Assembly (NCBI GenBank): GCA_945867815.1
Contig: CAMBIX010000002.1
Coordinates: 1-64,000 of the forward strand
DNA from: an uncultured Veillonellaceae bacterium
GTDB lineage: Bacteria > Bacillota > Negativicutes > Veillonellales > Veillonellaceae
Length of the DNA: 64,000 nt
Direction: 5' to 3'
Shown here: positions 1-64,000 of the stretch, one piece after another
How the letters are laid out: every line of letters starts with the position of its first letter
Position numbering within the stretch: the stretch's first letter is position 1
Position numbers and translations under genes: made by a program
The notes under the pieces: generated by a model
Databases searched by the model: none
What the model saw: the letters and a program-made list of their open reading frames with translations, nothing else
What the model was told of the DNA's origin: nothing

Positions 1-129
1 ATAGTGGAGATAAATAATTTGCTCCACCATTTCAGCGAAAATAGTGGAGATAAATAATTTGCTCCACCATTTCAGCGAAAATAGTGGAGATAAATTTTTA
101 TTACCACTACTTTTACTGAAATGGTGGTA
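1..129. repeat. Tandem array of 28-nt hairpins with a 40-bp period
   Basis: A 40-bp unit occurs at 1-40 and 41-80, and its first 15 bases start again at 81. Each unit boundary makes a hairpin (22-49 and 62-89) with 12-bp arms beginning CTCCAC, ending GTGGAG, and a 4-nt loop. A third, diverged hairpin of the same design lies inverted at 102-129 (arms TACCACTA / TGGTGGTA). The array runs off the left edge, so its full length is unknown. It lies just downstream of the leftward repressor gene and could end that transcript, though no T-run follows. It is not a CRISPR array because no spacers separate the units. Confidence 0.75.
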
Positions 130-142
130 TTGATCTAAAATC

Positions 143-796
143 TCATATTGGCCGTCGTAGTTCAATCACTTTTCCAATAATTTTCACCGGCAAGTCTCTG
201 ATTTCTTTATTAGAATAGAACTTAGGCGAGAAGGCCATAGCATTATCTCCAATGAGAAAAATGCCGTGGTCTTCTTTTTTTATGCGCTTTACGGTACCTT
301 CGTCACCATTAACAAGAACGATGGCAATCTCATTGGTCTCAACGTCAGGTTGTTGTCTGACTACGATAATATCGCCTTCAGTAAAAGTAGGTTCCATGGA
401 GTCGCCTTTAATTTTAAGGCAGAAGAATTCTCCGGTAGAAGCCATGGTAGGAGAAATTTCTTCATATCCTAGGACATCCTCTACAGCGGATATAGGCACA
501 CCTGCCACCACATAACCTAAGATAGGAATTCGTACTCCTTTGGGTTGGAAATTAATGGAAGTGCCTTCTGTGGGGGCGGGGGTGGCTTCTGTATCCCAAC
601 CCATTAAATATGCTGGAGTAACACCTAATATAGTGGCAAATTTGGCTATTTTGTTTCGTGCGACATCAACCATGCCCTTTTCTATTTTGTTTATAGTGGA
701 CCTCGATTTATATCCCATTCGTTCAGCTAGTTCTTCTTGAGTAAGGCCTAGCTCGATTCGTCGCTCCTTTATCCGGTCGTAGATTGTTTGTTTCAT
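143..796 (-). CDS. LexA/CI-like S24 phage repressor
   Basis: A 217-aa repressor with an N-terminal XRE helix-turn-helix (about residues 5-66) and a C-terminal S24 peptidase domain. The expected Ala-Gly cleavage site is at A98-G99. The catalytic dyad fits Ser133 (GDSM) and Lys170 (TVKR), so it should self-cleave with activated RecA and link induction to DNA damage. I chose the ATG at 796 because a GGAG ribosome site lies 9 nt upstream; an upstream in-frame ATG at 883 would add 29 residues unlike this family. It is the last gene of the leftward lysogeny block. Family assignment is firm; a role as main lysogeny repressor is inferred. Confidence 0.9.
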   Translation of the reverse strand: MKQTIYDRIKERRIELGLTQEELAERMGYKSRSTINKIEKGMVDVARNKIAKFATILGVTPAYLMGWDTEATPAPTEGTSINFQPKGVRIPILGYVVAGVPISAVEDVLGYEEISPTMASTGEFFCLKIKGDSMEPTFTEGDIIVVRQQPDVETNEIAIVLVNGDEGTVKRIKKEDHGIFLIGDNAMAFSPKFYSNKEIRDLPVKIIGKVIELRRPI

Positions 797-1106
797 AATA
801 TATGCTCCGTTTATTATATATATCATTGTTTGATTTGATGATAACACTTTGTATATTAAATTTATCTGCAAATTTAGATTCAAATGATTGGTTTGTAATT
901 GTTGGGAATGTATTAAAAGTACCTGTCTTATCTTTTTTGTGAGGCATAGAAAATGGATGTGCTAATAGGCCAAGCAATGTAGTTTTTTGGGTGCCGTTTT
1001 GTCCGGCAATAATAGTTAACTTACTACCACATTGTATTTCTACTTCAGAAAACTTACGAAATTTTTTTATGTATGCTTTTTTTATAATTCCATTAAATCT
1101 AGGCAC
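723..1106 (-). pseudogene. Truncated AAA/ABC-type ATPase (N-terminal fragment)
   Basis: The first about 80 residues read as the start of an ABC-like AAA ATPase: a beta-rich N-terminus (IKKAYIKKFRKF) and a Walker A motif, GQNGTQKTTLL, at about residues 35-45. The reading frame then runs into the S24 repressor's promoter and start codon, where the coding looks random, and it stops after 127 residues. Q-loop, signature, Walker B and C-terminal regions are missing, so it cannot be a working ATPase. It looks like the stump of a larger phage accessory or defence ATPase cut by recombination when the S24 repressor cassette was joined here. Confidence 0.6.
821..843. promoter_or_regulatory. Candidate operator upstream of the S24 repressor
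   Basis: TATCAT (821-826) and ATGATA (838-843) form a 6-11-6 inverted repeat just upstream of the repressor start. A TATAAT-like -10 for leftward transcription overlaps about 813-818. This fits an autoregulated promoter for the S24 repressor. There is no clear -35 element, so the promoter call is tentative. Confidence 0.35.
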
Positions 1107-1119
1107 AATAAAACTCCCA

Positions 1120-1386
1120 TTATAAAATATGCGTATAAAAGTTAATGTCTTCTAAATCATCTTCATTAGGCCTTTTATTATGTAATATTCGCTCTATTAG
1201 ATTTGCTTGCGATTCAGAATAGAAATCATCGCCTTTAATATGTTGTATTTCGTGCAAAATACCTTGTCGTTGCTTTTCTTGCGATTTGTTGGAATTAACG
1301 AATATTGTATAAGTGCCATCATTGTTATGGTGTACAACAGCCGTCTGTGTTGGTCGTAATACAGTGTAGACGAGGTTTACATTCAT
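1120..1386 (-). CDS. Small ImmA/IrrE-like metallopeptidase
   Basis: An 88-aa protein with the zinc-protease motif HEIQH (HExxH) near residues 45-49 followed by an acidic stretch, as in the ImmA/IrrE (DUF955) family. ImmA-type proteases cleave the XRE repressor encoded beside them to induce a mobile element; the XRE gene lies 13 nt upstream in the same leftward operon. It is shorter than typical ImmA proteins (about 120-170 aa) and may be a minimal version. The Shine-Dalgarno (AAGGGA) is weak, which suggests translational coupling to the upstream gene. Confidence 0.65.
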   Translation of the reverse strand: MNVNLVYTVLRPTQTAVVHHNNDGTYTIFVNSNKSQEKQRQGILHEIQHIKGDDFYSESQANLIERILHNKRPNEDDLEDINFYTHIL

Positions 1387-1399
1387 ATACGTCAGTCCC

Positions 1400-1792
1400 T
1401 TATTTCCCTTCTCGTTTTTTTAGTTTATCTATCATATCAACAACAAACTCAATATCATCTTTAGACATATCCTCGGCAGCGTCGAATAAAATACGCATGT
1501 CGGGGTTATTTTTTAGTTTATTAGCCATCTCCGCCACCTCTGGGTCTGTGTAGTAGCCTTCTGTGGGGGAGTGTGAATCTTCTAAAAAGTAAGACTTCCC
1601 TACATTAAAATAATCAGAGAGTTTTTGAATTATTCCCATTCTAGGCATCGCTTTGCAGAGTATCCATTTTCCAACAGTGCTTTCACTTACATCTAGTACT
1701 TTTGATAGTTCTACTTGATTTATATTTTTCTCTTGCATTATGGATGTTAGTCTTTGGCTGAATAGTTTTTTCATATCATCGTTGTTAGGCAT
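1400..1792 (-). CDS. XRE-family repressor (ImmR-like)
   Basis: A 130-aa protein with an XRE helix-turn-helix at about residues 10-65 (NQVELSKVLDVSESTVGKW is the HTH core) and a C-terminal helical region without an S24 domain. Start ATG at 1792 has a GAGGTG ribosome site 5 nt upstream. With the adjacent HExxH protein it resembles the ImmR/ImmA pair of ICEBs1-type elements. It faces the cro-like gene at 1951 across a region holding several copies of one palindrome, its likely operators. It probably represses the rightward early promoter and its own. Confidence 0.8.
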   Translation of the reverse strand: MPNNDDMKKLFSQRLTSIMQEKNINQVELSKVLDVSESTVGKWILCKAMPRMGIIQKLSDYFNVGKSYFLEDSHSPTEGYYTDPEVAEMANKLKNNPDMRILFDAAEDMSKDDIEFVVDMIDKLKKREGK

Positions 1793-1834
1793 GATGCACC
1801 TCTATATTTATATAACTTCTCTATAAGTAGAGTT

Positions 1835-1918
1835 TAGAATAAAATTCTAATAAATGCAACAAAAATATAAAAAAACTAGAAAAAAATTCTTGACATTAGA
1901 ATTTAATTCTAGTAGCAT
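1835..1918 (+). promoter_or_regulatory. Early rightward promoter with three operator copies
   Basis: A promoter is visible as TTGACA (1890-1895), a 17-bp spacer and TAGCAT (1913-1918). A perfect 15-bp palindrome TAGAATTTAATTCTA (1897-1911) fills the spacer. Near-copies lie at 1835-1849 (one mismatch) and 1877-1891 (overlapping the -35). A divergent promoter for the XRE repressor may read TTGCAT-N17-TAAACT on the other strand, with the 1835 copy inside it. This is the classic layout of a temperate-phage switch. Confidence 0.75.
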
Positions 1919-1950
1919 TAACTCATCGAAAGAAAGGAGTGATAGATGAT

Positions 1951-2145
1951 ATGCCAATTCAAATTTCTTTGAAAGCTGCGAGAGTTAATGCTGGACTTAC
2001 ACTAGTTGATGCGGCTAAAGCAATGGGAATCAGCAAAGAGAAATTGATTAAATGGGAGCGAAACTCTGGATTAGTTAATCCTATTAATCAAAAAGTTATA
2101 TCTGATACTTACAAGATTCCTATTGACTGTATTTTTTTTGGATAA
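1951..2145 (+). CDS. Cro-like XRE DNA-binding protein
   Basis: A 64-aa helix-turn-helix protein (LVDAAKAMGISKEKLIKWE is the HTH). It is the first gene of the rightward transcript, opposite the XRE repressor, the usual position for cro. I chose the ATG at 1951 because the GTG at 1939 overlaps the AAAGGAG ribosome site itself. A further operator copy follows the stop codon. Role as Cro is inferred from position and fold. Confidence 0.75.
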   Translation: MPIQISLKAARVNAGLTLVDAAKAMGISKEKLIKWERNSGLVNPINQKVISDTYKIPIDCIFFG

Positions 2146-2149
2146 AAAC

Positions 2150-2164
2150 TAGAATTTAATTCTA
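2150..2164. promoter_or_regulatory. Fourth operator copy downstream of the cro-like gene
   Basis: A perfect copy of TAGAATTTAATTCTA, identical to the one in the early promoter, lies 5 nt after the cro-like gene and 19 nt before the next start codon. It may act as a distal or roadblock site, or mediate looping with the 1835-1911 cluster. Confidence 0.65.
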
Positions 2165-2182
2165 TTAAGATGAGGTGAGTAG

Positions 2183-2437
2183 ATGACAGAACAACAGGTG
2201 CAATTTGGAATCGAATGGGCCGAAGAGCAAGAAAAATTTCGTAATACTCCAAATTACAAACCGACTGTAAATATCAATGGGTATGTATTAGACGCTGATG
2301 TTCATGAAGATACTAAGAGAGCATTGCTGTTTGCAGTATTTGATGTATTGGATATGGATTGGGAAGCAGAATTTGAGAGATATAAGATGTACCAAGAAAA
2401 ATACCCCATCAGAAAAACCGATGGGGTTGAGAATTAA
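2183..2437 (+). CDS. Small acidic phage protein, unknown function
   Basis: An 84-aa acidic protein starting at ATG 2183 after a GAGGTGAG ribosome site. No domain recognised. It is second in the early transcript and ends 4 nt inside the 3' end of the convergent gene at 2434-2712. The distribution of acidic and aromatic residues looks like a small soluble regulator, but no function can be assigned. Confidence 0.6.
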   Translation: MTEQQVQFGIEWAEEQEKFRNTPNYKPTVNINGYVLDADVHEDTKRALLFAVFDVLDMDWEAEFERYKMYQEKYPIRKTDGVEN

Positions 2438-2712
2438 ACTCTTGGAAGGCTTAGTAAATTGTCATACAAGATGTTGTTAGACTCTGATTGAACATATTTT
2501 TCTCCGTTTGGACTCAGTCTGGGCACGAGAAATGGTTCATTACCTAATTTAACCCTGATAGTACGAGGGTGTTCTATTAACCAATCATAGATTACTTCTT
2601 TTGGATAAAAGACTTCTGGATTAGCTCCTTGCAAGAATATAGATTCAATTTCTTGTAAAGAGTAGTTATGAGACAACCCGGATTTCATTTTAATTTTTGT
2701 AGCATACATCAT
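2434..2712 (-). CDS. Small leftward early protein behind a Shine-Dalgarno hairpin
   Basis: A 92-aa protein of unknown function, encoded against the direction of the early operon. The ATG at 2712 is preferred over the GTG at 2721, which lies inside the ribosome site AGGAGGTGAT. That site forms one arm of a 7-bp hairpin (2717-2737). The same leader design precedes the leftward gene at 3027-3275, so the two probably form a module. Its 3' end overlaps the preceding rightward gene by 4 nt. Confidence 0.6.
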   Translation of the reverse strand: MMYATKIKMKSGLSHNYSLQEIESIFLQGANPEVFYPKEVIYDWLIEHPRTIRVKLGNEPFLVPRLSPNGEKYVQSESNNILYDNLLSLPRV

Positions 2713-2716
2713 AAAT

Positions 2717-2737
2717 ATCACCTCCTCTCAAGGTGAT
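2717..2737 (-). promoter_or_regulatory. Hairpin sequestering the Shine-Dalgarno of the 2434-2712 gene
   Basis: On the minus strand ATCACCT (2737-2731) pairs with AGGTGAT (2723-2717), which forms half of the ribosome-binding sequence just ahead of the ATG at 2712. The loop is 7 nt. Folding would partly hide the ribosome site and lower translation. The element recurs at 3278-3302. Confidence 0.6.
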
Positions 2738-2842
2738 TGTACCAAAAATAAGGGGGATTCAATAAATCAATTACAAATATTTCAAAATAATACATTCGGC
2801 AAAGTCTGAGCGGAAACGCAAAAAAATAAAGGAGTTGAGTGA

Positions 2843-3034
2843 ATGGAAAATACAGAAAAACAAAAAATATTAGATGTGCTTATTCCACTGTTGGAAGGCT
2901 TGAAGCCGAGTGATTGGCATTGGCTCGTATCTAATATTGAAATGGCATTCAGTAAAAAAGCCGCCCAGTGCAAACTAGACGGCTCTGATTTGGAACTAAT
3001 TAAAAAGAGTATCCAACGTGATTGGATTAATTAG
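2843..3034 (+). CDS. Small phage protein, unknown function
   Basis: A 63-aa protein with ATG at 2843, preceded by AAAGGAG at a good distance. Predicted mostly helical and mildly charged. No domain recognised. Its last 8 nt overlap the 3' end of the convergent gene at 3027-3275. It belongs to the early cluster of short genes between the switch and the replication module. Confidence 0.55.
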   Translation: MENTEKQKILDVLIPLLEGLKPSDWHWLVSNIEMAFSKKAAQCKLDGSDLELIKKSIQRDWIN

Positions 3035-3275
3035 TTTCAGTGACAATTTGAATGTGAACGGTTGGGTTAATCTTGTAGTCCTTACCTTGATAGTAAATAT
3101 GGACATAGGGGAATTGGTAGAGGGTATCTTTACTTGTTCTGTTAATAGGGGCAAAGATTTCCGCATTTTCTTCATACCAAGCATTAGGGCTAAGACGACT
3201 TTCACCAATAACACAGTCTGGCGCACTAGTTAAGTTAACCCAGTTCCCAAGCAAGTTAGCGTATATGTGTTTCAT
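3027..3275 (-). CDS. Second small leftward early protein behind a Shine-Dalgarno hairpin
   Basis: An 82-aa protein of unknown function running against the early operon. ATG 3275 is chosen because the GTG at 3284 is part of the ribosome site. The leader is nearly identical to that of the 2434-2712 gene: a strong GGAGGTGAT Shine-Dalgarno inside a hairpin, here with a 9-bp stem. Aromatic-rich and beta-like in the second half (YQFPYVHIYYQGKDYK). Expression probably depends on opening this hairpin. Confidence 0.6.
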   Translation of the reverse strand: MKHIYANLLGNWVNLTSAPDCVIGESRLSPNAWYEENAEIFAPINRTSKDTLYQFPYVHIYYQGKDYKINPTVHIQIVTETN

Positions 3276-3277
3276 CG

Positions 3278-3302
3278 CAATCACCTCCTTTCAAGGTGAT
3301 TG
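3278..3302 (-). promoter_or_regulatory. Hairpin sequestering the Shine-Dalgarno of the 3027-3275 gene
   Basis: On the minus strand CAATCACCT pairs perfectly with AGGTGATTG (9 bp, 7-nt loop), hiding part of the ribosome site that directs the ATG at 3275. It is the second copy of the element at 2717-2737; the conservation of both arms with little homology in the coding sequence suggests the structure itself is selected. Confidence 0.65.
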
Positions 3303-3330
3303 TAACACGCATAATTTTAGGAGGTAAAAA

Positions 3331-3516
3331 ATGAACGAAGTAATGACTGTAAAAGAAGCCTCGGAGTTATCGGGGCTAACAGAGCAAGCCATTAGATGTG
3401 GTTTGAAAGCAGGTAAATTGCCTTTTGGATTTGCTTTTAAGTCTGAAAATTCACACACTTGGTCCTATCGAATTATTAAGAAGAGGTTAGATTTATGGTT
3501 AAGCGGTCAACTATAA
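3331..3516 (+). CDS. Excisionase-like helix-turn-helix protein
   Basis: A 61-aa protein with an N-terminal MerR/excisionase-type winged helix (MTVKEASELSGLTEQAIRCGL, then IIKKRLDLWL). Start ATG 3331 follows a perfect AGGAGG. Such proteins act as excisionases or small regulators; no integrase is visible in the window, so excisionase activity is only a suggestion. The gene overlaps the next one by 22 nt. Confidence 0.55.
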   Translation: MNEVMTVKEASELSGLTEQAIRCGLKAGKLPFGFAFKSENSHTWSYRIIKKRLDLWLSGQL

Positions 3517-3773
3517 TAGCTGGATTAATGGTCATTGGTGTACTTACGGCTGGCTTTAGTGCATATTCTCATATGACGGAAAAGCCAAAATACACTATCC
3601 GATATGACTACACAGTTCGCTATGGGGATACTTTGTGGGATATTGCCAACCAGTTCAAAGACGAATCTCAAGATGTGAGGGAAGAAGTCTTTATGATTGC
3701 AAAGTTTAACGGCCTTGATGCGAATAAACCGCTACAGCCTGGCACGAATCTAAGAATTGAGGTGTATAGATAA
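3495..3773 (+). CDS. Membrane-anchored LysM protein, YneA-like
   Basis: A 92-aa protein with one N-terminal membrane segment (about residues 6-23) and an extracellular LysM domain (about 39-90, starting YTVRYGDTLWDIANQF and ending LQPGTNLRI). This is the architecture of YneA, the SOS-induced division inhibitor of Bacillus. It could halt division or bind peptidoglycan during phage induction. The start overlaps the previous gene, and the stop shares one base with the next start, indicating one operon. YneA-like function is inferred from architecture only. Confidence 0.6.
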   Translation: MVKRSTIIAGLMVIGVLTAGFSAYSHMTEKPKYTIRYDYTVRYGDTLWDIANQFKDESQDVREEVFMIAKFNGLDANKPLQPGTNLRIEVYR

Positions 3774-4111
3774 TGGGAAAACTGTCAAAGATGGAACAGC
3801 TGTTCAACCTATTTTTAGATAACCCGCTAATAAAAAATGCTGATGCGGCAGAAGAGTTGGGGGTATCGGAGCAGGCTATACGGACAATGAAATACCGCAT
3901 GAAGAAGAACGGCTACATCTGTACCGATATAGACGACGGCATCATACCGCTAAAGCCATACAAAGAAGATGTAGAAAAGCCTGTATCGTTAAAGGCTCAA
4001 ATCTATAGAGAAATGCTTGATATTTATATGCAGGACTTTAGAGATGCGGAGACTTTCCGCGACCGTTTAGAAGTTGGCCAAGAAATTAGGCTGATTCTCA
4101 AGAACGTATAG
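3773..4111 (+). CDS. Phage helix-turn-helix protein
   Basis: A 112-aa protein. Residues about 20-50 (NADAAEELGVSEQAIRTMKYRMKKNGY) form a helix-turn-helix of the sigma-region-4 or winged type, followed by an acidic helical tail. Starts in the stop codon of the LysM gene (TAATG). Likely an early regulator; the target is unknown. Confidence 0.6.
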   Translation: MGKLSKMEQLFNLFLDNPLIKNADAAEELGVSEQAIRTMKYRMKKNGYICTDIDDGIIPLKPYKEDVEKPVSLKAQIYREMLDIYMQDFRDAETFRDRLEVGQEIRLILKNV

Positions 4112-4132
4112 CCGTGAAAGGAGGTGGTAGCC

Positions 4133-4270
4133 ATGAATTGCACGCAGTGTCCTAATAAAGACTATTGTATCCCGGATGAATGCCTAGGTGGTGAGTTAAC
4201 TTGCAAAATGGTAAAAAAAAGAGCTCTTCCCAGCAAAAAGCTAGGAAAAGCCACATTATTAAATCACTAA
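4133..4270 (+). CDS. Cys-rich 45-aa protein
   Basis: A short gene with an excellent ribosome site (AAAGGAGGTGGT) and ATG at 4133. The product has five cysteines, including CTQC and CIPDEC, in its first 24 residues and a basic C-terminus, so it may bind zinc. It sits in line with the early operon, 39 nt before the next gene. No homologue recognised. Confidence 0.5.
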   Translation: MNCTQCPNKDYCIPDECLGGELTCKMVKKRALPSKKLGKATLLNH

Positions 4271-4308
4271 AAGTATACCACATTATTAAACCGAAAGGAA
4301 GAGATGCT

Positions 4309-4782
4309 ATGATTGAAATTAAAGTAACAGCTGAGACAGCACAAGAAATTACAAAGGAAATCCAAGACCTGGCAAAACAGGTTACAGGGGCTTCGTTCCA
4401 TAATGTACAGAACGGTAAGCTAACGGAAGTTAAGGTGGTAGAAGAAAAGGCGAAAACCGCAGAAGTTAAGCCGCCTGCAACAGTAAACGCCGTAGTTAAA
4501 GAAAAACCGGCGGTAAATGCCGTTATAAAGTCCGACCCTAAGCCAGCTATAAACGCTGTAGTTAAAGAAGAGCCGGCAAGCGCAGGCCTTCCCGTTGCGC
4601 CTGAACGAAAATACACAAAGGAAGAAATCATGACTGCCTGCGGACCGTTAATGGACCAGGGCAAGCAAGCCGAACTGGCAAGCCTTGTACAGAGCTTCGG
4701 TGCCCAATCTATTTCATACTTAGGCGAAGAGCATTACCCGGCTTTAGTGGTTAAACTCCGCGAAATGGGGGCGCAGATTTAA
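4309..4782 (+). CDS. Conserved phage protein with an NAV-K repeat linker
   Basis: A 157-aa protein. I start it at ATG 4309 (AAGGAAGAG upstream) rather than at codons overlapping the Cys-rich gene. The N-terminus (about 1-45) is an amphipathic domain. A linker (about 55-95) carries three copies of VNAVVK/VNAVIK/INAVVK alternating with charged and proline residues. A C-terminal domain of about 55 residues ends at GAQI. It directly precedes the DUF2800/DUF2815/polymerase set, as in many Firmicute phages, and probably has a DNA-replication-linked role. Its stop shares a base with the next start. Confidence 0.6.
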   Translation: MIEIKVTAETAQEITKEIQDLAKQVTGASFHNVQNGKLTEVKVVEEKAKTAEVKPPATVNAVVKEKPAVNAVIKSDPKPAINAVVKEEPASAGLPVAPERKYTKEEIMTACGPLMDQGKQAELASLVQSFGAQSISYLGEEHYPALVVKLREMGAQI

Positions 4783-5957
4783 TGACGGCACACGCACACG
4801 CTAAACTATCAGCCAGTGCATCGGCTAGATGGCTTAAGTGTCCGGGCAGTGTTTCTCTGTGCGAGCTTTTCACGGATCTTACAACCGAGTTTGCCAAAGA
4901 AGGGACTTTTGCCCACGCAATAGCCGAGCAAAAACTACTCACCTACAAAGGCGATATTAAAAAGCCTACCTGTACTAGGCGCATCAAGAAAATAGCCGAT
5001 GAACTGGATAAAAACGGAGTATGGAAAAAAGAGGCTATGCGGTATACCGATGTCTACATCGACTATATCAATCAAATAGCCTTGTATTATTCAGTTGCGC
5101 CGTACATTGTAGTAGAAAAGAAAGTAGACTTTTCCGAGTATGTACCGGAAGGCTTCGGCACAGCAGACTGTCTTATCTTTGCCGGAGACGTATTGCACGT
5201 CATCGACTTCAAATACGGCAAAGGGGTAGCTGTTGATGCAGAAGACAACCCGCAGATGAAGCTATATGCTCTCGGCGCTCTGCATGATTATAAGCTAGTA
5301 TTTGGGAGCATTAAGCAGGTCAAGCTATCTATTGTTCAGCCCCGTCTTTCTAATATCAGCGAATGGGAAACACCCGCCGATAGCCTCAGGCAGTGGGGCG
5401 AAAGCATCAAGCCTACGGCACAAAAAGCCTTTGACGGCTCGAACGAGTTCCACGCCGGGGAATGGTGCCGATTTTGTTTGGCTAAAGCCGAATGCAAGGC
5501 AAGAGCCGAACACTATGCTAAGCTTGCCCAGCTACCTAAGCATGATCCAAGGCTTATGTCCAATGACGACTTAGCCGGGTATTTAACATTGACCCAAGGC
5601 ATGGACAAATGGCTTAAAGAAATTAAGGAATTAGCTCTTACTAAGTGCCTTAACGGCGAAAACGTAGAAGGCTATAAGGCGGTAGCCGGACGGAGTACAA
5701 GGGCTTTCACTAACCAAGATGAAGCCTTTAGCGTTCTTACCAGCAACGGCATTGACGAAGCCCTTTTATATGAGCGCAAGCCGTTGACATTGGCACAAGC
5801 TGAAAAGGTTGTAGGAAAAACAGAGTTCAATAAGCTGGTAGGCGACTATATTACTAAGTCGGCAGGCAAGCCCGCTCTTGTTCCTGCTTCGGATAAACGG
5901 GAAGCGGTAACGAACCAGCAAAAAGCCTCTGACGTATTTACTAAAATTAAAGAATAA
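4782..5957 (+). CDS. DUF2800 Cas4-like PD-(D/E)XK nuclease
   Basis: A 391-aa phage protein of the DUF2800 family, related to Cas4/AddB exonucleases. The nuclease core is visible as GTAD (D129) and VIDFKYGKG (D142, K144). Cys20 together with C229, C232 and C238 fits a four-cysteine Fe-S cluster of the Cas4 type. It probably processes DNA ends during phage recombination or replication with the DUF2815 ssDNA-binding protein encoded 13 nt downstream. Start overlaps the previous stop (TAATG). Confidence 0.85.
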   Translation: MTAHAHAKLSASASARWLKCPGSVSLCELFTDLTTEFAKEGTFAHAIAEQKLLTYKGDIKKPTCTRRIKKIADELDKNGVWKKEAMRYTDVYIDYINQIALYYSVAPYIVVEKKVDFSEYVPEGFGTADCLIFAGDVLHVIDFKYGKGVAVDAEDNPQMKLYALGALHDYKLVFGSIKQVKLSIVQPRLSNISEWETPADSLRQWGESIKPTAQKAFDGSNEFHAGEWCRFCLAKAECKARAEHYAKLAQLPKHDPRLMSNDDLAGYLTLTQGMDKWLKEIKELALTKCLNGENVEGYKAVAGRSTRAFTNQDEAFSVLTSNGIDEALLYERKPLTLAQAEKVVGKTEFNKLVGDYITKSAGKPALVPASDKREAVTNQQKASDVFTKIKE

Positions 5958-5970
5958 GGAGATTTAAATC

Positions 5971-6525
5971 ATGGTTAACACATCTATCGTATTACAAAAC
6001 ATTCGCGGTTCTTACGTTCATATTATGGAGCCTTACGCACCACAGCCGGGGCAGGATGCTAAATATTCAATGACTATTCTAGTACCGAAAACAGATACTA
6101 ACGCAAAGGCACAAATCGACAGTGCTATTGCGGCCGCTACGGAACAGGGCAAAGCACAACGGTGGAACGGAGTAGCCCCTGTTCAAGTTCCTAATCCTAT
6201 CCATGACGGCGACGGCTTGAAAGCAAACGGCGAACCGTATGGCCAAGAGTGCAAGGGGCACTGGGTGTTCACTGCATCCTCTAAAATGCCGATTGAAGTT
6301 GTTAATGGACAGATGCAGAAAATCATAAACCCTACAGAGGTTTATTCCGGCGCATACTACAATGTATCTGTTAACTTCTACCCGTATCTTTTCTCTGGTA
6401 AGAAAGGCATCGCCGCCGGTCTCGGCCCTGTACAGAAAGTTCGCGATGGTGAATCTTTTGGCGGTGTCGCTCCTGCCGCGTCTTCTGTATTTAGTGCGGT
6501 AGAAGCTCCGGCAGACCCATTTTAG
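5971..6525 (+). CDS. DUF2815 ssDNA-binding protein
   Basis: A 184-aa protein of the DUF2815 family with the typical opening (NIRGSYVHIMEPYAP, then KYSMTILVPK). Members have an OB-like fold, and T7 gp2.5-type ssDNA-binding activity has been proposed. Flanked by the Cas4-like nuclease and DNA polymerase, it should coat single strands at the fork and in recombination. Ribosome site AAGGAG before ATG 5971. C-terminus is acidic and ends in Phe, as common in SSBs that dock partners. Confidence 0.8.
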   Translation: MVNTSIVLQNIRGSYVHIMEPYAPQPGQDAKYSMTILVPKTDTNAKAQIDSAIAAATEQGKAQRWNGVAPVQVPNPIHDGDGLKANGEPYGQECKGHWVFTASSKMPIEVVNGQMQKIINPTEVYSGAYYNVSVNFYPYLFSGKKGIAAGLGPVQKVRDGESFGGVAPAASSVFSAVEAPADPF

Positions 6526-6535
6526 GCAATAGATT

Positions 6536-8506
6536 ATGAAACATTTATCTATTGATATTGAAACCTACTCAGATAATGACATAGTAAAAGGCGGGGTATT
6601 TAAGTATGTAGATACCCCGAACTTTGAGGTCTTATTATTCGCTTACAGCGTCGATTTTGGCGACGTGCATATAATTGACCTGGCCAACGGCGAAACGCTC
6701 CCAGAGGAGATAATAGAGGCCTTAATCGATGAGTCTGTTATTAAGCACGCCTACAATGCGATGTTTGAAATAACCTGTCTAAACAAAGCTGGTTATCCGA
6801 CACCCGCCGAACAATGGCGGTGTACGATGCTTCACGGGCTGTATCTCGGCTATCCTGCCGGTTTGGCGGCGTTAGGCAAAGCCTTACAGCTTCCGGAGGA
6901 TAAGAAGAAACTGGCTACAGGCAAGGCATTAATTAGATACTTTTGTATTCCCTGCAAGCCTACCCGGTCGAATGGCCAACGAACAAGAAACTTACCAATG
7001 CACGACCCAGGTAAGTGGCGCCTGTTTAAAGAATACTGCGTGCAAGACGTTGTAACGGAAATGGAAGACTATAAGCGGTTATCGGCTTTCCCCGTTCCGG
7101 ACTTTGTACAAAAGCAGTGGGTAACGGATTATGAACTAAATGCCCGCGGTATTGCCATTGATACAGACCTTGTCGACGGGGCGCTAACTATCGACGACGA
7201 AGAAAAGGCCGAACTTACCGAGAAAGCCGTTAAAATTACGGGGCTCGATAACCCGAACAGTAGAAACCAGTTACTAAACTGGCTTAATGCAGAAACTAAC
7301 TTAGATCTAGATTCACTTACTAAGGCAAGTGTTGCCGAGGCATTAGATACGGCTGATGATACGGCTAGGGAAGTACTGGATATTAGGTCTAAGTTGTCTA
7401 AGTCGTCGGTAACGAAATATAAGGCTATCGTATCCGCTATGTGTTCTGATAACAGGGTGCGGGGGCTCTTGCAGTTCTACGGAGCTAATCGGTCAGGCCG
7501 ATGGGCAGGACGGCTTGTACAGGTGCAGAACCTGCCGCGCAACTATATCGAGCCTTTGGACGTAGCACGGGACAGAGTAAAAGCCCGTGACCGCTTAGGC
7601 CTGTCTATCTTATACGGCGATGTATCGGATACATTATCACAGCTTATCCGTACCGCATTTGTAGCGCCGAAGGGCTATACCTTGGTTGTTACCGACTTTT
7701 CCGCTATTGAAGCCCGCGTTATTGCGTGGCTGTCGGGCGAGACCTGGCGTCAAGAGGTATTTGCTAACGGCGGGGATATTTATTGTGCATCTGCTTCGGC
7801 CATGTTCCATGTGCCGGTTGTAAAGCACGGCATCAATGGCCATCTTAGGCAAAAAGGCAAGGTTGCCGAGCTGGCTCTAGGCTATCAGGGCGGGGCGAAT
7901 GCACTTATCGCTATGGGCGCTCTTAAGATGGGGCTGTCTGAGGAAGAACTTCCCGAAATTGTGGCCAAGTGGCGCGAAGCTTCGCCACATATTAGGAATT
8001 TATGGTATGCCTGCGAAGATGCGGCGCTAAGGGCGGTTAGAACGGCGGAAATAGTCAGCCTGCAACACGGCATTACTTTCCGCAAGGAGTGCGATCCGAA
8101 GTACGGCCTGACTTTTCTTACTGTAGAACTTCCTAGCGGGCGCAAACTATATTACCCGGAACCGCATTTGAAGATAAATAAGTTTGATAGAGAAGCAATT
8201 CACTACAAAGGGCTTAATACTGGCAGATGGTGCATGCTGTCGACCTATGGCGGCAAGCTCGTCGAAAACATCACACAGGCTATTGCCCGCGACTGCTTGG
8301 CGGAAGCATTGGAACGATTAGCCAAGGAAGGCTATCGATTACTAATGCATATCCACGATGAAGTAGTTATTGAGGTGCTGACTAAAGACCTTGCTGAAAA
8401 AGGACTTGACCACGTGAACAAGGTTATGTGCCAGACGCCGGCATGGGCAGAAGGCTTACTGCTTAATGCAGACGGGTTTACCAGTCCGTATTATATGAAA
8501 GATTAG
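6536..8506 (+). CDS. Phage DNA polymerase, family A with 3'-5' exonuclease
   Basis: A 656-aa polymerase. The N-terminal proofreading domain starts LSIDIETYSDND (ExoI motif D-x-E at residues 6-8). The polymerase palm shows motif A TDFSAIEARVIAW (about 385), motif B RQKGKVAELALGYQGG (about 438) and motif C HIHDEVVIE (about 605). This is the replicative polymerase of the phage, in the usual DUF2815-polymerase-VirE gene order. No helicase or primase is fused. All catalytic motifs are intact. Confidence 0.95.
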   Translation: MKHLSIDIETYSDNDIVKGGVFKYVDTPNFEVLLFAYSVDFGDVHIIDLANGETLPEEIIEALIDESVIKHAYNAMFEITCLNKAGYPTPAEQWRCTMLHGLYLGYPAGLAALGKALQLPEDKKKLATGKALIRYFCIPCKPTRSNGQRTRNLPMHDPGKWRLFKEYCVQDVVTEMEDYKRLSAFPVPDFVQKQWVTDYELNARGIAIDTDLVDGALTIDDEEKAELTEKAVKITGLDNPNSRNQLLNWLNAETNLDLDSLTKASVAEALDTADDTAREVLDIRSKLSKSSVTKYKAIVSAMCSDNRVRGLLQFYGANRSGRWAGRLVQVQNLPRNYIEPLDVARDRVKARDRLGLSILYGDVSDTLSQLIRTAFVAPKGYTLVVTDFSAIEARVIAWLSGETWRQEVFANGGDIYCASASAMFHVPVVKHGINGHLRQKGKVAELALGYQGGANALIAMGALKMGLSEEELPEIVAKWREASPHIRNLWYACEDAALRAVRTAEIVSLQHGITFRKECDPKYGLTFLTVELPSGRKLYYPEPHLKINKFDREAIHYKGLNTGRWCMLSTYGGKLVENITQAIARDCLAEALERLAKEGYRLLMHIHDEVVIEVLTKDLAEKGLDHVNKVMCQTPAWAEGLLLNADGFTSPYYMKD

Positions 8507-8523
8507 AAAAGGGGGGGATACTG

Positions 8524-10968
8524 TTGCAACATGATAGAAAAATTGTGCTGTCCATAGGAACCAGCCGTACATCACTTGAATGGCTTCGGTCAGAGATGAT
8601 GTGGTCGGCACTTGTTGATAAGCTGCGAACCCCTACCCGGACAACGGAAACTTTCGAGGCGTACAGCCGGCTATCTAAAGCAGAGAAGAGCAAACTAAAA
8701 GACGTCGGCGGGTTTGTCGGCGGGGCACTTAAAGGCAAACGCCGTAAGGCGTCCGAAGTGGCCAGCCGCGACCTTGTTACCCTTGATATGGATAACATAC
8801 CGGCAGGCGGTACACAGGATATCATCCGCAAGGTGGCTACTCTTGGGTGCGCCTATGCCATCTACTCGACAAGGTCGCACGCCGAGCATGCCCCGCGTCT
8901 TAGGGTGGTTATCCCGCTAGACAGGTCTATTACAGCGGATGAGTATGAACCTATTGCCCGCAAGGTAGCTTCGGCGGTCGACATTACTGCATGCGACGCT
9001 ACGACCTTTGAGGCATCAAGGCTTATGTACTGGCCGTCTTGTTCAAAAGACAGTCAGTACGTGTTCGCTTTCGATGACATGCCGTTTGTATCGGCTGACG
9101 GTATATTGGCTTTGTATGACGATTGGAAAGATGTAACAACTTGGCCAATTATTCCCGGCGGCGAATTTGACGCCAGGGCGAAGCGTGTCAAGGCAGAAGA
9201 CCCGATGACTAAGAAGGGCATAGTAGGCGCCTTCTGTAGGACGTACTCTGTAGAGGATGCCATGGCCAAGTTCATACCGTACGCCTACGAGCCTACGGAT
9301 AAGGATGACCGATTTACTTATACAGCCGGCTCAACGGTAGCGGGGGCTGTTGTCTATGACGGCGGTTTGTTCCTATATTCTAACCACGCTACAGACCCTG
9401 CGTGCCATATGCTGGTAAATGCCTTTGACTTAGTCCGTGTGCATCGGTTCGGCGACCTAGACAGCGATGTCAAAGACGGCACACCTATCAACCGTCTGCC
9501 GTCCTATCTTGCCATGAGCAAGCTCGCCCGGTCGGATGAAGCGGTAGCGCTGGAGCTTGAGAAGGACAGAGTCAAGGCGGGCGACGTGTTCGAGATGGTC
9601 GCCAACCACCGTTCTGACGAATCACTTGACATGAAGGCGGAGTCTTCGCTTGACTGGCAAAAGCAGGCAGAACTTAAGCGCAGCGATAACGGCAAGATTA
9701 GAAATACCATGGATAACATCTTACGTATTCTTAATTTCGACCCTGCACTAGCCGGAAAGATAGTCCTTGATGAGTTTTCTGTGCGCGGGCTTGCTATGGG
9801 GGCTCTGCCATGGAACCCGTCGCCGGAAGAGCGTATTTGGGAAGAAGCCGACGATGCCGGTATCAAATGGTACTTAGAAGATAAGTTCGATATTACGGGC
9901 GATACTAAGATTATTAACTCGCTTACCCTGGTTGCCCAACAGCACAAGGTAAACCGGGTAAAGGACTACCTAGAAGGCGTTCAATGGGATAACATCCCGC
10001 GTCTTGATACGGTGCTTGTTGATTATCTAGGGGCGGAGGATAACATCTATACGAGGGCAGTAGCTAGGAAGGCGTTTATAGCGGCGGTTGCCCGTGTGTT
10101 CGAGCCCGGTGTTAAGTGGGACTTTGTGCCTATCCTTATCGGCGCGCAAGGGCTAGGCAAGAGTACGTTTCTGCGTGCTATCGGGGTTGACTGGTTCAGC
10201 GACAGCCTGCAATCCTTTGACGGCAAGGACGCGGCAGAAATGATACAGGGTACATGGATTAACGAACTGGCAGAAATGACGTCCTACTCTAAATCAGAAA
10301 GAAATGTAGTTAAGCAGTTCTTATCTAAATGCGACGATATTTACCGCCAGGCTTACGGCAGACGTACCGCAAGATATCCGCGCAAGTGTGTGTTTTGGGG
10401 TTCGTCTAATGACCATGAAATACTTATGGACCTTACAGGCGACCGCCGTTTTTGGCCAATTGATGTAGGTATTGTAAATCCCGCTAAGGACGTATGGAAC
10501 GAACTACCAGGGAAAGTAGACCAGCTGTGGGCGGAAGCCGTACAGGGCTACTACCAGGGAGAAGCCTTGTTTATGGATACGGACGAGCTGAAACGGCTGA
10601 CCAAGCTGGCACAGGAAGCCCACCGTGAGGCATCGGTTAAGGAAGGCCTGATTAAGGACTTTATCGATAAGCCTGTACCGGCTAACTATAATACGATGTC
10701 TATAGATATGCGCAGGCAGTTCTGGGCGGGCACTATGCGGATAGATAAAGGCAGTCTTGTACCTAGAGACCGCGTGTGCGCCCTTGAGGTTTGGGTAGAG
10801 TGCTTCGGCGGGCACCCTAACTACATAAAGAAGTCTGACACTAGAGAGATTAACCAAATACTGTCCAACACGGACGGACTCGTAAGGGCTTCTACTTGCC
10901 GGTTTGGTCCTTATGGAACGCAAAGGGGGTTCAAGAAAACGAGGGCGGAGTCTGTGGGTAACTTTTAG
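8524..10968 (+). CDS. VirE/P4-type primase-helicase
   Basis: An 814-aa two-part replication protein. The N-terminal half resembles archaeo-eukaryotic/BT4734-like primase domains. The C-terminal half is a virulence-associated E (VirE) superfamily 3-like ATPase, with Walker A GAQGLGKST at about 541-549, an acidic Walker B near TWINELAEM, and a conserved DRRFWPID motif. It likely primes and unwinds the phage origin just downstream. The start is TTG at 8524, supported by the purine-rich GGGGGG site 6 nt before; no in-frame ATG lies near. Confidence 0.85.
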   Translation: MQHDRKIVLSIGTSRTSLEWLRSEMMWSALVDKLRTPTRTTETFEAYSRLSKAEKSKLKDVGGFVGGALKGKRRKASEVASRDLVTLDMDNIPAGGTQDIIRKVATLGCAYAIYSTRSHAEHAPRLRVVIPLDRSITADEYEPIARKVASAVDITACDATTFEASRLMYWPSCSKDSQYVFAFDDMPFVSADGILALYDDWKDVTTWPIIPGGEFDARAKRVKAEDPMTKKGIVGAFCRTYSVEDAMAKFIPYAYEPTDKDDRFTYTAGSTVAGAVVYDGGLFLYSNHATDPACHMLVNAFDLVRVHRFGDLDSDVKDGTPINRLPSYLAMSKLARSDEAVALELEKDRVKAGDVFEMVANHRSDESLDMKAESSLDWQKQAELKRSDNGKIRNTMDNILRILNFDPALAGKIVLDEFSVRGLAMGALPWNPSPEERIWEEADDAGIKWYLEDKFDITGDTKIINSLTLVAQQHKVNRVKDYLEGVQWDNIPRLDTVLVDYLGAEDNIYTRAVARKAFIAAVARVFEPGVKWDFVPILIGAQGLGKSTFLRAIGVDWFSDSLQSFDGKDAAEMIQGTWINELAEMTSYSKSERNVVKQFLSKCDDIYRQAYGRRTARYPRKCVFWGSSNDHEILMDLTGDRRFWPIDVGIVNPAKDVWNELPGKVDQLWAEAVQGYYQGEALFMDTDELKRLTKLAQEAHREASVKEGLIKDFIDKPVPANYNTMSIDMRRQFWAGTMRIDKGSLVPRDRVCALEVWVECFGGHPNYIKKSDTREINQILSNTDGLVRASTCRFGPYGTQRGFKKTRAESVGNF

Positions 10969-11284
10969 GGTTTTACCCTGTGGATAAGTCGGAAAAAAGG
11001 CGTAAACATTCTTCAAAAAATAGGCCGATTTGTAAACATTCTCAATTTGCATTTTTAAGTGAGAATGTTTACAAATACATAGAATGTTTACGAGAATGTT
11101 TAACGCCTAAAGCCCGTATCTATCGTATTTATATCTATTTGTATACGTTGTAAACATTCTTTTATATAGAGTGTATGAAATAGAGGAATTAGGGAGTAAT
11201 TACACGCCCTAAACACCCTAATTCAATAGTCTATATATACGTACGTAGGAAAATGTTTAGCAGGGGGTAGGGGGTTGTGGATAA
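10953..11284. other. Likely phage replication origin: iterons flanked by DnaA boxes
   Basis: The 322-bp gap between the primase-helicase and the VRR-NUC gene has no gene. It holds the 11-mer GTAAACATTCT at 11002, 11032 and 11150, and its reverse complement at 11062 and 11081, with a variant at 11093. The 11032/11062 pair makes a large inverted repeat. Perfect DnaA boxes (TGTGGATAA) lie at 10979-10987 and 11276-11284 in the same orientation at the two edges; a one-mismatch box is at 10953. The centre is AT-rich. Iterons, DnaA boxes and an AT-rich stretch beside the initiator-type helicase are the standard parts of an origin. Confidence 0.75.
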
Positions 11285-11290
11285 CTTTTT

Positions 11291-11584
11291 ATGCTAGAGA
11301 AACAAATTGAGGCAAGATTGACCCGGGGCGTGAAAGCGTTAGGCGGTCGAGCTTATAAATGGGTGTCTCCTGGGAATGTAGGTGTGCCTGACAGAGTAGT
11401 AGTGCTTCCGGATGGACGGGTAGAGTTTGTAGAGCTTAAAACAGAGAAAGGAAGGCTGTCCAAAATGCAGAAGATACAGATTGACAGACTGAAAGCCTTC
11501 GGCGCTGTCGTTCATATACTGTACGGCAGGGATGAGGTAGACAGATACTTAAAGGAGATAAGCGATGCAGTTTATACCTCATAG
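11291..11584 (+). CDS. VRR-NUC domain nuclease
   Basis: A 97-aa stand-alone VRR-NUC protein. Key residues are visible: the GVPDRVV motif (Asp near 37), VEFVELKTEKG (Glu-x-Lys near 54) and a QIDRLKAFG helix. Such small nucleases occur next to SNF2 helicases in phage replication modules and act on branched DNA. It overlaps the helicase start by 20 nt. Start ATG 11291 has no strong Shine-Dalgarno; a DnaA-box-like sequence lies just upstream. Confidence 0.85.
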   Translation: MLEKQIEARLTRGVKALGGRAYKWVSPGNVGVPDRVVVLPDGRVEFVELKTEKGRLSKMQKIQIDRLKAFGAVVHILYGRDEVDRYLKEISDAVYTS

Positions 11585-12959
11585 CTACCAAGCCTATTGC
11601 ATTAAGCGCATCCTTGATACACCTTTCCTAGCCTTGTTCTTAGATATGGGGCTGGGCAAGACGGCTATCACTTTGCAGGCTGTTAATGAACTAAAGTATG
11701 GGCGGTTCGCTGTCAATAAGGTTCTCGTCATAGCGCCTAAGAAGGTGGCCGAGGCAACGTGGCAGAGAGAAATTACTAAATGGGACGGGCTGTCTCATCT
11801 TAGAGTATCAACGGTGCTGGGAAGTCTGGCCAAACGGATTAAAGCTTTATGCACGCCGGCAGATATCTATATCATCAACCGGGAGAATGTGGTTTGGCTG
11901 GTTGACTACTATAAAAATGACTGGCCTTTCGATATGGTCGTCATCGACGAGATGAGCAGTTTTAAGAGCCACAGGGCTAAACGGTTTAAGTCGCTGTCAG
12001 CTATACGGCCTCATATTAAACGGCTGGTAGGCCTCACCGGTACACCGTCGCCGAACGGGCTTGGCGACCTCTGGGCTCAGGTGTATCTACTGGATAAGGG
12101 ACAGCGGTTAGGAAAAAGCTATTACGCCTTCCGAGAACGCTATTTTAACCCGGGGAAGACGGACGGCCACATCGTTTATACCTACGACCCTAAAAAAGGT
12201 GCCGGCCAGTCAATCACTAATGCTATTTCAGACATTTGCATATCTATGAAGTCGGAAGACTATTTAGACCTGCCGGATGCCGTTATCGATGAAATACCGG
12301 TTGTGCTAGATGCTAAAGCGTCAAAAGCCTATAGGGAAATGGAGCGCGACATGGTCTTACAGCTTCCTGATTCGGAGTACATAGACGCTTCGAGCGCGGC
12401 TGCCTTGTCAAATAAGCTGCAACAGCTTGCTAACGGCGCTGTCTATGACGAAGACAGGAACGTTCATGAAATACACAGCTGTAAGATTGAGGCCTTTATG
12501 GAGCTAGTCGAACAGCTGAACGGCAGGCATGCGTTAGTCTTTTATAACTTCAAGCATGACTTGGACAGGCTTGAGAAGGCCTTGGCTAAGACGAAGCTGA
12601 GAGTTAAGAAGCTAAACGGAGCCAGTGAAGAGATAGCGTGGAACGAAGGCAGGATAGATATCTTGCTGGCACATCCCGCATCAACTGCCTACGGGCTTAA
12701 CCTACAGGACGGAGGCAATCACGTTATTTGGTTTGGGCTTAACTGGTCATTGGAACTGTACCAGCAGGCTAATAAGCGCCTGCACAGGCAGGGACAGAAA
12801 GAGAAAGTCATTATCCATCATCTGATATGCGCAGGGACGCGCGATGAGGACTTAATGAAAGCTATCGGGCTTAAGGAAGATGCCCAGGATTATGTTTTAT
12901 CGTCGCTAAAAGCGCGAATTGATTTATACAAAAAGGAGAAATCAACATGGAAAAAGTAA
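11565..12959 (+). CDS. SNF2-family DEAD/DEAH helicase
   Basis: A 464-aa helicase with Walker A DMGLGKTAIT at about 27-36, Walker B VVIDEMS at about 126-132, motif III LTGTPSPN, and C-terminal SNF2 motifs including YGLNLQDGGNHVIWF and QANKRLHRQGQ. It is the common phage SNF2 helicase paired with VRR-NUC. It may remodel forks or strip proteins from DNA. Complete at both ends. Confidence 0.92.
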   Translation: MQFIPHSYQAYCIKRILDTPFLALFLDMGLGKTAITLQAVNELKYGRFAVNKVLVIAPKKVAEATWQREITKWDGLSHLRVSTVLGSLAKRIKALCTPADIYIINRENVVWLVDYYKNDWPFDMVVIDEMSSFKSHRAKRFKSLSAIRPHIKRLVGLTGTPSPNGLGDLWAQVYLLDKGQRLGKSYYAFRERYFNPGKTDGHIVYTYDPKKGAGQSITNAISDICISMKSEDYLDLPDAVIDEIPVVLDAKASKAYREMERDMVLQLPDSEYIDASSAAALSNKLQQLANGAVYDEDRNVHEIHSCKIEAFMELVEQLNGRHALVFYNFKHDLDRLEKALAKTKLRVKKLNGASEEIAWNEGRIDILLAHPASTAYGLNLQDGGNHVIWFGLNWSLELYQQANKRLHRQGQKEKVIIHHLICAGTRDEDLMKAIGLKEDAQDYVLSSLKARIDLYKKEKSTWKK

Positions 12960-13237
12960 TTACAAAAAACGTATTGGCAGAAACTTTGAAACAACGCGGA
13001 ACATTTACAACGAAGGCATCGGCACGCCGGGCATTGGAAGATGTGCTTGAAGTAATTACGGCAGAGCTGGCAGACGGAACGCCTGTCAAGCTGTTAGGCT
13101 TTGGGGCTTTTCTGGTAAAAGATGTGCCGGAACGCATGGGCATCAACCCTACTACGGGAGAACCAATTACGCTTAAAGCCCATAAGAAGATAGTCTTTAA
13201 ACCTGGTAAATTGCTAAAAGAACGTATCCAAGGTTAG
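12947..13237 (+). CDS. HU-family DNA-binding protein
   Basis: A 96-aa HU/IHF-type protein with the signature GFGAFLVKDVPERMGINPTTGEP and C-terminal basic FKPGKLLK. Start overlaps the helicase 3' end and has AAAGGAG upstream. A phage-encoded HU can bend DNA for origin firing, packaging or site-specific recombination. Slight difference from host HU is that the N-terminus is extended by a few residues. Confidence 0.9.
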   Translation: MEKVITKNVLAETLKQRGTFTTKASARRALEDVLEVITAELADGTPVKLLGFGAFLVKDVPERMGINPTTGEPITLKAHKKIVFKPGKLLKERIQG

Positions 13238-13249
13238 GAGGCACGCAGT

Positions 13250-13600
13250 ATGCAAAAGAAATGCCAAAAGTGCGGTAAGACTTTTACCGCCGGACAAGGA
13301 AATTACAAATACTGTGATGAATCCTGCAAGTCTGAAATGACACCACCTGCGCCTAAGCAGGAGGTAACTATTGCAAAAAATGCAATAGTTGGCCAAAGTA
13401 TCGGAGGTATAGCTGATAGGGTCGAGGCGGCAATTATTTCCAAAATGGAAACGGTTGATATGGTCAATCATCCACCACACTATAAGCTAGCTAACGGGAC
13501 GGAGAGCATTGATGTGATTAAGGCAATACTTACGCCAGAGGAATACCGCGGATGGTGTAAGGAGAAGGCTATGTTTTTCTTAAAGGAGTTAGTGAAATGA
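13250..13600 (+). CDS. Zinc-ribbon plus DUF3310 protein
   Basis: A 116-aa fusion. Residues 1-25 hold CQKCGKTF and KYCDESC, a four-cysteine zinc ribbon. Residues about 72-116 match DUF3310 (VNHPPHYKLANGTESIDVI, then CKEKAMFFL). DUF3310 proteins lie near nucleotide-metabolism genes in phages. The C-terminus stops soon after the family core, so it may be slightly short. Next start overlaps its stop (ATGA). Confidence 0.75.
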   Translation: MQKKCQKCGKTFTAGQGNYKYCDESCKSEMTPPAPKQEVTIAKNAIVGQSIGGIADRVEAAIISKMETVDMVNHPPHYKLANGTESIDVIKAILTPEEYRGWCKEKAMFFLKELVK

Positions 13601-13704
13601 AACAATACTTTGAACGGGTGACCGGTTATGAAGATACCGTTTTGCCGGAACGTAAGACTAAAGACAGCGCCGGTTATGGAAGACTTATAGGAGGGCAGCG
13701 ATGA
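13597..13704 (+). CDS. 35-aa peptide resembling the N-terminus of dUTPase
   Basis: A short gene with AAAGGAG upstream and ATG 13597, overlapping both neighbours. Its product includes LPERKTKDSAGYG, which resembles the conserved N-terminal motif of trimeric dUTPases (LPxRxTxxSAGYD). The frame then ends, so the catalytic motifs are absent. It is best read as a remnant of a dUTPase gene kept in the translationally coupled chain, or as a leader for the next gene. Confidence 0.4.
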   Translation: MKQYFERVTGYEDTVLPERKTKDSAGYGRLIGGQR

Positions 13705-14132
13705 TGACAGTCGATGAGGCAAAAAGAGAACTGCACTACGTTAGAAGCCTTGATAAGGCGTTAAAGTCGGCAGAAGATGAAATTAGCCGTTACCGGTCTG
13801 ATATATACAGCTTGCAGGCAACAGACTATAGCAAGGACAAAGTACAGACCTTCAGCCATAGCGATTTATCCGATAAGATATGCCGGCTTACCGAGCTAAA
13901 ATATAAAGCTGACAGATTATGGGATAGGCTTATTGATGAACGTACACGGGTAATCCTTAAAATTAGACAGCTGGATAAGCCTATCTATCAGTCTTTGCTG
14001 ATTGAGTATTATATCTGCGGCAAGACATGGGGGCAGGTATGCGTGGCGTTAAGCTATTCATGGAAGCAGATACATAGGCTTCATGCTAAAGCTCTTGAGT
14101 GCTACGGAAAAATTGAGGATGACATAGAATGA
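13701..14132 (+). CDS. DUF1492/ArpU-like late transcription regulator
   Basis: A 143-aa protein of the DUF1492 group. An N-terminal coiled coil (about 1-75) is followed by a sigma-70 region-4-like helix-turn-helix (LLIEYYICGKTWGQVCVALSYSWKQIHRLHAKAL, about 105-138). In Firmicute phages such proteins (ArpU, RinA) switch on the packaging and structural operon, and this gene is the last before the terminase genes. ATG 13701 follows GGAGG at 6 nt. Confidence 0.75.
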   Translation: MMTVDEAKRELHYVRSLDKALKSAEDEISRYRSDIYSLQATDYSKDKVQTFSHSDLSDKICRLTELKYKADRLWDRLIDERTRVILKIRQLDKPIYQSLLIEYYICGKTWGQVCVALSYSWKQIHRLHAKALECYGKIEDDIE

Positions 14133-14243
14133 CACCCTCTTGACATGATATAGTGTAAGCTGTGAGAAGAAGGGAAAATAAGCAGAACGCCCCTTTTAAT
14201 TCTCGCGGATTATTCACCAAAACACTCCAAATGTAACCAAAGA

Positions 14244-14274
14244 GACACCGTTCATTTAATGGCGGTGTCTTTTT
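14244..14274 (+). terminator. Rho-independent terminator after the early operon
   Basis: GACACCG (14244-14250) pairs with CGGTGTC (14263-14269), followed by TTTTT. It separates the replication operon from the terminase genes, so late transcription must start between here and 14330 or pass through by antitermination. Confidence 0.8.
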
Positions 14275-14329
14275 GGTATGAAATTATGCGGGTAAATGTA
14301 CTTTGTTAGGAAAATAAGGAGGTGATTAC

Positions 14330-14767
14330 GTGACACCGAAACAAGAGAAATTTTGTGTTGAGTTTCTAGTGGATTTAAATTCTACTCAGGCTGCTATTAG
14401 GGCTGGATATAGTGAGAAAACCGCATATAGTCAAGGGCAGAGATTGTTGAAAAATGTTGAGATAAAAGATAGGATTTCTGAATTACGCAGGGAAGAGTTT
14501 AAAGCGACTATCGCAACGGCGGAAGAAGCTGAAGCCTTTCTTGCTAGAGCCATGCGTGGTGATATTGAAGAAGAAGTTGTTGTTACTGAAGGCGTTGGTG
14601 ATGGCTGTAGTGAGGCCCGCATCGTTAAAAAACGAATCTCGGCCAAGGACCGCATCAAGGCGGCAGAACTCATCGGTAAGCGTAATTCCCTCTTTACTGA
14701 TAAATTAGATATAGACGCTAATATGGCTAATGTTACTTTTTCCTTTGATAGAGATGATGGTTCATGA
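14330..14767 (+). CDS. terS: Terminase small subunit
   Basis: A 145-aa terminase small subunit (Terminase_2 family). The N-terminus LTPKQEKFCVEFLVDLNSTQAAIRAGYS-type motif gives the helix-turn-helix that binds pac or cos DNA; the rest is helical with an acidic tail. The start is GTG 14330 after AAGGAGGTGATTAC. The stop overlaps the large subunit start by 4 nt, as usual for this pair. Confidence 0.9.
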   Translation: MTPKQEKFCVEFLVDLNSTQAAIRAGYSEKTAYSQGQRLLKNVEIKDRISELRREEFKATIATAEEAEAFLARAMRGDIEEEVVVTEGVGDGCSEARIVKKRISAKDRIKAAELIGKRNSLFTDKLDIDANMANVTFSFDRDDGS

Positions 14768-16017
14768 ATGTGGCGAACGCTATAGCACCCTCTTTTGATG
14801 AAGCTTTTTTTGATATTGTTAAGCATCGCTTTACACATTATTGGTTTAGTGGTGGGCGAGGATCTACTAAGTCCTCATTTATATCAATCGCTATTATTTT
14901 AGGGCTTATGAAAAAGAAGGGGTATCATGCTGTTGCTATGCGAATGGTAAAGGATACCTTGCAAGATTCTGTATATGCTCAATTGTTGTGGGCTATTGAT
15001 GTATTAGGTGTTTCTCATCTATGGAAAGTCAATAAGACGCCATTGCGGCTTACTTATATACCTAACGGAAATGTGGTTGTATTTCGCGGTGCGGACGACC
15101 CGCAGAAAATTAAATCAATCAAAGTCCCAGACGGATATATAGCGTTTATTTGGTTTGAAGAGCTAGCGGAATTTAGATGTATGGATGATGTAAATACGAT
15201 TTTACAGTCTGTAATGCGCGGCGGCAGTAAGTTTTGGTGCTTTTATTCATATAATCCGCCTGAAAGTATTAAGTCGTGGGTTAATCAGGAAAGCATTATA
15301 GAAAGACCTGATAAACGTTTATATAAATCGACATATCTATCTGTTCCTAAAGAGTGGCTGGGCGAAGCCTTTATTATTGAGGCAGAGCATCTTAAAAAGG
15401 TAAAACCGTTGAAATATCAATGGCAATATTTAGGCGAGCCAACGGGCACAGGAGGAGAAGTGTTTACGAATGTAGAAGCACGACGTATGACTGACGCTGA
15501 AATAGCCCAGTTCGATAATATTAAGGCCGGCCTTGACTGGGGATGGTCGATAGACCCATTAGCCTATGTAGAATACCATCGAGATACACGAAGGAAAGCC
15601 TTGTATATATACCATGAGTTTTACGGGCTAAAGGTTACTAACGAGAGGATAGCCAAGCATATTCTTTCCCGTAGACTGCCGCGGACAACTATAGTAAAGG
15701 CCGATAGTGCCGAGCAGAAATCTATTAACGATGTGAGAAGCTACGGTATTTGTATTGCTCCTTGCACTAAAGGCAAGGGATCTATAGAGCGTACTATGAG
15801 GCATTTAACAGATGATATAGACAAGATATACATAGACCCCGAAAGATGCCCTAATACATATAGGGAATTTTCCTCTTATGAACTAGATAAGGATAGGAAC
15901 GGCAACTTTAAAGCTGAATATCCAGATAGAGATAATCATACAATAGATGCCGTGCGTTATGCGGAACAAGATATAGCCGTTGGCAAAGTTAAGACTGGTC
16001 GAATCAACATATATTAG
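14764..16017 (+). CDS. terL: Terminase large subunit, PBSX type
   Basis: A 417-aa packaging motor. The ATPase domain has Walker A SGGRGSTKSS (about 29-38) and Walker B AFIWFEELAEF (about 126-136). The RNaseH-like nuclease domain begins at AGLDWGWSIDPLAY (about 256) and includes KADSAEQKS and DRDNHTIDAVRYA. All are complete. It belongs to the PBSX-type Terminase_3 family, consistent with headful packaging. Confidence 0.93.
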   Translation: MNVANAIAPSFDEAFFDIVKHRFTHYWFSGGRGSTKSSFISIAIILGLMKKKGYHAVAMRMVKDTLQDSVYAQLLWAIDVLGVSHLWKVNKTPLRLTYIPNGNVVVFRGADDPQKIKSIKVPDGYIAFIWFEELAEFRCMDDVNTILQSVMRGGSKFWCFYSYNPPESIKSWVNQESIIERPDKRLYKSTYLSVPKEWLGEAFIIEAEHLKKVKPLKYQWQYLGEPTGTGGEVFTNVEARRMTDAEIAQFDNIKAGLDWGWSIDPLAYVEYHRDTRRKALYIYHEFYGLKVTNERIAKHILSRRLPRTTIVKADSAEQKSINDVRSYGICIAPCTKGKGSIERTMRHLTDDIDKIYIDPERCPNTYREFSSYELDKDRNGNFKAEYPDRDNHTIDAVRYAEQDIAVGKVKTGRINIY

Positions 16018-16029
16018 GGAGCATGATGG

Positions 16030-17472
16030 ATGATAAAAGAAAATACAAATACATTACAAGTCGAATTATTTCGATTGCTGACCGATGCCTATTATGGTAC
16101 CGGTCTTTTTTATAAAGGGGATGGGCTGAAGAAACACCCTAGAGAAAGTGAAGACAACTTTGCTAGTCGTAAGGTCTTGGCTTATTACCTCAACTATACA
16201 GGCCCTATCGTGGACGCATCGGTAACGCCTATTTTTGCAGATGAAATCAAAAGAGAGTACACGGATACAGCCAAGTTTCAATTGTTCCTAGATGATGTTG
16301 ACCGATTGGGAACATCGCTACAAGAATTCATGCGAAGAACAGCCACGCAGGCTAAGCTATATGGCGCTATGTATGTTCTGGTTAATAACGAGCTAGAAAC
16401 GGGCGTGACACTAGCGGATGAGTTGAACGAGAGAGCACTCCCTTATGTATCGGCTATTAAGCCTGTTGATGTAGAGCATTGGCGATTCGATGAACGGGGC
16501 CGTATGGTTGAGTTCACCTATAAGGATATTATCTTGAATGATGAGAACGACATCAAAACACAGTACTATGAATGGACAACTACAACATGGGCTGTATATG
16601 ACGAGAATAAGGCGCTTGTCCGTAAGGGAGAGCATGGATTAGGACGGGTTCCTGTCGTTCAGTGGCACTCGCGTAACTTATCTCCAATGGATGTATTGCC
16701 ACCAAGTGAATTCTTGTCGGTAGCGCAAACTAACTACCACTTATACCAACTTTGCTCGTGGCATACGCAAATCTTGCGTGACCAAGCCTTTAATATTTTG
16801 ACCATGCCGGATACAGGACAGCAAGATATTACGATTAGCACGAACAACCTCTTAACATATCCAGGGGAAGCAAGTCATCCACCGGCATTTATCGCACCTA
16901 AAGCAGAGCCGGCACAAATGCTAACTGACCAAATCGACCGTCTTATTCGTGAGATGTACCGCATGAGTGGTATTGATAGTGTGGTTGGGGTGGAAAGTTC
17001 TAAGAGTGGTGTTGCTAAGCAGTGGGACTTTGAACGGACTAATCAACGATTGGCTGACTTTGCTAATCAGTGCGAGCGAGCAGAGAAGAACATCGTTGAA
17101 TTGTATGAATTGTGGGCCAATGAAACAGTTGGATACACTTGTGAATATCCTCGTGACTTTAGTATTGGTGATGTGGCTGAAAGTTTGGCTAATGCTCAAA
17201 GTGCTTTGGACCTTGGGTTTAATTCTAAGACCTACAAGCAAGAAGTGGCTAAGAATGTTCTAGAAGCTTATATGCCAAATATTGATCCTGAAACCTATGA
17301 TGCCATCATCGAGGAATTGGAACAGGCTTTTGATGATGCAGAAAAAGCTGCTGCTACTATGCGGGATAATATCGGTGAGGGGGTAAACGGTGCGACTGGA
17401 CAAAACGGACAAGGTGATAGCTCAGTTCGAGGCCTTGGTGAAGAGCCTCCTGAACCAGGGGAAAACACCTAA
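16030..17472 (+). CDS. Portal protein
   Basis: A 480-aa portal (SPP1 gp6-like family by order and features). It forms the dodecameric DNA gate on the head. Typical features are the acidic N-terminal helices, the core stem (MYRMSGIDSVVGVESSKSGVAKQWDFE, about 313-339) and an acidic, Gly/Glu-rich C-terminus. The last 82 nt overlap the head-morphogenesis gene in another frame. Confidence 0.85.
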   Translation: MIKENTNTLQVELFRLLTDAYYGTGLFYKGDGLKKHPRESEDNFASRKVLAYYLNYTGPIVDASVTPIFADEIKREYTDTAKFQLFLDDVDRLGTSLQEFMRRTATQAKLYGAMYVLVNNELETGVTLADELNERALPYVSAIKPVDVEHWRFDERGRMVEFTYKDIILNDENDIKTQYYEWTTTTWAVYDENKALVRKGEHGLGRVPVVQWHSRNLSPMDVLPPSEFLSVAQTNYHLYQLCSWHTQILRDQAFNILTMPDTGQQDITISTNNLLTYPGEASHPPAFIAPKAEPAQMLTDQIDRLIREMYRMSGIDSVVGVESSKSGVAKQWDFERTNQRLADFANQCERAEKNIVELYELWANETVGYTCEYPRDFSIGDVAESLANAQSALDLGFNSKTYKQEVAKNVLEAYMPNIDPETYDAIIEELEQAFDDAEKAAATMRDNIGEGVNGATGQNGQGDSSVRGLGEEPPEPGENT

Positions 17473-18895
17473 GCAAGCTGTTAAAATCGCTTATAAGAAG
17501 TATCCTGTTATGCAGACTATGCAAGGCGAAATAGAAGACCAATTAAGGGATGAGATGAGCCGAGGCTATGGAATGAGGTTAGATCCTGATGATGTAGGCG
17601 AGGCTTTAGCATTGTCTTGGGCAGAAGATGGATTGACACTATCTGAACGCACTACAGCAGGTAGTGAAATTGTAAAAGGCTTTGTAAGGTCGGCTATAGC
17701 TGATGAAATTAGGAAAGGAACCTCTTATACTAAGCTAGCCCGCAAGATATTTGATGGTTATAAGCGAGGCGGGTTGATTCCCGAGCAGGATATACCTCAG
17801 TTTATGCATGATTTATATAAGGCAAGTGCAGGACCTGGTTACACTGAACGAGCCTTCAACGCTGATTTTAAAGAGGTTAAGCGATATCTGAATAAGTTGA
17901 ACACACCTGGCATGAGGGCAGCTTATAATGCCCTTTCAAATGCTATAGCCGAGCGGAACGAGGAAAAGCTCGACAGGGCACTCTACCAATCAACGCAAGA
18001 GCGGACTCGATACTATGCTGAACGCATTGCCCGTACTGAAATGGCTAGGGCCTACAATGATGGGGCCATGGCTAAGTATATGGCTGATGATGATGTAGAG
18101 GCTGTTCATTGGAAGATGAGTGGTAGCCATCCGTCCTATGACATATGCGACTTATACGCAACAGCTGACTTATATGGATTAGGGCCTGGTATCTTCCCCA
18201 AGGATAAAGTGCCCATTCTCCCTGCCCATCCTAATTGCATGTGCCATTTAAAGCCAATTATTTCCGGTACACTTAAGAGTAATGAGCCTAGAGACCGATT
18301 TGAACAAGGGGCTAGGGAATATATATCAAAGATATCTAAACACCATAGAGAGCGATTATTTGGCGTATATGGGGCTAAACAGGTACAGGCAGGTAAGCCA
18401 ATATCTGCCTATCTTCGAAATTACAGTGATAAAAAGCTAAAAACCCGCCTAACAGTACCGGTTGTCAAAGAATTAGACAGAGTAACCATTGGCGGGAATA
18501 CATATGTAGTTGATGGTAAGCATGTATTATTGGATCATAGCGAAGAGGAACGAGGTATTGCGAAGGTTCTTGCTCGGTATTTAGAAAAGGAGGTCCACTT
18601 AGTTCCTAGAATACAGTGGCCTAGGAATATTAGAACACCTGATTATTTAATTGATGGTGATGGCTATGATTTAAAAACGCCATTAGGCTCTGGTAAAAAT
18701 ACTGTGTTTGATATGATTCGTCATGGTAAAGGGCAGGCTAACAGTTTTGTTATTAATATAGATAAAACTCTGCTATCAGAAAAAGATGTACTAAGGCAAG
18801 TAGAAACTGTATTTATACATCCTCGGACAAGTTTTGTAAATAAAGTTATTATCATTCGCAAAGGTAGAGTTATTAAAGTACAGACTAAAAAATAA
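17390..18895 (+). CDS. MuF-type head protein with C-terminal CdiA-CT-like toxin domain
   Basis: A 501-aa polymorphic-toxin form of the SPP1 gp7/Mu F minor head protein. Residues about 1-285 are the MuF domain, ending in the zinc-like HPNCMCHLKPI. A linker follows. Residues about 360-501 match the nuclease fold of CdiA C-terminal tRNase toxins: TPDYLIDGDGYDLK supplies D418, D427 and K429 of a PD-(D/E)XK-like site, then a basic helix and a beta strand ending VIIIRKG. Start GTG 17390 follows GAGGGGG. MuF toxins are known in temperate phages of Firmicutes and are thought to be carried in the head and delivered to rival cells. No immunity gene is seen next to it. Confidence 0.85.
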   Translation: MRLDKTDKVIAQFEALVKSLLNQGKTPKQAVKIAYKKYPVMQTMQGEIEDQLRDEMSRGYGMRLDPDDVGEALALSWAEDGLTLSERTTAGSEIVKGFVRSAIADEIRKGTSYTKLARKIFDGYKRGGLIPEQDIPQFMHDLYKASAGPGYTERAFNADFKEVKRYLNKLNTPGMRAAYNALSNAIAERNEEKLDRALYQSTQERTRYYAERIARTEMARAYNDGAMAKYMADDDVEAVHWKMSGSHPSYDICDLYATADLYGLGPGIFPKDKVPILPAHPNCMCHLKPIISGTLKSNEPRDRFEQGAREYISKISKHHRERLFGVYGAKQVQAGKPISAYLRNYSDKKLKTRLTVPVVKELDRVTIGGNTYVVDGKHVLLDHSEEERGIAKVLARYLEKEVHLVPRIQWPRNIRTPDYLIDGDGYDLKTPLGSGKNTVFDMIRHGKGQANSFVINIDKTLLSEKDVLRQVETVFIHPRTSFVNKVIIIRKGRVIKVQTKK

Positions 18896-18898
18896 AAA

Positions 18899-18963
18899 AA
18901 GAGGACAGTTCCTCTTCCAGAAAGCAAGCTTTCCATGTTAGGGGAAAAGGAACGTCCTCTTTG
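18899..18963 (+). terminator. Long hairpin after the MuF-toxin gene
   Basis: AAAGAGGAC (about 18897-18905) pairs with GTCCTCTTT (about 18953-18961), the stem continuing with GTTCCTCTTCC / GGAAAAGGAAC; an inner hairpin is GAAAGC-AA-GCTTTC. Only weak T-runs follow. It probably ends or attenuates transcription after the toxin gene. Confidence 0.65.
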
Positions 18964-19007
18964 ATTAATTAAATTATAGCATAACTACAATAAATAAACA
19001 ATATGCA

Positions 19008-19077
19008 TGCCCCTTGGTGCTAATTGACCTTGGGGCAGTTTTTATGCCAATTTGCAGGAGAGCGGTTGGCATTTTTT
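19008..19077 (+). terminator. Two back-to-back intrinsic terminators
   Basis: TGCCCC (19008-19013) pairs with GGGGCA (19032-19037), then a T-run. ATGCCAA (19044-19050) pairs with TTGGCAT (19066-19072), then TTTTTT. With the hairpin at 18899 this makes three terminator-like structures before the scaffold gene, in the middle of what should be a continuous late operon. Confidence 0.7.
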
Positions 19078-19095
19078 AGTACAGGAGGTACGAAG

Positions 19096-19710
19096 ATGAC
19101 ATTAGCAGAGATTTATTCTGCTTTGGAGAAAGTGGAAAATGGCAGCACATTAATTGACGGTATTAAAGCTGAGCTAGCTAAAGCTAATAATGACGCCAAG
19201 GGAAATCGAGAAGCCAAGGAAAAAGCAGAAAAGTCTATCCAAGACTTGCAAGCACAATTGACTAAACTTCAAGAGGAAAACGAAGGGTATAAGGCTGCAA
19301 CTGGTGATAAGGATACAAAATTATCAGCATTAGAAAAGCAAGTCCAAACCCTTATCAAATCCACTGAAGAAGCTAAGGCTCGTGCAGAGGCTGAAAACAA
19401 GGCTCGCATTGATGCAGATATTCGTTCCCAGGTAATGGATGCCCTTACTAAATCAAATGCTATCGACCCGCAAGAATTCACTAAACTCATTGCTTCTAGT
19501 ATTAAGGTGGGCGAAGATGGCTCCTACTCTTACATGAAGAAAGATGGGACAAACGGGACTGTTGCGGACGCAGCGGCTGAATGGCTTAGCGATAAACCTT
19601 GGGCGGTCAAATCGACACAAAACCCAGGTTCCGGAGATGCAAAAAGTCCTAATCAACCGACAGGCGCGGAAGATATTGCTAAGGAATTTGGTGCTGCACT
19701 TGGTATTTAA
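19096..19710 (+). CDS. Scaffolding protein
   Basis: A 204-aa protein, long coiled coil in the middle (about residues 30-125, rich in Lys, Glu and Ala), then a small globular C-terminal domain. Size, coiled coil and position directly before the major capsid gene identify it as the capsid scaffold. I use ATG 19096 with AGGAGG upstream; an earlier in-frame start would lie inside the terminators. Confidence 0.85.
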   Translation: MTLAEIYSALEKVENGSTLIDGIKAELAKANNDAKGNREAKEKAEKSIQDLQAQLTKLQEENEGYKAATGDKDTKLSALEKQVQTLIKSTEEAKARAEAENKARIDADIRSQVMDALTKSNAIDPQEFTKLIASSIKVGEDGSYSYMKKDGTNGTVADAAAEWLSDKPWAVKSTQNPGSGDAKSPNQPTGAEDIAKEFGAALGI

Positions 19711-19731
19711 TTAAAGAAAAGAGGTTACTAA

Positions 19732-20649
19732 ATGGCTATTAACACTGTGGAATACGCAAAGATTTTCCAACAAAAACTTGATGAACAAATGCTTGCAGGC
19801 GCTACATCCGGGTGGATGGAAACGAACGCGGGACTTGTTACATACAATGGTGGCGATACAGTTCGCATGCCTAAAATTTCTACAAGCGGTCTGGGCAATT
19901 ATGATCGTGATAACGGATTTGTCCAAGGCTCCGTTACATTGTCCTATGACGACTACAAACTTACGCAAGACCGGGGTCGTACATTCCAACTTGATGCTAT
20001 GGATGTAGATGAATCTAATTTTGTAGCTGCCGCAGGCAATGTGATGGGCGAATTTCAACGGTTGCAGGTTATTCCGGAAGTAGATGCTTACCGCTATTCT
20101 AAATTGGCAGCATTGGCGACTGGGGCCGGTAATGCGTCTGCAGGTAATGCATTGACTAAGGATGATATCTTGGACAAATTGGATACTGATATTTTGGCTA
20201 TCCAAGATAAAGTGGGGTTTGATGAACCACTTATTATCATGATGTCCGCTCAAGTTCGCGCTATTTTGAATGGCGCTAAAGGTATTGATCGCTTCCTTGA
20301 TGTGACTAACTTCCAAGCAGGCTCTATTCAAACCACTGTGAAAACATTTAATGAATGTCCAATTTTTGCTATTCCTTCTGCACGCATGAAGACACAATAT
20401 GTGTTTAATGACGGCACAACTGGTGGGCAAGAAGCTGGTGGTTTTAAAGCGGATACATCCGCTAAAGATATTAACTGGATTATTGCTGCACAACGGGCTC
20501 CAATTGCTGTATCCAAAACTGAAAAGGTTCGTATCTTTACGCCTGATATTAACCAAAAAGCTGATGCATGGAAACTTGATTATCGTAAATACCACGATAT
20601 TTGGGTGCCTGACAATAAATTGGCTGGTGTATACGTTAATACTAAATAA
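19732..20649 (+). CDS. Major capsid protein
   Basis: A 305-aa protein with the composition and position of a phage major capsid protein (HK97-like fold class). Recognisable stretches are the N-terminal TVEYAKIFQQKLDEQMLAGA, the E-loop region GGDTVRMPKISTSGLGNYDR and the C-terminal KADAWKLDYRKYHDIWV. It forms the shell around the scaffold. AAAGAGG ribosome site. Codon use is close to that of highly expressed host genes. Confidence 0.88.
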   Translation: MAINTVEYAKIFQQKLDEQMLAGATSGWMETNAGLVTYNGGDTVRMPKISTSGLGNYDRDNGFVQGSVTLSYDDYKLTQDRGRTFQLDAMDVDESNFVAAAGNVMGEFQRLQVIPEVDAYRYSKLAALATGAGNASAGNALTKDDILDKLDTDILAIQDKVGFDEPLIIMMSAQVRAILNGAKGIDRFLDVTNFQAGSIQTTVKTFNECPIFAIPSARMKTQYVFNDGTTGGQEAGGFKADTSAKDINWIIAAQRAPIAVSKTEKVRIFTPDINQKADAWKLDYRKYHDIWVPDNKLAGVYVNTK

Positions 20650-20661
20650 GGAGGTGCCTAG

Positions 20662-20907
20662 ATGCGCTTAGTTCGATTGAATGAGGTTAAGTACGTCGAT
20701 AGTGAGGATGATATTAAAGCCTTGTTAAATAAGGGCTTTATTGTTCTCAGTGATGAAGGTACTGACGCTAATAGCGATATAGATTATAAAAAACTTAAAA
20801 ATGATGAATTAGCTGCATTAGCCACAGAAAAAGGCCTTACCGTTCAAACAGGGGCAACTAAGGAAAGCCTTATTAAAGCGCTAGAGTCGGTTGGCGGCCA
20901 TGAGTAA
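20662..20907 (+). CDS. Head-tail joining region protein with SAP/Rho-N-like motif
   Basis: An 81-aa protein. The second half, YKKLKNDELAALATEKGLTVQTGATKESLIKAL, looks like a SAP or Rho N-terminal helix-hairpin fold. It lies right after the major capsid gene, with a strong ribosome site (AAGGAGGTGCC), where phages often place a small head-decoration or connector gene. Its function is not established. The next gene starts inside its 3' end. Confidence 0.6.
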   Translation: MRLVRLNEVKYVDSEDDIKALLNKGFIVLSDEGTDANSDIDYKKLKNDELAALATEKGLTVQTGATKESLIKALESVGGHE

Positions 20908-21367
20908 TCGTGAGATTTTTCAGCGCAATTTGAGGTTAGCTGTTAAGGCGGCGACGGAAGAAGTTGCGGAACATGCCAGGGTAAACCATCGATACACTTC
21001 AAGGAGCGGTAATCTTGAACGGTCAGTTGATACACGGTTCAATAGAGGCGGTTTGGAAGGGATTGCCTTTTTGAATAAAAACGTGGCACAATATGGCCCC
21101 TTTGTCCATGAAGGGACTAAACCGCATGCTATTACACCTAAGAGTAAAAAAGCTCTTAGGTGGGTTAGCGGCAGCCGTTTTATATTCGCTAAAAAGGTTA
21201 ATCATCCGGGTACTCGAGAAGATCCGTTTTTATATGAAGCACTAGATAGTCAGCAGATGGCCATTGTAGGCCTATTTAGGTCTTATACTGGCCAAGCTGT
21301 CGATGAAGTGGCTAAATCGATTGAAGGCGGACATGCTAAGGTGCATACTTTGCACGTTAAGTTATAA
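20900..21367 (+). CDS. HK97 gp10-like head-tail connector
   Basis: A 155-aa protein. The region YTSRSGNLERSVDTRF, then PFVHEGTKPHAI, resembles the HK97 gp10/neck family that joins head and tail. ATG 20900 is chosen because it overlaps the preceding stop (ATGAGTAA). Ribosome site is weak, so translation is probably coupled. Family membership is a moderate match. Confidence 0.7.
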   Translation: MSNREIFQRNLRLAVKAATEEVAEHARVNHRYTSRSGNLERSVDTRFNRGGLEGIAFLNKNVAQYGPFVHEGTKPHAITPKSKKALRWVSGSRFIFAKKVNHPGTREDPFLYEALDSQQMAIVGLFRSYTGQAVDEVAKSIEGGHAKVHTLHVKL

Positions 21368-21381
21368 GGGGGGGGTACGTA

Positions 21382-21765
21382 ATGCTATATGATTATGGTG
21401 CTCTCCGTTTTGATGATGAACTGCTGGGACCTAATATTACCGTATCTACCTTAGAAAAGGCGGAGAAGTGGCTGTATGTGTTCGCTAAACAACTAGGGGT
21501 TCCTCAGGGAGATATAATTCGCTCATTTATAATTGATGAGCTGGTAGCGATGTATTGCTATCGTGAGGTTTGTATGAATAAGGCGTCATCGCTAGCAGGG
21601 CAGTATAGCCGAAACGGAGAGACGGAAGATTTTTATGCTAAGAAGATGAAGTTTATTAATGACCGGATAGCAGACCTTGAGAAACAAATTACGGCTGAAC
21701 AGCTTACCGGCCAGCCTAAAAAATATAACGGGTACCGGGCTGTGCCTTTGTATCGAGGGGGTTAA
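21382..21765 (+). CDS. Head-tail connector/adaptor protein
   Basis: A 127-aa mostly helical protein. Order in the neck region (after gp10-like, before the tail-completion and tail-tube genes) indicates an adaptor of the gp15/16-type connector. The conserved core is the YVFAKQLG helix and the IDELVAMYCYREVCMNKASS helix. ATG 21382 after GGGGGGG. Confidence 0.65.
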   Translation: MLYDYGALRFDDELLGPNITVSTLEKAEKWLYVFAKQLGVPQGDIIRSFIIDELVAMYCYREVCMNKASSLAGQYSRNGETEDFYAKKMKFINDRIADLEKQITAEQLTGQPKKYNGYRAVPLYRGG

Positions 21766-21766
21766 T

Positions 21767-22243
21767 ATGTGGCTTGAATTATTAAATAAAATAAGGAATG
21801 CCTTTGAGGAGTCGGGTTTTGCAGGCGATGTAAAGCTCGGCTTTCTTAATCCCCAAAATGCCGGCATAACGGAGAAGGGAATGGTCTTTTTAGGTCGAGG
21901 TGAGTGCAGTCCTATGGATGGCTTAACGCACAATATGCTAAAACAAGAATTTTTCGTTGAGGTGTGGGCTAGGTGTGATGAGGCTGATTTTAAAGAAGCC
22001 TATGCCGTTATAGCGGCGTTAGAAGAGATAGTAGAACAGATATTATCTGATTTTCGCAATGCTTGTGGCCAGGTAGATGAAAAATCTTGTGTGCTAAAAA
22101 ACAGTGGCTATCAGATTATAGATATTCAGTGTGTGAATAAGATGGATGACCACGACAGCATGCGCCCGTTTATCGGCACTCAATACCAATTTGAGGCTCG
22201 CGTGCAAGACCTTAGCCAAGGTACGCAAGGCGGTATTTATTAA
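21767..22243 (+). CDS. Tail-completion/terminator protein
   Basis: A 158-aa protein. Its position just before the tail tube, and size, match gpU-like tail terminator proteins; no clear motif is seen. Start ATG 21767 with GAGGGGG upstream, one base after the previous stop. A longer frame beginning upstream is discarded because it runs inside the adaptor gene. Confidence 0.6.
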   Translation: MWLELLNKIRNAFEESGFAGDVKLGFLNPQNAGITEKGMVFLGRGECSPMDGLTHNMLKQEFFVEVWARCDEADFKEAYAVIAALEEIVEQILSDFRNACGQVDEKSCVLKNSGYQIIDIQCVNKMDDHDSMRPFIGTQYQFEARVQDLSQGTQGGIY

Positions 22244-22265
22244 AAAAGGAGGATATATAACCATT

Positions 22266-22748
22266 ATGTCTATTACTTTAGCAAAACAGACAAATACTAC
22301 TGCAAAGGCAACAGTAGGTAAAAATTATTTCTTATATATAAACACGGGTGAGTCTGATACGAATCCAACATGGACAAAAATCGGTGGCCAGCGCTCCGGA
22401 TCATTAGCGCGTAAGGCAGATACAATTGATGCCTCACATAAAGACTCAGGCGGATGGAAAACCACACTGCAAGGGTTAAAAGAATGGTCTATTGACCTTG
22501 AAACGGTGCTTATGCCTAATGAAGAAGGGTTAAACGCTCTTGAGTCGGCCTTTTTAAATGACCAACTGGTCAATATTAAATTTGAATACCCGGACAAATC
22601 ATATATAACCGGATGGGCTTCTATTACAGAGTTATCATTAGAAACTCCGCATGATGATTTAGCTACCTATAAAGGCACCTTAAACGGAGTAGGCGCACTT
22701 TCTGAATTACAATCCGTGCCGGCGGCCGCTGCAGTGGGTGGAAAGTAA
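22266..22748 (+). CDS. Major tail tube protein
   Basis: A 160-aa tail tube protein (TP901-1-type beta fold). Distinctive are LARKADTIDASHKDSGGW and LKEWSIDLETV, typical of the family. Start ATG 22266; the GGAGG is 13 nt upstream, rather far, so the true start may be debated. It forms the tube wall around the tape measure. Confidence 0.85.
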   Translation: MSITLAKQTNTTAKATVGKNYFLYINTGESDTNPTWTKIGGQRSGSLARKADTIDASHKDSGGWKTTLQGLKEWSIDLETVLMPNEEGLNALESAFLNDQLVNIKFEYPDKSYITGWASITELSLETPHDDLATYKGTLNGVGALSELQSVPAAAAVGGK

Positions 22749-22764
22749 GGGGGACTTACATTAT

Positions 22765-23166
22765 ATGAAACGGATTAAATGCAATTTATTTGGTGAAGGC
22801 CAGTATATTTATTTTAATATTGGCCGTTTAGCTGAGCTTGAGAAGGCTTTAAAGAAACCGATTATTCAAGTGTTACAGGACGGCGCTCTCGGCATTAATG
22901 AGATACTAAAGTGCTATGCTGTCGGCATGCAGCAGGAACGTAGGCAGAATACAGCCTGGTATGCCCAAAAGATTCAAGAACTTGTAGAACAAGGGGTAAC
23001 ATTTGAAACGTTGACGACACCTATATTAAAAGCTCTTATCGGTAGCGGTATTTTAGGTAAAAAGGCTTACTTTATGGCCTTCCCGGATGAAATGACCGCG
23101 AAGGATAAAGAAGAGTTAGAAGATGAAGAAACGCTAGAAGCTAAAGAAGGGCTAGGAAAAAACTAA
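22765..23166 (+). CDS. Tail assembly chaperone (G product)
   Basis: A 133-aa protein between tail tube and tape measure, the place of tail assembly chaperones. It ends at a TAA directly after an A AAA AAC slippery sequence, and the -1 frame continues to 23516. Normal translation gives this short G product; a minority should read on as G-T. ATG 22765 with AAGGGGGA upstream. Confidence 0.85.
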   Translation: MKRIKCNLFGEGQYIYFNIGRLAELEKALKKPIIQVLQDGALGINEILKCYAVGMQQERRQNTAWYAQKIQELVEQGVTFETLTTPILKALIGSGILGKKAYFMAFPDEMTAKDKEELEDEETLEAKEGLGKN

Positions 23167-23188
23167 CAGGGGGCGAAAAAGCCCCCTG
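23157..23188 (+). promoter_or_regulatory. Programmed -1 ribosomal frameshift site
   Basis: The heptamer A AAA AAC (23157-23163) is aligned with the zero frame as X XXY YYZ, the canonical slippery form. It is followed after 3 nt by a perfect 8-bp hairpin, CAGGGGGC-GAAAAA-GCCCCCTG (23167-23188). The zero frame stops at 23166. Confidence 0.9.
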
Positions 23189-23516
23189 CTTTATTGAATG
23201 GTATAGGGAAGCCGAACCAATCGCCTATGGCTATTTAGCCTTAAAGCCCTGGGAATTTGAAAAACTTACACCTAGAGAGTTTCATTTAATGTGCGAAGGT
23301 GCAGAATATAGGCTGAAACGGTTTGATAGCACACTAGCTTTTTTCTTTACCATGACAACAAATATTCATCTTAAAAGAACGCAGCAAATTAAAGTTGATA
23401 AGCTGATGCGAATTCTTCACCCACCTACAAAGCTGGATAAAATAAGGTCTAACAGAGAGTTTATGAAAGAATGGGCTGAACAGGTTAGCGAAGTAGAAGA
23501 AAGGAAGGGGAGCTGA
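23163..23516 (+). CDS. Frameshift extension of the tail assembly chaperone (T part)
   Basis: Reached by the -1 shift at 23163, this part adds 117 residues so that the G-T fusion is 250 aa. It starts CTA ACA GGG and runs through FIEWYREAEPIAYGYLALKPWEFEKLTPREFHLM, the typical T-domain, to a stop that overlaps the tape-measure start (TGATG). G-T binds the tape measure during tail assembly. An independent start at 23289 is unlikely to be used. Confidence 0.85.
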   Translation, partial: LTGGEKAPCFIEWYREAEPIAYGYLALKPWEFEKLTPREFHLMCEGAEYRLKRFDSTLAFFFTMTTNIHLKRTQQIKVDKLMRILHPPTKLDKIRSNREFMKEWAEQVSEVEERKGS

Positions 23517-26500
23517 TGGCAAACACAGATATAAAGGTTAGAATTACTGGTGACTCATCGGGGATATCAACCGAATTAGACAAGGTAAGAGCTAAAGTTG
23601 ACGACACGTTAGGCTCTGGTGGAAGTTTGGCCAGGGCGGCTAAAATGGGCGCGGCCGCTATGGCCGGGGCTTTTGCCGTGGATAAGATAGTTAGCTGTGT
23701 GGGTGCAGTTAAGAACTTATCCGATGAATATACTAATACTATAGCGCGGTTAAATTTAATCAATGACGGCCAACAGACAACTGTACAGCTTATGCGTGAT
23801 ATACATGACGCAGCTAATGCCAGTCGGGGGAGCTATCAAGAAATGGCTGTCCAGGTAGGCAAGCTAGGCACGTTGGCAAGCAGCGCATTTAGCAGCAACA
23901 AAGAGATGATAACTTTTGTTCGGCAGTTGAATGAGCAGTTTAAAATTGGTGGCGCGTCTCTTGAAGAACAACACGCGGCTATGTTGCAGATTACACAGGC
24001 TATGGCTTCAGGCCGTTTACAGGGCGATGAATTTAGATCTGTATTAGAAAACGCACCAATGCTAGCACAAGCCATTGCGCAAGAAATGGGCGTTAGCCTG
24101 GGAAAACTTAGAGACTTGTCATCGCAAGGGGTTATTACATCGGACATCATTAAAAATGCTTTACTTAATACCGCTGACGAAACTAATGCGAAATTTGCAG
24201 AAATGCCTATGACCTTCGGCGAGGTGTGGCAACAAATTCAAAATGATGCCCTACTAGCCTTTCAGCCGATTCTTGATACAGTAGGGAGTATTACACGATC
24301 TCAAGAGTTCCAGGATGGGTTGGCGGCAATCGGGCAAGGCCTTATGGCATTGCAGCCGATTGCACAACTTACCATATCGTCTATATCGGGCGTTTTTGGG
24401 GCTCTTGTATCTGTAATTAGGGTTGTTGTAAGTGCCGTACAATCTGTACTAAGTGTATTTAGGGCTATGGCATCGGCTTGTCAGCCTGCTACGATAGCTA
24501 TTGCGGGTCTTACAGCAGGGTTTGTAGCCTGGAAGCTCGTCAATCAGCAGGCTATTGCTGCGTGGCTGGCACAAAAGACAGCGATTATTGCCTCGACGGC
24601 GGTAATGGTAGCGCAGAAAATCGCAATGGCAGGTCTGGTGACTACAATGTTGATCGTTAGGGCTGCGGTACTTGGGTGGAATGCAGCTATTGTAATATCA
24701 AGAGCGCTTATGGCAGGTGTTACAGCTATGACAATTGCCTATAAAGCCGGCCAAATAGCGGCGGCTTCCGCTACTTACGTAATGTCGGCTGCACAAGCGG
24801 TACTTAACGCCGTATTAACGGCTAATCCTATCGGCATTGTTATCGTAGCTTTGGCGGCTTTAGCCGCTGCGTTTGGCACTGCTGGGGTGGCCTCTAACGG
24901 ATTTAGAGCGACAGTTGCCTCTGTTTTTGAAAGTATCGTTAATACGGTAGCTTGGGGTGTTAATAAGGCAATAGGCTTAATTAACAGCTTAATTGATGCC
25001 TTGAATGCGGTAGGTGCTAAAGTGGCTTCTGTATTTAAGGGGACGTTTACTCCGATACAACATTTAGGAACTATTAGTGATGAACAGGTGCAAGGCTTTA
25101 TTAGCGCTACCGAAAATGCCGCCGGTGCTTTTGTTGATTCGTTTTCCTCTGCGGGAGCAGGTAATGTTCCTGAAGACGGTTACGGCGGAGGCGGCGGGGG
25201 CTATAGTGCCCCTGCTGGTAGTTCAGGTGGCGCAGGTGGCGCAGGTGGCGCTGGTGGAGATGCATCTAACGGACTTGCAGATAAAGCAAAAGAGATTACT
25301 AAGGAAATTGAAGATGCTTATGATGAGCTGTTTAAGTCTAAATCTGAGCAGGTAGATAAATGGTTCAAAGAAGAAAAGGATAAACTGGATGAGTCAAAGG
25401 CCTATAACGAAAGTTATAATCAAGATTTAGAAAAGTTAAATGCTGTTTATGCTGATAAACGGGAACGAGCTTTATACGAAGAGGCCAAACGAACAAGAGA
25501 AATACAAAACTCTATCCGAGATATGGCGCAAGACATGAGTGCTAATATCGACTTTAAGAATTTAGACGGTGCGGCTAAAGTTATACAGGATGTTGTATCT
25601 GACCATCAAAAGGCCATTGCCTCTATAAAAGATAAATGGCAAAAATACGCTGATGATTATGCTGATATGACAGCCCAAGAACGGGAAACCTTTAAAAAGT
25701 CGTTAGATGAACGCCAAATTGCTTATGAAACGATGGGCAATAATATTATTAGCTTTAATAAAGCAATGAATGCTGAAATCATTGCCCAACAGGAAGCTAC
25801 AGAAAAGCAGCTGCAAGATATTAAAAGGCAAGGGAAGGATATACAAGCCGAAATAGATATAGCTGTACAGGAACAGAATCTTACGCGGCTACAAAATGCC
25901 TTATCTGATGAAAATATAGATTATATGGAAGCCTATGAACAGCGTAAGGCTATGTTTGATGAGTATAAGCAAGCTGTTTATGATGCCCACGTATCTATGA
26001 GTGAGTTTACTCTGAGCGTAGAACAACAAGGGTTTGATAAGTTAAGTGAAGGCCTGTCCGGGTTGATTCAAGGGACTAAGACCTTAGGCGATGCATGGAA
26101 AGGCGTTATGCAGGCAGTTAATAAAGCCATAGGCGATTATATAGCGTCGTGGATTGCCGGCATGCTTAAAAAGTCCTTGTTTGGCAGAGCTTTAGAAAAG
26201 CAAGAAGCGGCCGCTTCAATAGCCACGGCGAGCGCTCAAATACCTGTTTACTCTGAATTAGCATTACTTAAATCAATGGCAACTAGCGGGGCTTCTGCTA
26301 CTGCGGGTAAGGCCGCCTTTACAGCCGGTCTAGGTGCTAGCCAGTTAAGCGGGCTCGCCGCGCCTGGTCTTAAACTAGCCAGTGGCGGTCTTGCTTACGG
26401 CGAAACGGTAGCGACTATCGGCGAGGGTCGTTATAAAGAGGCGGTATTGCCTCTTAGTGAAAACGTATTTAATCAATTAGGCGAAGGGATTAATAAATCC

Positions 26501-26653
26501 GAAAACGGCGGCGGTAGAAGTGTTACTGTCAATGTATCTGCTGTTGATGCTCAAAGTTTTTCCGGTTGGCTGCGTAGTTCCGGAGGCAGTGTACTGCGCC
26601 AATATTTGAGCGATAGTAATCGAGATTTTACAGCTGAAACGGGGGTATGGTGA
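23516..26653 (+). CDS. Tape measure protein
   Basis: A 1045-aa tail-length protein. The N-terminal tape-measure domain is about 60-260 (ASRGSYQEMAVQVGKLGTLA, DEFRSVLENAPMLAQAIAQE). Strongly hydrophobic, Ala/Val-rich segments lie at about 280-470, then a Gly-rich linker (about 560-585) and a long coiled coil (about 590-830). At about 1.5 angstroms per residue it predicts a tail near 150 nm. AAGGGGAG ribosome site; start in the preceding stop. Confidence 0.93.
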   Translation: MANTDIKVRITGDSSGISTELDKVRAKVDDTLGSGGSLARAAKMGAAAMAGAFAVDKIVSCVGAVKNLSDEYTNTIARLNLINDGQQTTVQLMRDIHDAANASRGSYQEMAVQVGKLGTLASSAFSSNKEMITFVRQLNEQFKIGGASLEEQHAAMLQITQAMASGRLQGDEFRSVLENAPMLAQAIAQEMGVSLGKLRDLSSQGVITSDIIKNALLNTADETNAKFAEMPMTFGEVWQQIQNDALLAFQPILDTVGSITRSQEFQDGLAAIGQGLMALQPIAQLTISSISGVFGALVSVIRVVVSAVQSVLSVFRAMASACQPATIAIAGLTAGFVAWKLVNQQAIAAWLAQKTAIIASTAVMVAQKIAMAGLVTTMLIVRAAVLGWNAAIVISRALMAGVTAMTIAYKAGQIAAASATYVMSAAQAVLNAVLTANPIGIVIVALAALAAAFGTAGVASNGFRATVASVFESIVNTVAWGVNKAIGLINSLIDALNAVGAKVASVFKGTFTPIQHLGTISDEQVQGFISATENAAGAFVDSFSSAGAGNVPEDGYGGGGGGYSAPAGSSGGAGGAGGAGGDASNGLADKAKEITKEIEDAYDELFKSKSEQVDKWFKEEKDKLDESKAYNESYNQDLEKLNAVYADKRERALYEEAKRTREIQNSIRDMAQDMSANIDFKNLDGAAKVIQDVVSDHQKAIASIKDKWQKYADDYADMTAQERETFKKSLDERQIAYETMGNNIISFNKAMNAEIIAQQEATEKQLQDIKRQGKDIQAEIDIAVQEQNLTRLQNALSDENIDYMEAYEQRKAMFDEYKQAVYDAHVSMSEFTLSVEQQGFDKLSEGLSGLIQGTKTLGDAWKGVMQAVNKAIGDYIASWIAGMLKKSLFGRALEKQEAAASIATASAQIPVYSELALLKSMATSGASATAGKAAFTAGLGASQLSGLAAPGLKLASGGLAYGETVATIGEGRYKEAVLPLSENVFNQLGEGINKSENGGGRSVTVNVSAVDAQSFSGWLRSSGGSVLRQYLSDSNRDFTAETGVW

Positions 26654-26654
26654 T

Positions 26655-27224
26655 ATGGCTATAGAGTTGCGTAAGTTTCCCCCGATTCGTAAGTTCGCGT
26701 GGAAATCTACGAAAGAACAAAAGTGGAATACAACAATAAAAACAAGTGGGAGCGGCCGAGTTAGAACGCTTACCACTTGGCAGTATCCGCAATACATTAT
26801 CACTGCTCAATATGCATGGCTTAGCACAGAGGAGTACAGAATACTTCACGGTTTTATATCACAGGTACGGGGTAGTCACGAACCTTTTTTGTGGTTAGAT
26901 CCGGAAGACTACGAGGAAAAGGGTATTCGTCTTGGTTCGGGGCGAGACATGCAGTGGCAGGCTGTTAGGCGAATGGGCGACTTTATAGAGCCTGTTGCCT
27001 ATGTGGAAAACGTTACACTATATGCGGATGGCAAGAAACTTAACGGTATTACTGTTGATGGCGGGCTTATTAAGTGTACGGGAGCTGTTCCGGAAGACGC
27101 GGTAATTACAGCAGATTATATATATTACTGGAAAGTAAGGCTTTCGGGCGACAGTTTTCAGACAGAGGCCAGGTATTCCAATATATTTACATCAAAGGCT
27201 TTTAAGCTTATGACAACGAGGTAG
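26655..27224 (+). CDS. DUF2460-like distal tail protein
   Basis: A 189-aa tail protein. The core FYWLDPEDYEEKGIRLG-type region after GSHEPFLWL and RYSNIFTSKAFK at the end match the DUF2460/lambda gpM-like group. It follows the tape measure, as in lambda-like tails, and is likely the ring to which the tip binds. Starts 1 nt after the tape-measure stop. Confidence 0.75.
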   Translation: MAIELRKFPPIRKFAWKSTKEQKWNTTIKTSGSGRVRTLTTWQYPQYIITAQYAWLSTEEYRILHGFISQVRGSHEPFLWLDPEDYEEKGIRLGSGRDMQWQAVRRMGDFIEPVAYVENVTLYADGKKLNGITVDGGLIKCTGAVPEDAVITADYIYYWKVRLSGDSFQTEARYSNIFTSKAFKLMTTR

Positions 27225-27226
27225 TT

Positions 27227-28081
27227 ATGAAATCAGTATCAAGTGAATTGAATACGTATCTGAACACAGAAAAGTCTATACAAAGCTGTGACCTGTATGA
27301 ACTGTTGTTGCCTAGCGGAGTGAATTACTATTTTGCAGATAGAGATACTAACGTAGACTATATGGGGCATTCCTATAAGGCGGTATCTGCACCGATTGTA
27401 TCAAGGACACAGATCAAAACCAGTGGCGACGTATCTGTTGATAAGCTGACCGTCACTATATACGCAAGTAAGGAAGATACGATAATGGGCGTACCTGTTT
27501 TGCAAATTGGCCACAATGGCGGGTTTGATGGGGCGGTTTTACATTTACGTAGGGCTTTTTTTAATACAACAGGCGCTGTACTTGGCCATGTAGATTTGTT
27601 TAGCGGTGAGTGCAACATTAAGCAAGGCGGAGGCCTGCAAGTACAACTTGAAGTAAAATCTGAAGTTCAAAAGTTAAATACTGAATGGCCAATGCGTAAA
27701 TACTACCCACAATGCCCTTACACTTTGTTTGATGCGGATTGTGGCGTGGATATAAACCGGTTCAAGAAAAGGTGCAAGGTAGTAGGCGTGTCTAACTATA
27801 ATACGGTAACAGTTAATATAGGCGTGCCTGACAATGAATATAATTCGGGCGGTATAGAGTGGCTGTCCGGTGCATTGTTAGGACAGTCGACTCAAATCGT
27901 ACAAAGTGTAAATGGACAAGTAAGGTTTATTTCATCTAATGGGGCACAGCCTAAGGCGGGTGACGAATGCTATATCTATGTAGGTTGCGATAAAACGCCT
28001 GAGTGCTGTCGTAACAGGTTTAACAACTGGTCGCATAATAGGGCTACGCCTTATGTGCCGAGGAAGGAGTCGATACAGTGA
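27227..28081 (+). CDS. DUF2163-type tail tip protein with cysteine cluster
   Basis: A 284-aa protein of the DUF2163/BR0599 family, counterpart of lambda gpL. The C-terminal part has conserved cysteines in CPYTLFDADCGVD and CDKTPECCRNRFNN, which in gpL bind an Fe-S cluster. It joins the tail hub to the tip. Stop overlaps the next start by 4 nt. Confidence 0.8.
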   Translation: MKSVSSELNTYLNTEKSIQSCDLYELLLPSGVNYYFADRDTNVDYMGHSYKAVSAPIVSRTQIKTSGDVSVDKLTVTIYASKEDTIMGVPVLQIGHNGGFDGAVLHLRRAFFNTTGAVLGHVDLFSGECNIKQGGGLQVQLEVKSEVQKLNTEWPMRKYYPQCPYTLFDADCGVDINRFKKRCKVVGVSNYNTVTVNIGVPDNEYNSGGIEWLSGALLGQSTQIVQSVNGQVRFISSNGAQPKAGDECYIYVGCDKTPECCRNRFNNWSHNRATPYVPRKESIQ

Positions 28082-28539
28082 CAAGTAAAGAGCGGGGCCT
28101 TCTGATTGCCGATAAGGCTATGGCATGGCTGGGCACGCCTTATGCCAATAATGCTATGGTTAAGGGTGCCGGAATTGACTGTGGCCATCTTTTATATGCA
28201 TCGTTAATAGATGCAGGCCTGATAGATAAAAGTAAGCTCCTTATTGAAGACTACTCTAATGAATGGCATTTGCATCGTTCGGAAGAGAAGTTTTTGAAAT
28301 ATGTAGAAAAAGTATGCGATAAGGTAAAATCTCCTCAAGTAGGGGATTTTTTCTTATACCAATACGGTCGGTGCATATCGCACGGAGCCATACTTACCGA
28401 GTCAGGTCTTTTGCTGCACGCTTATGTAGATAAAGGGGTTATTTTATCAGAGGCTAACGATGTAATTTTTTATGATAATGCAGGAAAGAGTCGGCTTCGA
28501 GGGTACTGGCGATTTAATCCTAAGAAAGTAGGTGCGTAA
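28078..28539 (+). CDS. NlpC/P60 tail peptidase (gpK-like)
   Basis: A 153-aa NlpC/P60 protein. The catalytic Cys is in GIDCGHLL (Cys35), the His in CISHGAIL (near 101). A tail-tip cysteine peptidase that cuts peptidoglycan during DNA entry. GTG start at 28078 overlaps the previous stop. No JAB domain is fused, unlike lambda gpK. Confidence 0.82.
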   Translation: MTSKERGLLIADKAMAWLGTPYANNAMVKGAGIDCGHLLYASLIDAGLIDKSKLLIEDYSNEWHLHRSEEKFLKYVEKVCDKVKSPQVGDFFLYQYGRCISHGAILTESGLLLHAYVDKGVILSEANDVIFYDNAGKSRLRGYWRFNPKKVGA

Positions 28540-31500
28540 TGGGGTTTCTTTTCGGAAAAAGTACGAATACGACAACAAGGGCGGAGCGTATCGGTGACTT
28601 TAATTTGAATAGTGCTTCTTATGGTGTTGTTGTGCCTGAGATTCTAGGGACTACCCGAGTTAGCGGCAACGTTATTGACTGGTACGACTTTGAAAGCCAT
28701 GAGCACAAAGAAACACAGAGAACCGGTAAAGGCGGTCATCATAGTACGGCCACGTCTATTACCTATACATACTCAGTAGCTTGTGTGATAGCTTTGTGTG
28801 AAGGACCTATCCACGGTGTGGGCAAAGTATGGCGTGACAAAGCTATATATGACTACCCAAATGAAAATATTGAGATGTCGCTTTTTAATGGCGCTCAAGG
28901 TCAAAGTCCATGGGCATATACACAAAGCAAACACCCTGAAAAGGCTTTGCCTTATAGCGGGCTTGCCTATATGGCGGGGGTGGTTAACCTAGGATCTAGC
29001 GCCAGTCTTCCTACCTTTAATTTTGAAGTACAAGGCAAATTGCTTGAAACAGGAGACGGCATAGATGTAAACCCTGCGGATTATATGGCTCATATATTAA
29101 AACAAGCCGGGGTAAAAACAGATTCTATAGAAGGTCTCGACAGCTATAGAAACTACTGCGCGGCGGCTGACCTGTTAATATCAACGCCACCGGACACGAA
29201 AGCGCAAAAGATACAAAATATAATAAATGATATATGCGAGTTTACTAATGCGTATCTGTTCTGGTCAAATGACAGACTTAAAATTGTGCCGCTGGCAGAC
29301 GACGCTGTGGGGGACTGGATGCCGGATGTATCTATTAAGTATGACTTAACAGCTGATGACTTGTTGCCTCAGACAGACGGCGCCCTTGTTATTTATAAGC
29401 GTAAAGACACAAGCGAGATGTACAATCAGATATCTGTTGAGTTCGTAAACCGAGCTAATGGCTATGAAAAGGAAGCTGTCCAGTTTGATATCGTATCTGA
29501 TATTCAGCAAAACGGGCTAAAGCCGGCACCGAGTAAAACTTGCCACTATGTATATACCAAAAAGAGGGCAACTTATGTAGCCCAACTGCTAGCAAGTAAA
29601 CAGTTGTATACAAAAAATCAGTATACCTTTAAGCTAGATTGGGCTTTTTGCCGACTAGAGCCGGGAGACCTTGTCACATTAACAGATGATGCTTGCGGTC
29701 TTACCAAACAACCTGTACTTATAACAGAGGTGCAGGAAGCGGCAGACGGAGAACTAACTGTTACAGCCATAGGAAAGCCCCCAAGGGCTTATACTCCGGC
29801 TCAGTATAATGTACATGAAAATGACAGGCCGTTTCAAAATTACAATGAGGAAGCGCCGAGTATTACGAAGGCCATGTTTATTAATCCGCCCGTTGACTTA
29901 CAGCAGGCTAAAAATGAAATGATGGTAGGTGTTACGGCACCTAGTAATTGGGGCGGTTGTAATGTGTGGGTATCTCAAACAGGGGATAATTACCGGCAGG
30001 CAGGGTCTATTGGCCAAAGGGCAAGGATAGGACAGCTTACTACGGCTTTGTCTGCTGACGGAACAGAGTGTACTGTTCAGCTGTTGAGCGGGGAACTTAG
30101 GAGCGGTACCAAGTTTGATGCTGACCAGGCAAATACGGCTTTATGGTGTAATGGAGAAGTATTTAGTTATACAAACGCTCAGCTGGTTGGTGATAAGACT
30201 TATAAACTGACGGGGTTAGTAAGAGGTCAGTTTGCCAGTATTCCAGTCGAACATGAGCCGGGGGATTCCGTAGCACGTATGGATAGTGCGTTACTGCGTA
30301 TGCAGTACCGTGACGAAGATATAGGAAAAACGGTCTATTTTAAGTTTACATCGCTTAATATGTTCGGCGTCAATGAGCAAGGCCTTGAAGATGTTCCGGC
30401 CTATACATGCGTTATTGAAAAATCATATATCCCGGAAGTATCTGCCCTGTCTGTACGTAATAGGTATAGGGCAACTTCTGATAAAGGGCGCAGGGCTTAT
30501 GAAGTAGTCGCAACTTTTAATCCGCCTGCTAATTTTTCAGCATACGACACTTGCGAATGCTACTACACAGACGTGTCAATACCTAATGACGTAGAACATT
30601 ATGGCGGCGATGGGCACAATCAGATTATTGTTAGCGGGGTAGAACTTGGGCACACTTATTCTATGCGGTTTACAGTAAAAGATATTAACGGTCACTACAG
30701 CATGGGTAAATCCATAACGCTAAAGGTAGAGATGAAGGCCGAGGTGCCTAATGCTCCGGAAGGCTTCAGTTATTATTTTAGCGATACTGGGCATTTTAAC
30801 TGGTTGGAAGTTACTAATGCGGATATTGACTATTATGAGGTGCGAAGCAATCAGCAAGCCGGAGAGCAAGACGGATTAATCGCTAGAAGTAACAACACAA
30901 CGGCTACCGGCGTAGTCACTAGCCGAGCGGGCAGTTTATACCTATACGCCCACAATCCTGATAAAGGATACAGCGCACCGGCCATAGCATCCTATACAAT
31001 ACCTGTACCCCCGAAGATACAGCATGTTCGGTTAAGGTCTTTATTAATGGGGTTTGCCTTTGAGTGCGAAAGCATTCCGGCTACTTGTAAAGGGATTAAT
31101 CTGTATATAGATGATACTGTACTGCAACTAACGGTTAATGCAGTGACTCTTGCCCGTGATGCGGGCCTTTATAGAGTAAGGGCGGCTTTTATTGATATTT
31201 TAGGAGAAGGACCCAAGAGCGACGACCAAATAGTAGAAGTTGACGAAACCATACCTAAGGAAATGCTAGATGGCTTAAAGCTGTCATCCGAATATTTAGA
31301 TGATACATTGCAACAGGACTTAGCAAAAATACCTGATATGGCCAGCAAAATCACAAAGGCGGACGACCATATTACCCAAATCGTGAACGGCCTAAATGGC
31401 GACCCGGATAAAAGCGGATATAGCGCTATCACCCAGCTGTACAATGCGTTAGGGCTAAAAGTTGATAAAGACGGCGTGGTAAGTGCTATTAACTTAAGCC

Positions 31501-32120
31501 CGGAAGGCGTGCAAATAGATGGAAAGCTGTTGCATGTAACGGGTAAGACCCTTTTTGACAACAACGTTATTACTAACGGGATGATACAGGCCAATGCGGT
31601 AACTGCTGATAAGATGAAGGTTGATAGTCTATCCGCCGTGTCTGGCAACTTAGGCACCATTAACGCAGGAACAATTAATAGTGTAAACATTAACAGTTCA
31701 AGTATTAACAGTGCTAACATTTCGGGGTCTCATATTTATGGGGGATCAATTGATGGTGATGTTATTAGGCAGGCAGGGTACAACCTCAAGTCTATATATA
31801 TATCCACGCAGACGCTTGAACACGAACAATATATTTGGGTGCCTAATGGCTACAATATAGAGAATAGCGTTATAAATATAATCGGAGAGCCTACTCTTAC
31901 CTCGGGAACAGGCTGGAAACCTTCCAATAACTCAACTCTTATTGCTTCTTATAGTATGTTTAGCTATTATAACAGAGGGAACTATTATGCAATATATCGT
32001 GAAGGCACAAGGATTTTTGCTATAGCGCATTCGTATTCCGGAGGTGGACCTAGGGGAACCGGCGGTTATAAATTGTGTGCTTGTAAGTGTACTATAAAGA
32101 TTTTATTTATAGGAGGTTAA
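28539..32120 (+). CDS. J-like tail tip / host-specificity protein
   Basis: A 1193-aa tail tip protein. The N-terminal half (about 1-590) matches phage tail hub proteins (LGTTRVSGNVIDWYDFE, TRPETKAQ-type hub). The middle has fibronectin-III-like segments (about 610-820). The C-terminal part has a DUF1983-like helical section near 950-1060, a repeat of Asn/Ser/Ile turns (INAGTINSVNINSSSINSANISG) that looks like a short beta-helix, and a final receptor-binding domain. It should decide host range; the far C-terminus is the most variable in such proteins. Confidence 0.85.
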   Translation: MGFLFGKSTNTTTRAERIGDFNLNSASYGVVVPEILGTTRVSGNVIDWYDFESHEHKETQRTGKGGHHSTATSITYTYSVACVIALCEGPIHGVGKVWRDKAIYDYPNENIEMSLFNGAQGQSPWAYTQSKHPEKALPYSGLAYMAGVVNLGSSASLPTFNFEVQGKLLETGDGIDVNPADYMAHILKQAGVKTDSIEGLDSYRNYCAAADLLISTPPDTKAQKIQNIINDICEFTNAYLFWSNDRLKIVPLADDAVGDWMPDVSIKYDLTADDLLPQTDGALVIYKRKDTSEMYNQISVEFVNRANGYEKEAVQFDIVSDIQQNGLKPAPSKTCHYVYTKKRATYVAQLLASKQLYTKNQYTFKLDWAFCRLEPGDLVTLTDDACGLTKQPVLITEVQEAADGELTVTAIGKPPRAYTPAQYNVHENDRPFQNYNEEAPSITKAMFINPPVDLQQAKNEMMVGVTAPSNWGGCNVWVSQTGDNYRQAGSIGQRARIGQLTTALSADGTECTVQLLSGELRSGTKFDADQANTALWCNGEVFSYTNAQLVGDKTYKLTGLVRGQFASIPVEHEPGDSVARMDSALLRMQYRDEDIGKTVYFKFTSLNMFGVNEQGLEDVPAYTCVIEKSYIPEVSALSVRNRYRATSDKGRRAYEVVATFNPPANFSAYDTCECYYTDVSIPNDVEHYGGDGHNQIIVSGVELGHTYSMRFTVKDINGHYSMGKSITLKVEMKAEVPNAPEGFSYYFSDTGHFNWLEVTNADIDYYEVRSNQQAGEQDGLIARSNNTTATGVVTSRAGSLYLYAHNPDKGYSAPAIASYTIPVPPKIQHVRLRSLLMGFAFECESIPATCKGINLYIDDTVLQLTVNAVTLARDAGLYRVRAAFIDILGEGPKSDDQIVEVDETIPKEMLDGLKLSSEYLDDTLQQDLAKIPDMASKITKADDHITQIVNGLNGDPDKSGYSAITQLYNALGLKVDKDGVVSAINLSPEGVQIDGKLLHVTGKTLFDNNVITNGMIQANAVTADKMKVDSLSAVSGNLGTINAGTINSVNINSSSINSANISGSHIYGGSIDGDVIRQAGYNLKSIYISTQTLEHEQYIWVPNGYNIENSVINIIGEPTLTSGTGWKPSNNSTLIASYSMFSYYNRGNYYAIYREGTRIFAIAHSYSGGGPRGTGGYKLCACKCTIKILFIGG

Positions 32121-32123
32121 ATT

Positions 32124-32312
32124 ATGCAGAATATAATTTTTAGCGTTAATGGTATTAGAAAATCAGAACTACTTGGGGGCGTAAAAATAGTACAGTTAGA
32201 TTTATATAGTGCTACATATAATGAATCTACCTACATTACTATTCCCGATACAGATGCCTGTAAAGAATTAACTTTAGGCTCTGCTATTAAAGTAACAATT
32301 GATAAAGTGTAA
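32124..32312 (+). CDS. Small phage protein after the tail tip
   Basis: A 62-aa beta-rich protein, no domain recognised. GGAGG ribosome site 9 nt before ATG 32124. It lies between the tip protein and the upper-baseplate-like protein and is probably a structural accessory or tail fibre chaperone; function unknown. Confidence 0.55.
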   Translation: MQNIIFSVNGIRKSELLGGVKIVQLDLYSATYNESTYITIPDTDACKELTLGSAIKVTIDKV

Positions 32313-32329
32313 GCGAGGTGAGCCTATAG

Positions 32330-32682
32330 TTGTTACAAGTTAATATTATTCAAGGTGACAAGTTCGTCATGGTACTCACACTGACGGACACAGAAGGCAA
32401 ACCTGTTGACTTAACGGGCTTGTCTTTTTTATTTGCCGGAAAGTACGACCCTATAAAGGATGACACACTGGCCTTTACAGGGCAGAGTGAAACAATCGGC
32501 AACGGCCAACTACGATGCACGATTCCCGCATCAGAAACGGGAAAGCTTAAAAATGCTAACCGTTATGAAAGCACGTGTACCGTTTATTGGGATATTTGGT
32601 GTGTAGAGCGGGAACAGCGGATTATTAACGGTATAGGGATTATCAATACCGGTATTAGCTACAGAAAGGAAAAGAACTTATT

Positions 32683-32686
<4 letters not shown>
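32330..32686 (+). CDS. BppU-like upper baseplate or fibre-attachment protein
   Basis: A 118-aa protein. The N-terminus (NIIQGDKFVMVLTLTDTEGKPVDLTG) resembles the N-terminal beta domain of BppU-type baseplate proteins. TTG start at 32330 with GAGGTGAG about 9 nt upstream; no better start is near. It probably links the collagen-like fibre to the tail tip. Overlaps the next gene by 4 nt. Confidence 0.6.
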
Positions 32687-33405
<719 letters not shown>

Positions 33406-33442
33406 TATAGCACGTACTATGTGTTTCGAGGATTAAAAGAAA

Positions 33443-33790
33443 ATGCCATTAGATCAAGATTTATTATTAGAAGCTATTAGGGACTTACGGGAAAAAGTGA
33501 CCGAAGTTAATCACACCGTCAACGCCATCCGCAACAACCTGGCACGCATGGAGGTTGAGCAGGCCAAAACTGACGCTAGGCTTAACCTGCTTGCCGGACA
33601 GCAAGACGCCATGAAGGCAAGGGTTGAGTCCTTGACCAACGATTTCTACTCATACAGGCAAAATCAGAAAGGCCGTGAGGATGAAAGAAATAAAGCTGAT
33701 AAGAAACTGGCTAGCCGGGCAACTATGACGGCTACATTTGTGTCCATAGCTATTGCTTTAGCCGGTGTAATTATCAACTTTATAGCCTAG
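33443..33790 (+). CDS. Coiled-coil membrane protein, XhlA-like lysis accessory
   Basis: A 115-aa protein with a long N-terminal coiled coil and one C-terminal membrane segment (about 97-113). This is the layout of XhlA/hemolysin-like phage proteins, found beside holins. The gene follows the fibre gene and precedes a 48-aa membrane protein and the endolysin, so it belongs to the lysis cassette. Confidence 0.7.
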   Translation: MPLDQDLLLEAIRDLREKVTEVNHTVNAIRNNLARMEVEQAKTDARLNLLAGQQDAMKARVESLTNDFYSYRQNQKGREDERNKADKKLASRATMTATFVSIAIALAGVIINFIA

Positions 33791-33799
33791 GAGGTGCTT

Positions 33800-33946
33800 A
33801 TGCATACAGGATTGACTGAAACGATTGCGGTAGTAGGTGTAGTTATCATCGGTATATTATCGGTATTCTATGCCGATACTAATACGGTAAGCATTGTCAC
33901 CGGCGGTATTCTAGGCTGGTTAGGAAAAGGATTAACAAATAGATAG
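33800..33946 (+). CDS. Small membrane protein, possible holin
   Basis: A 48-aa protein beginning at ATG 33800 after GGAGGTGC. Residues about 9-23 and 32-42 are hydrophobic, with a short polar loop. Its position between the XhlA-like gene and the amidase suggests a holin or pinholin-type partner. It is too short to be certain. Confidence 0.6.
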   Translation: MHTGLTETIAVVGVVIIGILSVFYADTNTVSIVTGGILGWLGKGLTNR

Positions 33947-33957
33947 GAGGTGAGATT

Positions 33958-34506
33958 ATGAAAGCTATCACGCTACAGGACTTACAAAAAATGTGTGTGC
34001 CCGCTGTTGGCCAAGTTTCACATATTTATAATCACTGGACAGCCGGCCGATATGACCAGCTGTTTGATGATTACCATCTGTCGATTAAAGGCGACGGTTC
34101 GCTGTGGGCATCTACGGATGACCTTACGGAGCATAAGAGCCATACCTACATGCGTAATACAGGCGCTATAGGTGTTGCCCTGTGTGCCTGCCTTGATGCG
34201 GTAGGCTGTGACGATTTAGGGACGTACCCGCCAACGGAAGCACAGCTTAATACGCTGGCACAGGTCAGCGCCATATTATGTATCGACTTAGGCATTCCGC
34301 TAGACATACAGCATGTCATGACGCACGCCGAAGCGGCCGACTGTAAAGACGGCTGGTATCCGCACGAGCCATACGGTCCCGACAGTACGTGTGAGCGTTG
34401 GGACTTGCTAGTCCTAAAAGAAGGCAGGCCTCGTTGGAGCGGCGGCGATGAGTTGCGCGGTAACGCTAGATTCTACGCTCATCAATGGGGAGCTATGTAT
34501 ATTTAA
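33958..34506 (+). CDS. Endolysin, N-acetylmuramoyl-L-alanine amidase
   Basis: A 182-aa Amidase_2-type lysin. The zinc ligand pair is visible: NHWTAG (H26) and HVMTHAEAAD (about 118-127); the catalytic part also shows HSLHPGTHGAIG-like spacing in EHKSHTYMRNTGAIGV. No cell-wall-binding domain is fused. It degrades host peptidoglycan at lysis. GGAGG ribosome site. Confidence 0.85.
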   Translation: MKAITLQDLQKMCVPAVGQVSHIYNHWTAGRYDQLFDDYHLSIKGDGSLWASTDDLTEHKSHTYMRNTGAIGVALCACLDAVGCDDLGTYPPTEAQLNTLAQVSAILCIDLGIPLDIQHVMTHAEAADCKDGWYPHEPYGPDSTCERWDLLVLKEGRPRWSGGDELRGNARFYAHQWGAMYI

Positions 34507-34524
34507 GAAAAGAGGTAATAAAGT

Positions 34525-34797
34525 ATGAGTCAATGGACAGAAGTAAGAGATAATATTGTTAATGCATTAGGCGTAGACGATGTAACAGAACAGCTTAAAC
34601 AGCAAGTTACTAACCAAATTTTAACAGCTGTATTGCCTGAAGTTACGGCAGTAGCTGATAAGTTCATTTCCCAGGTACAGGCACAGGCAAAAGAAGAAAG
34701 CGGTTGGACTAAAATCCGTGATGCTGTAGTTTTGCCTATGGCCATTAGCGGTTTTCTTAAAATCGTTACCTATGCATTAACTAAATGCAGTAAATAA
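34525..34797 (+). CDS. Small lysis-module protein, unknown
   Basis: A 90-aa protein, helical, with a hydrophobic C-terminal stretch (VVLPMAISGFLKIVTYAL, about 67-85) but little charge after it. AAAGAGG upstream. Just after the endolysin and before a terminator, it could be a holin-like or spanin-like accessory. The membrane prediction is uncertain. Confidence 0.55.
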   Translation: MSQWTEVRDNIVNALGVDDVTEQLKQQVTNQILTAVLPEVTAVADKFISQVQAQAKEESGWTKIRDAVVLPMAISGFLKIVTYALTKCSK

Positions 34798-34871
34798 TTT
34801 TATGCTTTAATTGTTAAGAGACGCATAAGAAGCATATAAAAACAGTTTTTTCTATTCTTTCAACTAACTAA

Positions 34872-34920
34872 AATAAGCCCTAACCTACTGAATAAATCTG
34901 TAGATTAGGGCTTATTTTTA
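34872..34920 (+). terminator. Terminator of the lysis operon
   Basis: AATAAGCCCTAA (34872-34883) pairs perfectly with TTAGGGCTTATT (34905-34916), then T-rich. It closes the late transcript; a new promoter begins at the next base. Confidence 0.85.
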
Positions 34921-34949
34921 TTGACACTGTACCGTAAATAAGGTACAAT
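34921..34949 (+). promoter_or_regulatory. Strong promoter with an operator in its spacer
   Basis: TTGACA (34921-34926), a 17-bp spacer and TACAAT (34944-34949). The spacer and -10 contain the inverted repeat TGTACC (34928-34933) / GGTACA (34942-34947), a likely repressor site. It drives the small membrane-peptide gene at 34972. Confidence 0.75.
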
Positions 34950-34971
34950 AATATTGTAAGGAGGTGAGAAA

Positions 34972-35097
34972 ATGGATAAAGAAGATATTGAGTGGCTGAT
35001 AACTTTAATCGTCACAACTTGGCTGGCATTAAGAAATAATAAAAAGCCAAAAGAAAAGCCCTCGAATCGCAAGCCTAGGAAAAAGCAAAAGCGATAA
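34972..35097 (+). CDS. 41-aa single-pass membrane peptide, possible type I toxin
   Basis: A short peptide starting at ATG 34972 after GGAGGTGAG. One hydrophobic helix (about residues 8-20, IEWLITLIVTTWLAL) is followed by a very basic, hydrophilic tail (KKPKEKPSNRKPRKK). This is typical of type I toxins and of small holins. It is transcribed from its own regulated promoter. A strong hairpin and a leftward extended -10 lie just downstream, as expected of a convergent antitoxin RNA. Function is inferred from architecture. Confidence 0.55.
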   Translation: MDKEDIEWLITLIVTTWLALRNNKKPKEKPSNRKPRKKQKR

Positions 35098-35103
35098 GAG
35101 AGC

Positions 35104-35145
35104 AAGTGAAGGGAGAGGGAAACCTCTCCTAACACTTCTATTATA
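35104..35145 (-). ncRNA. Candidate antisense RNA against the 34972 peptide gene
   Basis: On the minus strand TGC-TATAAT (35148-35140) is an extended -10. The RNA starting near 35133 would begin with a large hairpin: AAGTG-GGAGAGG pairs with CCCTCTCC-CACTT (35104-35137). It would then run into the 3' end of the small membrane-peptide gene. No terminator for it is evident, so length is unknown. Confidence 0.4.
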
Positions 35146-35162
35146 GCAAAGGAGTAAATACA

Positions 35163-35309
35163 ATGAAAGTATCATGGGTAGATTTAGCAATTGTAATATT
35201 AATATGTTTTGCAATTGGGTTTATTAATTTTGATAAAGAAACAATAAAAGCATTGATTACAGGTGGTGTAATTTCTTGGTTGTTAGTAAAGAGAGGTATC
35301 TTAAAATGA
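35163..35309 (+). CDS. 48-aa hydrophobic membrane protein
   Basis: ATG 35163 with AAAGGAG upstream. Two hydrophobic segments (about 8-21 and 29-43) with a charged turn between. The stop overlaps the next start (ATGA), so it is cotranslated with the helix-turn-helix gene. It may be a holin-like or superinfection-exclusion protein; there is no homologue I recognise. Confidence 0.55.
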   Translation: MKVSWVDLAIVILICFAIGFINFDKETIKALITGGVISWLLVKRGILK

Positions 35310-35512
35310 ATGCGATTCAAGAAGTTATGAGCTTAGAAGAAGCGGCAGAATTATGGGGAAAAAGTACGGATTCATTGCGTCAAGCTTGTATTTCAAGACA
35401 CGGAAAGCCACCAAGATTTGAAATTGGGGTAGAAGCTAGGCAGTCGAAAAGAATATGGCTTGTCACACGCCGAGGAATGGAACGATTGTATGGCAAGGTA
35501 GAGAAAGAATAA
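35306..35512 (+). CDS. Small helix-turn-helix DNA-binding protein
   Basis: A 68-aa protein. MSLEEAAELWGKSTDSLRQACISRHG is a winged-helix/HTH motif, followed by a beta hairpin with RKRIWLVTRRGMERLYG. ATG 35306 is used because it overlaps the previous stop; a longer frame from 35276 would run inside the previous gene. Likely regulates the small operon starting at 34921. Confidence 0.6.
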   Translation: MNAIQEVMSLEEAAELWGKSTDSLRQACISRHGKPPRFEIGVEARQSKRIWLVTRRGMERLYGKVEKE

Positions 35513-35521
35513 TATAATTTT

Positions 35522-35550
35522 GAGGGCATAGAAATATGCTCTCTTTTTTT
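35522..35550 (+). terminator. Intrinsic terminator
   Basis: GAGGGCATA (35522-35530) pairs with TATGCTCTC (35535-35543), a GAAA loop, then seven Ts. Ends the small-peptide/HTH transcript. Confidence 0.85.
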
Positions 35551-35552
35551 AC

Positions 35553-35582
35553 TTGACTTTTGCACGACCAAAAGTATATAAT
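35553..35582 (+). promoter_or_regulatory. Promoter of the 39-aa gene
   Basis: TTGACT (35553-35558), an 18-bp spacer and TATAAT (35577-35582). Transcription starts near 35590, 50 nt before ATG 35641. Confidence 0.7.
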
Positions 35583-35640
35583 GTAATCATGGTTAAGGAA
35601 GTTAACCAAATATGCGGGCAAGAGGCAGAAAGGAGAACTT

Positions 35641-35760
35641 ATGGAAGGTATGACAAATGAACAATTTAGAGTCGTACTAAAGATGGTTATTCAAATCATC
35701 AAAGATAGCGAATCTAAAGAAGAAACGATAAAAAAAATAGAAGACCTACTAAATCAATAG
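35641..35760 (+). CDS. 39-aa conserved-looking small protein
   Basis: ATG 35641 after AAAGGAG. A single amphipathic-helical peptide (MTNEQFRVVLKMVIQIIKD, then charged). It has its own promoter and is followed by a two-hairpin structure. Similar very short proteins (TNEQFRVVLKMI) turn up in Firmicute phage regions, but I recall no proven function. Confidence 0.55.
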   Translation: MEGMTNEQFRVVLKMVIQIIKDSESKEETIKKIEDLLNQ

Positions 35761-35783
35761 TAAGTCTCCTATAAAACCAAAAT

Positions 35784-35834
35784 AGAGCGTGGGGCTTGCC
35801 ACTGCGCTCTCCCTATATTCACTATAACATAGGG
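35784..35834 (-). promoter_or_regulatory. Two hairpins and a candidate leftward promoter
   Basis: AGAGCG-TGG (35784-35792) pairs with CCA-CTG-CGCTCT (35799-35810), and CCCTAT (35811-35816) pairs with ATAGGG (35829-35834). On the minus strand TTGCCT-N17-TATAGT reads as a promoter, and the first hairpin is followed by a T-rich run (ATTTTGG), so a short RNA of about 50 nt, convergent with the 39-aa gene, is possible. Confidence 0.4.
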
Positions 35835-35857
35835 CAAGATACAAGGCAAGAGAAAGG

Positions 35858-36049
35858 ATGGATAGTATCGCTGAAAAAAAGAAAATGGGGCGGCCTACAA
35901 AAGCTGAAGTTGCAAGAAATAAAAAAATCACTATTAGAGTTTCTGAAAGCGATTTAATAGACATAGAAGCTTGTGCAAAATCACTTGAGATTAGTAGGAC
36001 TGATGCACTATTAAAAGGTATAGAAATTTTAAAGAAAAGTATAAAATAA
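35858..36049 (+). CDS. Ribbon-helix-helix DNA-binding protein
   Basis: A 63-aa CopG/Arc-type protein: N-terminal basic arm (KKMGRPTKAEVARNKKITIRV, the DNA-binding ribbon), then two helices with VSESDLIDIEACAKSLEISRTDALLKGIE. ATG 35858 with AGAAAGG upstream. Probably represses promoters nearby; dyads at 36050-36135 are candidate targets. Confidence 0.75.
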   Translation: MDSIAEKKKMGRPTKAEVARNKKITIRVSESDLIDIEACAKSLEISRTDALLKGIEILKKSIK

Positions 36050-36135
36050 GACAGTCACCCACCGTGGAAAGTTAGTGACTGTCTAAAGTGCGAAGAACAT
36101 AGTCTTCATGATTATTATATCATGGTTCTATGTTC
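36050..36135. promoter_or_regulatory. Two large inverted repeats ahead of the Rha gene
   Basis: GACAGTCAC (36050-36058) pairs with GTGACTGTC (36075-36083). GAACATAG-N4-CATGAT (36095-36112) pairs with ATCATG-N3-CTATGTTC (36119-36135). The second ends 20 nt before ATG 36156. They could be the ribbon-helix-helix protein's operators, or RNA hairpins in the Rha leader. Confidence 0.5.
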
Positions 36136-36155
36136 CTATCAAAAGGAGCAGTGCA

Positions 36156-37016
36156 ATGAATAATTTACAGAAAAAAGACACATTTACAAGTTTAGAATTA
36201 GTAGAGCAGATTAATCATTTTAGAACGTTAGAGGAAAATCGGAACAGGCTTAGACACGATACATTATTAAGTATTATTCGAGATGAATTTGATGAAGAAA
36301 TCTCACTCCAAAAAATTTTGGAGTCAAATTATACTAACAGTAGAGGTCGACAATACCCTATGTTTATCCTCACTGCTTCCCAAGCCAAGCAAGTATTAGT
36401 CCGTGAATCTAAGTTTGTAAGACGGGCCGTGATTAAATATATTGAACAATTGGAGAATCAGCTTGCGGCTAAGTCTGTTGATGTATCAAAACTACGCTAT
36501 ACAGTGTGGGCCAATAGACGAGTAATGACAACAAGAGATTTAAGCTCTTTTACAGGGTTAGCACAAGGGGTAATAGGAAATTTAATAAGAAACTATCAAA
36601 TCGCTCATGTAGTTTTAACAGGCAAGGCATTGAAAGAGTATAAGTCTATGAATGGATTGAAGAGTGATTCAGCATCAGCACGCATGTTGTTATCGTTGGA
36701 CTCTGTATTGAGATTTTTGAAATGTGCTCAATTGTGGCATGTATCTTTAGTGGAGAAAATTAAACACTATTTCAGAGTAGAAGATATTGTACAGGAAAAA
36801 CCGATAACCGAAGAACTGGTATCCATTCGAAGTGAGGAGATATTATCTGCTGTAGATGATATGACGGATAAACTCCTTACGACAAAAGTATTGCTACAGG
36901 AATTGATATCTTTAAAAAGAACTAAAGAAGGTCATAAGCGATTTATGGAAGTTATTAAGAATTTATCATTTACAATTGCCAATGATGCATTTATATTAGA
37001 TAAGAAAGTATTGTGA
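36156..37016 (+). CDS. Rha-family phage regulator
   Basis: A 286-aa protein. The N-terminal part (about 5-110) shows the Rha/pRha fold: FTSLELVEQINHFR, RHDTLLSIIRDEFDEEI, then NYTNSRGRQYPMFILTASQAKQVLVRESKFVRRAVIKYIEQLE. The rest is helical. Rha proteins act as antirepressor-like or host-range regulators in phages. I start it at 36156 (AAAGGAG upstream); a longer frame from 36108 has no ribosome site. It is the last gene of the prophage. Confidence 0.8.
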   Translation: MNNLQKKDTFTSLELVEQINHFRTLEENRNRLRHDTLLSIIRDEFDEEISLQKILESNYTNSRGRQYPMFILTASQAKQVLVRESKFVRRAVIKYIEQLENQLAAKSVDVSKLRYTVWANRRVMTTRDLSSFTGLAQGVIGNLIRNYQIAHVVLTGKALKEYKSMNGLKSDSASARMLLSLDSVLRFLKCAQLWHVSLVEKIKHYFRVEDIVQEKPITEELVSIRSEEILSAVDDMTDKLLTTKVLLQELISLKRTKEGHKRFMEVIKNLSFTIANDAFILDKKVL

Positions 37017-37134
37017 GAGGATTATTGTAGATGGCAAGAGAAAATTATACAAAATAAGGTGGTTACTTTTACTATGTTTTTAAGTCAGTACCATACAGAT
37101 GGGAAACTAACTAATTTAGTCGAATTATAAGAAC

Positions 37135-37177
37135 AGCCCTCAATTTGTTAAAATTTGCAGATTGGGGGCTATTTTTG
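37135..37177 (+). terminator. Intrinsic terminator after the Rha gene
   Basis: AGCCCTCAAT (37135-37144) pairs with ATTGGGGGCT (37161-37170), one wobble, then ATTTTTG. Confidence 0.8.
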
Positions 37178-37575
37178 CGTTTAAAATTAGGCGATATAAG
37201 ACGATTTAAATTTTATCCGCTTATGGTTTTATGCAAAACAAGCAAAAACTCCATACAGAGCCTATTTGGTGCTTTAAATGAGAACTTGGTATATTTTGCA
37301 ATAAAACATGCTATAATAATTACATCAGACAGAGTAAAAAATCTAAAATCGCTGATTTTTGTGTATTGGGACTAAAACCATCTAGCCAATATAGTTTGTC
37401 AAACGTGAGCGAAATAAAGAGGAGCAACTGATGGTAATGTTGCTCCTCTTTGCTTTTTATAATTGTTTATGCATTATATAATAGCTTTATATTCTTTGAA
37501 ATTATTTGACTGTTGCTGAACTATTGCTGAACCTTTTGGCAATATGATTTATTAAAAACATAGGAGGAATCAGCT
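37178..37575. other. Gene-free gap at the prophage-host boundary
   Basis: No convincing gene. It holds an extended -10 (TG-C-TATAAT, 37309-37317), then a perfect bidirectional terminator (AAGAGGAGCAAC, 37417-37428, with GTTGCTCCTCTT, 37439-37450, then a T-rich run). TTGCTGAAC is repeated at 37514 and 37526. The stretch between could make a roughly 140-nt RNA. The right attachment site probably lies here, but without the left end it cannot be placed. Confidence 0.45.
37417..37457 (+). terminator. Terminator near the prophage right end
   Basis: A 12-bp perfect stem, AAGAGGAGCAAC / GTTGCTCCTCTT, loop of 10 nt, then TGCTTTTT. It lies 120 nt before the RNA methyltransferase start and ends transcription of the region upstream. 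Confidence 0.85.
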
Positions 37576-38151
37576 TTGGCTAATTTATATATAGGTCTCG
37601 TGCATTATCCCATTTATAACAAGCATATGGATGTAATTACGACGGCCATTACTAACTATGATATTCATGACATTGCGCGTGCCTCTATTACCTATGATGT
37701 GGCGCAGTATTTTATTATTAATAATATTCCGGCTCAGCGGGAACTTGCGGAAGAAGTTATAGAACATTGGCAATCTGGTTTTGGCAGTACTTATAATCCA
37801 GACCGGACAGAGGCTTTTTCCATTGTATCTGTTTTGCCGACTATGGTTGATGCGATTCGTAAGGTGGAAGAGTTAGAAGGGCAAAAGCCTTTAATTGTTA
37901 CCACCGATGCACGTACTTATGCGAATACGGTGACTTATGCCTCTATGCGGCAGAAGCTTGAAAGTGGGACGGTACCTGTGTTAGTATTATTTGGTACGGG
38001 ATATGGTATGACGAAAGAGACCATGAACCAATTTGATTATATTTTAGAACCTATCTATGGCCACGGTGATTATAATCACTTATCTGTGCGGAGCGCGGTA
38101 TCCATAATATTAGACCGCCTGCGTGGCGAGGCTTGGTGGGATAAAGACTAG
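37576..38151 (+). CDS. SAM-dependent RNA methyltransferase (Methyltrn_RNA_4-like)
   Basis: A 191-aa protein resembling the SPOUT-like Methyltrn_RNA_4 family, often encoded beside trmD. Characteristic stretches are LYIGLVHYPIYNKHMDVI and LFGTGYGMT near the knot. It probably methylates tRNA or rRNA. The start is TTG 37576, with AGGAGG 9 nt upstream and no good ATG nearby. It is the first host gene after the prophage and is complete, so the phage inserted just upstream of it. Confidence 0.75.
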   Translation: MANLYIGLVHYPIYNKHMDVITTAITNYDIHDIARASITYDVAQYFIINNIPAQRELAEEVIEHWQSGFGSTYNPDRTEAFSIVSVLPTMVDAIRKVEELEGQKPLIVTTDARTYANTVTYASMRQKLESGTVPVLVLFGTGYGMTKETMNQFDYILEPIYGHGDYNHLSVRSAVSIILDRLRGEAWWDKD

Positions 38152-38162
38152 GAGGCGCTAAT

Positions 38163-38894
38163 ATGTCCGGACATTCAAAATGGGCCAATATTAAGCATAA
38201 AAAAGGTAAAACGGATGCATTAAAAGCTAAGATTACAACTAAGATTAGTCGTGAAATTACAGTGGCAGCTCGTATGGGTGGTGGTGACCCAGTCGGCAAT
38301 ATGCGTTTAAAATTAGCCCTTCAGAAAGCTCGTGAAAACAACATCCCTAAGGAAAATATCAAGCGTGCCATTGCTAAAGGTATTGGTGCTACCGATATGG
38401 ATAATTATGAAGAAATTACCTATGAAGGCTATGGTCCAGCTGGCGTGGCTGTTACGGTAGAAGTTATGACAGATAACCGTAATCGAGCAGCAGCAGATGT
38501 TCGGCATGCCTTTACTAAAAGTGGCGGTAACATGGGTGAAACAGGCTGTGTTGCTTGGATGTTTAAACGTAAAGGCATCTTCGTTATTGCTGCAGACGGG
38601 CATGATGAAGATGAATTGACTATGCTTGCCTTAGATGCTGGCGCTGATGATATTCAAGCGGAAGATGGTGATTTTGTTATTTATACAACGCCAGAAGATT
38701 TTGATACGGTAGAAAAGGCCTTGGCTGATGCAGGTATTGAAACAGAAGTGGCTAAGATTACTATGATACCAGACACAACGATTCAATTATCTGATGAAGA
38801 TGCTGAAAAAATGCAGCGTATGTTGGATACTTTAGACGACTTGGATGATGTGCAGGACGTTTACCATAATGCAGAAATGCCAGACGAAGAGTAA
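38163..38894 (+). CDS. yebC: YebC/PmpR family regulator
   Basis: A 243-aa protein starting MSGHSKWANIKHKKGKTDA, the family signature, with GGNMGETGCVAWMF in the middle domain. Full length. YebC proteins help translation of proline stretches or act as regulators. Eleven nt after the methyltransferase, likely an operon. Confidence 0.95.
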   Translation: MSGHSKWANIKHKKGKTDALKAKITTKISREITVAARMGGGDPVGNMRLKLALQKARENNIPKENIKRAIAKGIGATDMDNYEEITYEGYGPAGVAVTVEVMTDNRNRAAADVRHAFTKSGGNMGETGCVAWMFKRKGIFVIAADGHDEDELTMLALDAGADDIQAEDGDFVIYTTPEDFDTVEKALADAGIETEVAKITMIPDTTIQLSDEDAEKMQRMLDTLDDLDDVQDVYHNAEMPDEE

Positions 38895-39028
38895 TATAGG
38901 TAACCTAGGTATTAGAGGTATAAAGTATAGCAAGATAAACTGAACATATGAAAGTTATAATTTGACTGTACTGTTATAAATCTTAGAACTATCGCTTTTA
39001 TCGACATAATAAAAACAGAACATATACA

Positions 39029-39063
39029 TAAAAAAACATAGCCTCCCTATGGGAGGCTATGTT
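39029..39063 (-). terminator. Perfect leftward terminator
   Basis: On the minus strand AACATAGCCTCCC pairs perfectly (13 bp, 3-nt loop) with GGGAGGCTATGTT, followed by seven Ts. It would stop leftward RNAs coming from the type I locus, and also lies just upstream of the toxin's own promoter. Confidence 0.85.
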
Positions 39064-39068
39064 ATAAT
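39060..39068 (+). promoter_or_regulatory. Extended -10 promoter of the small toxin gene
   Basis: TGTTATAAT (TGn-TATAAT) lies 53 nt before ATG 39122. No good -35 is seen 17 nt upstream, as the terminator hairpin occupies it. Such extended -10 promoters fit weak constitutive expression. Confidence 0.5.
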
Positions 39069-39121
39069 ACGACCGAGAGGTAGTAAGCACGTTAGGCTCG
39101 TCACTGTTAGGTGGTGATGCT

Positions 39122-39190
39122 ATGAGTATATATGAAGTGCTGTCGTTAGTGATAGCTATCATTAATCTTATAGTCGTTATCCTTAAATAG
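39122..39190 (+). CDS. 22-aa holin-like type I toxin candidate
   Basis: ATG 39122 with AGGTGGTG upstream. The product MSIYEVLSLVIAIINLIVVILK is one hydrophobic helix with a Tyr-Glu near the N-terminus and a Lys at the end, matching the consensus of small holin-like toxins (YE-L-L, then hydrophobic). It lies against a leftward RNA that shares its terminator. Known relatives (TxpA, BsrG, BsrE) act at the membrane; this one is shorter than most. Confidence 0.6.
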   Translation: MSIYEVLSLVIAIINLIVVILK

Positions 39191-39288
39191 AAAAAACGAC
39201 CTAATGAAGTAAACACTAGGCCATTTTTCATGTAATAAAGTATTTTATTTGAGATGAGCCTAGCGGTACGAAACGCTTGCTATCTCTT
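39191..39288 (-). ncRNA. Antitoxin RNA candidate, copy 1
   Basis: Minus-strand promoter: TAGACG (39322-39317), 17-bp spacer, TATAAT (39299-39294). The RNA from about 39287 has a hairpin (39251-39286, arms GAGAT / ATCTC with inner AGCG / CGCT). It ends at a bidirectional terminator shared with the toxin mRNA (39197-39222: GACCTA / TAGGCC, T-runs on both sides). About 40 nt of its 3' end would be antisense to the toxin transcript, the arrangement of TxpA/RatA and BsrG/SR4. Confidence 0.6.
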
Positions 39289-39359
39289 TTTTTATTATAG
39301 ACGACTTTGTTTAATTCGTCTACGGGATTTTTAGAGTTACAGTTCTTATCCTTAAATAG

Positions 39360-39457
39360 AAAAAACGACTTAATGAAGTAAACACTAGGCCATTTCTCAA
39401 TGCATATATTATTATCATGAGATGAGCCTAGCGGTACGAAACGCTTGTCATCTCTTC
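39360..39457 (-). ncRNA. Antitoxin RNA candidate, copy 2
   Basis: A second copy of the same design 169 bp further on: promoter TAGACG (39490-39485), 17-bp spacer, TATAAT (39467-39462), a similar hairpin and terminator. The toxin frame beside it survives only as a short 3' remnant (about 39331-39359, CTTATCCTTAAATAG). It could act in trans on copy 1's toxin. Confidence 0.55.
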
Positions 39458-39499
39458 TTTTATTATAGACGACTTTGCTCAATCCGTCTACGGAATTCT

Positions 39500-39840
39500 T
39501 TTGTTATTTCTGTGGATGCATAGTGTATACATAAAATTTTCTATAGAATTTTATGTAAAAATACAGTATTATATAGAATATATAAGATATAGTTGAATTA
39601 TATTTATTTGAGTATTCATGGCTATATTTGTATATTGCATTCATTAGGAGTATAAATATACGGTTCAATATAGTTGAGGGTGCATTTCTGTCATAGAAGC
39701 TTATTTTTTATATCTAATCTAATAGATGTAATTTGCCTCGTAGATGTAATTTGCCTCGCTTTAATAGCTAAAAAGATAGCAACAATAGGTACAGATAATG
39801 TATAAGTAGCTTATATAATATCGTATAGAGAGGGAGTTGT
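39500..39840. other. AT-rich intergenic region before gltS
   Basis: No gene seen. Very AT-rich with a TGTAATTTGCCTCG direct repeat at about 39726-39758 and several TATAAT-like sequences. It probably holds the gltS promoter; no clear -35/-10 pair stands out. Confidence 0.4.
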
Positions 39841-39843
39841 ATA

Positions 39844-41091
39844 ATGAAAGATTTACTTGACCTAAGTCTAGTGAGCGGTGTGTGGACCCTAAAATTAAGT
39901 ATGGTACAGACCGTGGCATTAGCCATTATTACCTTATATATAGGGGAGTTCATTAAAGGACGGTCGGCCTTTTTGCAACGAGTATGTATGCCGTCCCCAG
40001 CTATTGGTGGTCTGCCGTGTGCCTTTATTTGTTCAATTTTATCTTATTATAAGATAGTAAATGTCACTTTTGATGTGACCTTACAAAGTTTTTTAATGTT
40101 GGCCTTCTTTACGACTATTGGCCTTATGGCGGGTTTAAGGGTACTAAAAAAAGGTGGCCTTGGCATTGTCGTATTCTTTATTGTTTGTTCGGTATGGATT
40201 CTAGCCCAGAATGTAGGCGGTATTTTAACAGCCAAGCTAATGGGGATTCATCCTATTTTTGGTCTAATGGCTGGCTCTGTAGCTATGATTGGTGGCCTTG
40301 GTACAGCGGGTGCCTTTGGGCCGCATTATGAACAGCTCTTAGGTATTCCTGGCGTGACCACAGCTGCTATTGCCGCCGCAACTTTTGGTATGGTAGCGGG
40401 TACCCTTTTAGGTGCACCGGTAGGGGAACGCATTATTAAGACCTTCCATGTACCGACGCCAGCGGAACACCCAGAAATGTTGGAAGGGGAAGGTATAGAT
40501 ATAACAGAGTCTGATGAAGAAGTAAAGCTGTTCAGCTTACCATCTCTTATGCATGCCATTGCCTTTGTAGGGGTCGCTATGGGGCTAGGTTCTATCGTTA
40601 GCTATTTCTTAGCTGATTGGGTAGGTCCGCTGCCTATTTATATTGGATCCATGTTGGCTGCCGCTATTATTCGTAACTTTGGGGATTTTACTCATGCCTA
40701 TAAGATTAATACTGTAGCCTTAGATGCGGTTTCTAATGTGGCCTTAAGTCTCTTTGTTACTATGGCTATTAACAGTTTGAAGCTAGCTCAGCTTATTGAT
40801 TTAGCGCTGCCGTTATTGGTTATCTTAGTTGTTCAGATTTTGATTGCCATTGCTATGGCTTATCTTATCTTCTTTGTCTTCCGTAAGACCTATGATGCGG
40901 TTATGCTAGGCGCAGGCGCTATTGGTTTTGGCTTAGGGGCGACACCGAATGCCTTGGTTAATATGTTATCCTTAGGTGATCGGCATGGTCCATCACCACG
41001 AGCTTGGCTTATTGTTTCTTTGGTAGGTGCTTTTCTTATAGATTTTACCAATGCCTTTATGATTACCTTTATAGGCAAATTAATTTCATAG
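39844..41091 (+). CDS. gltS: Sodium/glutamate symporter GltS
   Basis: A 415-aa inner-membrane carrier with about 10-12 membrane segments. Typical GltS features are MPSPAIGGLPCA (re-entrant loop), GLGTAGAFGPHYE and GFGLGATPNALVNM near the C-terminus. It imports glutamate with sodium. AGAGGGAG ribosome site. A terminator follows at 41119. Confidence 0.93.
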   Translation: MKDLLDLSLVSGVWTLKLSMVQTVALAIITLYIGEFIKGRSAFLQRVCMPSPAIGGLPCAFICSILSYYKIVNVTFDVTLQSFLMLAFFTTIGLMAGLRVLKKGGLGIVVFFIVCSVWILAQNVGGILTAKLMGIHPIFGLMAGSVAMIGGLGTAGAFGPHYEQLLGIPGVTTAAIAAATFGMVAGTLLGAPVGERIIKTFHVPTPAEHPEMLEGEGIDITESDEEVKLFSLPSLMHAIAFVGVAMGLGSIVSYFLADWVGPLPIYIGSMLAAAIIRNFGDFTHAYKINTVALDAVSNVALSLFVTMAINSLKLAQLIDLALPLLVILVVQILIAIAMAYLIFFVFRKTYDAVMLGAGAIGFGLGATPNALVNMLSLGDRHGPSPRAWLIVSLVGAFLIDFTNAFMITFIGKLIS

Positions 41092-41118
41092 TTGGTACTG
41101 AAGAGTATATATAGTAAT

Positions 41119-41153
41119 GGAGATAGTCTAGTCATAGGCTATCTCTATTTTTT
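41119..41153 (+). terminator. Terminator after gltS
   Basis: GAGATAG (41120-41126) pairs with CTATCTC (41139-41145), then TATTTTTT. Confidence 0.8.
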
Positions 41154-41262
41154 ACTTATCTCTTTTGCTAAAATGATACCTGTATATTATACTAGTACTG
41201 TATGAGCTTTTGAAAAGTATAGGTAGATTTATCTATCTTTTATATAAGAATAGGAGCGTAAG

Positions 41263-42855
41263 ATGACATTTTTAGAAGAAGTCAATCGTCGGCGGACGTT
41301 TGCCATTATTTCCCATCCGGATGCAGGGAAAACGACCTTAACAGAAAAGCTATTGTTATACGGAGGGGCCATTCATTTAGCTGGTTCTGTTAAATCTCGT
41401 AAGACTAACAAATATGCCGTGTCGGACTGGATGGAAATTGAAAAGCAGCGTGGTATTTCGGTAACCAGTTCCGTTCTACAGTTTGACTATGACGGTTGTC
41501 GTATTAATATTTTGGATACGCCAGGCCATCAGGACTTTTCGGAAGATACCTATCGTACGCTCATGGCTGCTGATAGTGCGGTTATGTTGATAGACGTAGC
41601 TAAAGGGGTGGAAGCCCAGACTAAGAAGCTCTTTGCCGTTTGTAAGGAACGAGGCATTCCTATTTTTACCTTTGTCAATAAGATTGACCACTTTGGTAAA
41701 AGCCCTATTGACTTGATGGAAGATATTGAAAATTCCCTCGGTATTCGGGCGGTACCTATGAATTGGCCTATTGGTATTAATGGTAATTATAAGGGCGTGT
41801 TTGACCGTGAAAGCAATACGGTAGAGCTCTTTGCAAAAGACGAAAGCCATGGCACGCAGAAGTTAGCCTCTGTAAAAGGCTCGGTTGATGATCCAGCCTT
41901 TAGAGATCTTTTGGGGAAAGAAGAACATCAGGCCTTAATTGATGATATTGAATTATTAGATGTGGCTGGCGATAGTTTTGATATTGACCGCGTGCGGGCT
42001 GGGGAATTAACGCCTATGTTCTTTGGCTCAGCTATGACTAACTTTGGTGTTAAGCCTTTCTTGGAAAAGTTCCTAGAGCTAGCCCCATCGCCAGCACCAC
42101 GTAAGGCCTTAGAAAAAACGGTGCAGCCGACCAGTGAAGACTTTTCTGCCTTTGTCTTTAAGATTCAAGCTAATATGAACCCTAACCACCATGATCGTAT
42201 TGTCTTTATGCGGATTTGTTCAGGCAAATTTGAAAAAGGCATGTCTGTTGTTCATCAGCAGTCGGGTAAGACCTTGCGGCTTTCTCAGCCACAGCAATTT
42301 ATGGCGACGGAACGAACCATTATTGATGAAGCCTACCCAGGGGATATTATTGGTGTTTTTGATGCGGGGACTATGGGGGTAGGAGATACTTTATGTGATG
42401 CGAAACATCGGGTGACCTTTGGCGATTTTCCCGTTTTTCCACCGGAATTCTTTGCCCGTGTATCACCAAAGGATACGATGAAGCGCAAACAGTTCCTAAA
42501 GGGTATGACCCAATTAGCCCAAGAAGGGGCGGTCCAAATCTTTGAACAACCTAGTGCTATGGACTCTTTCGTCGTTGGTGCCGTAGGGATGTTGCAGTTT
42601 GAAGTCTTAGAATACCGTTTGAAAAATGAATATGGCGTAATCTTAGAAAATAACCAGTTACCTTATAGTGTGGCCCGCTGGGTGGACGGCAATGTAGATA
42701 TTGCTTCCTTAAAAGGCTTAGATAATGCCATGACTGTTATAGATAACCGAGGGCGGACAGTTATCTTAATTAGTAATGAATGGCAAATGGGTTGGATACA
42801 GGAACGTAATCCGGATGTAACCTTCTTGGAAACACCACGGTTGAATGAAGCTTAA
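41263..42855 (+). CDS. prfC: Peptide chain release factor 3
   Basis: A 530-aa translational GTPase. The G-domain is intact: G1 SHPDAGKTT, G3 DTPGHQDF, G4 NKID. RF3 recycles RF1/RF2 after termination. AGGAGCGTAAG ribosome site. It is complete, with about 50 nt before the next gene, and has ordinary host codon use. Confidence 0.97.
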   Translation: MTFLEEVNRRRTFAIISHPDAGKTTLTEKLLLYGGAIHLAGSVKSRKTNKYAVSDWMEIEKQRGISVTSSVLQFDYDGCRINILDTPGHQDFSEDTYRTLMAADSAVMLIDVAKGVEAQTKKLFAVCKERGIPIFTFVNKIDHFGKSPIDLMEDIENSLGIRAVPMNWPIGINGNYKGVFDRESNTVELFAKDESHGTQKLASVKGSVDDPAFRDLLGKEEHQALIDDIELLDVAGDSFDIDRVRAGELTPMFFGSAMTNFGVKPFLEKFLELAPSPAPRKALEKTVQPTSEDFSAFVFKIQANMNPNHHDRIVFMRICSGKFEKGMSVVHQQSGKTLRLSQPQQFMATERTIIDEAYPGDIIGVFDAGTMGVGDTLCDAKHRVTFGDFPVFPPEFFARVSPKDTMKRKQFLKGMTQLAQEGAVQIFEQPSAMDSFVVGAVGMLQFEVLEYRLKNEYGVILENNQLPYSVARWVDGNVDIASLKGLDNAMTVIDNRGRTVILISNEWQMGWIQERNPDVTFLETPRLNEA

Positions 42856-42905
42856 TTAGGTTGTATAATTAAGCTAATTCCTGATAGGTTAAGGGGAGTA
42901 TAAAA

Positions 42906-44972
42906 GTGGCTGAAGAAACTAAATTGTATAATAATAATGTGTTAAATCGTACAAAAGAATGGATGGTAAAACCTGCTTTTTCAGATAAGGAGTCTATTCC
43001 TATAGGGATTACTGCTAGTCCATGGTCAACCTTTTCCCTATCCGTACTATTGCAGTCTATTTATAAGTATAGAAGTGAAGAAAATCCCTATGATATTGTT
43101 GTATTTCACACAGGCCTTTTGGAACATTATCAAGATATGTTGCGGGATGAAGCTAGTAAGCAAAAAGATGTATCTTTGCGTTTTGTAGAACTAACGGCAG
43201 AACTGCGTAAAGATTTAGATACGGTCAGCATTCCTAATCTGGATGATGTGGGTGTGTGTCGCTTGGCTATTCCTGTCTTAATGAGTCACTATGATAAAGT
43301 GATTAGTCTTGGTTCAGATTATCTATTTTTAGCGGATCCAGCCTCCTTGTACAAATATGACTTAGGCGATGACTACCTAGCTGCTTGCCGAGATACGGGG
43401 GTTAACGCCTATGTTATCAATAATACAGACTTAGGTATTTGTTTGCCAGAAGATTTTCATCAACGGCAGCGTACGAATCTGATTACCGATTTAGGTATGA
43501 ATACCATTATGGATTACTTTAATGCTAACTGTATGCTTCTTAATGTAAAGGAATTGACGAAAAAGCATGTCGTAGATGAAATAATCTATCAGTATGAGTC
43601 CATTGGTAATTTCTGTAATGGGGATCAAGATGCGTGGAATAAGGTTTGCTATACGCATGTACGCTTCCTTAGTCAGGCTTGGAATCATTTGTGCCGTGAT
43701 ACAAAGGAAGCCCTACTAGAAAAAGCTGCCTTGCCCGCTATCTATAAGGAATATATTAAGTCAGGGAAACATCCAAAGGGCTTAAGTTTTTGTTATGCTC
43801 CCTTTGCTCGGCAAACAGTGGAACATAGTAAGACCTTTTGGCAGATAGCGAGAGACTCTCTTTTCTATGAAGCTATGCTTAACTTGACTTTTCAGTCCCG
43901 TCAAGCGCAAGGGGAAGAGAAAGCACCGGAAACGGAAGAAACAGTATCAGCAACAGAAGAACCGGCGGGAGCTAGTGAAGCGAAAGTGGATATAATCGAA
44001 CCGGCATTTGCTGCTGATGACATAGTGCCCATAGTGGCTGTCTCCAGTAATGAATATGTGCCTTTCTTGAGCGTTATGCTACGTTCAGTAGTTATGAATC
44101 GGGATGCAAAGCGTCATTACGATATTAATATATTTATGGAAGATATTAATAGTCGGAACCAAGAGATACTTCGTAAGAATACATGTATTGATAAGAATAT
44201 TTCTTTGCGCTTTGTTAATCTTAAAGATTCTTTTAATTACTTTGCCCCGCCGAATGTAGAAGGAAAAATGAAAAACTTTTTCCGTATGACGTTTTTACGC
44301 TTCGCTATTTTGGATTTAATGAAGAAATATGACAAAGTTCTATATTTAGATACTGATATGGTGGTTACAACCGATGTAGGTCCTTTAATTGATTTGGATT
44401 TGAAGGATAAATATGTAGCTGCTGTTAGAGATACAGGGGTTATTAGTATATCTTATAAAAAGAATGGTAGTTTTTGGCCCTATCCAGAAGATGCTTGTCA
44501 GGCGCTTGCTGAAGATATAGAAGAGCAAATCGGCATGGATCATGTAAAAGATTATTTTAATGCCGGCTTAATTGTTTTCAATATTAAGGAATTAGGCAAG
44601 GATTATACGACAAAAGACTTGTTTGCTAGAGCGTCAGCACACCCGTCTATGATGCAGGATCAAGATGTACTAAATCATGTTTGCTTTGGTAAAGTTTATT
44701 TCTTAGATAATGAATGGAATTATTTCCCACAGGATTTTGAAACAGAAGCAGAACCGAAAGAAGCTTGGGGGCCAGATGATACTTACGCTACTTATATTGA
44801 AGCAGGTAAAGCGCCTAAGTGTATTCACTATGCAGGGCGGCGAATACCATGCTGGCGGCCGCAAGTAGATAAAGCAGATATCTATTGGCAGTATGCACGA
44901 CAAACTGATTTTTATGAAGAAATTTTGTGTAAGATGGCAGAAACAGCTACTAAGGCAGCTGGAGACAGATAA
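42906..44972 (+). CDS. Two-domain GT8 glycosyltransferase
   Basis: A 688-aa fusion of two GT8 domains (about 28-330 and 370-680) joined by an Ala/Glu/Thr-rich linker. The C-terminal domain keeps the metal-binding DxD as VLYLDTDMVVTTD (near 483). In the N-terminal domain the matching place is VISLGSDYLFLAD: the first Asp is Gly136, so metal binding is probably lost. Such enzymes move sugars from UDP-sugars to glycans of the cell surface. GTG start at 42906 with AGGGGAG upstream. Eleven nt ahead of the CDP-glucose gene. Confidence 0.85.
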   Translation: MAEETKLYNNNVLNRTKEWMVKPAFSDKESIPIGITASPWSTFSLSVLLQSIYKYRSEENPYDIVVFHTGLLEHYQDMLRDEASKQKDVSLRFVELTAELRKDLDTVSIPNLDDVGVCRLAIPVLMSHYDKVISLGSDYLFLADPASLYKYDLGDDYLAACRDTGVNAYVINNTDLGICLPEDFHQRQRTNLITDLGMNTIMDYFNANCMLLNVKELTKKHVVDEIIYQYESIGNFCNGDQDAWNKVCYTHVRFLSQAWNHLCRDTKEALLEKAALPAIYKEYIKSGKHPKGLSFCYAPFARQTVEHSKTFWQIARDSLFYEAMLNLTFQSRQAQGEEKAPETEETVSATEEPAGASEAKVDIIEPAFAADDIVPIVAVSSNEYVPFLSVMLRSVVMNRDAKRHYDINIFMEDINSRNQEILRKNTCIDKNISLRFVNLKDSFNYFAPPNVEGKMKNFFRMTFLRFAILDLMKKYDKVLYLDTDMVVTTDVGPLIDLDLKDKYVAAVRDTGVISISYKKNGSFWPYPEDACQALAEDIEEQIGMDHVKDYFNAGLIVFNIKELGKDYTTKDLFARASAHPSMMQDQDVLNHVCFGKVYFLDNEWNYFPQDFETEAEPKEAWGPDDTYATYIEAGKAPKCIHYAGRRIPCWRPQVDKADIYWQYARQTDFYEEILCKMAETATKAAGDR

Positions 44973-44982
44973 GGAGTAAGGG

Positions 44983-45759
44983 ATGAAAGTCGTTATTTTA
45001 GCCGGTGGGTATGGTACACGTATTTCAGAGGAATCACAATATAGACCTAAGCCAATGATAGAAATTGGTGGTATGCCTATTTTGCTCCATATAATGAAGG
45101 AATATTCCTATTATGGGTATAATGAATTTATTATTTGTGCAGGGTATAAGCAAAGTTATATAAAAGAATATTTTGCTAACTATTTTTTACACACATCAGA
45201 TATAACCTTTGACTTTATTGCTAATAATAAAATTACAATCCACCATAAACATACAGAACCATGGAAGGTAACAGTTATTGATACAGGCTTAGATACCTTG
45301 ACAGGGGGGCGCATTAAACGGATTGCCCCTTATGTGGATAATCAGCCTTTCATGCTGACTTATGGTGATGGAGTCTGTGATGTAAATATTTCTGATTTAG
45401 TTGCTTTCCATCAGCAAAATCATAAGATTTGTACCTTAACGGCCGTTAAACCGGAAGGCCGTTTTGGCATATTGGACTTAGCTGGAGATTCAATCCAATC
45501 CTTTAGAGAAAAAAATAAACAAGATGTAGGCTATATTAATGGCGGCTATATGGTACTGGAACCGGCTGTTTTTGATTATCTAAAAGATGATTCGACTATT
45601 TTGGAACGGGAACCATTAGAACGCTTAGCTGAAGAAGGCCAATTAATGGCCTTTAGACATAATGGATTTTGGCAGTGTATGGATACCTTGCGTGATAAGG
45701 AAAAATTAGAAGAACTATGGGCACAAGGTAAGGCTCCTTGGAAAGTATGGGCAGACTAA
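44983..45759 (+). CDS. rfbF: Glucose-1-phosphate cytidylyltransferase
   Basis: A 258-aa nucleotidyltransferase. The start VVILAGGYGTRISEESQYRPKPMIEIGG-like motif and ICAGYKQSYIKEYF are diagnostic. It makes CDP-glucose from CTP and glucose-1-phosphate, the first step to CDP-deoxysugars. The next-step enzyme (4,6-dehydratase) lies 10.7 kb away at 56,494, an unusual split of a pathway normally in one operon. Confidence 0.95.
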   Translation: MKVVILAGGYGTRISEESQYRPKPMIEIGGMPILLHIMKEYSYYGYNEFIICAGYKQSYIKEYFANYFLHTSDITFDFIANNKITIHHKHTEPWKVTVIDTGLDTLTGGRIKRIAPYVDNQPFMLTYGDGVCDVNISDLVAFHQQNHKICTLTAVKPEGRFGILDLAGDSIQSFREKNKQDVGYINGGYMVLEPAVFDYLKDDSTILEREPLERLAEEGQLMAFRHNGFWQCMDTLRDKEKLEELWAQGKAPWKVWAD

Positions 45760-45799
45760 GGAATGCTTTGGTAGCTTAGAGATAAAAAATATATATATT

Positions 45800-45826
45800 A
45801 ACGCGTGGCGAAAGCTACGCGTTTTG
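45800..45826 (+). terminator. Terminator after rfbF
   Basis: AACGCGTGGC-GAAA-GCTACGCGTT, then TTTGC. Near-perfect stem-loop. Confidence 0.85.
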
Positions 45827-45968
45827 CTGTATATAGGAGTAAATGTAAGAAAAGTTAAACGGAGGTGAACGAATAGATTAGAAGTAGGTAAGAGCGAAGG
45901 TGTATTAATAGGCACTACCTCTTTTTTGTGATTTGATACAATATAAGCGAGGGAGTGTGATTTTTATA

Positions 45969-46423
45969 ATGAGAAAGAGAGAACTTAATGAGGAAAGAGC
46001 AAGTACGATAATGAGCATCAGGTGTTTAGCCATTATAAGGAAAAGCTTGCGAATTATGATTTAATGCATGTCGTTATGGTTTATTTGGGAAGGTATAAGA
46101 CGAGAAACTGTTTGTTGGAGTTGTTACGAATATTATTTAAAAGTAATTTGCCTGCTGTAATTAAAGAGAAGCAATTGAAAAGTGACTATGATATATCCTT
46201 AACACCAGATATGGAAAGTGAGATGAATACTATGTGTAACTTGAGCTTAGGTATTGCTGAGGAATATTTAGTTAAAGGAATCGATAAAGATATGCAAAAA
46301 GGTATGCAAAAAGCTATTGTTGGACTTTTAAAGAATGGAGCGGATGTGGATTTTATAGCTAAGGCGTTAGAGGTGCCAGGTGAAGAAGTTGAACGGATTG
46401 GAAAAATAAATAAGCTATTATAA
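45969..46423 (+). pseudogene. Remnant of an Rpn/PD-(D/E)XK transposase-like nuclease
   Basis: The C-terminal part (46022-46423) has MNTMCNLSLGIAEEYLVKGIDKDMQKGMQKAI, typical of the C-terminal region of Rpn-family nucleases. A short upstream frame (45969, MRKRELNEERASTIM) continues naturally into EHQVFSHYK only if one G is added near 46014, so there is a one-base deletion. The nuclease core, about 200 residues, is missing. A dead remnant. Confidence 0.75.
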
Positions 46424-46507
46424 ATATATACCATAGTATTAGATTTTATAATCAAGAAGTATAAAAAATAGATATTTTTTGAGGAGCAATTCTTAGAATA
46501 AGGGAAA

Positions 46508-46545
46508 AGGAGTAATAAGGCGATTTCGCCTTATTACTCCTTTTT
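46508..46545. terminator. Bidirectional terminator
   Basis: AGGAGTAATAAGGCG-ATTT-CGCCTTATTACTCCT, perfect, with T-run on the plus strand. Between the remnant and the convergent sigma factor. Confidence 0.85.
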
Positions 46546-46631
46546 GGGTTGTTCGCTGAACAGACATGATATAAAGGGCTGGTGAAAAATGGTTTCCCTT
46601 TGGGCTCGTTTCGAATTTGGTAAAGTTAGAT

Positions 46632-47453
46632 TTATGAAGGTTTTAGCAGCACTTTCAATAACCCCAGTGCCTTACGATGGTGATAGGATACGACTTGTTT
46701 TGATGTCTTATATTTACGGCTGAGGCTAGTTAGAGACTGTCCTCGATAGTAGATGTCTTGCAAAAGCTGTTGATGCTTGTCTGGCAAGAGCTGCAAGGCA
46801 TGACGTAAGCGAAGAAAACCTTCTTTTTCTTCGTAAAGACTGTCTGGTGATTCTTGAACGATGAGTGGATCGGATGGTTCTGGTAAGGTGTCATTCGATT
46901 CTTCTCGATTCCATTGGCGGCGATACTTGCGAAAAAGGTTGTATTGTTTGTAACTGATGCGGCTTTGTACGTAACCAGCAAAGGGGACAGCCCCCTTTAT
47001 ATCATAATCGTGAATTGATTCTAAGAAGGTCAGCCATAATTCATTTGCAGCCTCTTCCTGATAATAAGTCAAGGTGCGGTGTCTAGCGTATTTATTAATC
47101 AGGGATTTATATCTAAGACATAACTCTCTGACGGCTTGGCTGTCATTATCTTGTTGCGCCCTGTTAAGTAAGTCGTTGTCAGAGGATTTTGGTGTCTCCA
47201 CATAGTTATATAAATCGTTTTCGTTTAGTTGAGTTTTGGGGGAGTTGTTTATAGGTATAGCGTTAGATGAGACTGTAGTACTTGTAAGTGAGTTGGATAA
47301 GCAGCCTCTAGTAACAGTGGTAGAGGAAGACAGACGAGTAGTCGTCGATAGATGAATTTGAGCGGGTAAGTTAGTTGTAGACATTTGTTTTTGCGGAGTT
47401 TTACCAGTATTAGTTGATAACATAGGTATAGAATTTGTAGTAAGTATAAACAT
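46632..47453 (-). CDS. Sigma-70-family factor
   Basis: A 273-aa sigma factor. Residues about 1-85 are Ser/Thr/Asn-rich and disordered. Region 2 is about 95-175 (LLNRAQQDNDSQAVRELCLRYKSLINKYARH, then YVQSRISYKQYNLFRKYRR). Region 4 is about 215-268 (LQLLPDKHQQLLQDIYYRGQSLTSLSRKYKTSKQVVSYHHRKAL). It lacks region 3, so it is ECF- or ComX-like. ATG 47453 with AAGGAG upstream. Possibly a regulator of competence or stress; see the ComK-like gene nearby. Confidence 0.8.
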   Translation of the reverse strand: MFILTTNSIPMLSTNTGKTPQKQMSTTNLPAQIHLSTTTRLSSSTTVTRGCLSNSLTSTTVSSNAIPINNSPKTQLNENDLYNYVETPKSSDNDLLNRAQQDNDSQAVRELCLRYKSLINKYARHRTLTYYQEEAANELWLTFLESIHDYDIKGAVPFAGYVQSRISYKQYNLFRKYRRQWNREESNDTLPEPSDPLIVQESPDSLYEEKEGFLRLRHALQLLPDKHQQLLQDIYYRGQSLTSLSRKYKTSKQVVSYHHRKALGLLKVLLKPS

Positions 47454-47597
47454 AGAATCTCCTTGGATTTACTGCATAATTGAGTTGAATAAAATAGAAT
47501 AGCAAATAGATGCTTTTGCTTTGAAGCTTGTTAGCGCTAACAGGTTTAGCATACGGAAGTTGTCAAAATTAGGCAAATCTATTAAGTATGTCGGTTA

Positions 47598-47963
47598 ATG
47601 TGGATAAATTCAACATTTACACGTATAATACTACGTGCTTTTCCAGATTTTGAGGCCTGTTTTACTGATGGAGAAAGTTTTGAAGAAACCTTAGAAGCAG
47701 CTCGTGATGTATTAACGGCTGTTTTGGTGGATATGGCCAATCATGATGAGGCCTTTCCTAAGACCAGTCGTATCACTTCTGATAGTGATACGATGGTCGT
47801 ATATATAGATGTGCCTAAGAGCTATGTGCTAGCTAAAGCCAATAAACAATCTGTGAAAAAGACGTTGACGATTCCTAAGTGGCTAAATGATTTAGCTGTT
47901 GATAAAAATATTAATTTTAGTCAGGTATTACAAGAAGCATTACAAGAGAAATTAGATGCATAG
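47598..47963 (+). CDS. HicB-like antitoxin, orphan and N-terminally altered
   Basis: A 121-aa protein. FPDFEACFTDGESFEETLEAARDVL is the HicB core, and the C-terminus (TLTIPKWLNDLAVDKNINFSQVLQEAL) is a ribbon-helix-helix DNA-binding tail. The N-terminus is short. In another frame just upstream VDKFNIYTYN looks like a HicB start, so a frameshift may have removed about 15 residues. No HicA toxin gene is near. No Shine-Dalgarno is visible. Confidence 0.65.
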   Translation: MWINSTFTRIILRAFPDFEACFTDGESFEETLEAARDVLTAVLVDMANHDEAFPKTSRITSDSDTMVVYIDVPKSYVLAKANKQSVKKTLTIPKWLNDLAVDKNINFSQVLQEALQEKLDA

Positions 47964-47990
47964 AGTCATTGAGAATTTGTGATTGACAAA

Positions 47991-48030
47991 AAAAGAGCGA
48001 TAAGGCGTTTATGCCTTATCGCTCTTTTTT
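47991..48030 (+). terminator. Terminator after the HicB-like gene
   Basis: AAAAGAGCGATAAGGC (47991-48006) pairs with GCCTTATCGCTCTTTT (48013-48028), then TT. Perfect 16-bp stem. Confidence 0.9.
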
Positions 48031-48107
48031 GTCCCAAGTAGCCAGCGAGTCCAAATGAACCGATACTTAATAGAGGTACTTGTTATCTAGATTAAGAGGA
48101 GGTTCCT

Positions 48108-48707
48108 ATGAAAAAGAACAATTGCAACCTACACAAATTACAGGACTACTTAGTCATTCGTCCGGCCTATACAGACCAAGGTTATGGAACAGAGGTCTGG
48201 TTACTCGATGGCAGACGGTATTGGCTGCCCAATCGACCGCAAACGGTAGTAAGATGGGTCTTACGGTCTGATGGTATTGACCTTACTACCTGGCGACAGG
48301 CTCATCCAGGCTTAACTTACACATCGCCTCTTGTGATAAATCTAACCCATGTTTGGGTACCTTTACGTATGTTGGACAGTCCTGTAGGCAGAGATGGCGT
48401 TTATGGCTATGTCAATATAACGAAAGTTAAGCATTACGAAGTCGAAGAAGGTGATGGTGAGAGCCGACCTTGTTGTCACTTGTGGCTGTTTGACCCTATA
48501 AGTCCGTATCTATCAAGTCAGAGCAGGATGGAAAACTTTTATGACGAGGTGACTTATGGCGATGAGGATAATCCAGATACTTATGGTCCCATTTCAGTTT
48601 ATCAAGCTGCACTAAGTCTTTTAACCAAGTTATATGAAGCTAGGCAGGCAGCTATTACGCAAGCTCTATGTCAGGTAAGGCTATTGGAAGAATTGTTAAC
48701 TGACTAG
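48108..48707 (+). CDS. ComK-like unknown protein
   Basis: A 199-aa protein with no secure family. A stretch YTSPLVINLTHVWVPLRMLDSPVGRD, then YGYVNITKVKHYE, lines up well by eye with the ComK segment (PPIMVDPSNQIFLFPTLSS, then GWISHVHVKEF). N-terminus has YLVIRPAYTDQGYGTEVWLLDG. ATG 48108 with AAGAGGAGG upstream. Opposite strand to the sigma factor 650 bp away. If related to ComK it would be a competence regulator. The similarity is weak. Confidence 0.45.
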   Translation: MKKNNCNLHKLQDYLVIRPAYTDQGYGTEVWLLDGRRYWLPNRPQTVVRWVLRSDGIDLTTWRQAHPGLTYTSPLVINLTHVWVPLRMLDSPVGRDGVYGYVNITKVKHYEVEEGDGESRPCCHLWLFDPISPYLSSQSRMENFYDEVTYGDEDNPDTYGPISVYQAALSLLTKLYEARQAAITQALCQVRLLEELLTD

Positions 48708-49068
48708 GTTCTAGAAGTTTGGTTAAATGGAGAATATTCAGCTAAATGGGGATATATAGTTATATAAGTTGTATATTATAAAATCGGGTGGATTGCTTAT
48801 AGGTAGTTGAGTCAGTGATGTTAATTCTTTAGTCTAAAAAATAATGAATGCTAAAGGATATACATTGTTGATTATACTTATAAAAACTGCAATAAAAGAT
48901 ACCTGAACATGTTGTGATTCGAAGGCGGTTTTTCTATAATATAAAAGTATTATTCTATTTATTTTAAGATGATTTATGACATAATATAAATAAGAAGAAG
49001 TGAGAGGTGATTATATCGAAAAATTACGGCATTATAGTGATTAATAGATACAAACAAGGAGTAAAATT
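48708..49068. other. Intergenic region before the adhesin pseudogene
   Basis: No gene. AT-rich, with ATATTATAAAAT and AATATAAAAGTATT promoter-like stretches near 48772-48953. It likely carries the adhesin promoter. Confidence 0.4.
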
Positions 49069-50282
49069 GTGAATCGAATTTTTAAGGTAATTTGGAGCAA
49101 GAGTAAGAATTGCTTTGTCGTTACCTCTGAATTGGCTAAAAACCATACAGGGAAGACAAAGCGAGTGACAAGTCGTAAGCTCGTAGAAAAGACCATGGCC
49201 GTAATTATGGCTGTTATGGGCTTGACGCAGATGACGCTGCCAATGGTTAGTGCAGAATCCAATTTAGATGGTTCTAGATTACAGATAAAAGGTGTGCAGA
49301 ATGGTGTTAGTAATGTAACAACCTTATCTGATACTTCCTTGCATATGACGGGGTCTGGCTATAGTACAGACAATGTAACAGGAGCGCCATTAGCACCAGG
49401 GTATACAAATGACGCTAATTATACATCAGCTGGTATGGAAACAACGGCAGATGGACGTCAAAATACCTTCTAAGCATCGCCTGGTGGTATTAATATTTAT
49501 GATTCCCGCCATAGTGGAGATGTTAATCATCCCGATAACAGTACGCAAATCACAGCTACAGGGCTAAAAATTGCAAATAGTACAGGTGCTAAAAACGAAA
49601 TCACCAATACTGGTATTAATGTAACGAGTGCTGATGGTAATACCGTAACCAAGATGGCGGATACGGGGTTAACAGCGACTAATAGTACAACCGGTGATAA
49701 GACAGAGATAAATCAGACAGGCATTACAATTACACCAAAAAGTTCTACTAAACCGCCTGTCTCTTTGACACAAGGTGGTTTAGATCTTGGTGGGAATAAA
49801 GGCACTAATTTTGCGCCAGGTGAGATTTCTCCAACAAGTACAGATGCCGTTAATGGTAGTCAGTTGTACGATGTTGCACAGGGTGTTCAAAACAATGCCC
49901 AAGCTATCCAGCAGGTTGACAAGAAGACTAACCGTGTAGGTGCTATGGGTGCTGCTATGGCGTCCTTGAAACCTTACTATGGTGGTCCTGGTGTTGACAA
50001 AGGACAGGCTATGATTGGCGTTGGTGCTTACCATGGTGAACGTGCTCTAGCTATTGGTTATGCCTATGCTCCGAATAAGAACTTGATGTTAAATGCATCG
50101 ATGTCTACAAATCTTGGAACGCAGGATCAGTTGTATGGTATAGGTGCAACTTGGAGAATCGGCGTTAGCAAAACGCAGAAGCTCATAAACAGGATGCACA
50201 GAAGATCCAGGATATGCAGCAACGTATCGATACATTAGAAAAAGAAGTTCAGGCTTTGGTAGCCGCACAACAGAAGAAATAA
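49069..50282 (+). pseudogene. Collapsed trimeric autotransporter adhesin
   Basis: The N-terminus (MNRIFKVIWSKSKNCFVVTS, then a hydrophobic segment) is an extended signal peptide of YadA-like adhesins. A TAA at 49471-49473 interrupts the frame, which then continues openly as ASPGGINIYDSRHSGD through short head-type repeats to the neck (TDAVNGSQLYDVAQGVQNNA) and the four-strand YadA anchor (KGQAMIGVGAYHGERALAIGYAY). Near 50178-50184 a one-base change shifts the frame; the true end is the coiled coil QKIQDMQQRIDTLEKEVQALVAA stopping at 50282. Two breaks plus an almost absent passenger stalk make this a dead gene, unless the stop is read through or is phase-variable. Confidence 0.85.
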
Positions 50283-50341
50283 TTTAATTGACTTGCGTGT
50301 AGTTAATTAAAGCAGTGAACGACTTGTTCGGTAAGTGAAAT

Positions 50342-50382
50342 AAAGACTCTTGTCTACGAAAGTAGGCAAGAGTCTTTTTCTA
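50342..50382 (+). terminator. Terminator after the adhesin pseudogene
   Basis: AAGACTCTTGTCTAC-GAAA-GTAGGCAAGAGTCTT, then TTTTT. Confidence 0.88.
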
Positions 50383-50426
50383 TATAGACTCAATAGGCAT
50401 AGAATACTTCAGTTAAACTGGGGAGT

Positions 50427-50480
50427 AAGTAGGTAAGTAAATAGATAAATAAATAAATAGATAGATAAATAGGTAAGTTA
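50427..50480. repeat. AT-rich tetranucleotide repeats
   Basis: GTAA/ATAGATAA/ATAAATAA repeats over about 50 bp (AGTAAATAGATAAATAAAT-type), with no coding role seen. Such tracts can slip. Confidence 0.7.
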
Positions 50481-50749
50481 ATCTAATCAGATGTATTCGT
50501 TATTGCAAAAGGTATAGTGTAATAGGGAGAAAGTAATGGATGAAGAGTATTGATTGATTTCTATTTTTATTCATTTTTATAATTATGACTTAAAGAATAA
50601 GGTATTGCGCACACAAAATATAATAAAAATTTTGCCAAATGAGTTAATTTATGAAATAATAGAGAAAATATGTGTATTGATGTAATCATATACAGTTGAG
50701 AGATAAGAGTTTGTTTCTTTAGATAAATGGTAGTAGAAGGAGTTTATAC

Positions 50750-51910
50750 ATGGTGGAAGGATTAAATATAGGGATTACTTTTCATTGGGAAATTACTTGG
50801 AAAGATATATGGAAAAATAAGGTAGCACAAAATGTGTATTTCTTATCTAAGGTTTTAGAAAAGCAGCCGAATGTAGAATCCGTTTATTTTGTTTATAGTG
50901 ACCAAGATCCGTTGCAGACGCGTTATGCAGAATGGCTAAAAGGGATGAAATTAGACTTACGACCTTTATCTGATGTGATAGAGACAACAGACCTTATGAT
51001 TGAAGGGCTATGGCAGATAACACCCGAATTAGAAGGCCTATTGCGGGCTCATCACATTAAGGTCGTTCAGTATCAGACGCGGCAGACTTATGTAACTGAT
51101 ACAGAAAAGTTTATTAATAATCGGACGGATATGGGTTCTTTTATAGGAACAAAATTTGATGCTATTTGGTTATTGCCTCAATTTATGAAGACTAGTCATG
51201 ACTATATTGAGATTGTCTCCCGTTCGCGGGTTTATGAAGCACCCCTTTTATGGGATGAAACCTTTATGGATGCCGCACTAGATCCTAATAACCAGCTTTT
51301 GGTAGCCCAGCAGGCTATGACTTATCAGAAATACCAGCCGTCTGGTAAGAAAGAAAAACGTATCACAGCCATTGGTGCCAATTTAAGTGTTACAGAAACA
51401 GTTATCTTTCCAGCCTTAGCGGCAGAAGAAGCCTATAATGAAGAACCGTCTGTCTTTGACCATGTATATTTGATTAATTCCTATACCCGTAAAGATGTGG
51501 AATCCTTCCATCATTTTACTGGTTACATGAAACTATTAGCAGATAAAAAGTTAACTACTGAAGGTCGTTTTGATACCTTGGAATTTATTTGTACCTATAC
51601 AGATCTTATCTTAGGTTTCCACTGGGCGGATTCCTTAAATTACTATTATCTTGATGCACTTTATGTGGGCCTTCCAATTGTGCATAATTCGCCTATCTTA
51701 AAGGCTGGCAATGTGGGGTACTATTATCCAAGTTTTGATGCGTATGAAGCTGCACATCAGATTATTCGGGCTGCTAAGTATTATGATGATGAATTAGCGG
51801 TACAGGAAAAGAAGAATAAGAAGTTCTTACATAAGTTATCACCAGCTTTGCGGGCCAATGTACGGGCGTATGGTAAGCTTTTACAGGAAGTTATGAATAA
51901 GGATAAATAG
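50750..51910 (+). CDS. DUF2827 protein, copy 1 (GT-B-like)
   Basis: A 386-aa member of DUF2827, which resembles a GT-B glycosyltransferase. The C-terminal donor-site-like motif is DALYVGLPIVHNSPILKAGNVGYYYPSFDAYEAAHQ. The N-terminus departs from the others: the GQN motif reads AQNVYFL. Copy 1 is the most divergent of the array. The strong AGAAGGAG before ATG 50750 follows a 370-bp gap, so it probably starts the transcript. Role inferred: transfer of a sugar to a surface glycan or to the adhesin nearby. Confidence 0.75.
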   Translation: MVEGLNIGITFHWEITWKDIWKNKVAQNVYFLSKVLEKQPNVESVYFVYSDQDPLQTRYAEWLKGMKLDLRPLSDVIETTDLMIEGLWQITPELEGLLRAHHIKVVQYQTRQTYVTDTEKFINNRTDMGSFIGTKFDAIWLLPQFMKTSHDYIEIVSRSRVYEAPLLWDETFMDAALDPNNQLLVAQQAMTYQKYQPSGKKEKRITAIGANLSVTETVIFPALAAEEAYNEEPSVFDHVYLINSYTRKDVESFHHFTGYMKLLADKKLTTEGRFDTLEFICTYTDLILGFHWADSLNYYYLDALYVGLPIVHNSPILKAGNVGYYYPSFDAYEAAHQIIRAAKYYDDELAVQEKKNKKFLHKLSPALRANVRAYGKLLQEVMNKDK

Positions 51911-51980
51911 ATAGAATACGAATGAATAAAATAGTAGGTAAGCAAGCTAGTGTAAATAGTTAAGGCAAGGGGAATACGGA

Positions 51981-53120
51981 ATGGCTGATGGATTGCGTGT
52001 AGGCATAACCTTTTATTGGGGCGAATGCTATAGCGATATGTGGAGTAGCGGTGCTGGACAGAATGTGTACTTTTTATACAAGACCATTGAGGCCTTGCCA
52101 CAAGTTAAAGAGGTATATTTAGTCCATAATGGCTGCGATGTTAATAATATGCCGGAACGCATGTATATTAAGGAAATGCTGGTACAGATTCGTGAACTAA
52201 AGGACGTATTAGATACAACGGACGTTGTCATTGAAGGGCTGTTAAAGATTACGCCAGATGTAGAGGAGCTTTTAAATAATCATCACATTAAGACGGTTTC
52301 CTATCAGATGAGGCAGACCTATGTAGCCGATATGGAAAAGCTAGTTAATAATTCGCCGGAAGACGGTACATTTAATGGTGTTACCTATGATGCGATTTGG
52401 CTCTTACCCCACCATATGCATACCAGTCATGACTATTTAGAGATTATGTATCGGAGTAAGGTCTCGGAAGTACCTATGGTATGGGATCCCTTTTTCTTTG
52501 ATTTAGCTGCAGAAAGACAAGGTGGTTTGGACTTTTGTAAATATAAAAATACAGGCTTGCGGGCTAAACGGGTTGTGTGCTTTGACTCTAATATGACGGT
52601 TGTTAAGACATCTATTGTGCCGGCTCTTATTGCGGAAGAAGCTTATCGGGAGGATCCTGATTTGATTCGCCATATATATTTGTTGAACACAGTTCACTTG
52701 AAAGATGTTCCGTCTTTTAAAGATTATGTAGGCTATATGCGGTCTGTTGCTAATAATACATTAACGGTAGAAGGTCGGTTTATTGCGCCTGGTTTTATGG
52801 CTAACTATGCAGATGTGGTGCTGGCTTTTCAGATGGAAAATGGGCTCAATTATTCCTATTTTGAAAGTTTATACGCAGATTATCCACTGGTACATAATTC
52901 ACCTTTCTTGCATGAAGCCGATGTAGGGTATTATTATCATGATTTTGATGCTTATGATGGCGCTCATCAGTTATTATCCGCTATTAAGTATTATGACCAG
53001 GATATAGCGGAGCATAAGAAACGTAATAAGGCGTATTTGGCTAAATTAGCGCCGACCCACAAGGCAAATGTTAAGGCCTATGGCCGGTTATTAGAGAAGG
53101 TCGTTTCCGAGGAGGCATAA
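51981..53120 (+). CDS. DUF2827 protein, copy 2
   Basis: A 379-aa DUF2827 paralogue. Motifs are GAGQNVYFLYKTIEALPQVKEVYLV (about 24-50), YDAIWLLPHHMHTSHDYLEI (about 136-155) and ESLYADYPLVHNSPFLHEADVGYYYHDFDAYDGAHQ (about 300-335). It begins 70 nt after copy 1 with AAGGGG before the ATG, and its stop overlaps copy 3's start. A complete gene. Confidence 0.78.
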   Translation: MADGLRVGITFYWGECYSDMWSSGAGQNVYFLYKTIEALPQVKEVYLVHNGCDVNNMPERMYIKEMLVQIRELKDVLDTTDVVIEGLLKITPDVEELLNNHHIKTVSYQMRQTYVADMEKLVNNSPEDGTFNGVTYDAIWLLPHHMHTSHDYLEIMYRSKVSEVPMVWDPFFFDLAAERQGGLDFCKYKNTGLRAKRVVCFDSNMTVVKTSIVPALIAEEAYREDPDLIRHIYLLNTVHLKDVPSFKDYVGYMRSVANNTLTVEGRFIAPGFMANYADVVLAFQMENGLNYSYFESLYADYPLVHNSPFLHEADVGYYYHDFDAYDGAHQLLSAIKYYDQDIAEHKKRNKAYLAKLAPTHKANVKAYGRLLEKVVSEEA

Positions 53121-54271
53121 TGAATAGAGAAGGAAAATTACGAATCGGCATTAGCTTCGGTTGGAATAGTGCCAATGATAGCTTTTGGAGCAGTGGAATG
53201 GGGCAGAATCTGTATTTTCTCTATCAGGTCTTAAAAGCCCAGCCCAATGTAGAAGAGGTTATGTTTGTCTATTGGGGGCAAAAGGGGTCGACCTTGCCTA
53301 AAGAGATGGATGTACGCCGTATGCACATTCCCTTCCGTCAATTATCTGATGCTATTCATACGATAGATGTACTTATTGAAGGCACCCGTCTTATAAAAAA
53401 AGATGAAGCGGATTTATGCTATAATCATGGCATTAAGCTAGTTGTCTATAAAATGGGTGAAACCTTGATTCGTGATATGGAAGCTTTGGTACATAAACAT
53501 CATGATGGCCTTGGTTTTCGGGGCATTAGTTATGATGCGGTTTGGATGCTGCCACATTTGATGGAGACTAATCGGGATTATCTGCAGATTATGTCTAATG
53601 CACGAGTACAAGAAGCACCTATGTTATGGTCGCCGTATTTTATTGATAAGGAAGTTAAAAAGAGACACTTAGAAGATACGATTACCTATCAGACACCTAT
53701 GACGCCTGGCTATCGGATTACGACTTTTGAGTCCAATATGGATGTAGTTAAGACGACTATGACCTCTATCCTTATTATGGAAGAGGTCTATCGTAAGGAT
53801 AAAAACTCGATTGCTCACGCCTATTTATTAGGTACGGAATGGGCTAGGGCTATACCAGCATTCAAAGGATTTGCTGGACGGACTGATTTAGTTGTGGATA
53901 AGATTTTATCGGTAGAACAGCGTATTATTACACCCGTAGCTTTAGCGGAATTAACCGATATTGTACTAGCGTCGCAATGGCACTGTGGTTTGAATTATTC
54001 CTATTTTGAAGCCTTATATGAGGAATATCCATTAGTGCATAATTCGAAATTTTTGCAGGCAGCGGATGTAGGCTATTATTATCCAGAATTTGATGCTTAT
54101 AAGGGGGCTAAGCAGCTAACCTATGTTATGCATCATTATGATAAGGAACGAAGCCAGCAAGTAAAGAAAAATCAGGCTTATTTACAGAGTTTAGATCCTT
54201 TGCAGGAAGCGAATGTAGCTCGATATGGACAGTTGTTGCAGGATGTAATGAATAACCGCAATCGTTTATAA
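53120..54271 (+). CDS. DUF2827 protein, copy 3
   Basis: A 383-aa paralogue with the intact GMGQNLYFLYQ, YDAVWMLPHLMETNRDYLQI and EALYEEYPLVHNSKFLQAADVGYYYPEFDAYKGAKQ motifs. It starts one base into copy 2's stop (TAATG) and has GAGGAGG upstream, so they are translated together. It keeps the same C-terminal NRNRL tail as copies 4 and 5. Confidence 0.78.
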   Translation: MNREGKLRIGISFGWNSANDSFWSSGMGQNLYFLYQVLKAQPNVEEVMFVYWGQKGSTLPKEMDVRRMHIPFRQLSDAIHTIDVLIEGTRLIKKDEADLCYNHGIKLVVYKMGETLIRDMEALVHKHHDGLGFRGISYDAVWMLPHLMETNRDYLQIMSNARVQEAPMLWSPYFIDKEVKKRHLEDTITYQTPMTPGYRITTFESNMDVVKTTMTSILIMEEVYRKDKNSIAHAYLLGTEWARAIPAFKGFAGRTDLVVDKILSVEQRIITPVALAELTDIVLASQWHCGLNYSYFEALYEEYPLVHNSKFLQAADVGYYYPEFDAYKGAKQLTYVMHHYDKERSQQVKKNQAYLQSLDPLQEANVARYGQLLQDVMNNRNRL

Positions 54272-54450
54272 TATAAATTATTAATAAATCTAATTATATA
54301 TTAGTATCGAATTAGTCTAGACTATGATTGGTTCTTATATTGGCTTATGAATGATTTATCTATTTACGGTGTAGAAAAATTATTTAGGGTATTGGGGTAG
54401 TAGCCATAGCAGATGGTAGTTGTAACTAGTAGGAAGGAATTTGTAAGAGG

Positions 54451-55599
54451 ATGGATGATCATAAATTACGTATAGGTATTACCTTTATTTGGAGTGATAC
54501 AATTAAGCATCTGTGGTCCAATGGCTTAGGGCAAAATTTATATTTCTTGTATCAAATACTGATGGCACAGCCGAATGTGGAAGACGTATTCTTTGTTTAT
54601 TGGAACAATGATATTAATAACCTATCTAAGGATATGGGCTTAGATGATATGGGAGTTAAGCTCTGTGATATTGGCGATGTGATCGATAGCATGGATATCC
54701 TTATTGAAGGCAGTTGCCGTATTGATCCGCCACAAGCAGAGATGTGTCGTCAGCGTGGTATTAAGACGATTATTTACCGCATGGGTGATTCTATGATTGC
54801 CGATTCGGAAAAATTCGTTAATAAGGAAGAACATGGCACAGGCTTTATTGGTTTGCAATATGATGGAGCTTGGTTGATTCCACAGTTTATGGAGACGAAC
54901 CATGATTATTTGCAGATAATGACCAAGACACGGGTGCGGGAAGTGCCACATTTGTGGTCCCCTTTCTTCTTTGATTTGATGGCAGAACGACAGGGCTGTA
55001 AGGATACGGTTAAGTATAAATCGCCAGAGAACCATAAGTATCGTATAGCCACTTTTGAACCTAATATTAGTATGGTTAAGACGAGTATGCTGTCTACTGT
55101 TATCTGTGAACAGGCCTATCGGTGGGAGCCTGAGGTTATTGAGCATGCCTTTATACTCAATACTTTTGAACATAAGGATGTACCCGCTTATGTTAATGTT
55201 ACGGGTCGTATGGATATTGTTAAAATGGGTCGTTTATCGACAGAAACGCGCTTTATTGCGCCTGGATTTATGTCGGCTTACACGGACTTAATTTTATCCC
55301 ATCAATGGGGCAGTACTTTGAATTACGCCTTTTATGAAGCCTTGTATGCAGAATATCCATTTGTACATAATACGCCGCTCTTGCATCGGGCTGATGTTGG
55401 CTATTATTATCCAGATTTTGATGCTTATGAAGGGGCGCGACAGGTCTTATATGCCATTCATCATTATGATGAAGAACGAGAAGACATGGTGAAAAAGAAT
55501 AAAAAATTCTTGGAAACCTTAGATCCGTTAAATCCATATAACATTAAAATGTATGGAGATTTATTGCAGGATGTATTGGACGGTAAGAATCGGTTATAA
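54451..55599 (+). CDS. DUF2827 protein, copy 4
   Basis: A 382-aa paralogue with motifs GLGQNLYFLYQ, YDGAWLIPQFMETNHDYLQI and EALYAEYPFVHNTPLLHRADVGYYYPDFDAYEGARQ. Separated from copy 3 by 180 nt, with AGGAAGG upstream of the ATG. Closest by eye to copies 3 and 5. Confidence 0.78.
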   Translation: MDDHKLRIGITFIWSDTIKHLWSNGLGQNLYFLYQILMAQPNVEDVFFVYWNNDINNLSKDMGLDDMGVKLCDIGDVIDSMDILIEGSCRIDPPQAEMCRQRGIKTIIYRMGDSMIADSEKFVNKEEHGTGFIGLQYDGAWLIPQFMETNHDYLQIMTKTRVREVPHLWSPFFFDLMAERQGCKDTVKYKSPENHKYRIATFEPNISMVKTSMLSTVICEQAYRWEPEVIEHAFILNTFEHKDVPAYVNVTGRMDIVKMGRLSTETRFIAPGFMSAYTDLILSHQWGSTLNYAFYEALYAEYPFVHNTPLLHRADVGYYYPDFDAYEGARQVLYAIHHYDEEREDMVKKNKKFLETLDPLNPYNIKMYGDLLQDVLDGKNRL

Positions 55600-55755
55600 T
55601 AAAACATAGAATGAATTTACACAGCAGTCTAGAAGTAAGCGTATTCTGACTGCTGTATTGCTATTTAGTATACTAGGTGATAGAGTCATAGTCTTGTATA
55701 GTCGAGTTATTTGGTGATAGTCTTGTATATGGTATGTGTGTTGAAGAAGGTATAG

Positions 55756-56464
55756 ATGGAATCCTCTTGTGTGAAACCGGCTTTTAAGATTAATAATATT
55801 CCTATTGTATTTGCATCGAGTCAGGAGTATGCAACGTACTTATCGGTAGCTTTGGCGTCGGTAAAGGCGAATGCAAATCCAGCTTATAATTATGATATTA
55901 TCGTTTTAATAACAGATATGGATGCTATGCATCAAAACTTATTGAAAGATAATATGAGAGCTGCTAATGTGTCCTTACGCTTTCTTAATATTAGTGAAGA
56001 CCTCATTCGGGCAGATGAGTATGAAGTGAGTCAAGTTTCTGGCTTTTTGAATCCTTTAACATTTGGGTGTTTTAGTCATGAATTTAAAGGCCTTGCGTAA
56101 GGATTTTTCAACGCAGTCCTTACTAGATTTGGCACGGCATGACTATTGGGTTTATTATGACCAAGATATACTAAATAAAGTTTGCTTAGGGTGTATTAAA
56201 TTACTTGATGTAAGTTGGAATTGTTTGATTCATAGCAGTTTTTCTATTAATTTGACTAGGTGTGCGCCACGAGATGTTTTCTTGTCTTATGTAGAGGCAC
56301 GTAAACAGCCTAAGATTATTCATTATACATCAGGCTCGGCGCCTTGTCGGAATTTGGATAGAGATTTGCCAGAATATTTTTGGAAATATGCTCGGCAGTC
56401 CGTGTGGTACGAAGAGCTTGTAGGACGCTATGTGGAATTAAAAGAGTCAGTTAAAAAGGGATAA
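55756..56464 (+). pseudogene. GT8 glycosyltransferase with an internal deletion
   Basis: The N-terminal 100 residues (IPIVFASSQEYATYLSVALASVK, then RFLNISEDLIR) align with the copy at 59372. After PLTFG the sequence jumps to GVLVMNLKALRK in another frame, losing about 90 residues with the catalytic DxD. The C-terminal part reads 56063-56464 (DQDILNKVC, then KIIHYTSGSAPC). The active site is gone, so it is dead. Confidence 0.88.
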
Positions 56465-56493
56465 GCTGAATCGTGGAAGGTGTGGAGTGATTA

Positions 56494-57561
56494 ATGGTTG
56501 ATAGAATGACTGCTTTTTATAAGGGAAAACGAGTCCTTGTGACGGGGCATACTGGCTTTAAGGGGTCTTGGCTTTGTCAGATTTTGCTTGCTATGGGATC
56601 TGATGTGACTGGTTACGCGCTAGTCGCACCAACAGATCCCAACTTATTCGAATTGGCTGGCTTATCAAGGCAGATGCATTCGATAGAAGGGGATATTAGA
56701 GATTTATCGTCTTTGCTAGCAGTCTTTAAGGAGGTACAACCTGAGATTGTTCTTCATCTAGCAGCACAGCCTTTAGTGAGAGAATCTTATAAAGAGCCTG
56801 TCTATACTTATGAGACGAATGTTATGGGAACGGTTAATGTATTAGAGTGCGTGCGTCAAACAGAGTCTGTGCAGTCTTTTTTGAATGTAACGACAGATAA
56901 GGTTTATGAAAACAAGGAATGGGTTTGGGGCTACCGAGAAGATGAGCCCTTAGATGGATTTGATCCCTATTCAAATTCCAAATCCTGTTCTGAATTAGTT
57001 ACTCATGCTTATAAGAAGAGCTTTTTCGCTGATAGAGGAGCGGCTATTTCTACGGCACGGGCTGGTAATGTTATTGGTGGTGGCGATTTTGCCGATGACC
57101 GTATTATTCCAGATTGTGTTCGATCTGCCATAGCTAAAAAATCTATCAGTGTTCGTAATCCCTATTCAACACGGCCTTATCAGCATGTATTAGAGCCTTT
57201 GTTTGCTTATCTATTGATTGCTCAAAAACAATATGAAGATAAAAAATATGCTGGTTGGTATAATGTAGGGCCTGATGAATGTGATTGCTTGACTACAGGG
57301 CAGTTAGTGGATTTATTTTGCCAGTCTTGGGGGCAGGGTCTAACTTGGGTTAATGAAGCTCAAGAAGGGGCACCTCATGAGGCTAATTTCTTAAAATTAG
57401 ATTGTTCTAAGCTTAAGAGTACCTTTGGGTGGCAGCCAAGGTGGCATATAGAGGAAGCGGTTCAACAGACGGTGGCATGGACAAAGGTTTGGGCCGAACA
57501 AGGTGATGTGAGCAAGGAAATGGAACGGCAGATTCAGTTGTATAGGGAGAATGAAGAATGA
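56494..57561 (+). CDS. rfbG: CDP-glucose 4,6-dehydratase
   Basis: A 355-aa short-chain dehydrogenase/epimerase. The NAD site is VLVTGHTGFKGSWL (about 15-28). The active-site YxxxK is DPYSNSKSCSELV; the family is clear from NLFELAGL and DECDCLTTGQ. It makes CDP-4-keto-6-deoxyglucose from CDP-glucose, following RfbF. Start ATG 56494 with GGAGTGATTA upstream; the next gene overlaps by 4 nt. Confidence 0.93.
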   Translation: MVDRMTAFYKGKRVLVTGHTGFKGSWLCQILLAMGSDVTGYALVAPTDPNLFELAGLSRQMHSIEGDIRDLSSLLAVFKEVQPEIVLHLAAQPLVRESYKEPVYTYETNVMGTVNVLECVRQTESVQSFLNVTTDKVYENKEWVWGYREDEPLDGFDPYSNSKSCSELVTHAYKKSFFADRGAAISTARAGNVIGGGDFADDRIIPDCVRSAIAKKSISVRNPYSTRPYQHVLEPLFAYLLIAQKQYEDKKYAGWYNVGPDECDCLTTGQLVDLFCQSWGQGLTWVNEAQEGAPHEANFLKLDCSKLKSTFGWQPRWHIEEAVQQTVAWTKVWAEQGDVSKEMERQIQLYRENEE

Positions 57562-58469
57562 AGAAGGCTATTGTATCGGGGGCTAATAGCTTTATAGGTA
57601 GTGCTTTAGTCAAGCTATTGTTAGAGCGGGGCGTAGAAGTTCTTGCTTTATGTCGGCCAGGCAGGCAAGATAAATTGCTGGCGCATCCTAATTTGCAGAT
57701 TGTACCTTTTGATATGACTAAGGTTAATGAGTTTGCCTTGCCCACCGATAGTTATGACGTATTTTATCACTTGGCTTGGGTTGGTGGTACCGATGTAGCC
57801 AATCGCAGTAACTATAGCTTGCAGTTACAGAATGCGTATTGGACAGTAGAAATATTAAAAAAGGCTAAACAAATAGGCTGTCAGACCTTTGTTGGTACAG
57901 GAAGCATTATGGAAGAGGAAGCCCTCTATGTAGCAAAGGTCAACGGCAAACAGGCTAGTCGTAATCATATCTATGGGGCTGGGAAGTTAGCAGCTCATTT
58001 GATGTGTCAATCACTGGCGGTTAGTCTAGGTATTTCTTTTATATGGGGCGAGATTACTAATGTGTATGGGCCTGGTGAAATAAGTACACGGTTAATTAAT
58101 ACAACTTTGCGTAAGTGTATACAAGGTCAATCGCCTAAATTTACATCGGGGAAGCAGGCCTATGATTTTATGTATATTGATGATGTAGCTAAGGCCTTGT
58201 ATCGTTTGGGAGAAAAAGGAAAAGCCAATACGTCTTATATCGTAGGCAGCGGATACCCACAGATTTTAAAAAAGTTTTTGTTGATGTTGCAAGCTGCGGT
58301 GGCACCACAGCTTCCTTTCGATTTTGGTGGCCTTTCACAGACAGGGGTCATGTTGCCGTTGGAGGCTTTTAAGACAGATAGACTTCAAAAAGATACGGGG
58401 TTTAAGGCTAAGGTACCTTTTGAAGAAGGGATTAAGAAAACCTACCAATGGATAAAAGACCAATCGTGA
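57558..58469 (+). CDS. NAD-dependent epimerase/reductase, likely CDP-4-keto-sugar reductase
   Basis: A 303-aa short-chain dehydrogenase, NAD motif IVSGANSFIGSALVKLL, YxxxK at NHIYGAGKLAAHL. It overlaps RfbG by 4 nt and so should act on its product. It resembles CDP-abequose/paratose synthases (RfbJ/RfbS) and 6-deoxysugar reductases. As no CDP-4-keto-6-deoxyglucose 3-dehydratase (RfbH) is found here, it more likely yields a CDP-6-deoxyhexose than a 3,6-dideoxyhexose. Confidence 0.75.
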   Translation: MKKAIVSGANSFIGSALVKLLLERGVEVLALCRPGRQDKLLAHPNLQIVPFDMTKVNEFALPTDSYDVFYHLAWVGGTDVANRSNYSLQLQNAYWTVEILKKAKQIGCQTFVGTGSIMEEEALYVAKVNGKQASRNHIYGAGKLAAHLMCQSLAVSLGISFIWGEITNVYGPGEISTRLINTTLRKCIQGQSPKFTSGKQAYDFMYIDDVAKALYRLGEKGKANTSYIVGSGYPQILKKFLLMLQAAVAPQLPFDFGGLSQTGVMLPLEAFKTDRLQKDTGFKAKVPFEEGIKKTYQWIKDQS

Positions 58470-58520
58470 TATATTAATCATTGTAGCTTTGGTAACTAGA
58501 GATAAGGAGCAGTAATAGGC

Positions 58521-59340
58521 ATGAGTGATGGATTGCGTATAGGTATCACTTTTTGGTATGGTAGTGGATATACGGATATTTGGCAAAATGGAGCTGGACA
58601 GAACTTGTATTTTCTCTATCAGGTTTTGAAGGTACAGCCAAATGTAAGAGAAGTGTATTTTGTACATTGGCTATCTGAGAAAACGATTCCAGAAGGATTG
58701 GAAGTTGACTCCATGGGTGTACCTATTCGTAATTTATGGGATGTATTAGATACAACAGATATTGTTATTGAAGCGAATTTGCGTGTTATGAGTGATGCGG
58801 CTGAACTTATGCGACAACATGGTATTCTTATTTGCTCCTATAAAATGGGACCAGCTATTGTCGAAGATATGGATGCTTTTTGTAATAGCATTGACCGCAT
58901 AGGAGCCTTTTCGGATACGTATTATGATGGCGTTTGGTTAATTCCTCAATTTATGAAAAATACGCATGACTATTTAGAGATGATCATGCAGACACGAGTA
59001 CAGGAAGCGCCTCATTTATGGATGCCCTTTTTTTTTGATTTAGAAGCTAAGCGAGAAGGTATTATGGATACGGTTTTTTATAAGCCGTCTACTAAGAAGG
59101 CCAAACGGATTGTGTCTTTTAAGCCCAATTCTTTGGCGAAGACATCTCTATTGCCAGCGGTTATTACTGAAGAGGCTAATCGGGAAGAACCAGAGTCTAT
59201 TGAGTGCCTCTATCTATTAAGAGCATAAGAAACGAAATAAGAAGTTTCTTGCTAGCTTAGACCCACTAAATAAGAAGAATATAGAGGCTTATGGCAAATT
59301 GTTAGATGATTTAATTCATAAACGTAATCGGTTAAGCTAG
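58521..59340 (+). pseudogene. DUF2827 copy 5, internally deleted
   Basis: The first 234 residues match copies 2-4 (GAGQNLYFLYQVLKVQPNVREV, YDGVWLIPQFMKNTHDYLEM). After CLYLL the frame jumps to the C-terminal tail EHKKRNKKFLASLDPLNKKNIEAYGKLL in a different frame (59221-59340). About 107 residues, including the donor-site motif, are missing. It is dead. Confidence 0.88.
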
Positions 59341-59371
59341 GATGAAAAGTTTTATGGTGTTTGGAGAAAGA

Positions 59372-60339
59372 ATGATGATAAAACATAGTATCAAACCTGC
59401 TTTTAAATATTTGCATCCAGTCAAGAATATGTGCCATATTTATCTGTCGCTTTAATATCGTTAAAGAAAAATATGAATCCGGATTATAAATACGATATTA
59501 TAGCGCTAGTAACAGATATGGATAGTATTTCTCAGTCTTTGCTGGTTGATAATATGAAGGCAAAAAATATTTCTTTGCGTTTTATAAATGTATCAGAGAG
59601 CATTATAAAGCGGGATGAGTATCAACAAAGTAATTCATGCACATCAGATTCTCCCCTTACTTTTGGTCGATTATTGATAGAAGGTTTGCTGTCTTTTGAA
59701 TATAAGAAAATCATTTATTTAGATTCAGATTTGGTTATTAATGCCGATGTGTCCCCTTTATTGTCGATACCTATGGAAGATAAGTGGGTAGCGGCTGTTC
59801 GTGATGTGGTCATTATTGGCTTGTTCGAAAACTCGCCTCATAATGGGATGGAAGTAAATAAAATAGCGAGAGAGCAGGTTACTAATGAATTACAGGTCTT
59901 GGGCTTAACAGAGGATGTATTGAATTATTTTAATGCAGGTGTTCTGGTAATGAATTTGGAAGCATTTCGTGAATTTTATACATCTGATAACTTGTTGGAC
60001 TTAGTTAAGACACGTTCTTGGCTATATTATGATCAGAGTATTTTGAATAAAGTTTGTTTAGACCATGTTTATTTGTTGGATCATGTATGGAATTATTTTG
60101 TGGGTAGCTTTTTTGAACAGAGTTTAGCCATGTGTACACTTGAGGCTATCTGTGATGCTTATAAGAAAGCTCGTAAAAATCCAAAGATTATTCATTATGC
60201 TGGTGCGAGTGTTCCTTGTCGACCTAAAAGTATAGAAGCTGGAACGGATTTGTCAGAGTATTTTTGGAAATATGCGCGGGCATCTGTCTGGTATGAAGAT
60301 TTATTAGCTGATTATATACGTTTGCATAAGCAAGAATAA
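59372..60339 (+). pseudogene. GT8 glycosyltransferase with a broken N-terminus
   Basis: The intended start ATG 59372 gives HSIKPAFK and then a frameshift. About 20 nt encoding the INNIPIV strand (present in the copy at 55756) are missing, so the frame closes. The rest is intact: SSQEYVPYLSVALISLKKN, IYLDSDLVINADVSPL (DxD), DQSILNKVC, KIIHYAGASVPC. A GTG at 59431 could start an N-truncated protein lacking the first nucleotide-binding strand, probably inactive. Confidence 0.8.
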
Positions 60340-60394
60340 ATAGAAATATAAATATAAATTAGTAGAAATAGGATGGTAGAAAGAATAGATTCAC

Positions 60395-60592
60395 ATGGAA
60401 ATAAATGAAGTTATAGCCCGCATCAATGAGCTGGCTCATAAAAAGAAAGCAGGGATTCCTCTAACAGAGGACGAATTAGTAGAAAAGAAGAAGTTATATA
60501 AGATATATTTAGGTTTTATTCGGGGACAGGTAAAGTCACAGTTAGATAGCATAGAGGTGGTGGATTTGCCGTCTAAGGATAGCTTAAGTTAA
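60395..60592 (+). CDS. UPF0291/DUF896 protein
   Basis: A 65-aa protein of the YnzC (UPF0291) family: IARINELAHKKKAGIPLTEDEL, then RKKLYKIYLGFIRGQVKSQL. Two-helix bundle, cytosolic; function unknown. Poor ribosome site. It is the first normal host gene after the glycan locus. Confidence 0.9.
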   Translation: MEINEVIARINELAHKKKAGIPLTEDELVEKKKLYKIYLGFIRGQVKSQLDSIEVVDLPSKDSLS

Positions 60593-60744
60593 TACCATTT
60601 ATTAATAAGTAGCTAGATGGCTATAGTTTTTTTATAGTGGTTGCTTGCAGTGAGCCTAGCCTATATAGTAGAAGGCGTAGGCGTTTGCCTGCTGATTTTC
60701 TGATTTGTAATATGTAATATATAGTATATATTATGGATAAATAA

Positions 60745-60803
60745 TAGATAAATGATTGTAGATAAATAATTACTTATAGATAAATGATTATAGATGAATA
60801 ATT
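60745..60803. repeat. Four 13-bp direct repeats upstream of nth
   Basis: TAGATAAATGATT (60745), TAGATAAATAATT (60759), TAGATAAATGATT (60777) and TAGATGAATAATT (60791), one or two mismatches each. AT-rich, ending 13 nt before the nth start. It may be a regulatory or slippage-prone tract. Confidence 0.65.
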
Positions 60804-60816
60804 ATAGGAGAAGTAC

Positions 60817-61455
60817 ATGCGCTTAACGAAAGCAATAAAAGAGGAAGAGCTTCGTATATTGGAAGATACCTATAAAGATGTGAAAACGGCGCTTGATTAT
60901 ACGACGCCGTTTGAGCTCTTAGTTGCCGTTATTTTGTCGGCTCAGTGTACGGACAAGCGCGTTAATATTATTACTAAACGGCTCTTTCCTCTCTATAGTG
61001 ACCCAGCGGATATGTTGGCTCTAGGGGAAGAAAAGTTACAAGTCTTGATTAAGGACTGTGGTTTGTATCGGGCTAAGGCAGCTAATCTTATTAAGACGTG
61101 TTATAGGTTGGTTCATGAGTTTCATGGACAGGTGCCGGCTGATTTTGACCAACTGTTAACACTGCCAGGTGTGGGTCGTAAAACAGCTAACGTTATGATG
61201 TCGGTAGCCTTTGGCGTGCCGGCCTTGGCTGTGGATACCCATGTTTTTCGTGTATCTCATCGCTTAGGTTTAGCTAAGGGAAAGACGCCTGATGAGGTGG
61301 AAGCCGAGTTAAAACGCTTGATTCCTCGCGATAAATGGAGCGAGGCCCATCATTGGCTTATTTGGCATGGCCGCAAGTTATGCAAGGCTCGTAAACCCTT
61401 ATGTGGGGATTGTCCGCTTAATACCTTATGTCCTTCAGCCTTTAAGGAGGCCTAG
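60817..61455 (+). CDS. nth: Endonuclease III
   Basis: A 212-aa base-excision-repair glycosylase/lyase. The helix-hairpin-helix LPGVGRKTANVMM includes the catalytic Lys (about 120), and AVDTHVFRVSHRL the catalytic Asp (about 138). The 4Fe-4S cluster is CKARKPLCGDCPLNTLC. Complete, with TAGGAGAAG before the ATG. Confidence 0.97.
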   Translation: MRLTKAIKEEELRILEDTYKDVKTALDYTTPFELLVAVILSAQCTDKRVNIITKRLFPLYSDPADMLALGEEKLQVLIKDCGLYRAKAANLIKTCYRLVHEFHGQVPADFDQLLTLPGVGRKTANVMMSVAFGVPALAVDTHVFRVSHRLGLAKGKTPDEVEAELKRLIPRDKWSEAHHWLIWHGRKLCKARKPLCGDCPLNTLCPSAFKEA

Positions 61456-61457
61456 TT

Positions 61458-62948
61458 ATGACAGAAGAAGTAAAACAGATTATTGAACGATTCGCAGCCA
61501 TTGGTGTAGAGGGCGCTGATATTGTTGAAGAATTAATTCGCTTTCGTATTGTTGATCAATTAATTAGTAGTAATGCTGAGGCTCGCCAGTGGGGGCTATC
61601 AGCCGATAAGTTATATGAATTGGCTAAGGAAGCAACACAGGATGTGTGTGGATCTATCCCTTATGACCAGACGGCTTTTGAAACGGTGTATGGTCCTTCT
61701 TTTCAGGTAGACTTGGCTGATATGTTGGATCAGACTGGTTATATTACAGGTGTCGCTGGCGGTAAACAGTGGACGGTTCCCTTAACTAAGCTAATTGAAG
61801 ACCATAAACAGACAGAAGGTATCGTCTTATTTGCTGGTGTAGAAGAATATCTAGGACTAGTGGATACGATTTTACAGGCTCTGCCAAGTGAACGGCTAAT
61901 CTTGCAGACAGCGTCAGAAAGTTGTTATGTTCTATTGAAGAAGTTATATCCTTTGGCTCCTGTGACTATGGAGTGGCCAGAAGATGTTATTTTTGATCAT
62001 ATTGTCTTTGCCTCTAATGCTCTCTTCCGTCCGCCTGTACAGATTATGGAAGAATTAGGTAATCGGATTACTAATGTAACGGAACAAGGCACGGTTCATT
62101 GTTTTATTCCTTTGGCAGCCATTCAGGATCAGCTAGGTATGAATAAAATGGCTGTGCAGTATATGTTGACGCAGCCGACGTTGACGGCTGTTAATGAATG
62201 GGCACCGATTGGAGCCTATGAGTTTATCTTTACACCGGCTAAGCCACAGAAGGTGGCCTTGGCTATCTGTGAAGTCAATGAAGACGGTAAAGACTATCGG
62301 ACGACGCCTTTTATAGCTCTGCCTCATGAAGTCTTGAGTGTAATGAATGCCTTTTCTATCATGCAATATGCTTTATCTTTATGTGGCGTCAAGCCTGATG
62401 TATCGGCGCAAAATCCATGTATGGGGGAAGATGGGTTCTATACCAATGACCCACGGACGCCTTTGTATATGCGGGCTATCTTTGATGCGTATGAATCAGA
62501 ACGGCTTGTTTTTACAAGACAAGGTCAAGAGATAGGGGTACGTTTTGTCCATCATGAAGGTTTGCCAGCGGATAAGAAATTAAGTGAAGAGGAATTTCAA
62601 AAGATTGTTAGGGCTTATAAAGCGTCATCGGCAGAAGAGCAATCCTATTATTGGGAATTTACGGAACCGGTAGCCGCCTATGTATGGTATACGTACTTGA
62701 CATCTGAACGGGGACGGCAGATTGTACAAACCTTGTCGACTATGGTTCTATCTACAGAAGCCTTTTTACAGCTCTTAGGCTCCTGCCGGCGTGTGGCTAT
62801 TAAGGGGGATGATTTGCAGGCTTTCTTAACAACCTTTGTAGACCAACAGACTAAGTATGAAGCTCGTTTAAAAGAAGCTAATGACGATTGGAAGGCTACG
62901 TTAGATAGATTGAGTCAGGCTATTTTGCCAGCCCACACAGAGGAGTAA
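61458..62948 (+). CDS. Unknown 496-aa protein, faintly N6-methylase-like
   Basis: Two nt after nth, so cotranscribed. No secure family. The stretch GIVLFAGVEEYLGLVDTILQ, then FDHIVFASNALFRPP and IPLAAIQDQLGMNKM, then VNEWAP, is laid out like a class I methyltransferase of the N6-DNA-methylase type (YtxK), but the NPPY motif is absent. Helical termini. If real it would be a degenerate methyltransferase fold used for binding only. Confidence 0.55.
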   Translation: MTEEVKQIIERFAAIGVEGADIVEELIRFRIVDQLISSNAEARQWGLSADKLYELAKEATQDVCGSIPYDQTAFETVYGPSFQVDLADMLDQTGYITGVAGGKQWTVPLTKLIEDHKQTEGIVLFAGVEEYLGLVDTILQALPSERLILQTASESCYVLLKKLYPLAPVTMEWPEDVIFDHIVFASNALFRPPVQIMEELGNRITNVTEQGTVHCFIPLAAIQDQLGMNKMAVQYMLTQPTLTAVNEWAPIGAYEFIFTPAKPQKVALAICEVNEDGKDYRTTPFIALPHEVLSVMNAFSIMQYALSLCGVKPDVSAQNPCMGEDGFYTNDPRTPLYMRAIFDAYESERLVFTRQGQEIGVRFVHHEGLPADKKLSEEEFQKIVRAYKASSAEEQSYYWEFTEPVAAYVWYTYLTSERGRQIVQTLSTMVLSTEAFLQLLGSCRRVAIKGDDLQAFLTTFVDQQTKYEARLKEANDDWKATLDRLSQAILPAHTEE

Positions 62949-63219
62949 GTAGGTAAGGAGGACGTAGCTATGTTTTCTACGTCTTTTAGTTGATATAGAT
63001 AGTTCTTTTGATGTGTTAACTTAAGGTCTAGTCTGGCTTCTAAGCTTTTAGTAACTGGGGATAGTTTTTGACAGGCGGATGTAAGGCGCAGTCTTTAGTT
63101 GAAAAGAGGTTGGCTAAGGAATTGGCTTTAATAGCGGATTAGTTATCTTGTAGATATAGGTTAGCTATCTGTATTTTTTAATAAATATAAATTTTGTGTA
63201 ATATACTAGGTGAATAGAT
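62949..63219. other. Intergenic region before the YdbC/PC4 gene
   Basis: No gene or terminator seen. The last 50 bases (AT-rich, TAATATA near 63200) probably contain the next promoter. Confidence 0.4.
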
Positions 63220-63576
63220 ATGGCAGTTGTTAATTTTGAAATTTATGATGTATTAGGTACCTTGTCTGAAAATAAGGATGGCTGGAAAAAGCAGTTAACT
63301 TGTACTAGCTGGGGGCGTTACAATCCTAAGTTCGACTTGCGGTCTTGGGATGGTGAATATAATGGTATGACAAAGGGGATTACCCTGACCTTGGAGGAAA
63401 TTACCCTACTTAGGGATTTGCTTAATCAGGTGGATCTAGAAGCAGTTATGGAAGCGGCCTTAAAGGAACGAGCTGAAGCTAAGCAGGCGGAAAAAGAAGC
63501 GGCTGGTGAGGTAGAAGAAAAGCCTAAGAAAGAGGCGACTAAGAAAACAAGTAAGAAAAAGACATTTGATAAGTAG
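63220..63576 (+). CDS. YdbC/PC4-family ssDNA-binding protein
   Basis: A 118-aa protein: a PC4-like domain (about 1-72, NFEIYDVLGTLSENKDGWKKQLTCTSWGRYNPKFDLRSW, then KGITLTLEEITLLRDLL), plus an acidic and Lys-rich tail (about 80-118). YdbC binds ssDNA/RNA. Weak ribosome site. It is complete. Confidence 0.88.
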   Translation: MAVVNFEIYDVLGTLSENKDGWKKQLTCTSWGRYNPKFDLRSWDGEYNGMTKGITLTLEEITLLRDLLNQVDLEAVMEAALKERAEAKQAEKEAAGEVEEKPKKEATKKTSKKKTFDK

Positions 63577-63873
63577 TGTAAGGGGTGCCTTTTGTAAGGG
63601 ATTTATTTAATAGTTTGTTTGTGGTATAAGTTAGGCACTATAGAATTGTAATGGATGTATTTGCTGGATTTTTAAAACAGCAATATAGAGATTAGGCGCT
63701 AGCGGCCTGAATCCAGCTTATGTACAGAAGAATAGGCTTACCTTGTTTGACAGGCTTGCTATAATAAAAGTAGAGAGAATAAGGTGTCTATACAGTTCGT
63801 ATATTGCCTTTTATTATACTCTGTGATACAATTAAAAAGCTTAGAACAAATGAATGGAAAAGAGGTGTATAAA
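63577..63873. other. Intergenic region before rpmE
   Basis: No gene. A possible hairpin is CAGGCTTGCTATAA near 63750. The L31 leader may be here; in many Firmicutes rpmE is under zinc or L31 autoregulation, not visible in this sequence. Confidence 0.4.
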
Positions 63874-64000
63874 GTGAAAGAAGGAATTCATCCTAATTAC
63901 GGAGAAGCTACGGTAACATGTGCGTGCGGTAATACATTTAAAACAGGTTCTACAAAACCAGAACTTCGCGTTGATGTATGCTCTAAATGTCATCCATTCT
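63874..64000 (+). CDS. rpmE: 50S ribosomal protein L31 (5' part)
   Basis: The first 42 codons of rpmE, cut by the window end. [20 protein letters not shown] and the zinc cysteines CAC, CSKC are diagnostic of the zinc-binding L31. Start GTG 63874 with AGAGGTG upstream. Confidence 0.95.

What the first reader, a model, noticed from the sequence alone, without database searches (positions are those of the whole stretch)
17390..18895. MuF head protein carries a CdiA-CT-like nuclease toxin, no immunity gene seen
The C-terminal 140 residues have the PD-(D/E)XK-like arrangement of CdiA C-terminal tRNases. In such phages an immunity gene usually follows. Here only three hairpins follow, then the scaffold. 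Either the host is protected another way, the toxin is inactive, or the immunity gene is elsewhere.
Basis: partly seen in the sequence, partly recalled or inferred. Interest (0 to 1): 0.6.

Follow-up and report, generated by a model that had tools for sequence, protein, structure and literature searches.

The report
Phage head toxin with RNA immunity
A phage head protein carries a tRNA-cutting toxin domain, and where a protective protein gene is normally found there is instead a small structured RNA gene on the opposite strand; this RNA accompanies nearly every close relative of the toxin examined and is probably its antidote, a kind of protection not previously described for such toxins.

Summary
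ORF 17390-18895 is a MuF head protein whose last ~135 residues are an intact PD-(D/E)XK nuclease of the CdiA_C/Bp1026b tRNase family (Pfam E=3e-16; AlphaFold pLDDT 93.5; PDB 4g6v Z 12.2), and no immunity ORF follows. The first "hairpin" is not an empty gap. It is a ~75-nt RNA gene on the minus strand (about 18966-18890), converging on the toxin, with its own sigma-70-like promoter and terminator stem. Some version of this RNA follows nearly every D-x8-(D/E)xK-type toxin I collected: MuF-fused, split, and stand-alone bacterial copies. It shows strong covariation on the minus strand (0.74 against at most 0.22 in slid controls; 21 GU against 2 AC). It is absent from 80 MuF genes with other C-termini. 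Veillonellaceae prophages with the same head genes but other toxins carry a small ORF there instead. RNA divergence tracks the toxin, not the MuF carrier. The RNA survives where its toxin is a pseudogene or gone. Rfam has no such family, and searches of an open-access library found no report. Best explanation: an RNA immunity gene that binds and blocks the toxin, like a type III antitoxin but unrelated to ToxIN. Gene and linkage are shown; antidote function and direct binding are inferred.

The parts
17390..18895 (+). MuF minor head protein with C-terminal nuclease toxin (501 aa, GTG start)
   Evidence: phrog_1657 head morphogenesis E=8e-31; PF18451 E=3e-16
18302..18475 (+). Conserved linker (residues ~305-362) at which C-terminal toxins are exchanged between prophages
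   Evidence: homology to L031-L035 ends at ~355-380; the same linker at 66% identity on G000:C12 precedes a different toxin
18485..18892 (+). Toxin domain, CdiA_C/Bp1026b-like PD-(D/E)XK (residues ~366-501); E387 (18548), D418 (18641), D427 (18668), K429 (18674), Q449 (18734)
   Evidence: 4g6v_A profile E=2.4e-5, Foldseek E=2.6e-6, Z 12.2
18890..18966 (-). Structured RNA gene (~75 nt), convergent with the toxin gene and overlapping its stop codon; proposed RNA immunity
   Evidence: structure, covariation, strand; specific linkage to the toxin
18954..18962 (-). P1 stem, 5' strand of the RNA (AAAGAGGAC on the minus strand)
18898..18906 (-). P1 stem, 3' strand of the RNA, followed by a U-tract (18899-18885 read on minus): intrinsic-terminator-like end
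18973..18978 (-). -10 box TATAAT (with TGC before it, extended -10) of the RNA gene
   Evidence: a minus-strand promoter is conserved in the relatives
18996..19001 (-). -35-like hexamer TTGTTT, 17-nt spacer (weak here; TTGACA/TTGATA in many relatives)
19097..19710 (+). Scaffold-like gene; no immunity-sized ORF between toxin stop and here

Best explanation
The C-terminus of this MuF head protein is a functional-looking tRNase toxin that probably enters the recipient cell with the virion. Its immunity gene is an RNA: a ~75-nt, minus-strand, independently transcribed hairpin RNA (P1 stem, GGUC/GGUC tandem-wobble junction, P2, C-rich asymmetric loop, variable P3, terminator tail). Its own promoter would keep it made in the lysogen while the late genes are silent, so the lysogen is protected. 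I propose it binds the nuclease domain and blocks the active site, as a pseudo-substrate, in the manner of type III antitoxins. Shown by comparison: the domain, its intact active site, the RNA gene, its structure and strand, its promoter, and its near-exclusive linkage to this toxin. Inferred: that the RNA is transcribed, that it is the antidote, that it acts on the protein, and that the toxin is delivered and cuts tRNA.
For: (1) Linkage: 34 of 41 viral loci with the domain give a covariance-model hit exactly at the toxin 3' end on the opposite strand; most of the rest show the hairpin and promoter by inspection. No hit in 80 MuF loci without this domain, 512 kb, nor in six Veillonellaceae prophages with related head genes. 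(2) Five of those six carry other C-termini with a 57-99 aa ORF abutting the stop; the sixth has neither toxin nor ORF. (3) Covariation 0.737 against shuffled 0.307 +/- 0.023 and slid at most 0.216; 91% of cells paired. (4) Strand: 21 GU against 2 AC pairs; minus fold better in 24 of 25. (5) Minus-strand promoter at least 10/12 matches in 29 of 37 cases and 1 of 71 controls, p=6e-18; fold z -4.4 against -0.5. (6) It goes with the toxin, not the carrier: present after stand-alone toxin genes in Negativicutes; partial correlation RNA-toxin 0.69, RNA-MuF 0.16. (7) Kept without a working toxin: G183 (catalytic core deleted) and two copies in the G013 cassette array. (8) The RNA has no conserved ORF.
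Against: No transcription, binding or rescue data exist here. Convergent 3'-overlapping RNAs are also the hallmark of Gram-positive type I antitoxins. The covariance models were built from most of the loci they find; only L060, L041 and L037 were outside the R1 training set, with R1 E-values of 0.0012 to 0.028. Some divergent members (L055, L080-L083, L174-L176, G294) rest on folding and promoter rather than a model hit. A distant relative (L086, 25% identity) and an LXG toxin of the same Pfam family (G663) lack the RNA. The window's own -35 is weak. Streptococcus phages also carry small ORFs nearby; one family of these is not toxin-specific, others were not tested.
Confidence: 0.62

Rival explanations
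1. Type I-like antisense control: the convergent RNA pairs with the 3' end of the toxin mRNA and promotes its decay or blocks translation, like TxpA/RatA, BsrG/SR4 or RalR/RalA.
For: Convergent arrangement overlapping the 3' end, own promoter, no ORF. This is the standard layout of Gram-positive type I systems, and RalR is a nuclease toxin with an sRNA antitoxin (PMC4147584).
Against: Cis-antisense pairing needs no conserved fold, yet the fold covaries and loop C's are near invariant. It would work for any MuF C-terminus, yet it tracks one toxin family. It would not protect against toxin protein arriving from another virion. RNA is kept where the toxin gene is broken.
Confidence: 0.2
2. The element is only a bidirectional transcription terminator or attenuator between MuF and scaffold.
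For: Long stem with A/T tracts at the end of a gene; other prophages also have terminator-like hairpins in this gap.
Against: Conserved promoter on the minus strand pointing into it; 35-50 nt structured apical part with conserved junction and loop; GU asymmetry; no hit in 80 MuF controls although they need terminators too.
Confidence: 0.06
3. Immunity is a protein: a small ORF further downstream, or host or repressor-level protection, and the RNA has another role.
For: Streptococcus phages have 1-4 small ORFs before the scaffold; G663's LXG toxin of the same Pfam family has 155-162 aa ORFs behind it.
Against: The window and L002 have no such ORF. The most shared Streptococcus ORF also occurs in phages with Clp-protease/HK97-type heads without MuF.
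Confidence: 0.08
4. The toxin domain is inactive in this lineage and needs no immunity.
For: No activity data.
Against: Catalytic residues invariant or near invariant in 27 sequences; confident fold.
Confidence: 0.04

Closest known systems
CdiA-CTII of Burkholderia pseudomallei 1026b (PDB 4g6v), Pfam CdiA_C PF18451
   Same: Fold and PD-(D/E)XK nuclease; profile match E=2.4e-5, Foldseek E=2.6e-6, Z 12.2 over 117 residues. Known tRNase cleaving tRNA-Ala at the acceptor stem (PMC9086364).
   Different: Known partner there is a protein, CdiI. Here the active-site strand reads (D/E)LK and an RNA gene takes the place of the immunity protein.
MuF polymorphic toxins of temperate phages (Jamet et al. 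2017, PMC5576092)
   Same: MuF head protein behind the portal gene with an exchangeable toxin C-terminus.
   Different: That study reports small immunity-like ORFs behind 89.4% of 191 MuF toxin genes; the passages read describe no RNA. Here there is no ORF and an antisense RNA gene instead.
Type III toxin-antitoxin systems (ToxIN, CptIN, TenpIN; PMC5086642)
   Same: Proposed logic: a structured non-coding RNA neutralises a ribonuclease by binding the protein.
   Different: Type III antitoxins lie upstream of and in operon with the toxin, are made as repeats, cut by the toxin and pseudoknotted. This RNA is a single unit downstream, convergent, with its own promoter, and the toxin has the PD-(D/E)XK fold.
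Type I systems TxpA/RatA, BsrG/SR4, RalR/RalA (PMC4147584)
   Same: Small untranslated RNA, convergent with the toxin gene, on phage-related elements.
   Different: Those antitoxins act on mRNA by base pairing; most toxins there are small membrane peptides. This RNA has a covarying fold tied to one nuclease family.

Membership tests
CdiA_C / Bp1026b-type tRNase (PF18451) | Profile match over the curated cut-off | tested here: met
   59.7 bits against 26.6
CdiA_C / Bp1026b-type tRNase (PF18451) | PD-(D/E)XK fold like 4g6v | tested here: met
   AF2 pLDDT 93.5; Foldseek prob 1.00; Z 12.2
CdiA_C / Bp1026b-type tRNase (PF18451) | Catalytic D, D/E and K conserved | tested here: met
   D418 and K429 invariant, D427 nearly always D/E, E387 invariant
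CdiA_C / Bp1026b-type tRNase (PF18451) | tRNA cleavage | not testable with these tools
   needs an assay
CdiA_C / Bp1026b-type tRNase (PF18451) | Cognate immunity protein (CdiI) gene directly downstream | tested here: not met
   no immunity-sized ORF in the window or L002
MuF polymorphic toxin | MuF domain protein encoded directly behind the portal gene | tested here: met
MuF polymorphic toxin | Exchangeable toxin C-terminus on a conserved N-terminus | tested here: met
   six related prophages, homology stops at ~355-380 in most of those with a different end
MuF polymorphic toxin | Small immunity ORF immediately downstream | tested here: not met
   met in five relatives with other C-termini
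Type III toxin-antitoxin | RNA antitoxin that binds and inhibits the protein toxin | not testable with these tools
   indirect support only
Type III toxin-antitoxin | RNA encoded upstream, same operon, as tandem repeats | tested here: not met
   single unit, downstream, opposite strand, own promoter
Type III toxin-antitoxin | ToxN/CptN/TenpN-type toxin fold | tested here: inconclusive
   positive match is to PD-(D/E)XK 4g6v; absence of ToxN from the list is not a test
Type III toxin-antitoxin | Pseudoknotted antitoxin | not tested
   only nested helices were scored
Type I toxin-antitoxin | Untranslated RNA antisense to the toxin transcript (3' overlap) | tested here: met
Type I toxin-antitoxin | Acts on toxin mRNA by base pairing | not testable with these tools
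   conserved fold and toxin-family specificity speak against it
Any Rfam 15 RNA family | Covariance-model match | tested here: not met
   no match at E<=1 in window 17000-20000; none at the element in six relatives at E<=5

The most novel reading that the evidence does not exclude
The RNA is a true immunity gene of a polymorphic toxin: an autonomous structured RNA that binds an injected PD-(D/E)XK tRNase, possibly as a tRNA mimic (a G-C pair next to a G.U wobble at the P1 junction recalls the tRNA-Ala acceptor stem that the Bp1026b relative cuts). It would be a new class of RNA-protein antidote distinct from types I and III, moving as a toxin-RNA cassette among phage heads and bacterial chromosomes.
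Probability: 0.55. Interest if true: 0.92.

Novelty: new variant of a known kind. Interest (0 to 1): 0.86.

Why it matters
Immunity to polymorphic toxins has been looked for as small downstream ORFs. If an RNA does the job, toxins listed as lacking immunity may be protected by RNA genes on the other strand that annotation does not see. It would add an RNA-neutralised nuclease fold beside ToxN and explain how a lysogen survives its own phage's head toxin with late genes off. It also gives a small, easily tested RNA-protein pair found in phages of Streptococcus and in Veillonellaceae prophages.

Tried and rejected
Plus-strand reading of the hairpin: rejected, since GU pairs become AC and folds are weaker. 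First MAFFT alignment with flanks: misregistered, RNAalifold found no pairs; trimming to P1 fixed it. Peptide immunity in the RNA: no conserved ORF. 'MNKRIKKK' ORF as Streptococcus immunity: also in phages without MuF. Weak genome hits L184, L185, L189 (25-27.5 bits): no CdiA_C beside them, inside coding or repeat sequence, taken as chance. R1 genome scan empty, model too narrow. Scans with single-protein queries in viral contigs found nothing. Plasmids: no match. No similar solved sequence with the single protein as query. Library searches for an RNA antidote of a polymorphic toxin gave none; most subscription papers are not in that library.

Full report
THE OBSERVATION. The ORF at 17390-18895 is real and lies between portal and scaffold genes. 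Its N-terminal two thirds are a MuF/minor head protein and its C-terminus matches Pfam CdiA_C well over the cut-off. A profile of seven relatives finds CdiA-CT of B. pseudomallei 1026b (4g6v) in the PDB. An AlphaFold model of residues 352-501 (pLDDT 93.5, pTM 0.87) gives 4g6v as the only significant Foldseek match (E=2.6e-6), with Z 12.2 over 117 residues against 5.6 for the next row. Bp1026b CdiA-CT is a PD-(D/E)XK tRNase that cuts tRNA-Ala at the acceptor stem (PMC9086364), and CdiA_C is the Pfam name of that toxin (PMC9990079). The substrate here is unknown.

POLYMORPHIC C-TERMINUS AND THE MISSING ORF. Seven related prophages in Veillonellaceae share the portal and MuF N-terminus, and most share scaffold and capsid. 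Beyond residue ~360 they diverge. Five carry other C-termini (L030, L031, L033, L034, L035), each followed at once by an ORF of 57-99 aa. One (L032) has no toxin and no ORF. The two with the CdiA_C domain, the window and L002 (Veillonella sp. KGMB01456, 47% identical), have no ORF. The window's own genome gives an internal control: on contig C12 the same linker (66% identity) precedes a different toxin followed by a 90-aa ORF.

AN RNA GENE IN THE GAP. The element behind the toxin stop is present in the Streptococcus phages and in the viral contigs encoding this domain. The architecture on the minus strand is: promoter, about 10 nt, P1 stem, a GGUC/GGUC junction, P2, a C-rich asymmetric loop, a variable P3 or loop, P2', P1', U-tract. 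P1' overlaps or abuts the toxin stop codon.

STRAND AND STRUCTURE. In 25 hand-parsed elements P1 and P2 contain 352 Watson-Crick, 21 GU, 2 AC and 2 other pairs on the minus strand; the minus fold is the more stable in 24 of 25. On alignment A3 (21 sequences) covariation is 0.604 against 0.279 shuffled and at most 0.205 slid. On A6 (25 sequences, including stand-alone loci) it is 0.737 against 0.307 and at most 0.216, with 91.3% of cells paired. Junction pairs 10-55 and 11-54 of A3 are G.U in 16 and U.G in 14 of 21. My hand parsing chose complementary segments, so percentage paired is partly circular; the slid control, the GU asymmetry and the variety of pair types are not explained by that.

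PROMOTER. With spacer fixed at 17, minus-strand matches to TTGACA/TATAAT reach at least 10 of 12 in 29 of 37 distinct cases and in 1 of 71 MuF controls (p=6e-18). Plus-strand matches reach 10 in none of either. Fold z-scores average -4.4 in cases and -0.5 in controls (earlier list). The window has a perfect -10 with an extended -10 TG and a weak -35.

SPECIFICITY. Model R1 gives 40 hits in 533 kb of mixed loci, every one at the toxin's 3' end on the strand opposite to it; none in L030-L035. R1 and R2 give no hit in 80 MuF loci (512 kb) in which no CdiA_C domain is detectable. L060, L041 and L037 (569-627) were outside the R1 training set and were still found; L037 1799-1857 was outside both and scored 2.5e-4 with R2. 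In 300 Negativicutes genomes R2 hits of 29 bits or more occur in six, all of which have CdiA_C, out of seven genomes with CdiA_C (most of these loci are in the R2 training set). Weaker hits were chance. In 22 loci RNA distance follows toxin distance (partial r 0.69, p=0.0005) and hardly the MuF carrier (0.16).

THE RNA TRAVELS WITH THE TOXIN. Stand-alone CdiA_C ORFs without MuF in Negativicutes (G287, G260) carry the RNA behind them. G294 shows a similar hairpin and promoter but no model hit. G183 has lost the catalytic middle of the toxin but keeps RNA and promoter. In G013 an array of MuF-type cassettes holds one RNA behind a toxin with stop codons, and a second RNA behind a cassette of another toxin and its immunity ORF, with no CdiA_C toxin left beside it. 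Such retention is what one expects of an immunity gene. Three more distant phages (L174-L176) show hairpin and promoter but no model hit.

LIMITS OF THE LINKAGE. The 25%-identical L086 lacks the element. An LXG-type toxin in G663, with a Bp1026b-like FDCF active-site strand lacking the K, is followed by proteins of 155-162 aa and no RNA. So the RNA belongs to the (D/E)xK branch, not to all of PF18451.

MECHANISM. The likeliest role is immunity. The RNA occupies the immunity position, follows one toxin family across carriers, is kept without its toxin, and has a promoter independent of late genes. Because the fold and loop bases are conserved and the RNA is tied to one nuclease family, direct binding to the protein is more likely than antisense control of the mRNA. 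The convergent layout is nevertheless the one used by Gram-positive type I systems (PMC4147584), so that stays the main rival at about 0.2. A tRNA-mimic mode is a guess. No expression or binding data were available.

NOVELTY. Rfam 15 has no match. Jamet et al. 2017 describe small ORFs behind 89.4% of MuF toxins. Searches of an open-access library found no RNA antidote for a polymorphic toxin, which does not exclude unheld papers.

Noticed in passing
L038 6807-8170 (G000:C12, the window's own genome): A tape-measure-like N-terminus runs in frame into the MuF linker and an L031-type toxin, followed by a 90-aa immunity-like ORF: a toxin cassette grafted onto a truncated tail gene.
   Followed up: partly
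L037 1-2000 (G013:C2) and L036 3000-6100 (G013:C5): Arrays of decayed MuF-type toxin cassettes (linker + toxin + immunity ORF or RNA) separated by repeats, like orphan modules of CDI/Rhs loci.
   Followed up: partly
L002 2730-2978: The Veillonella prophage with the same toxin carries tRNA-Ser, tRNA-Asn and tRNA-Met genes upstream of its terminase; the window has none.
   Followed up: no
L058, L078, L174: Toxin domain encoded as a separate ~145-195 aa ORF in the phage head operon instead of fused to MuF; RNA-like hairpin and promoter still follow.
   Followed up: partly
L180 526-2780 (G663): LXG-type toxin with a Bp1026b-like CdiA_C domain lacking the motif lysine, followed by several 155-162 aa candidate immunity proteins.
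   Followed up: partly
A3 columns 9-12 with 53-56: GGUC/GGUC tandem G.U wobble at the top of P1 in most elements, a motif that (from general knowledge) can bind metal; meaning unknown.
   Followed up: no
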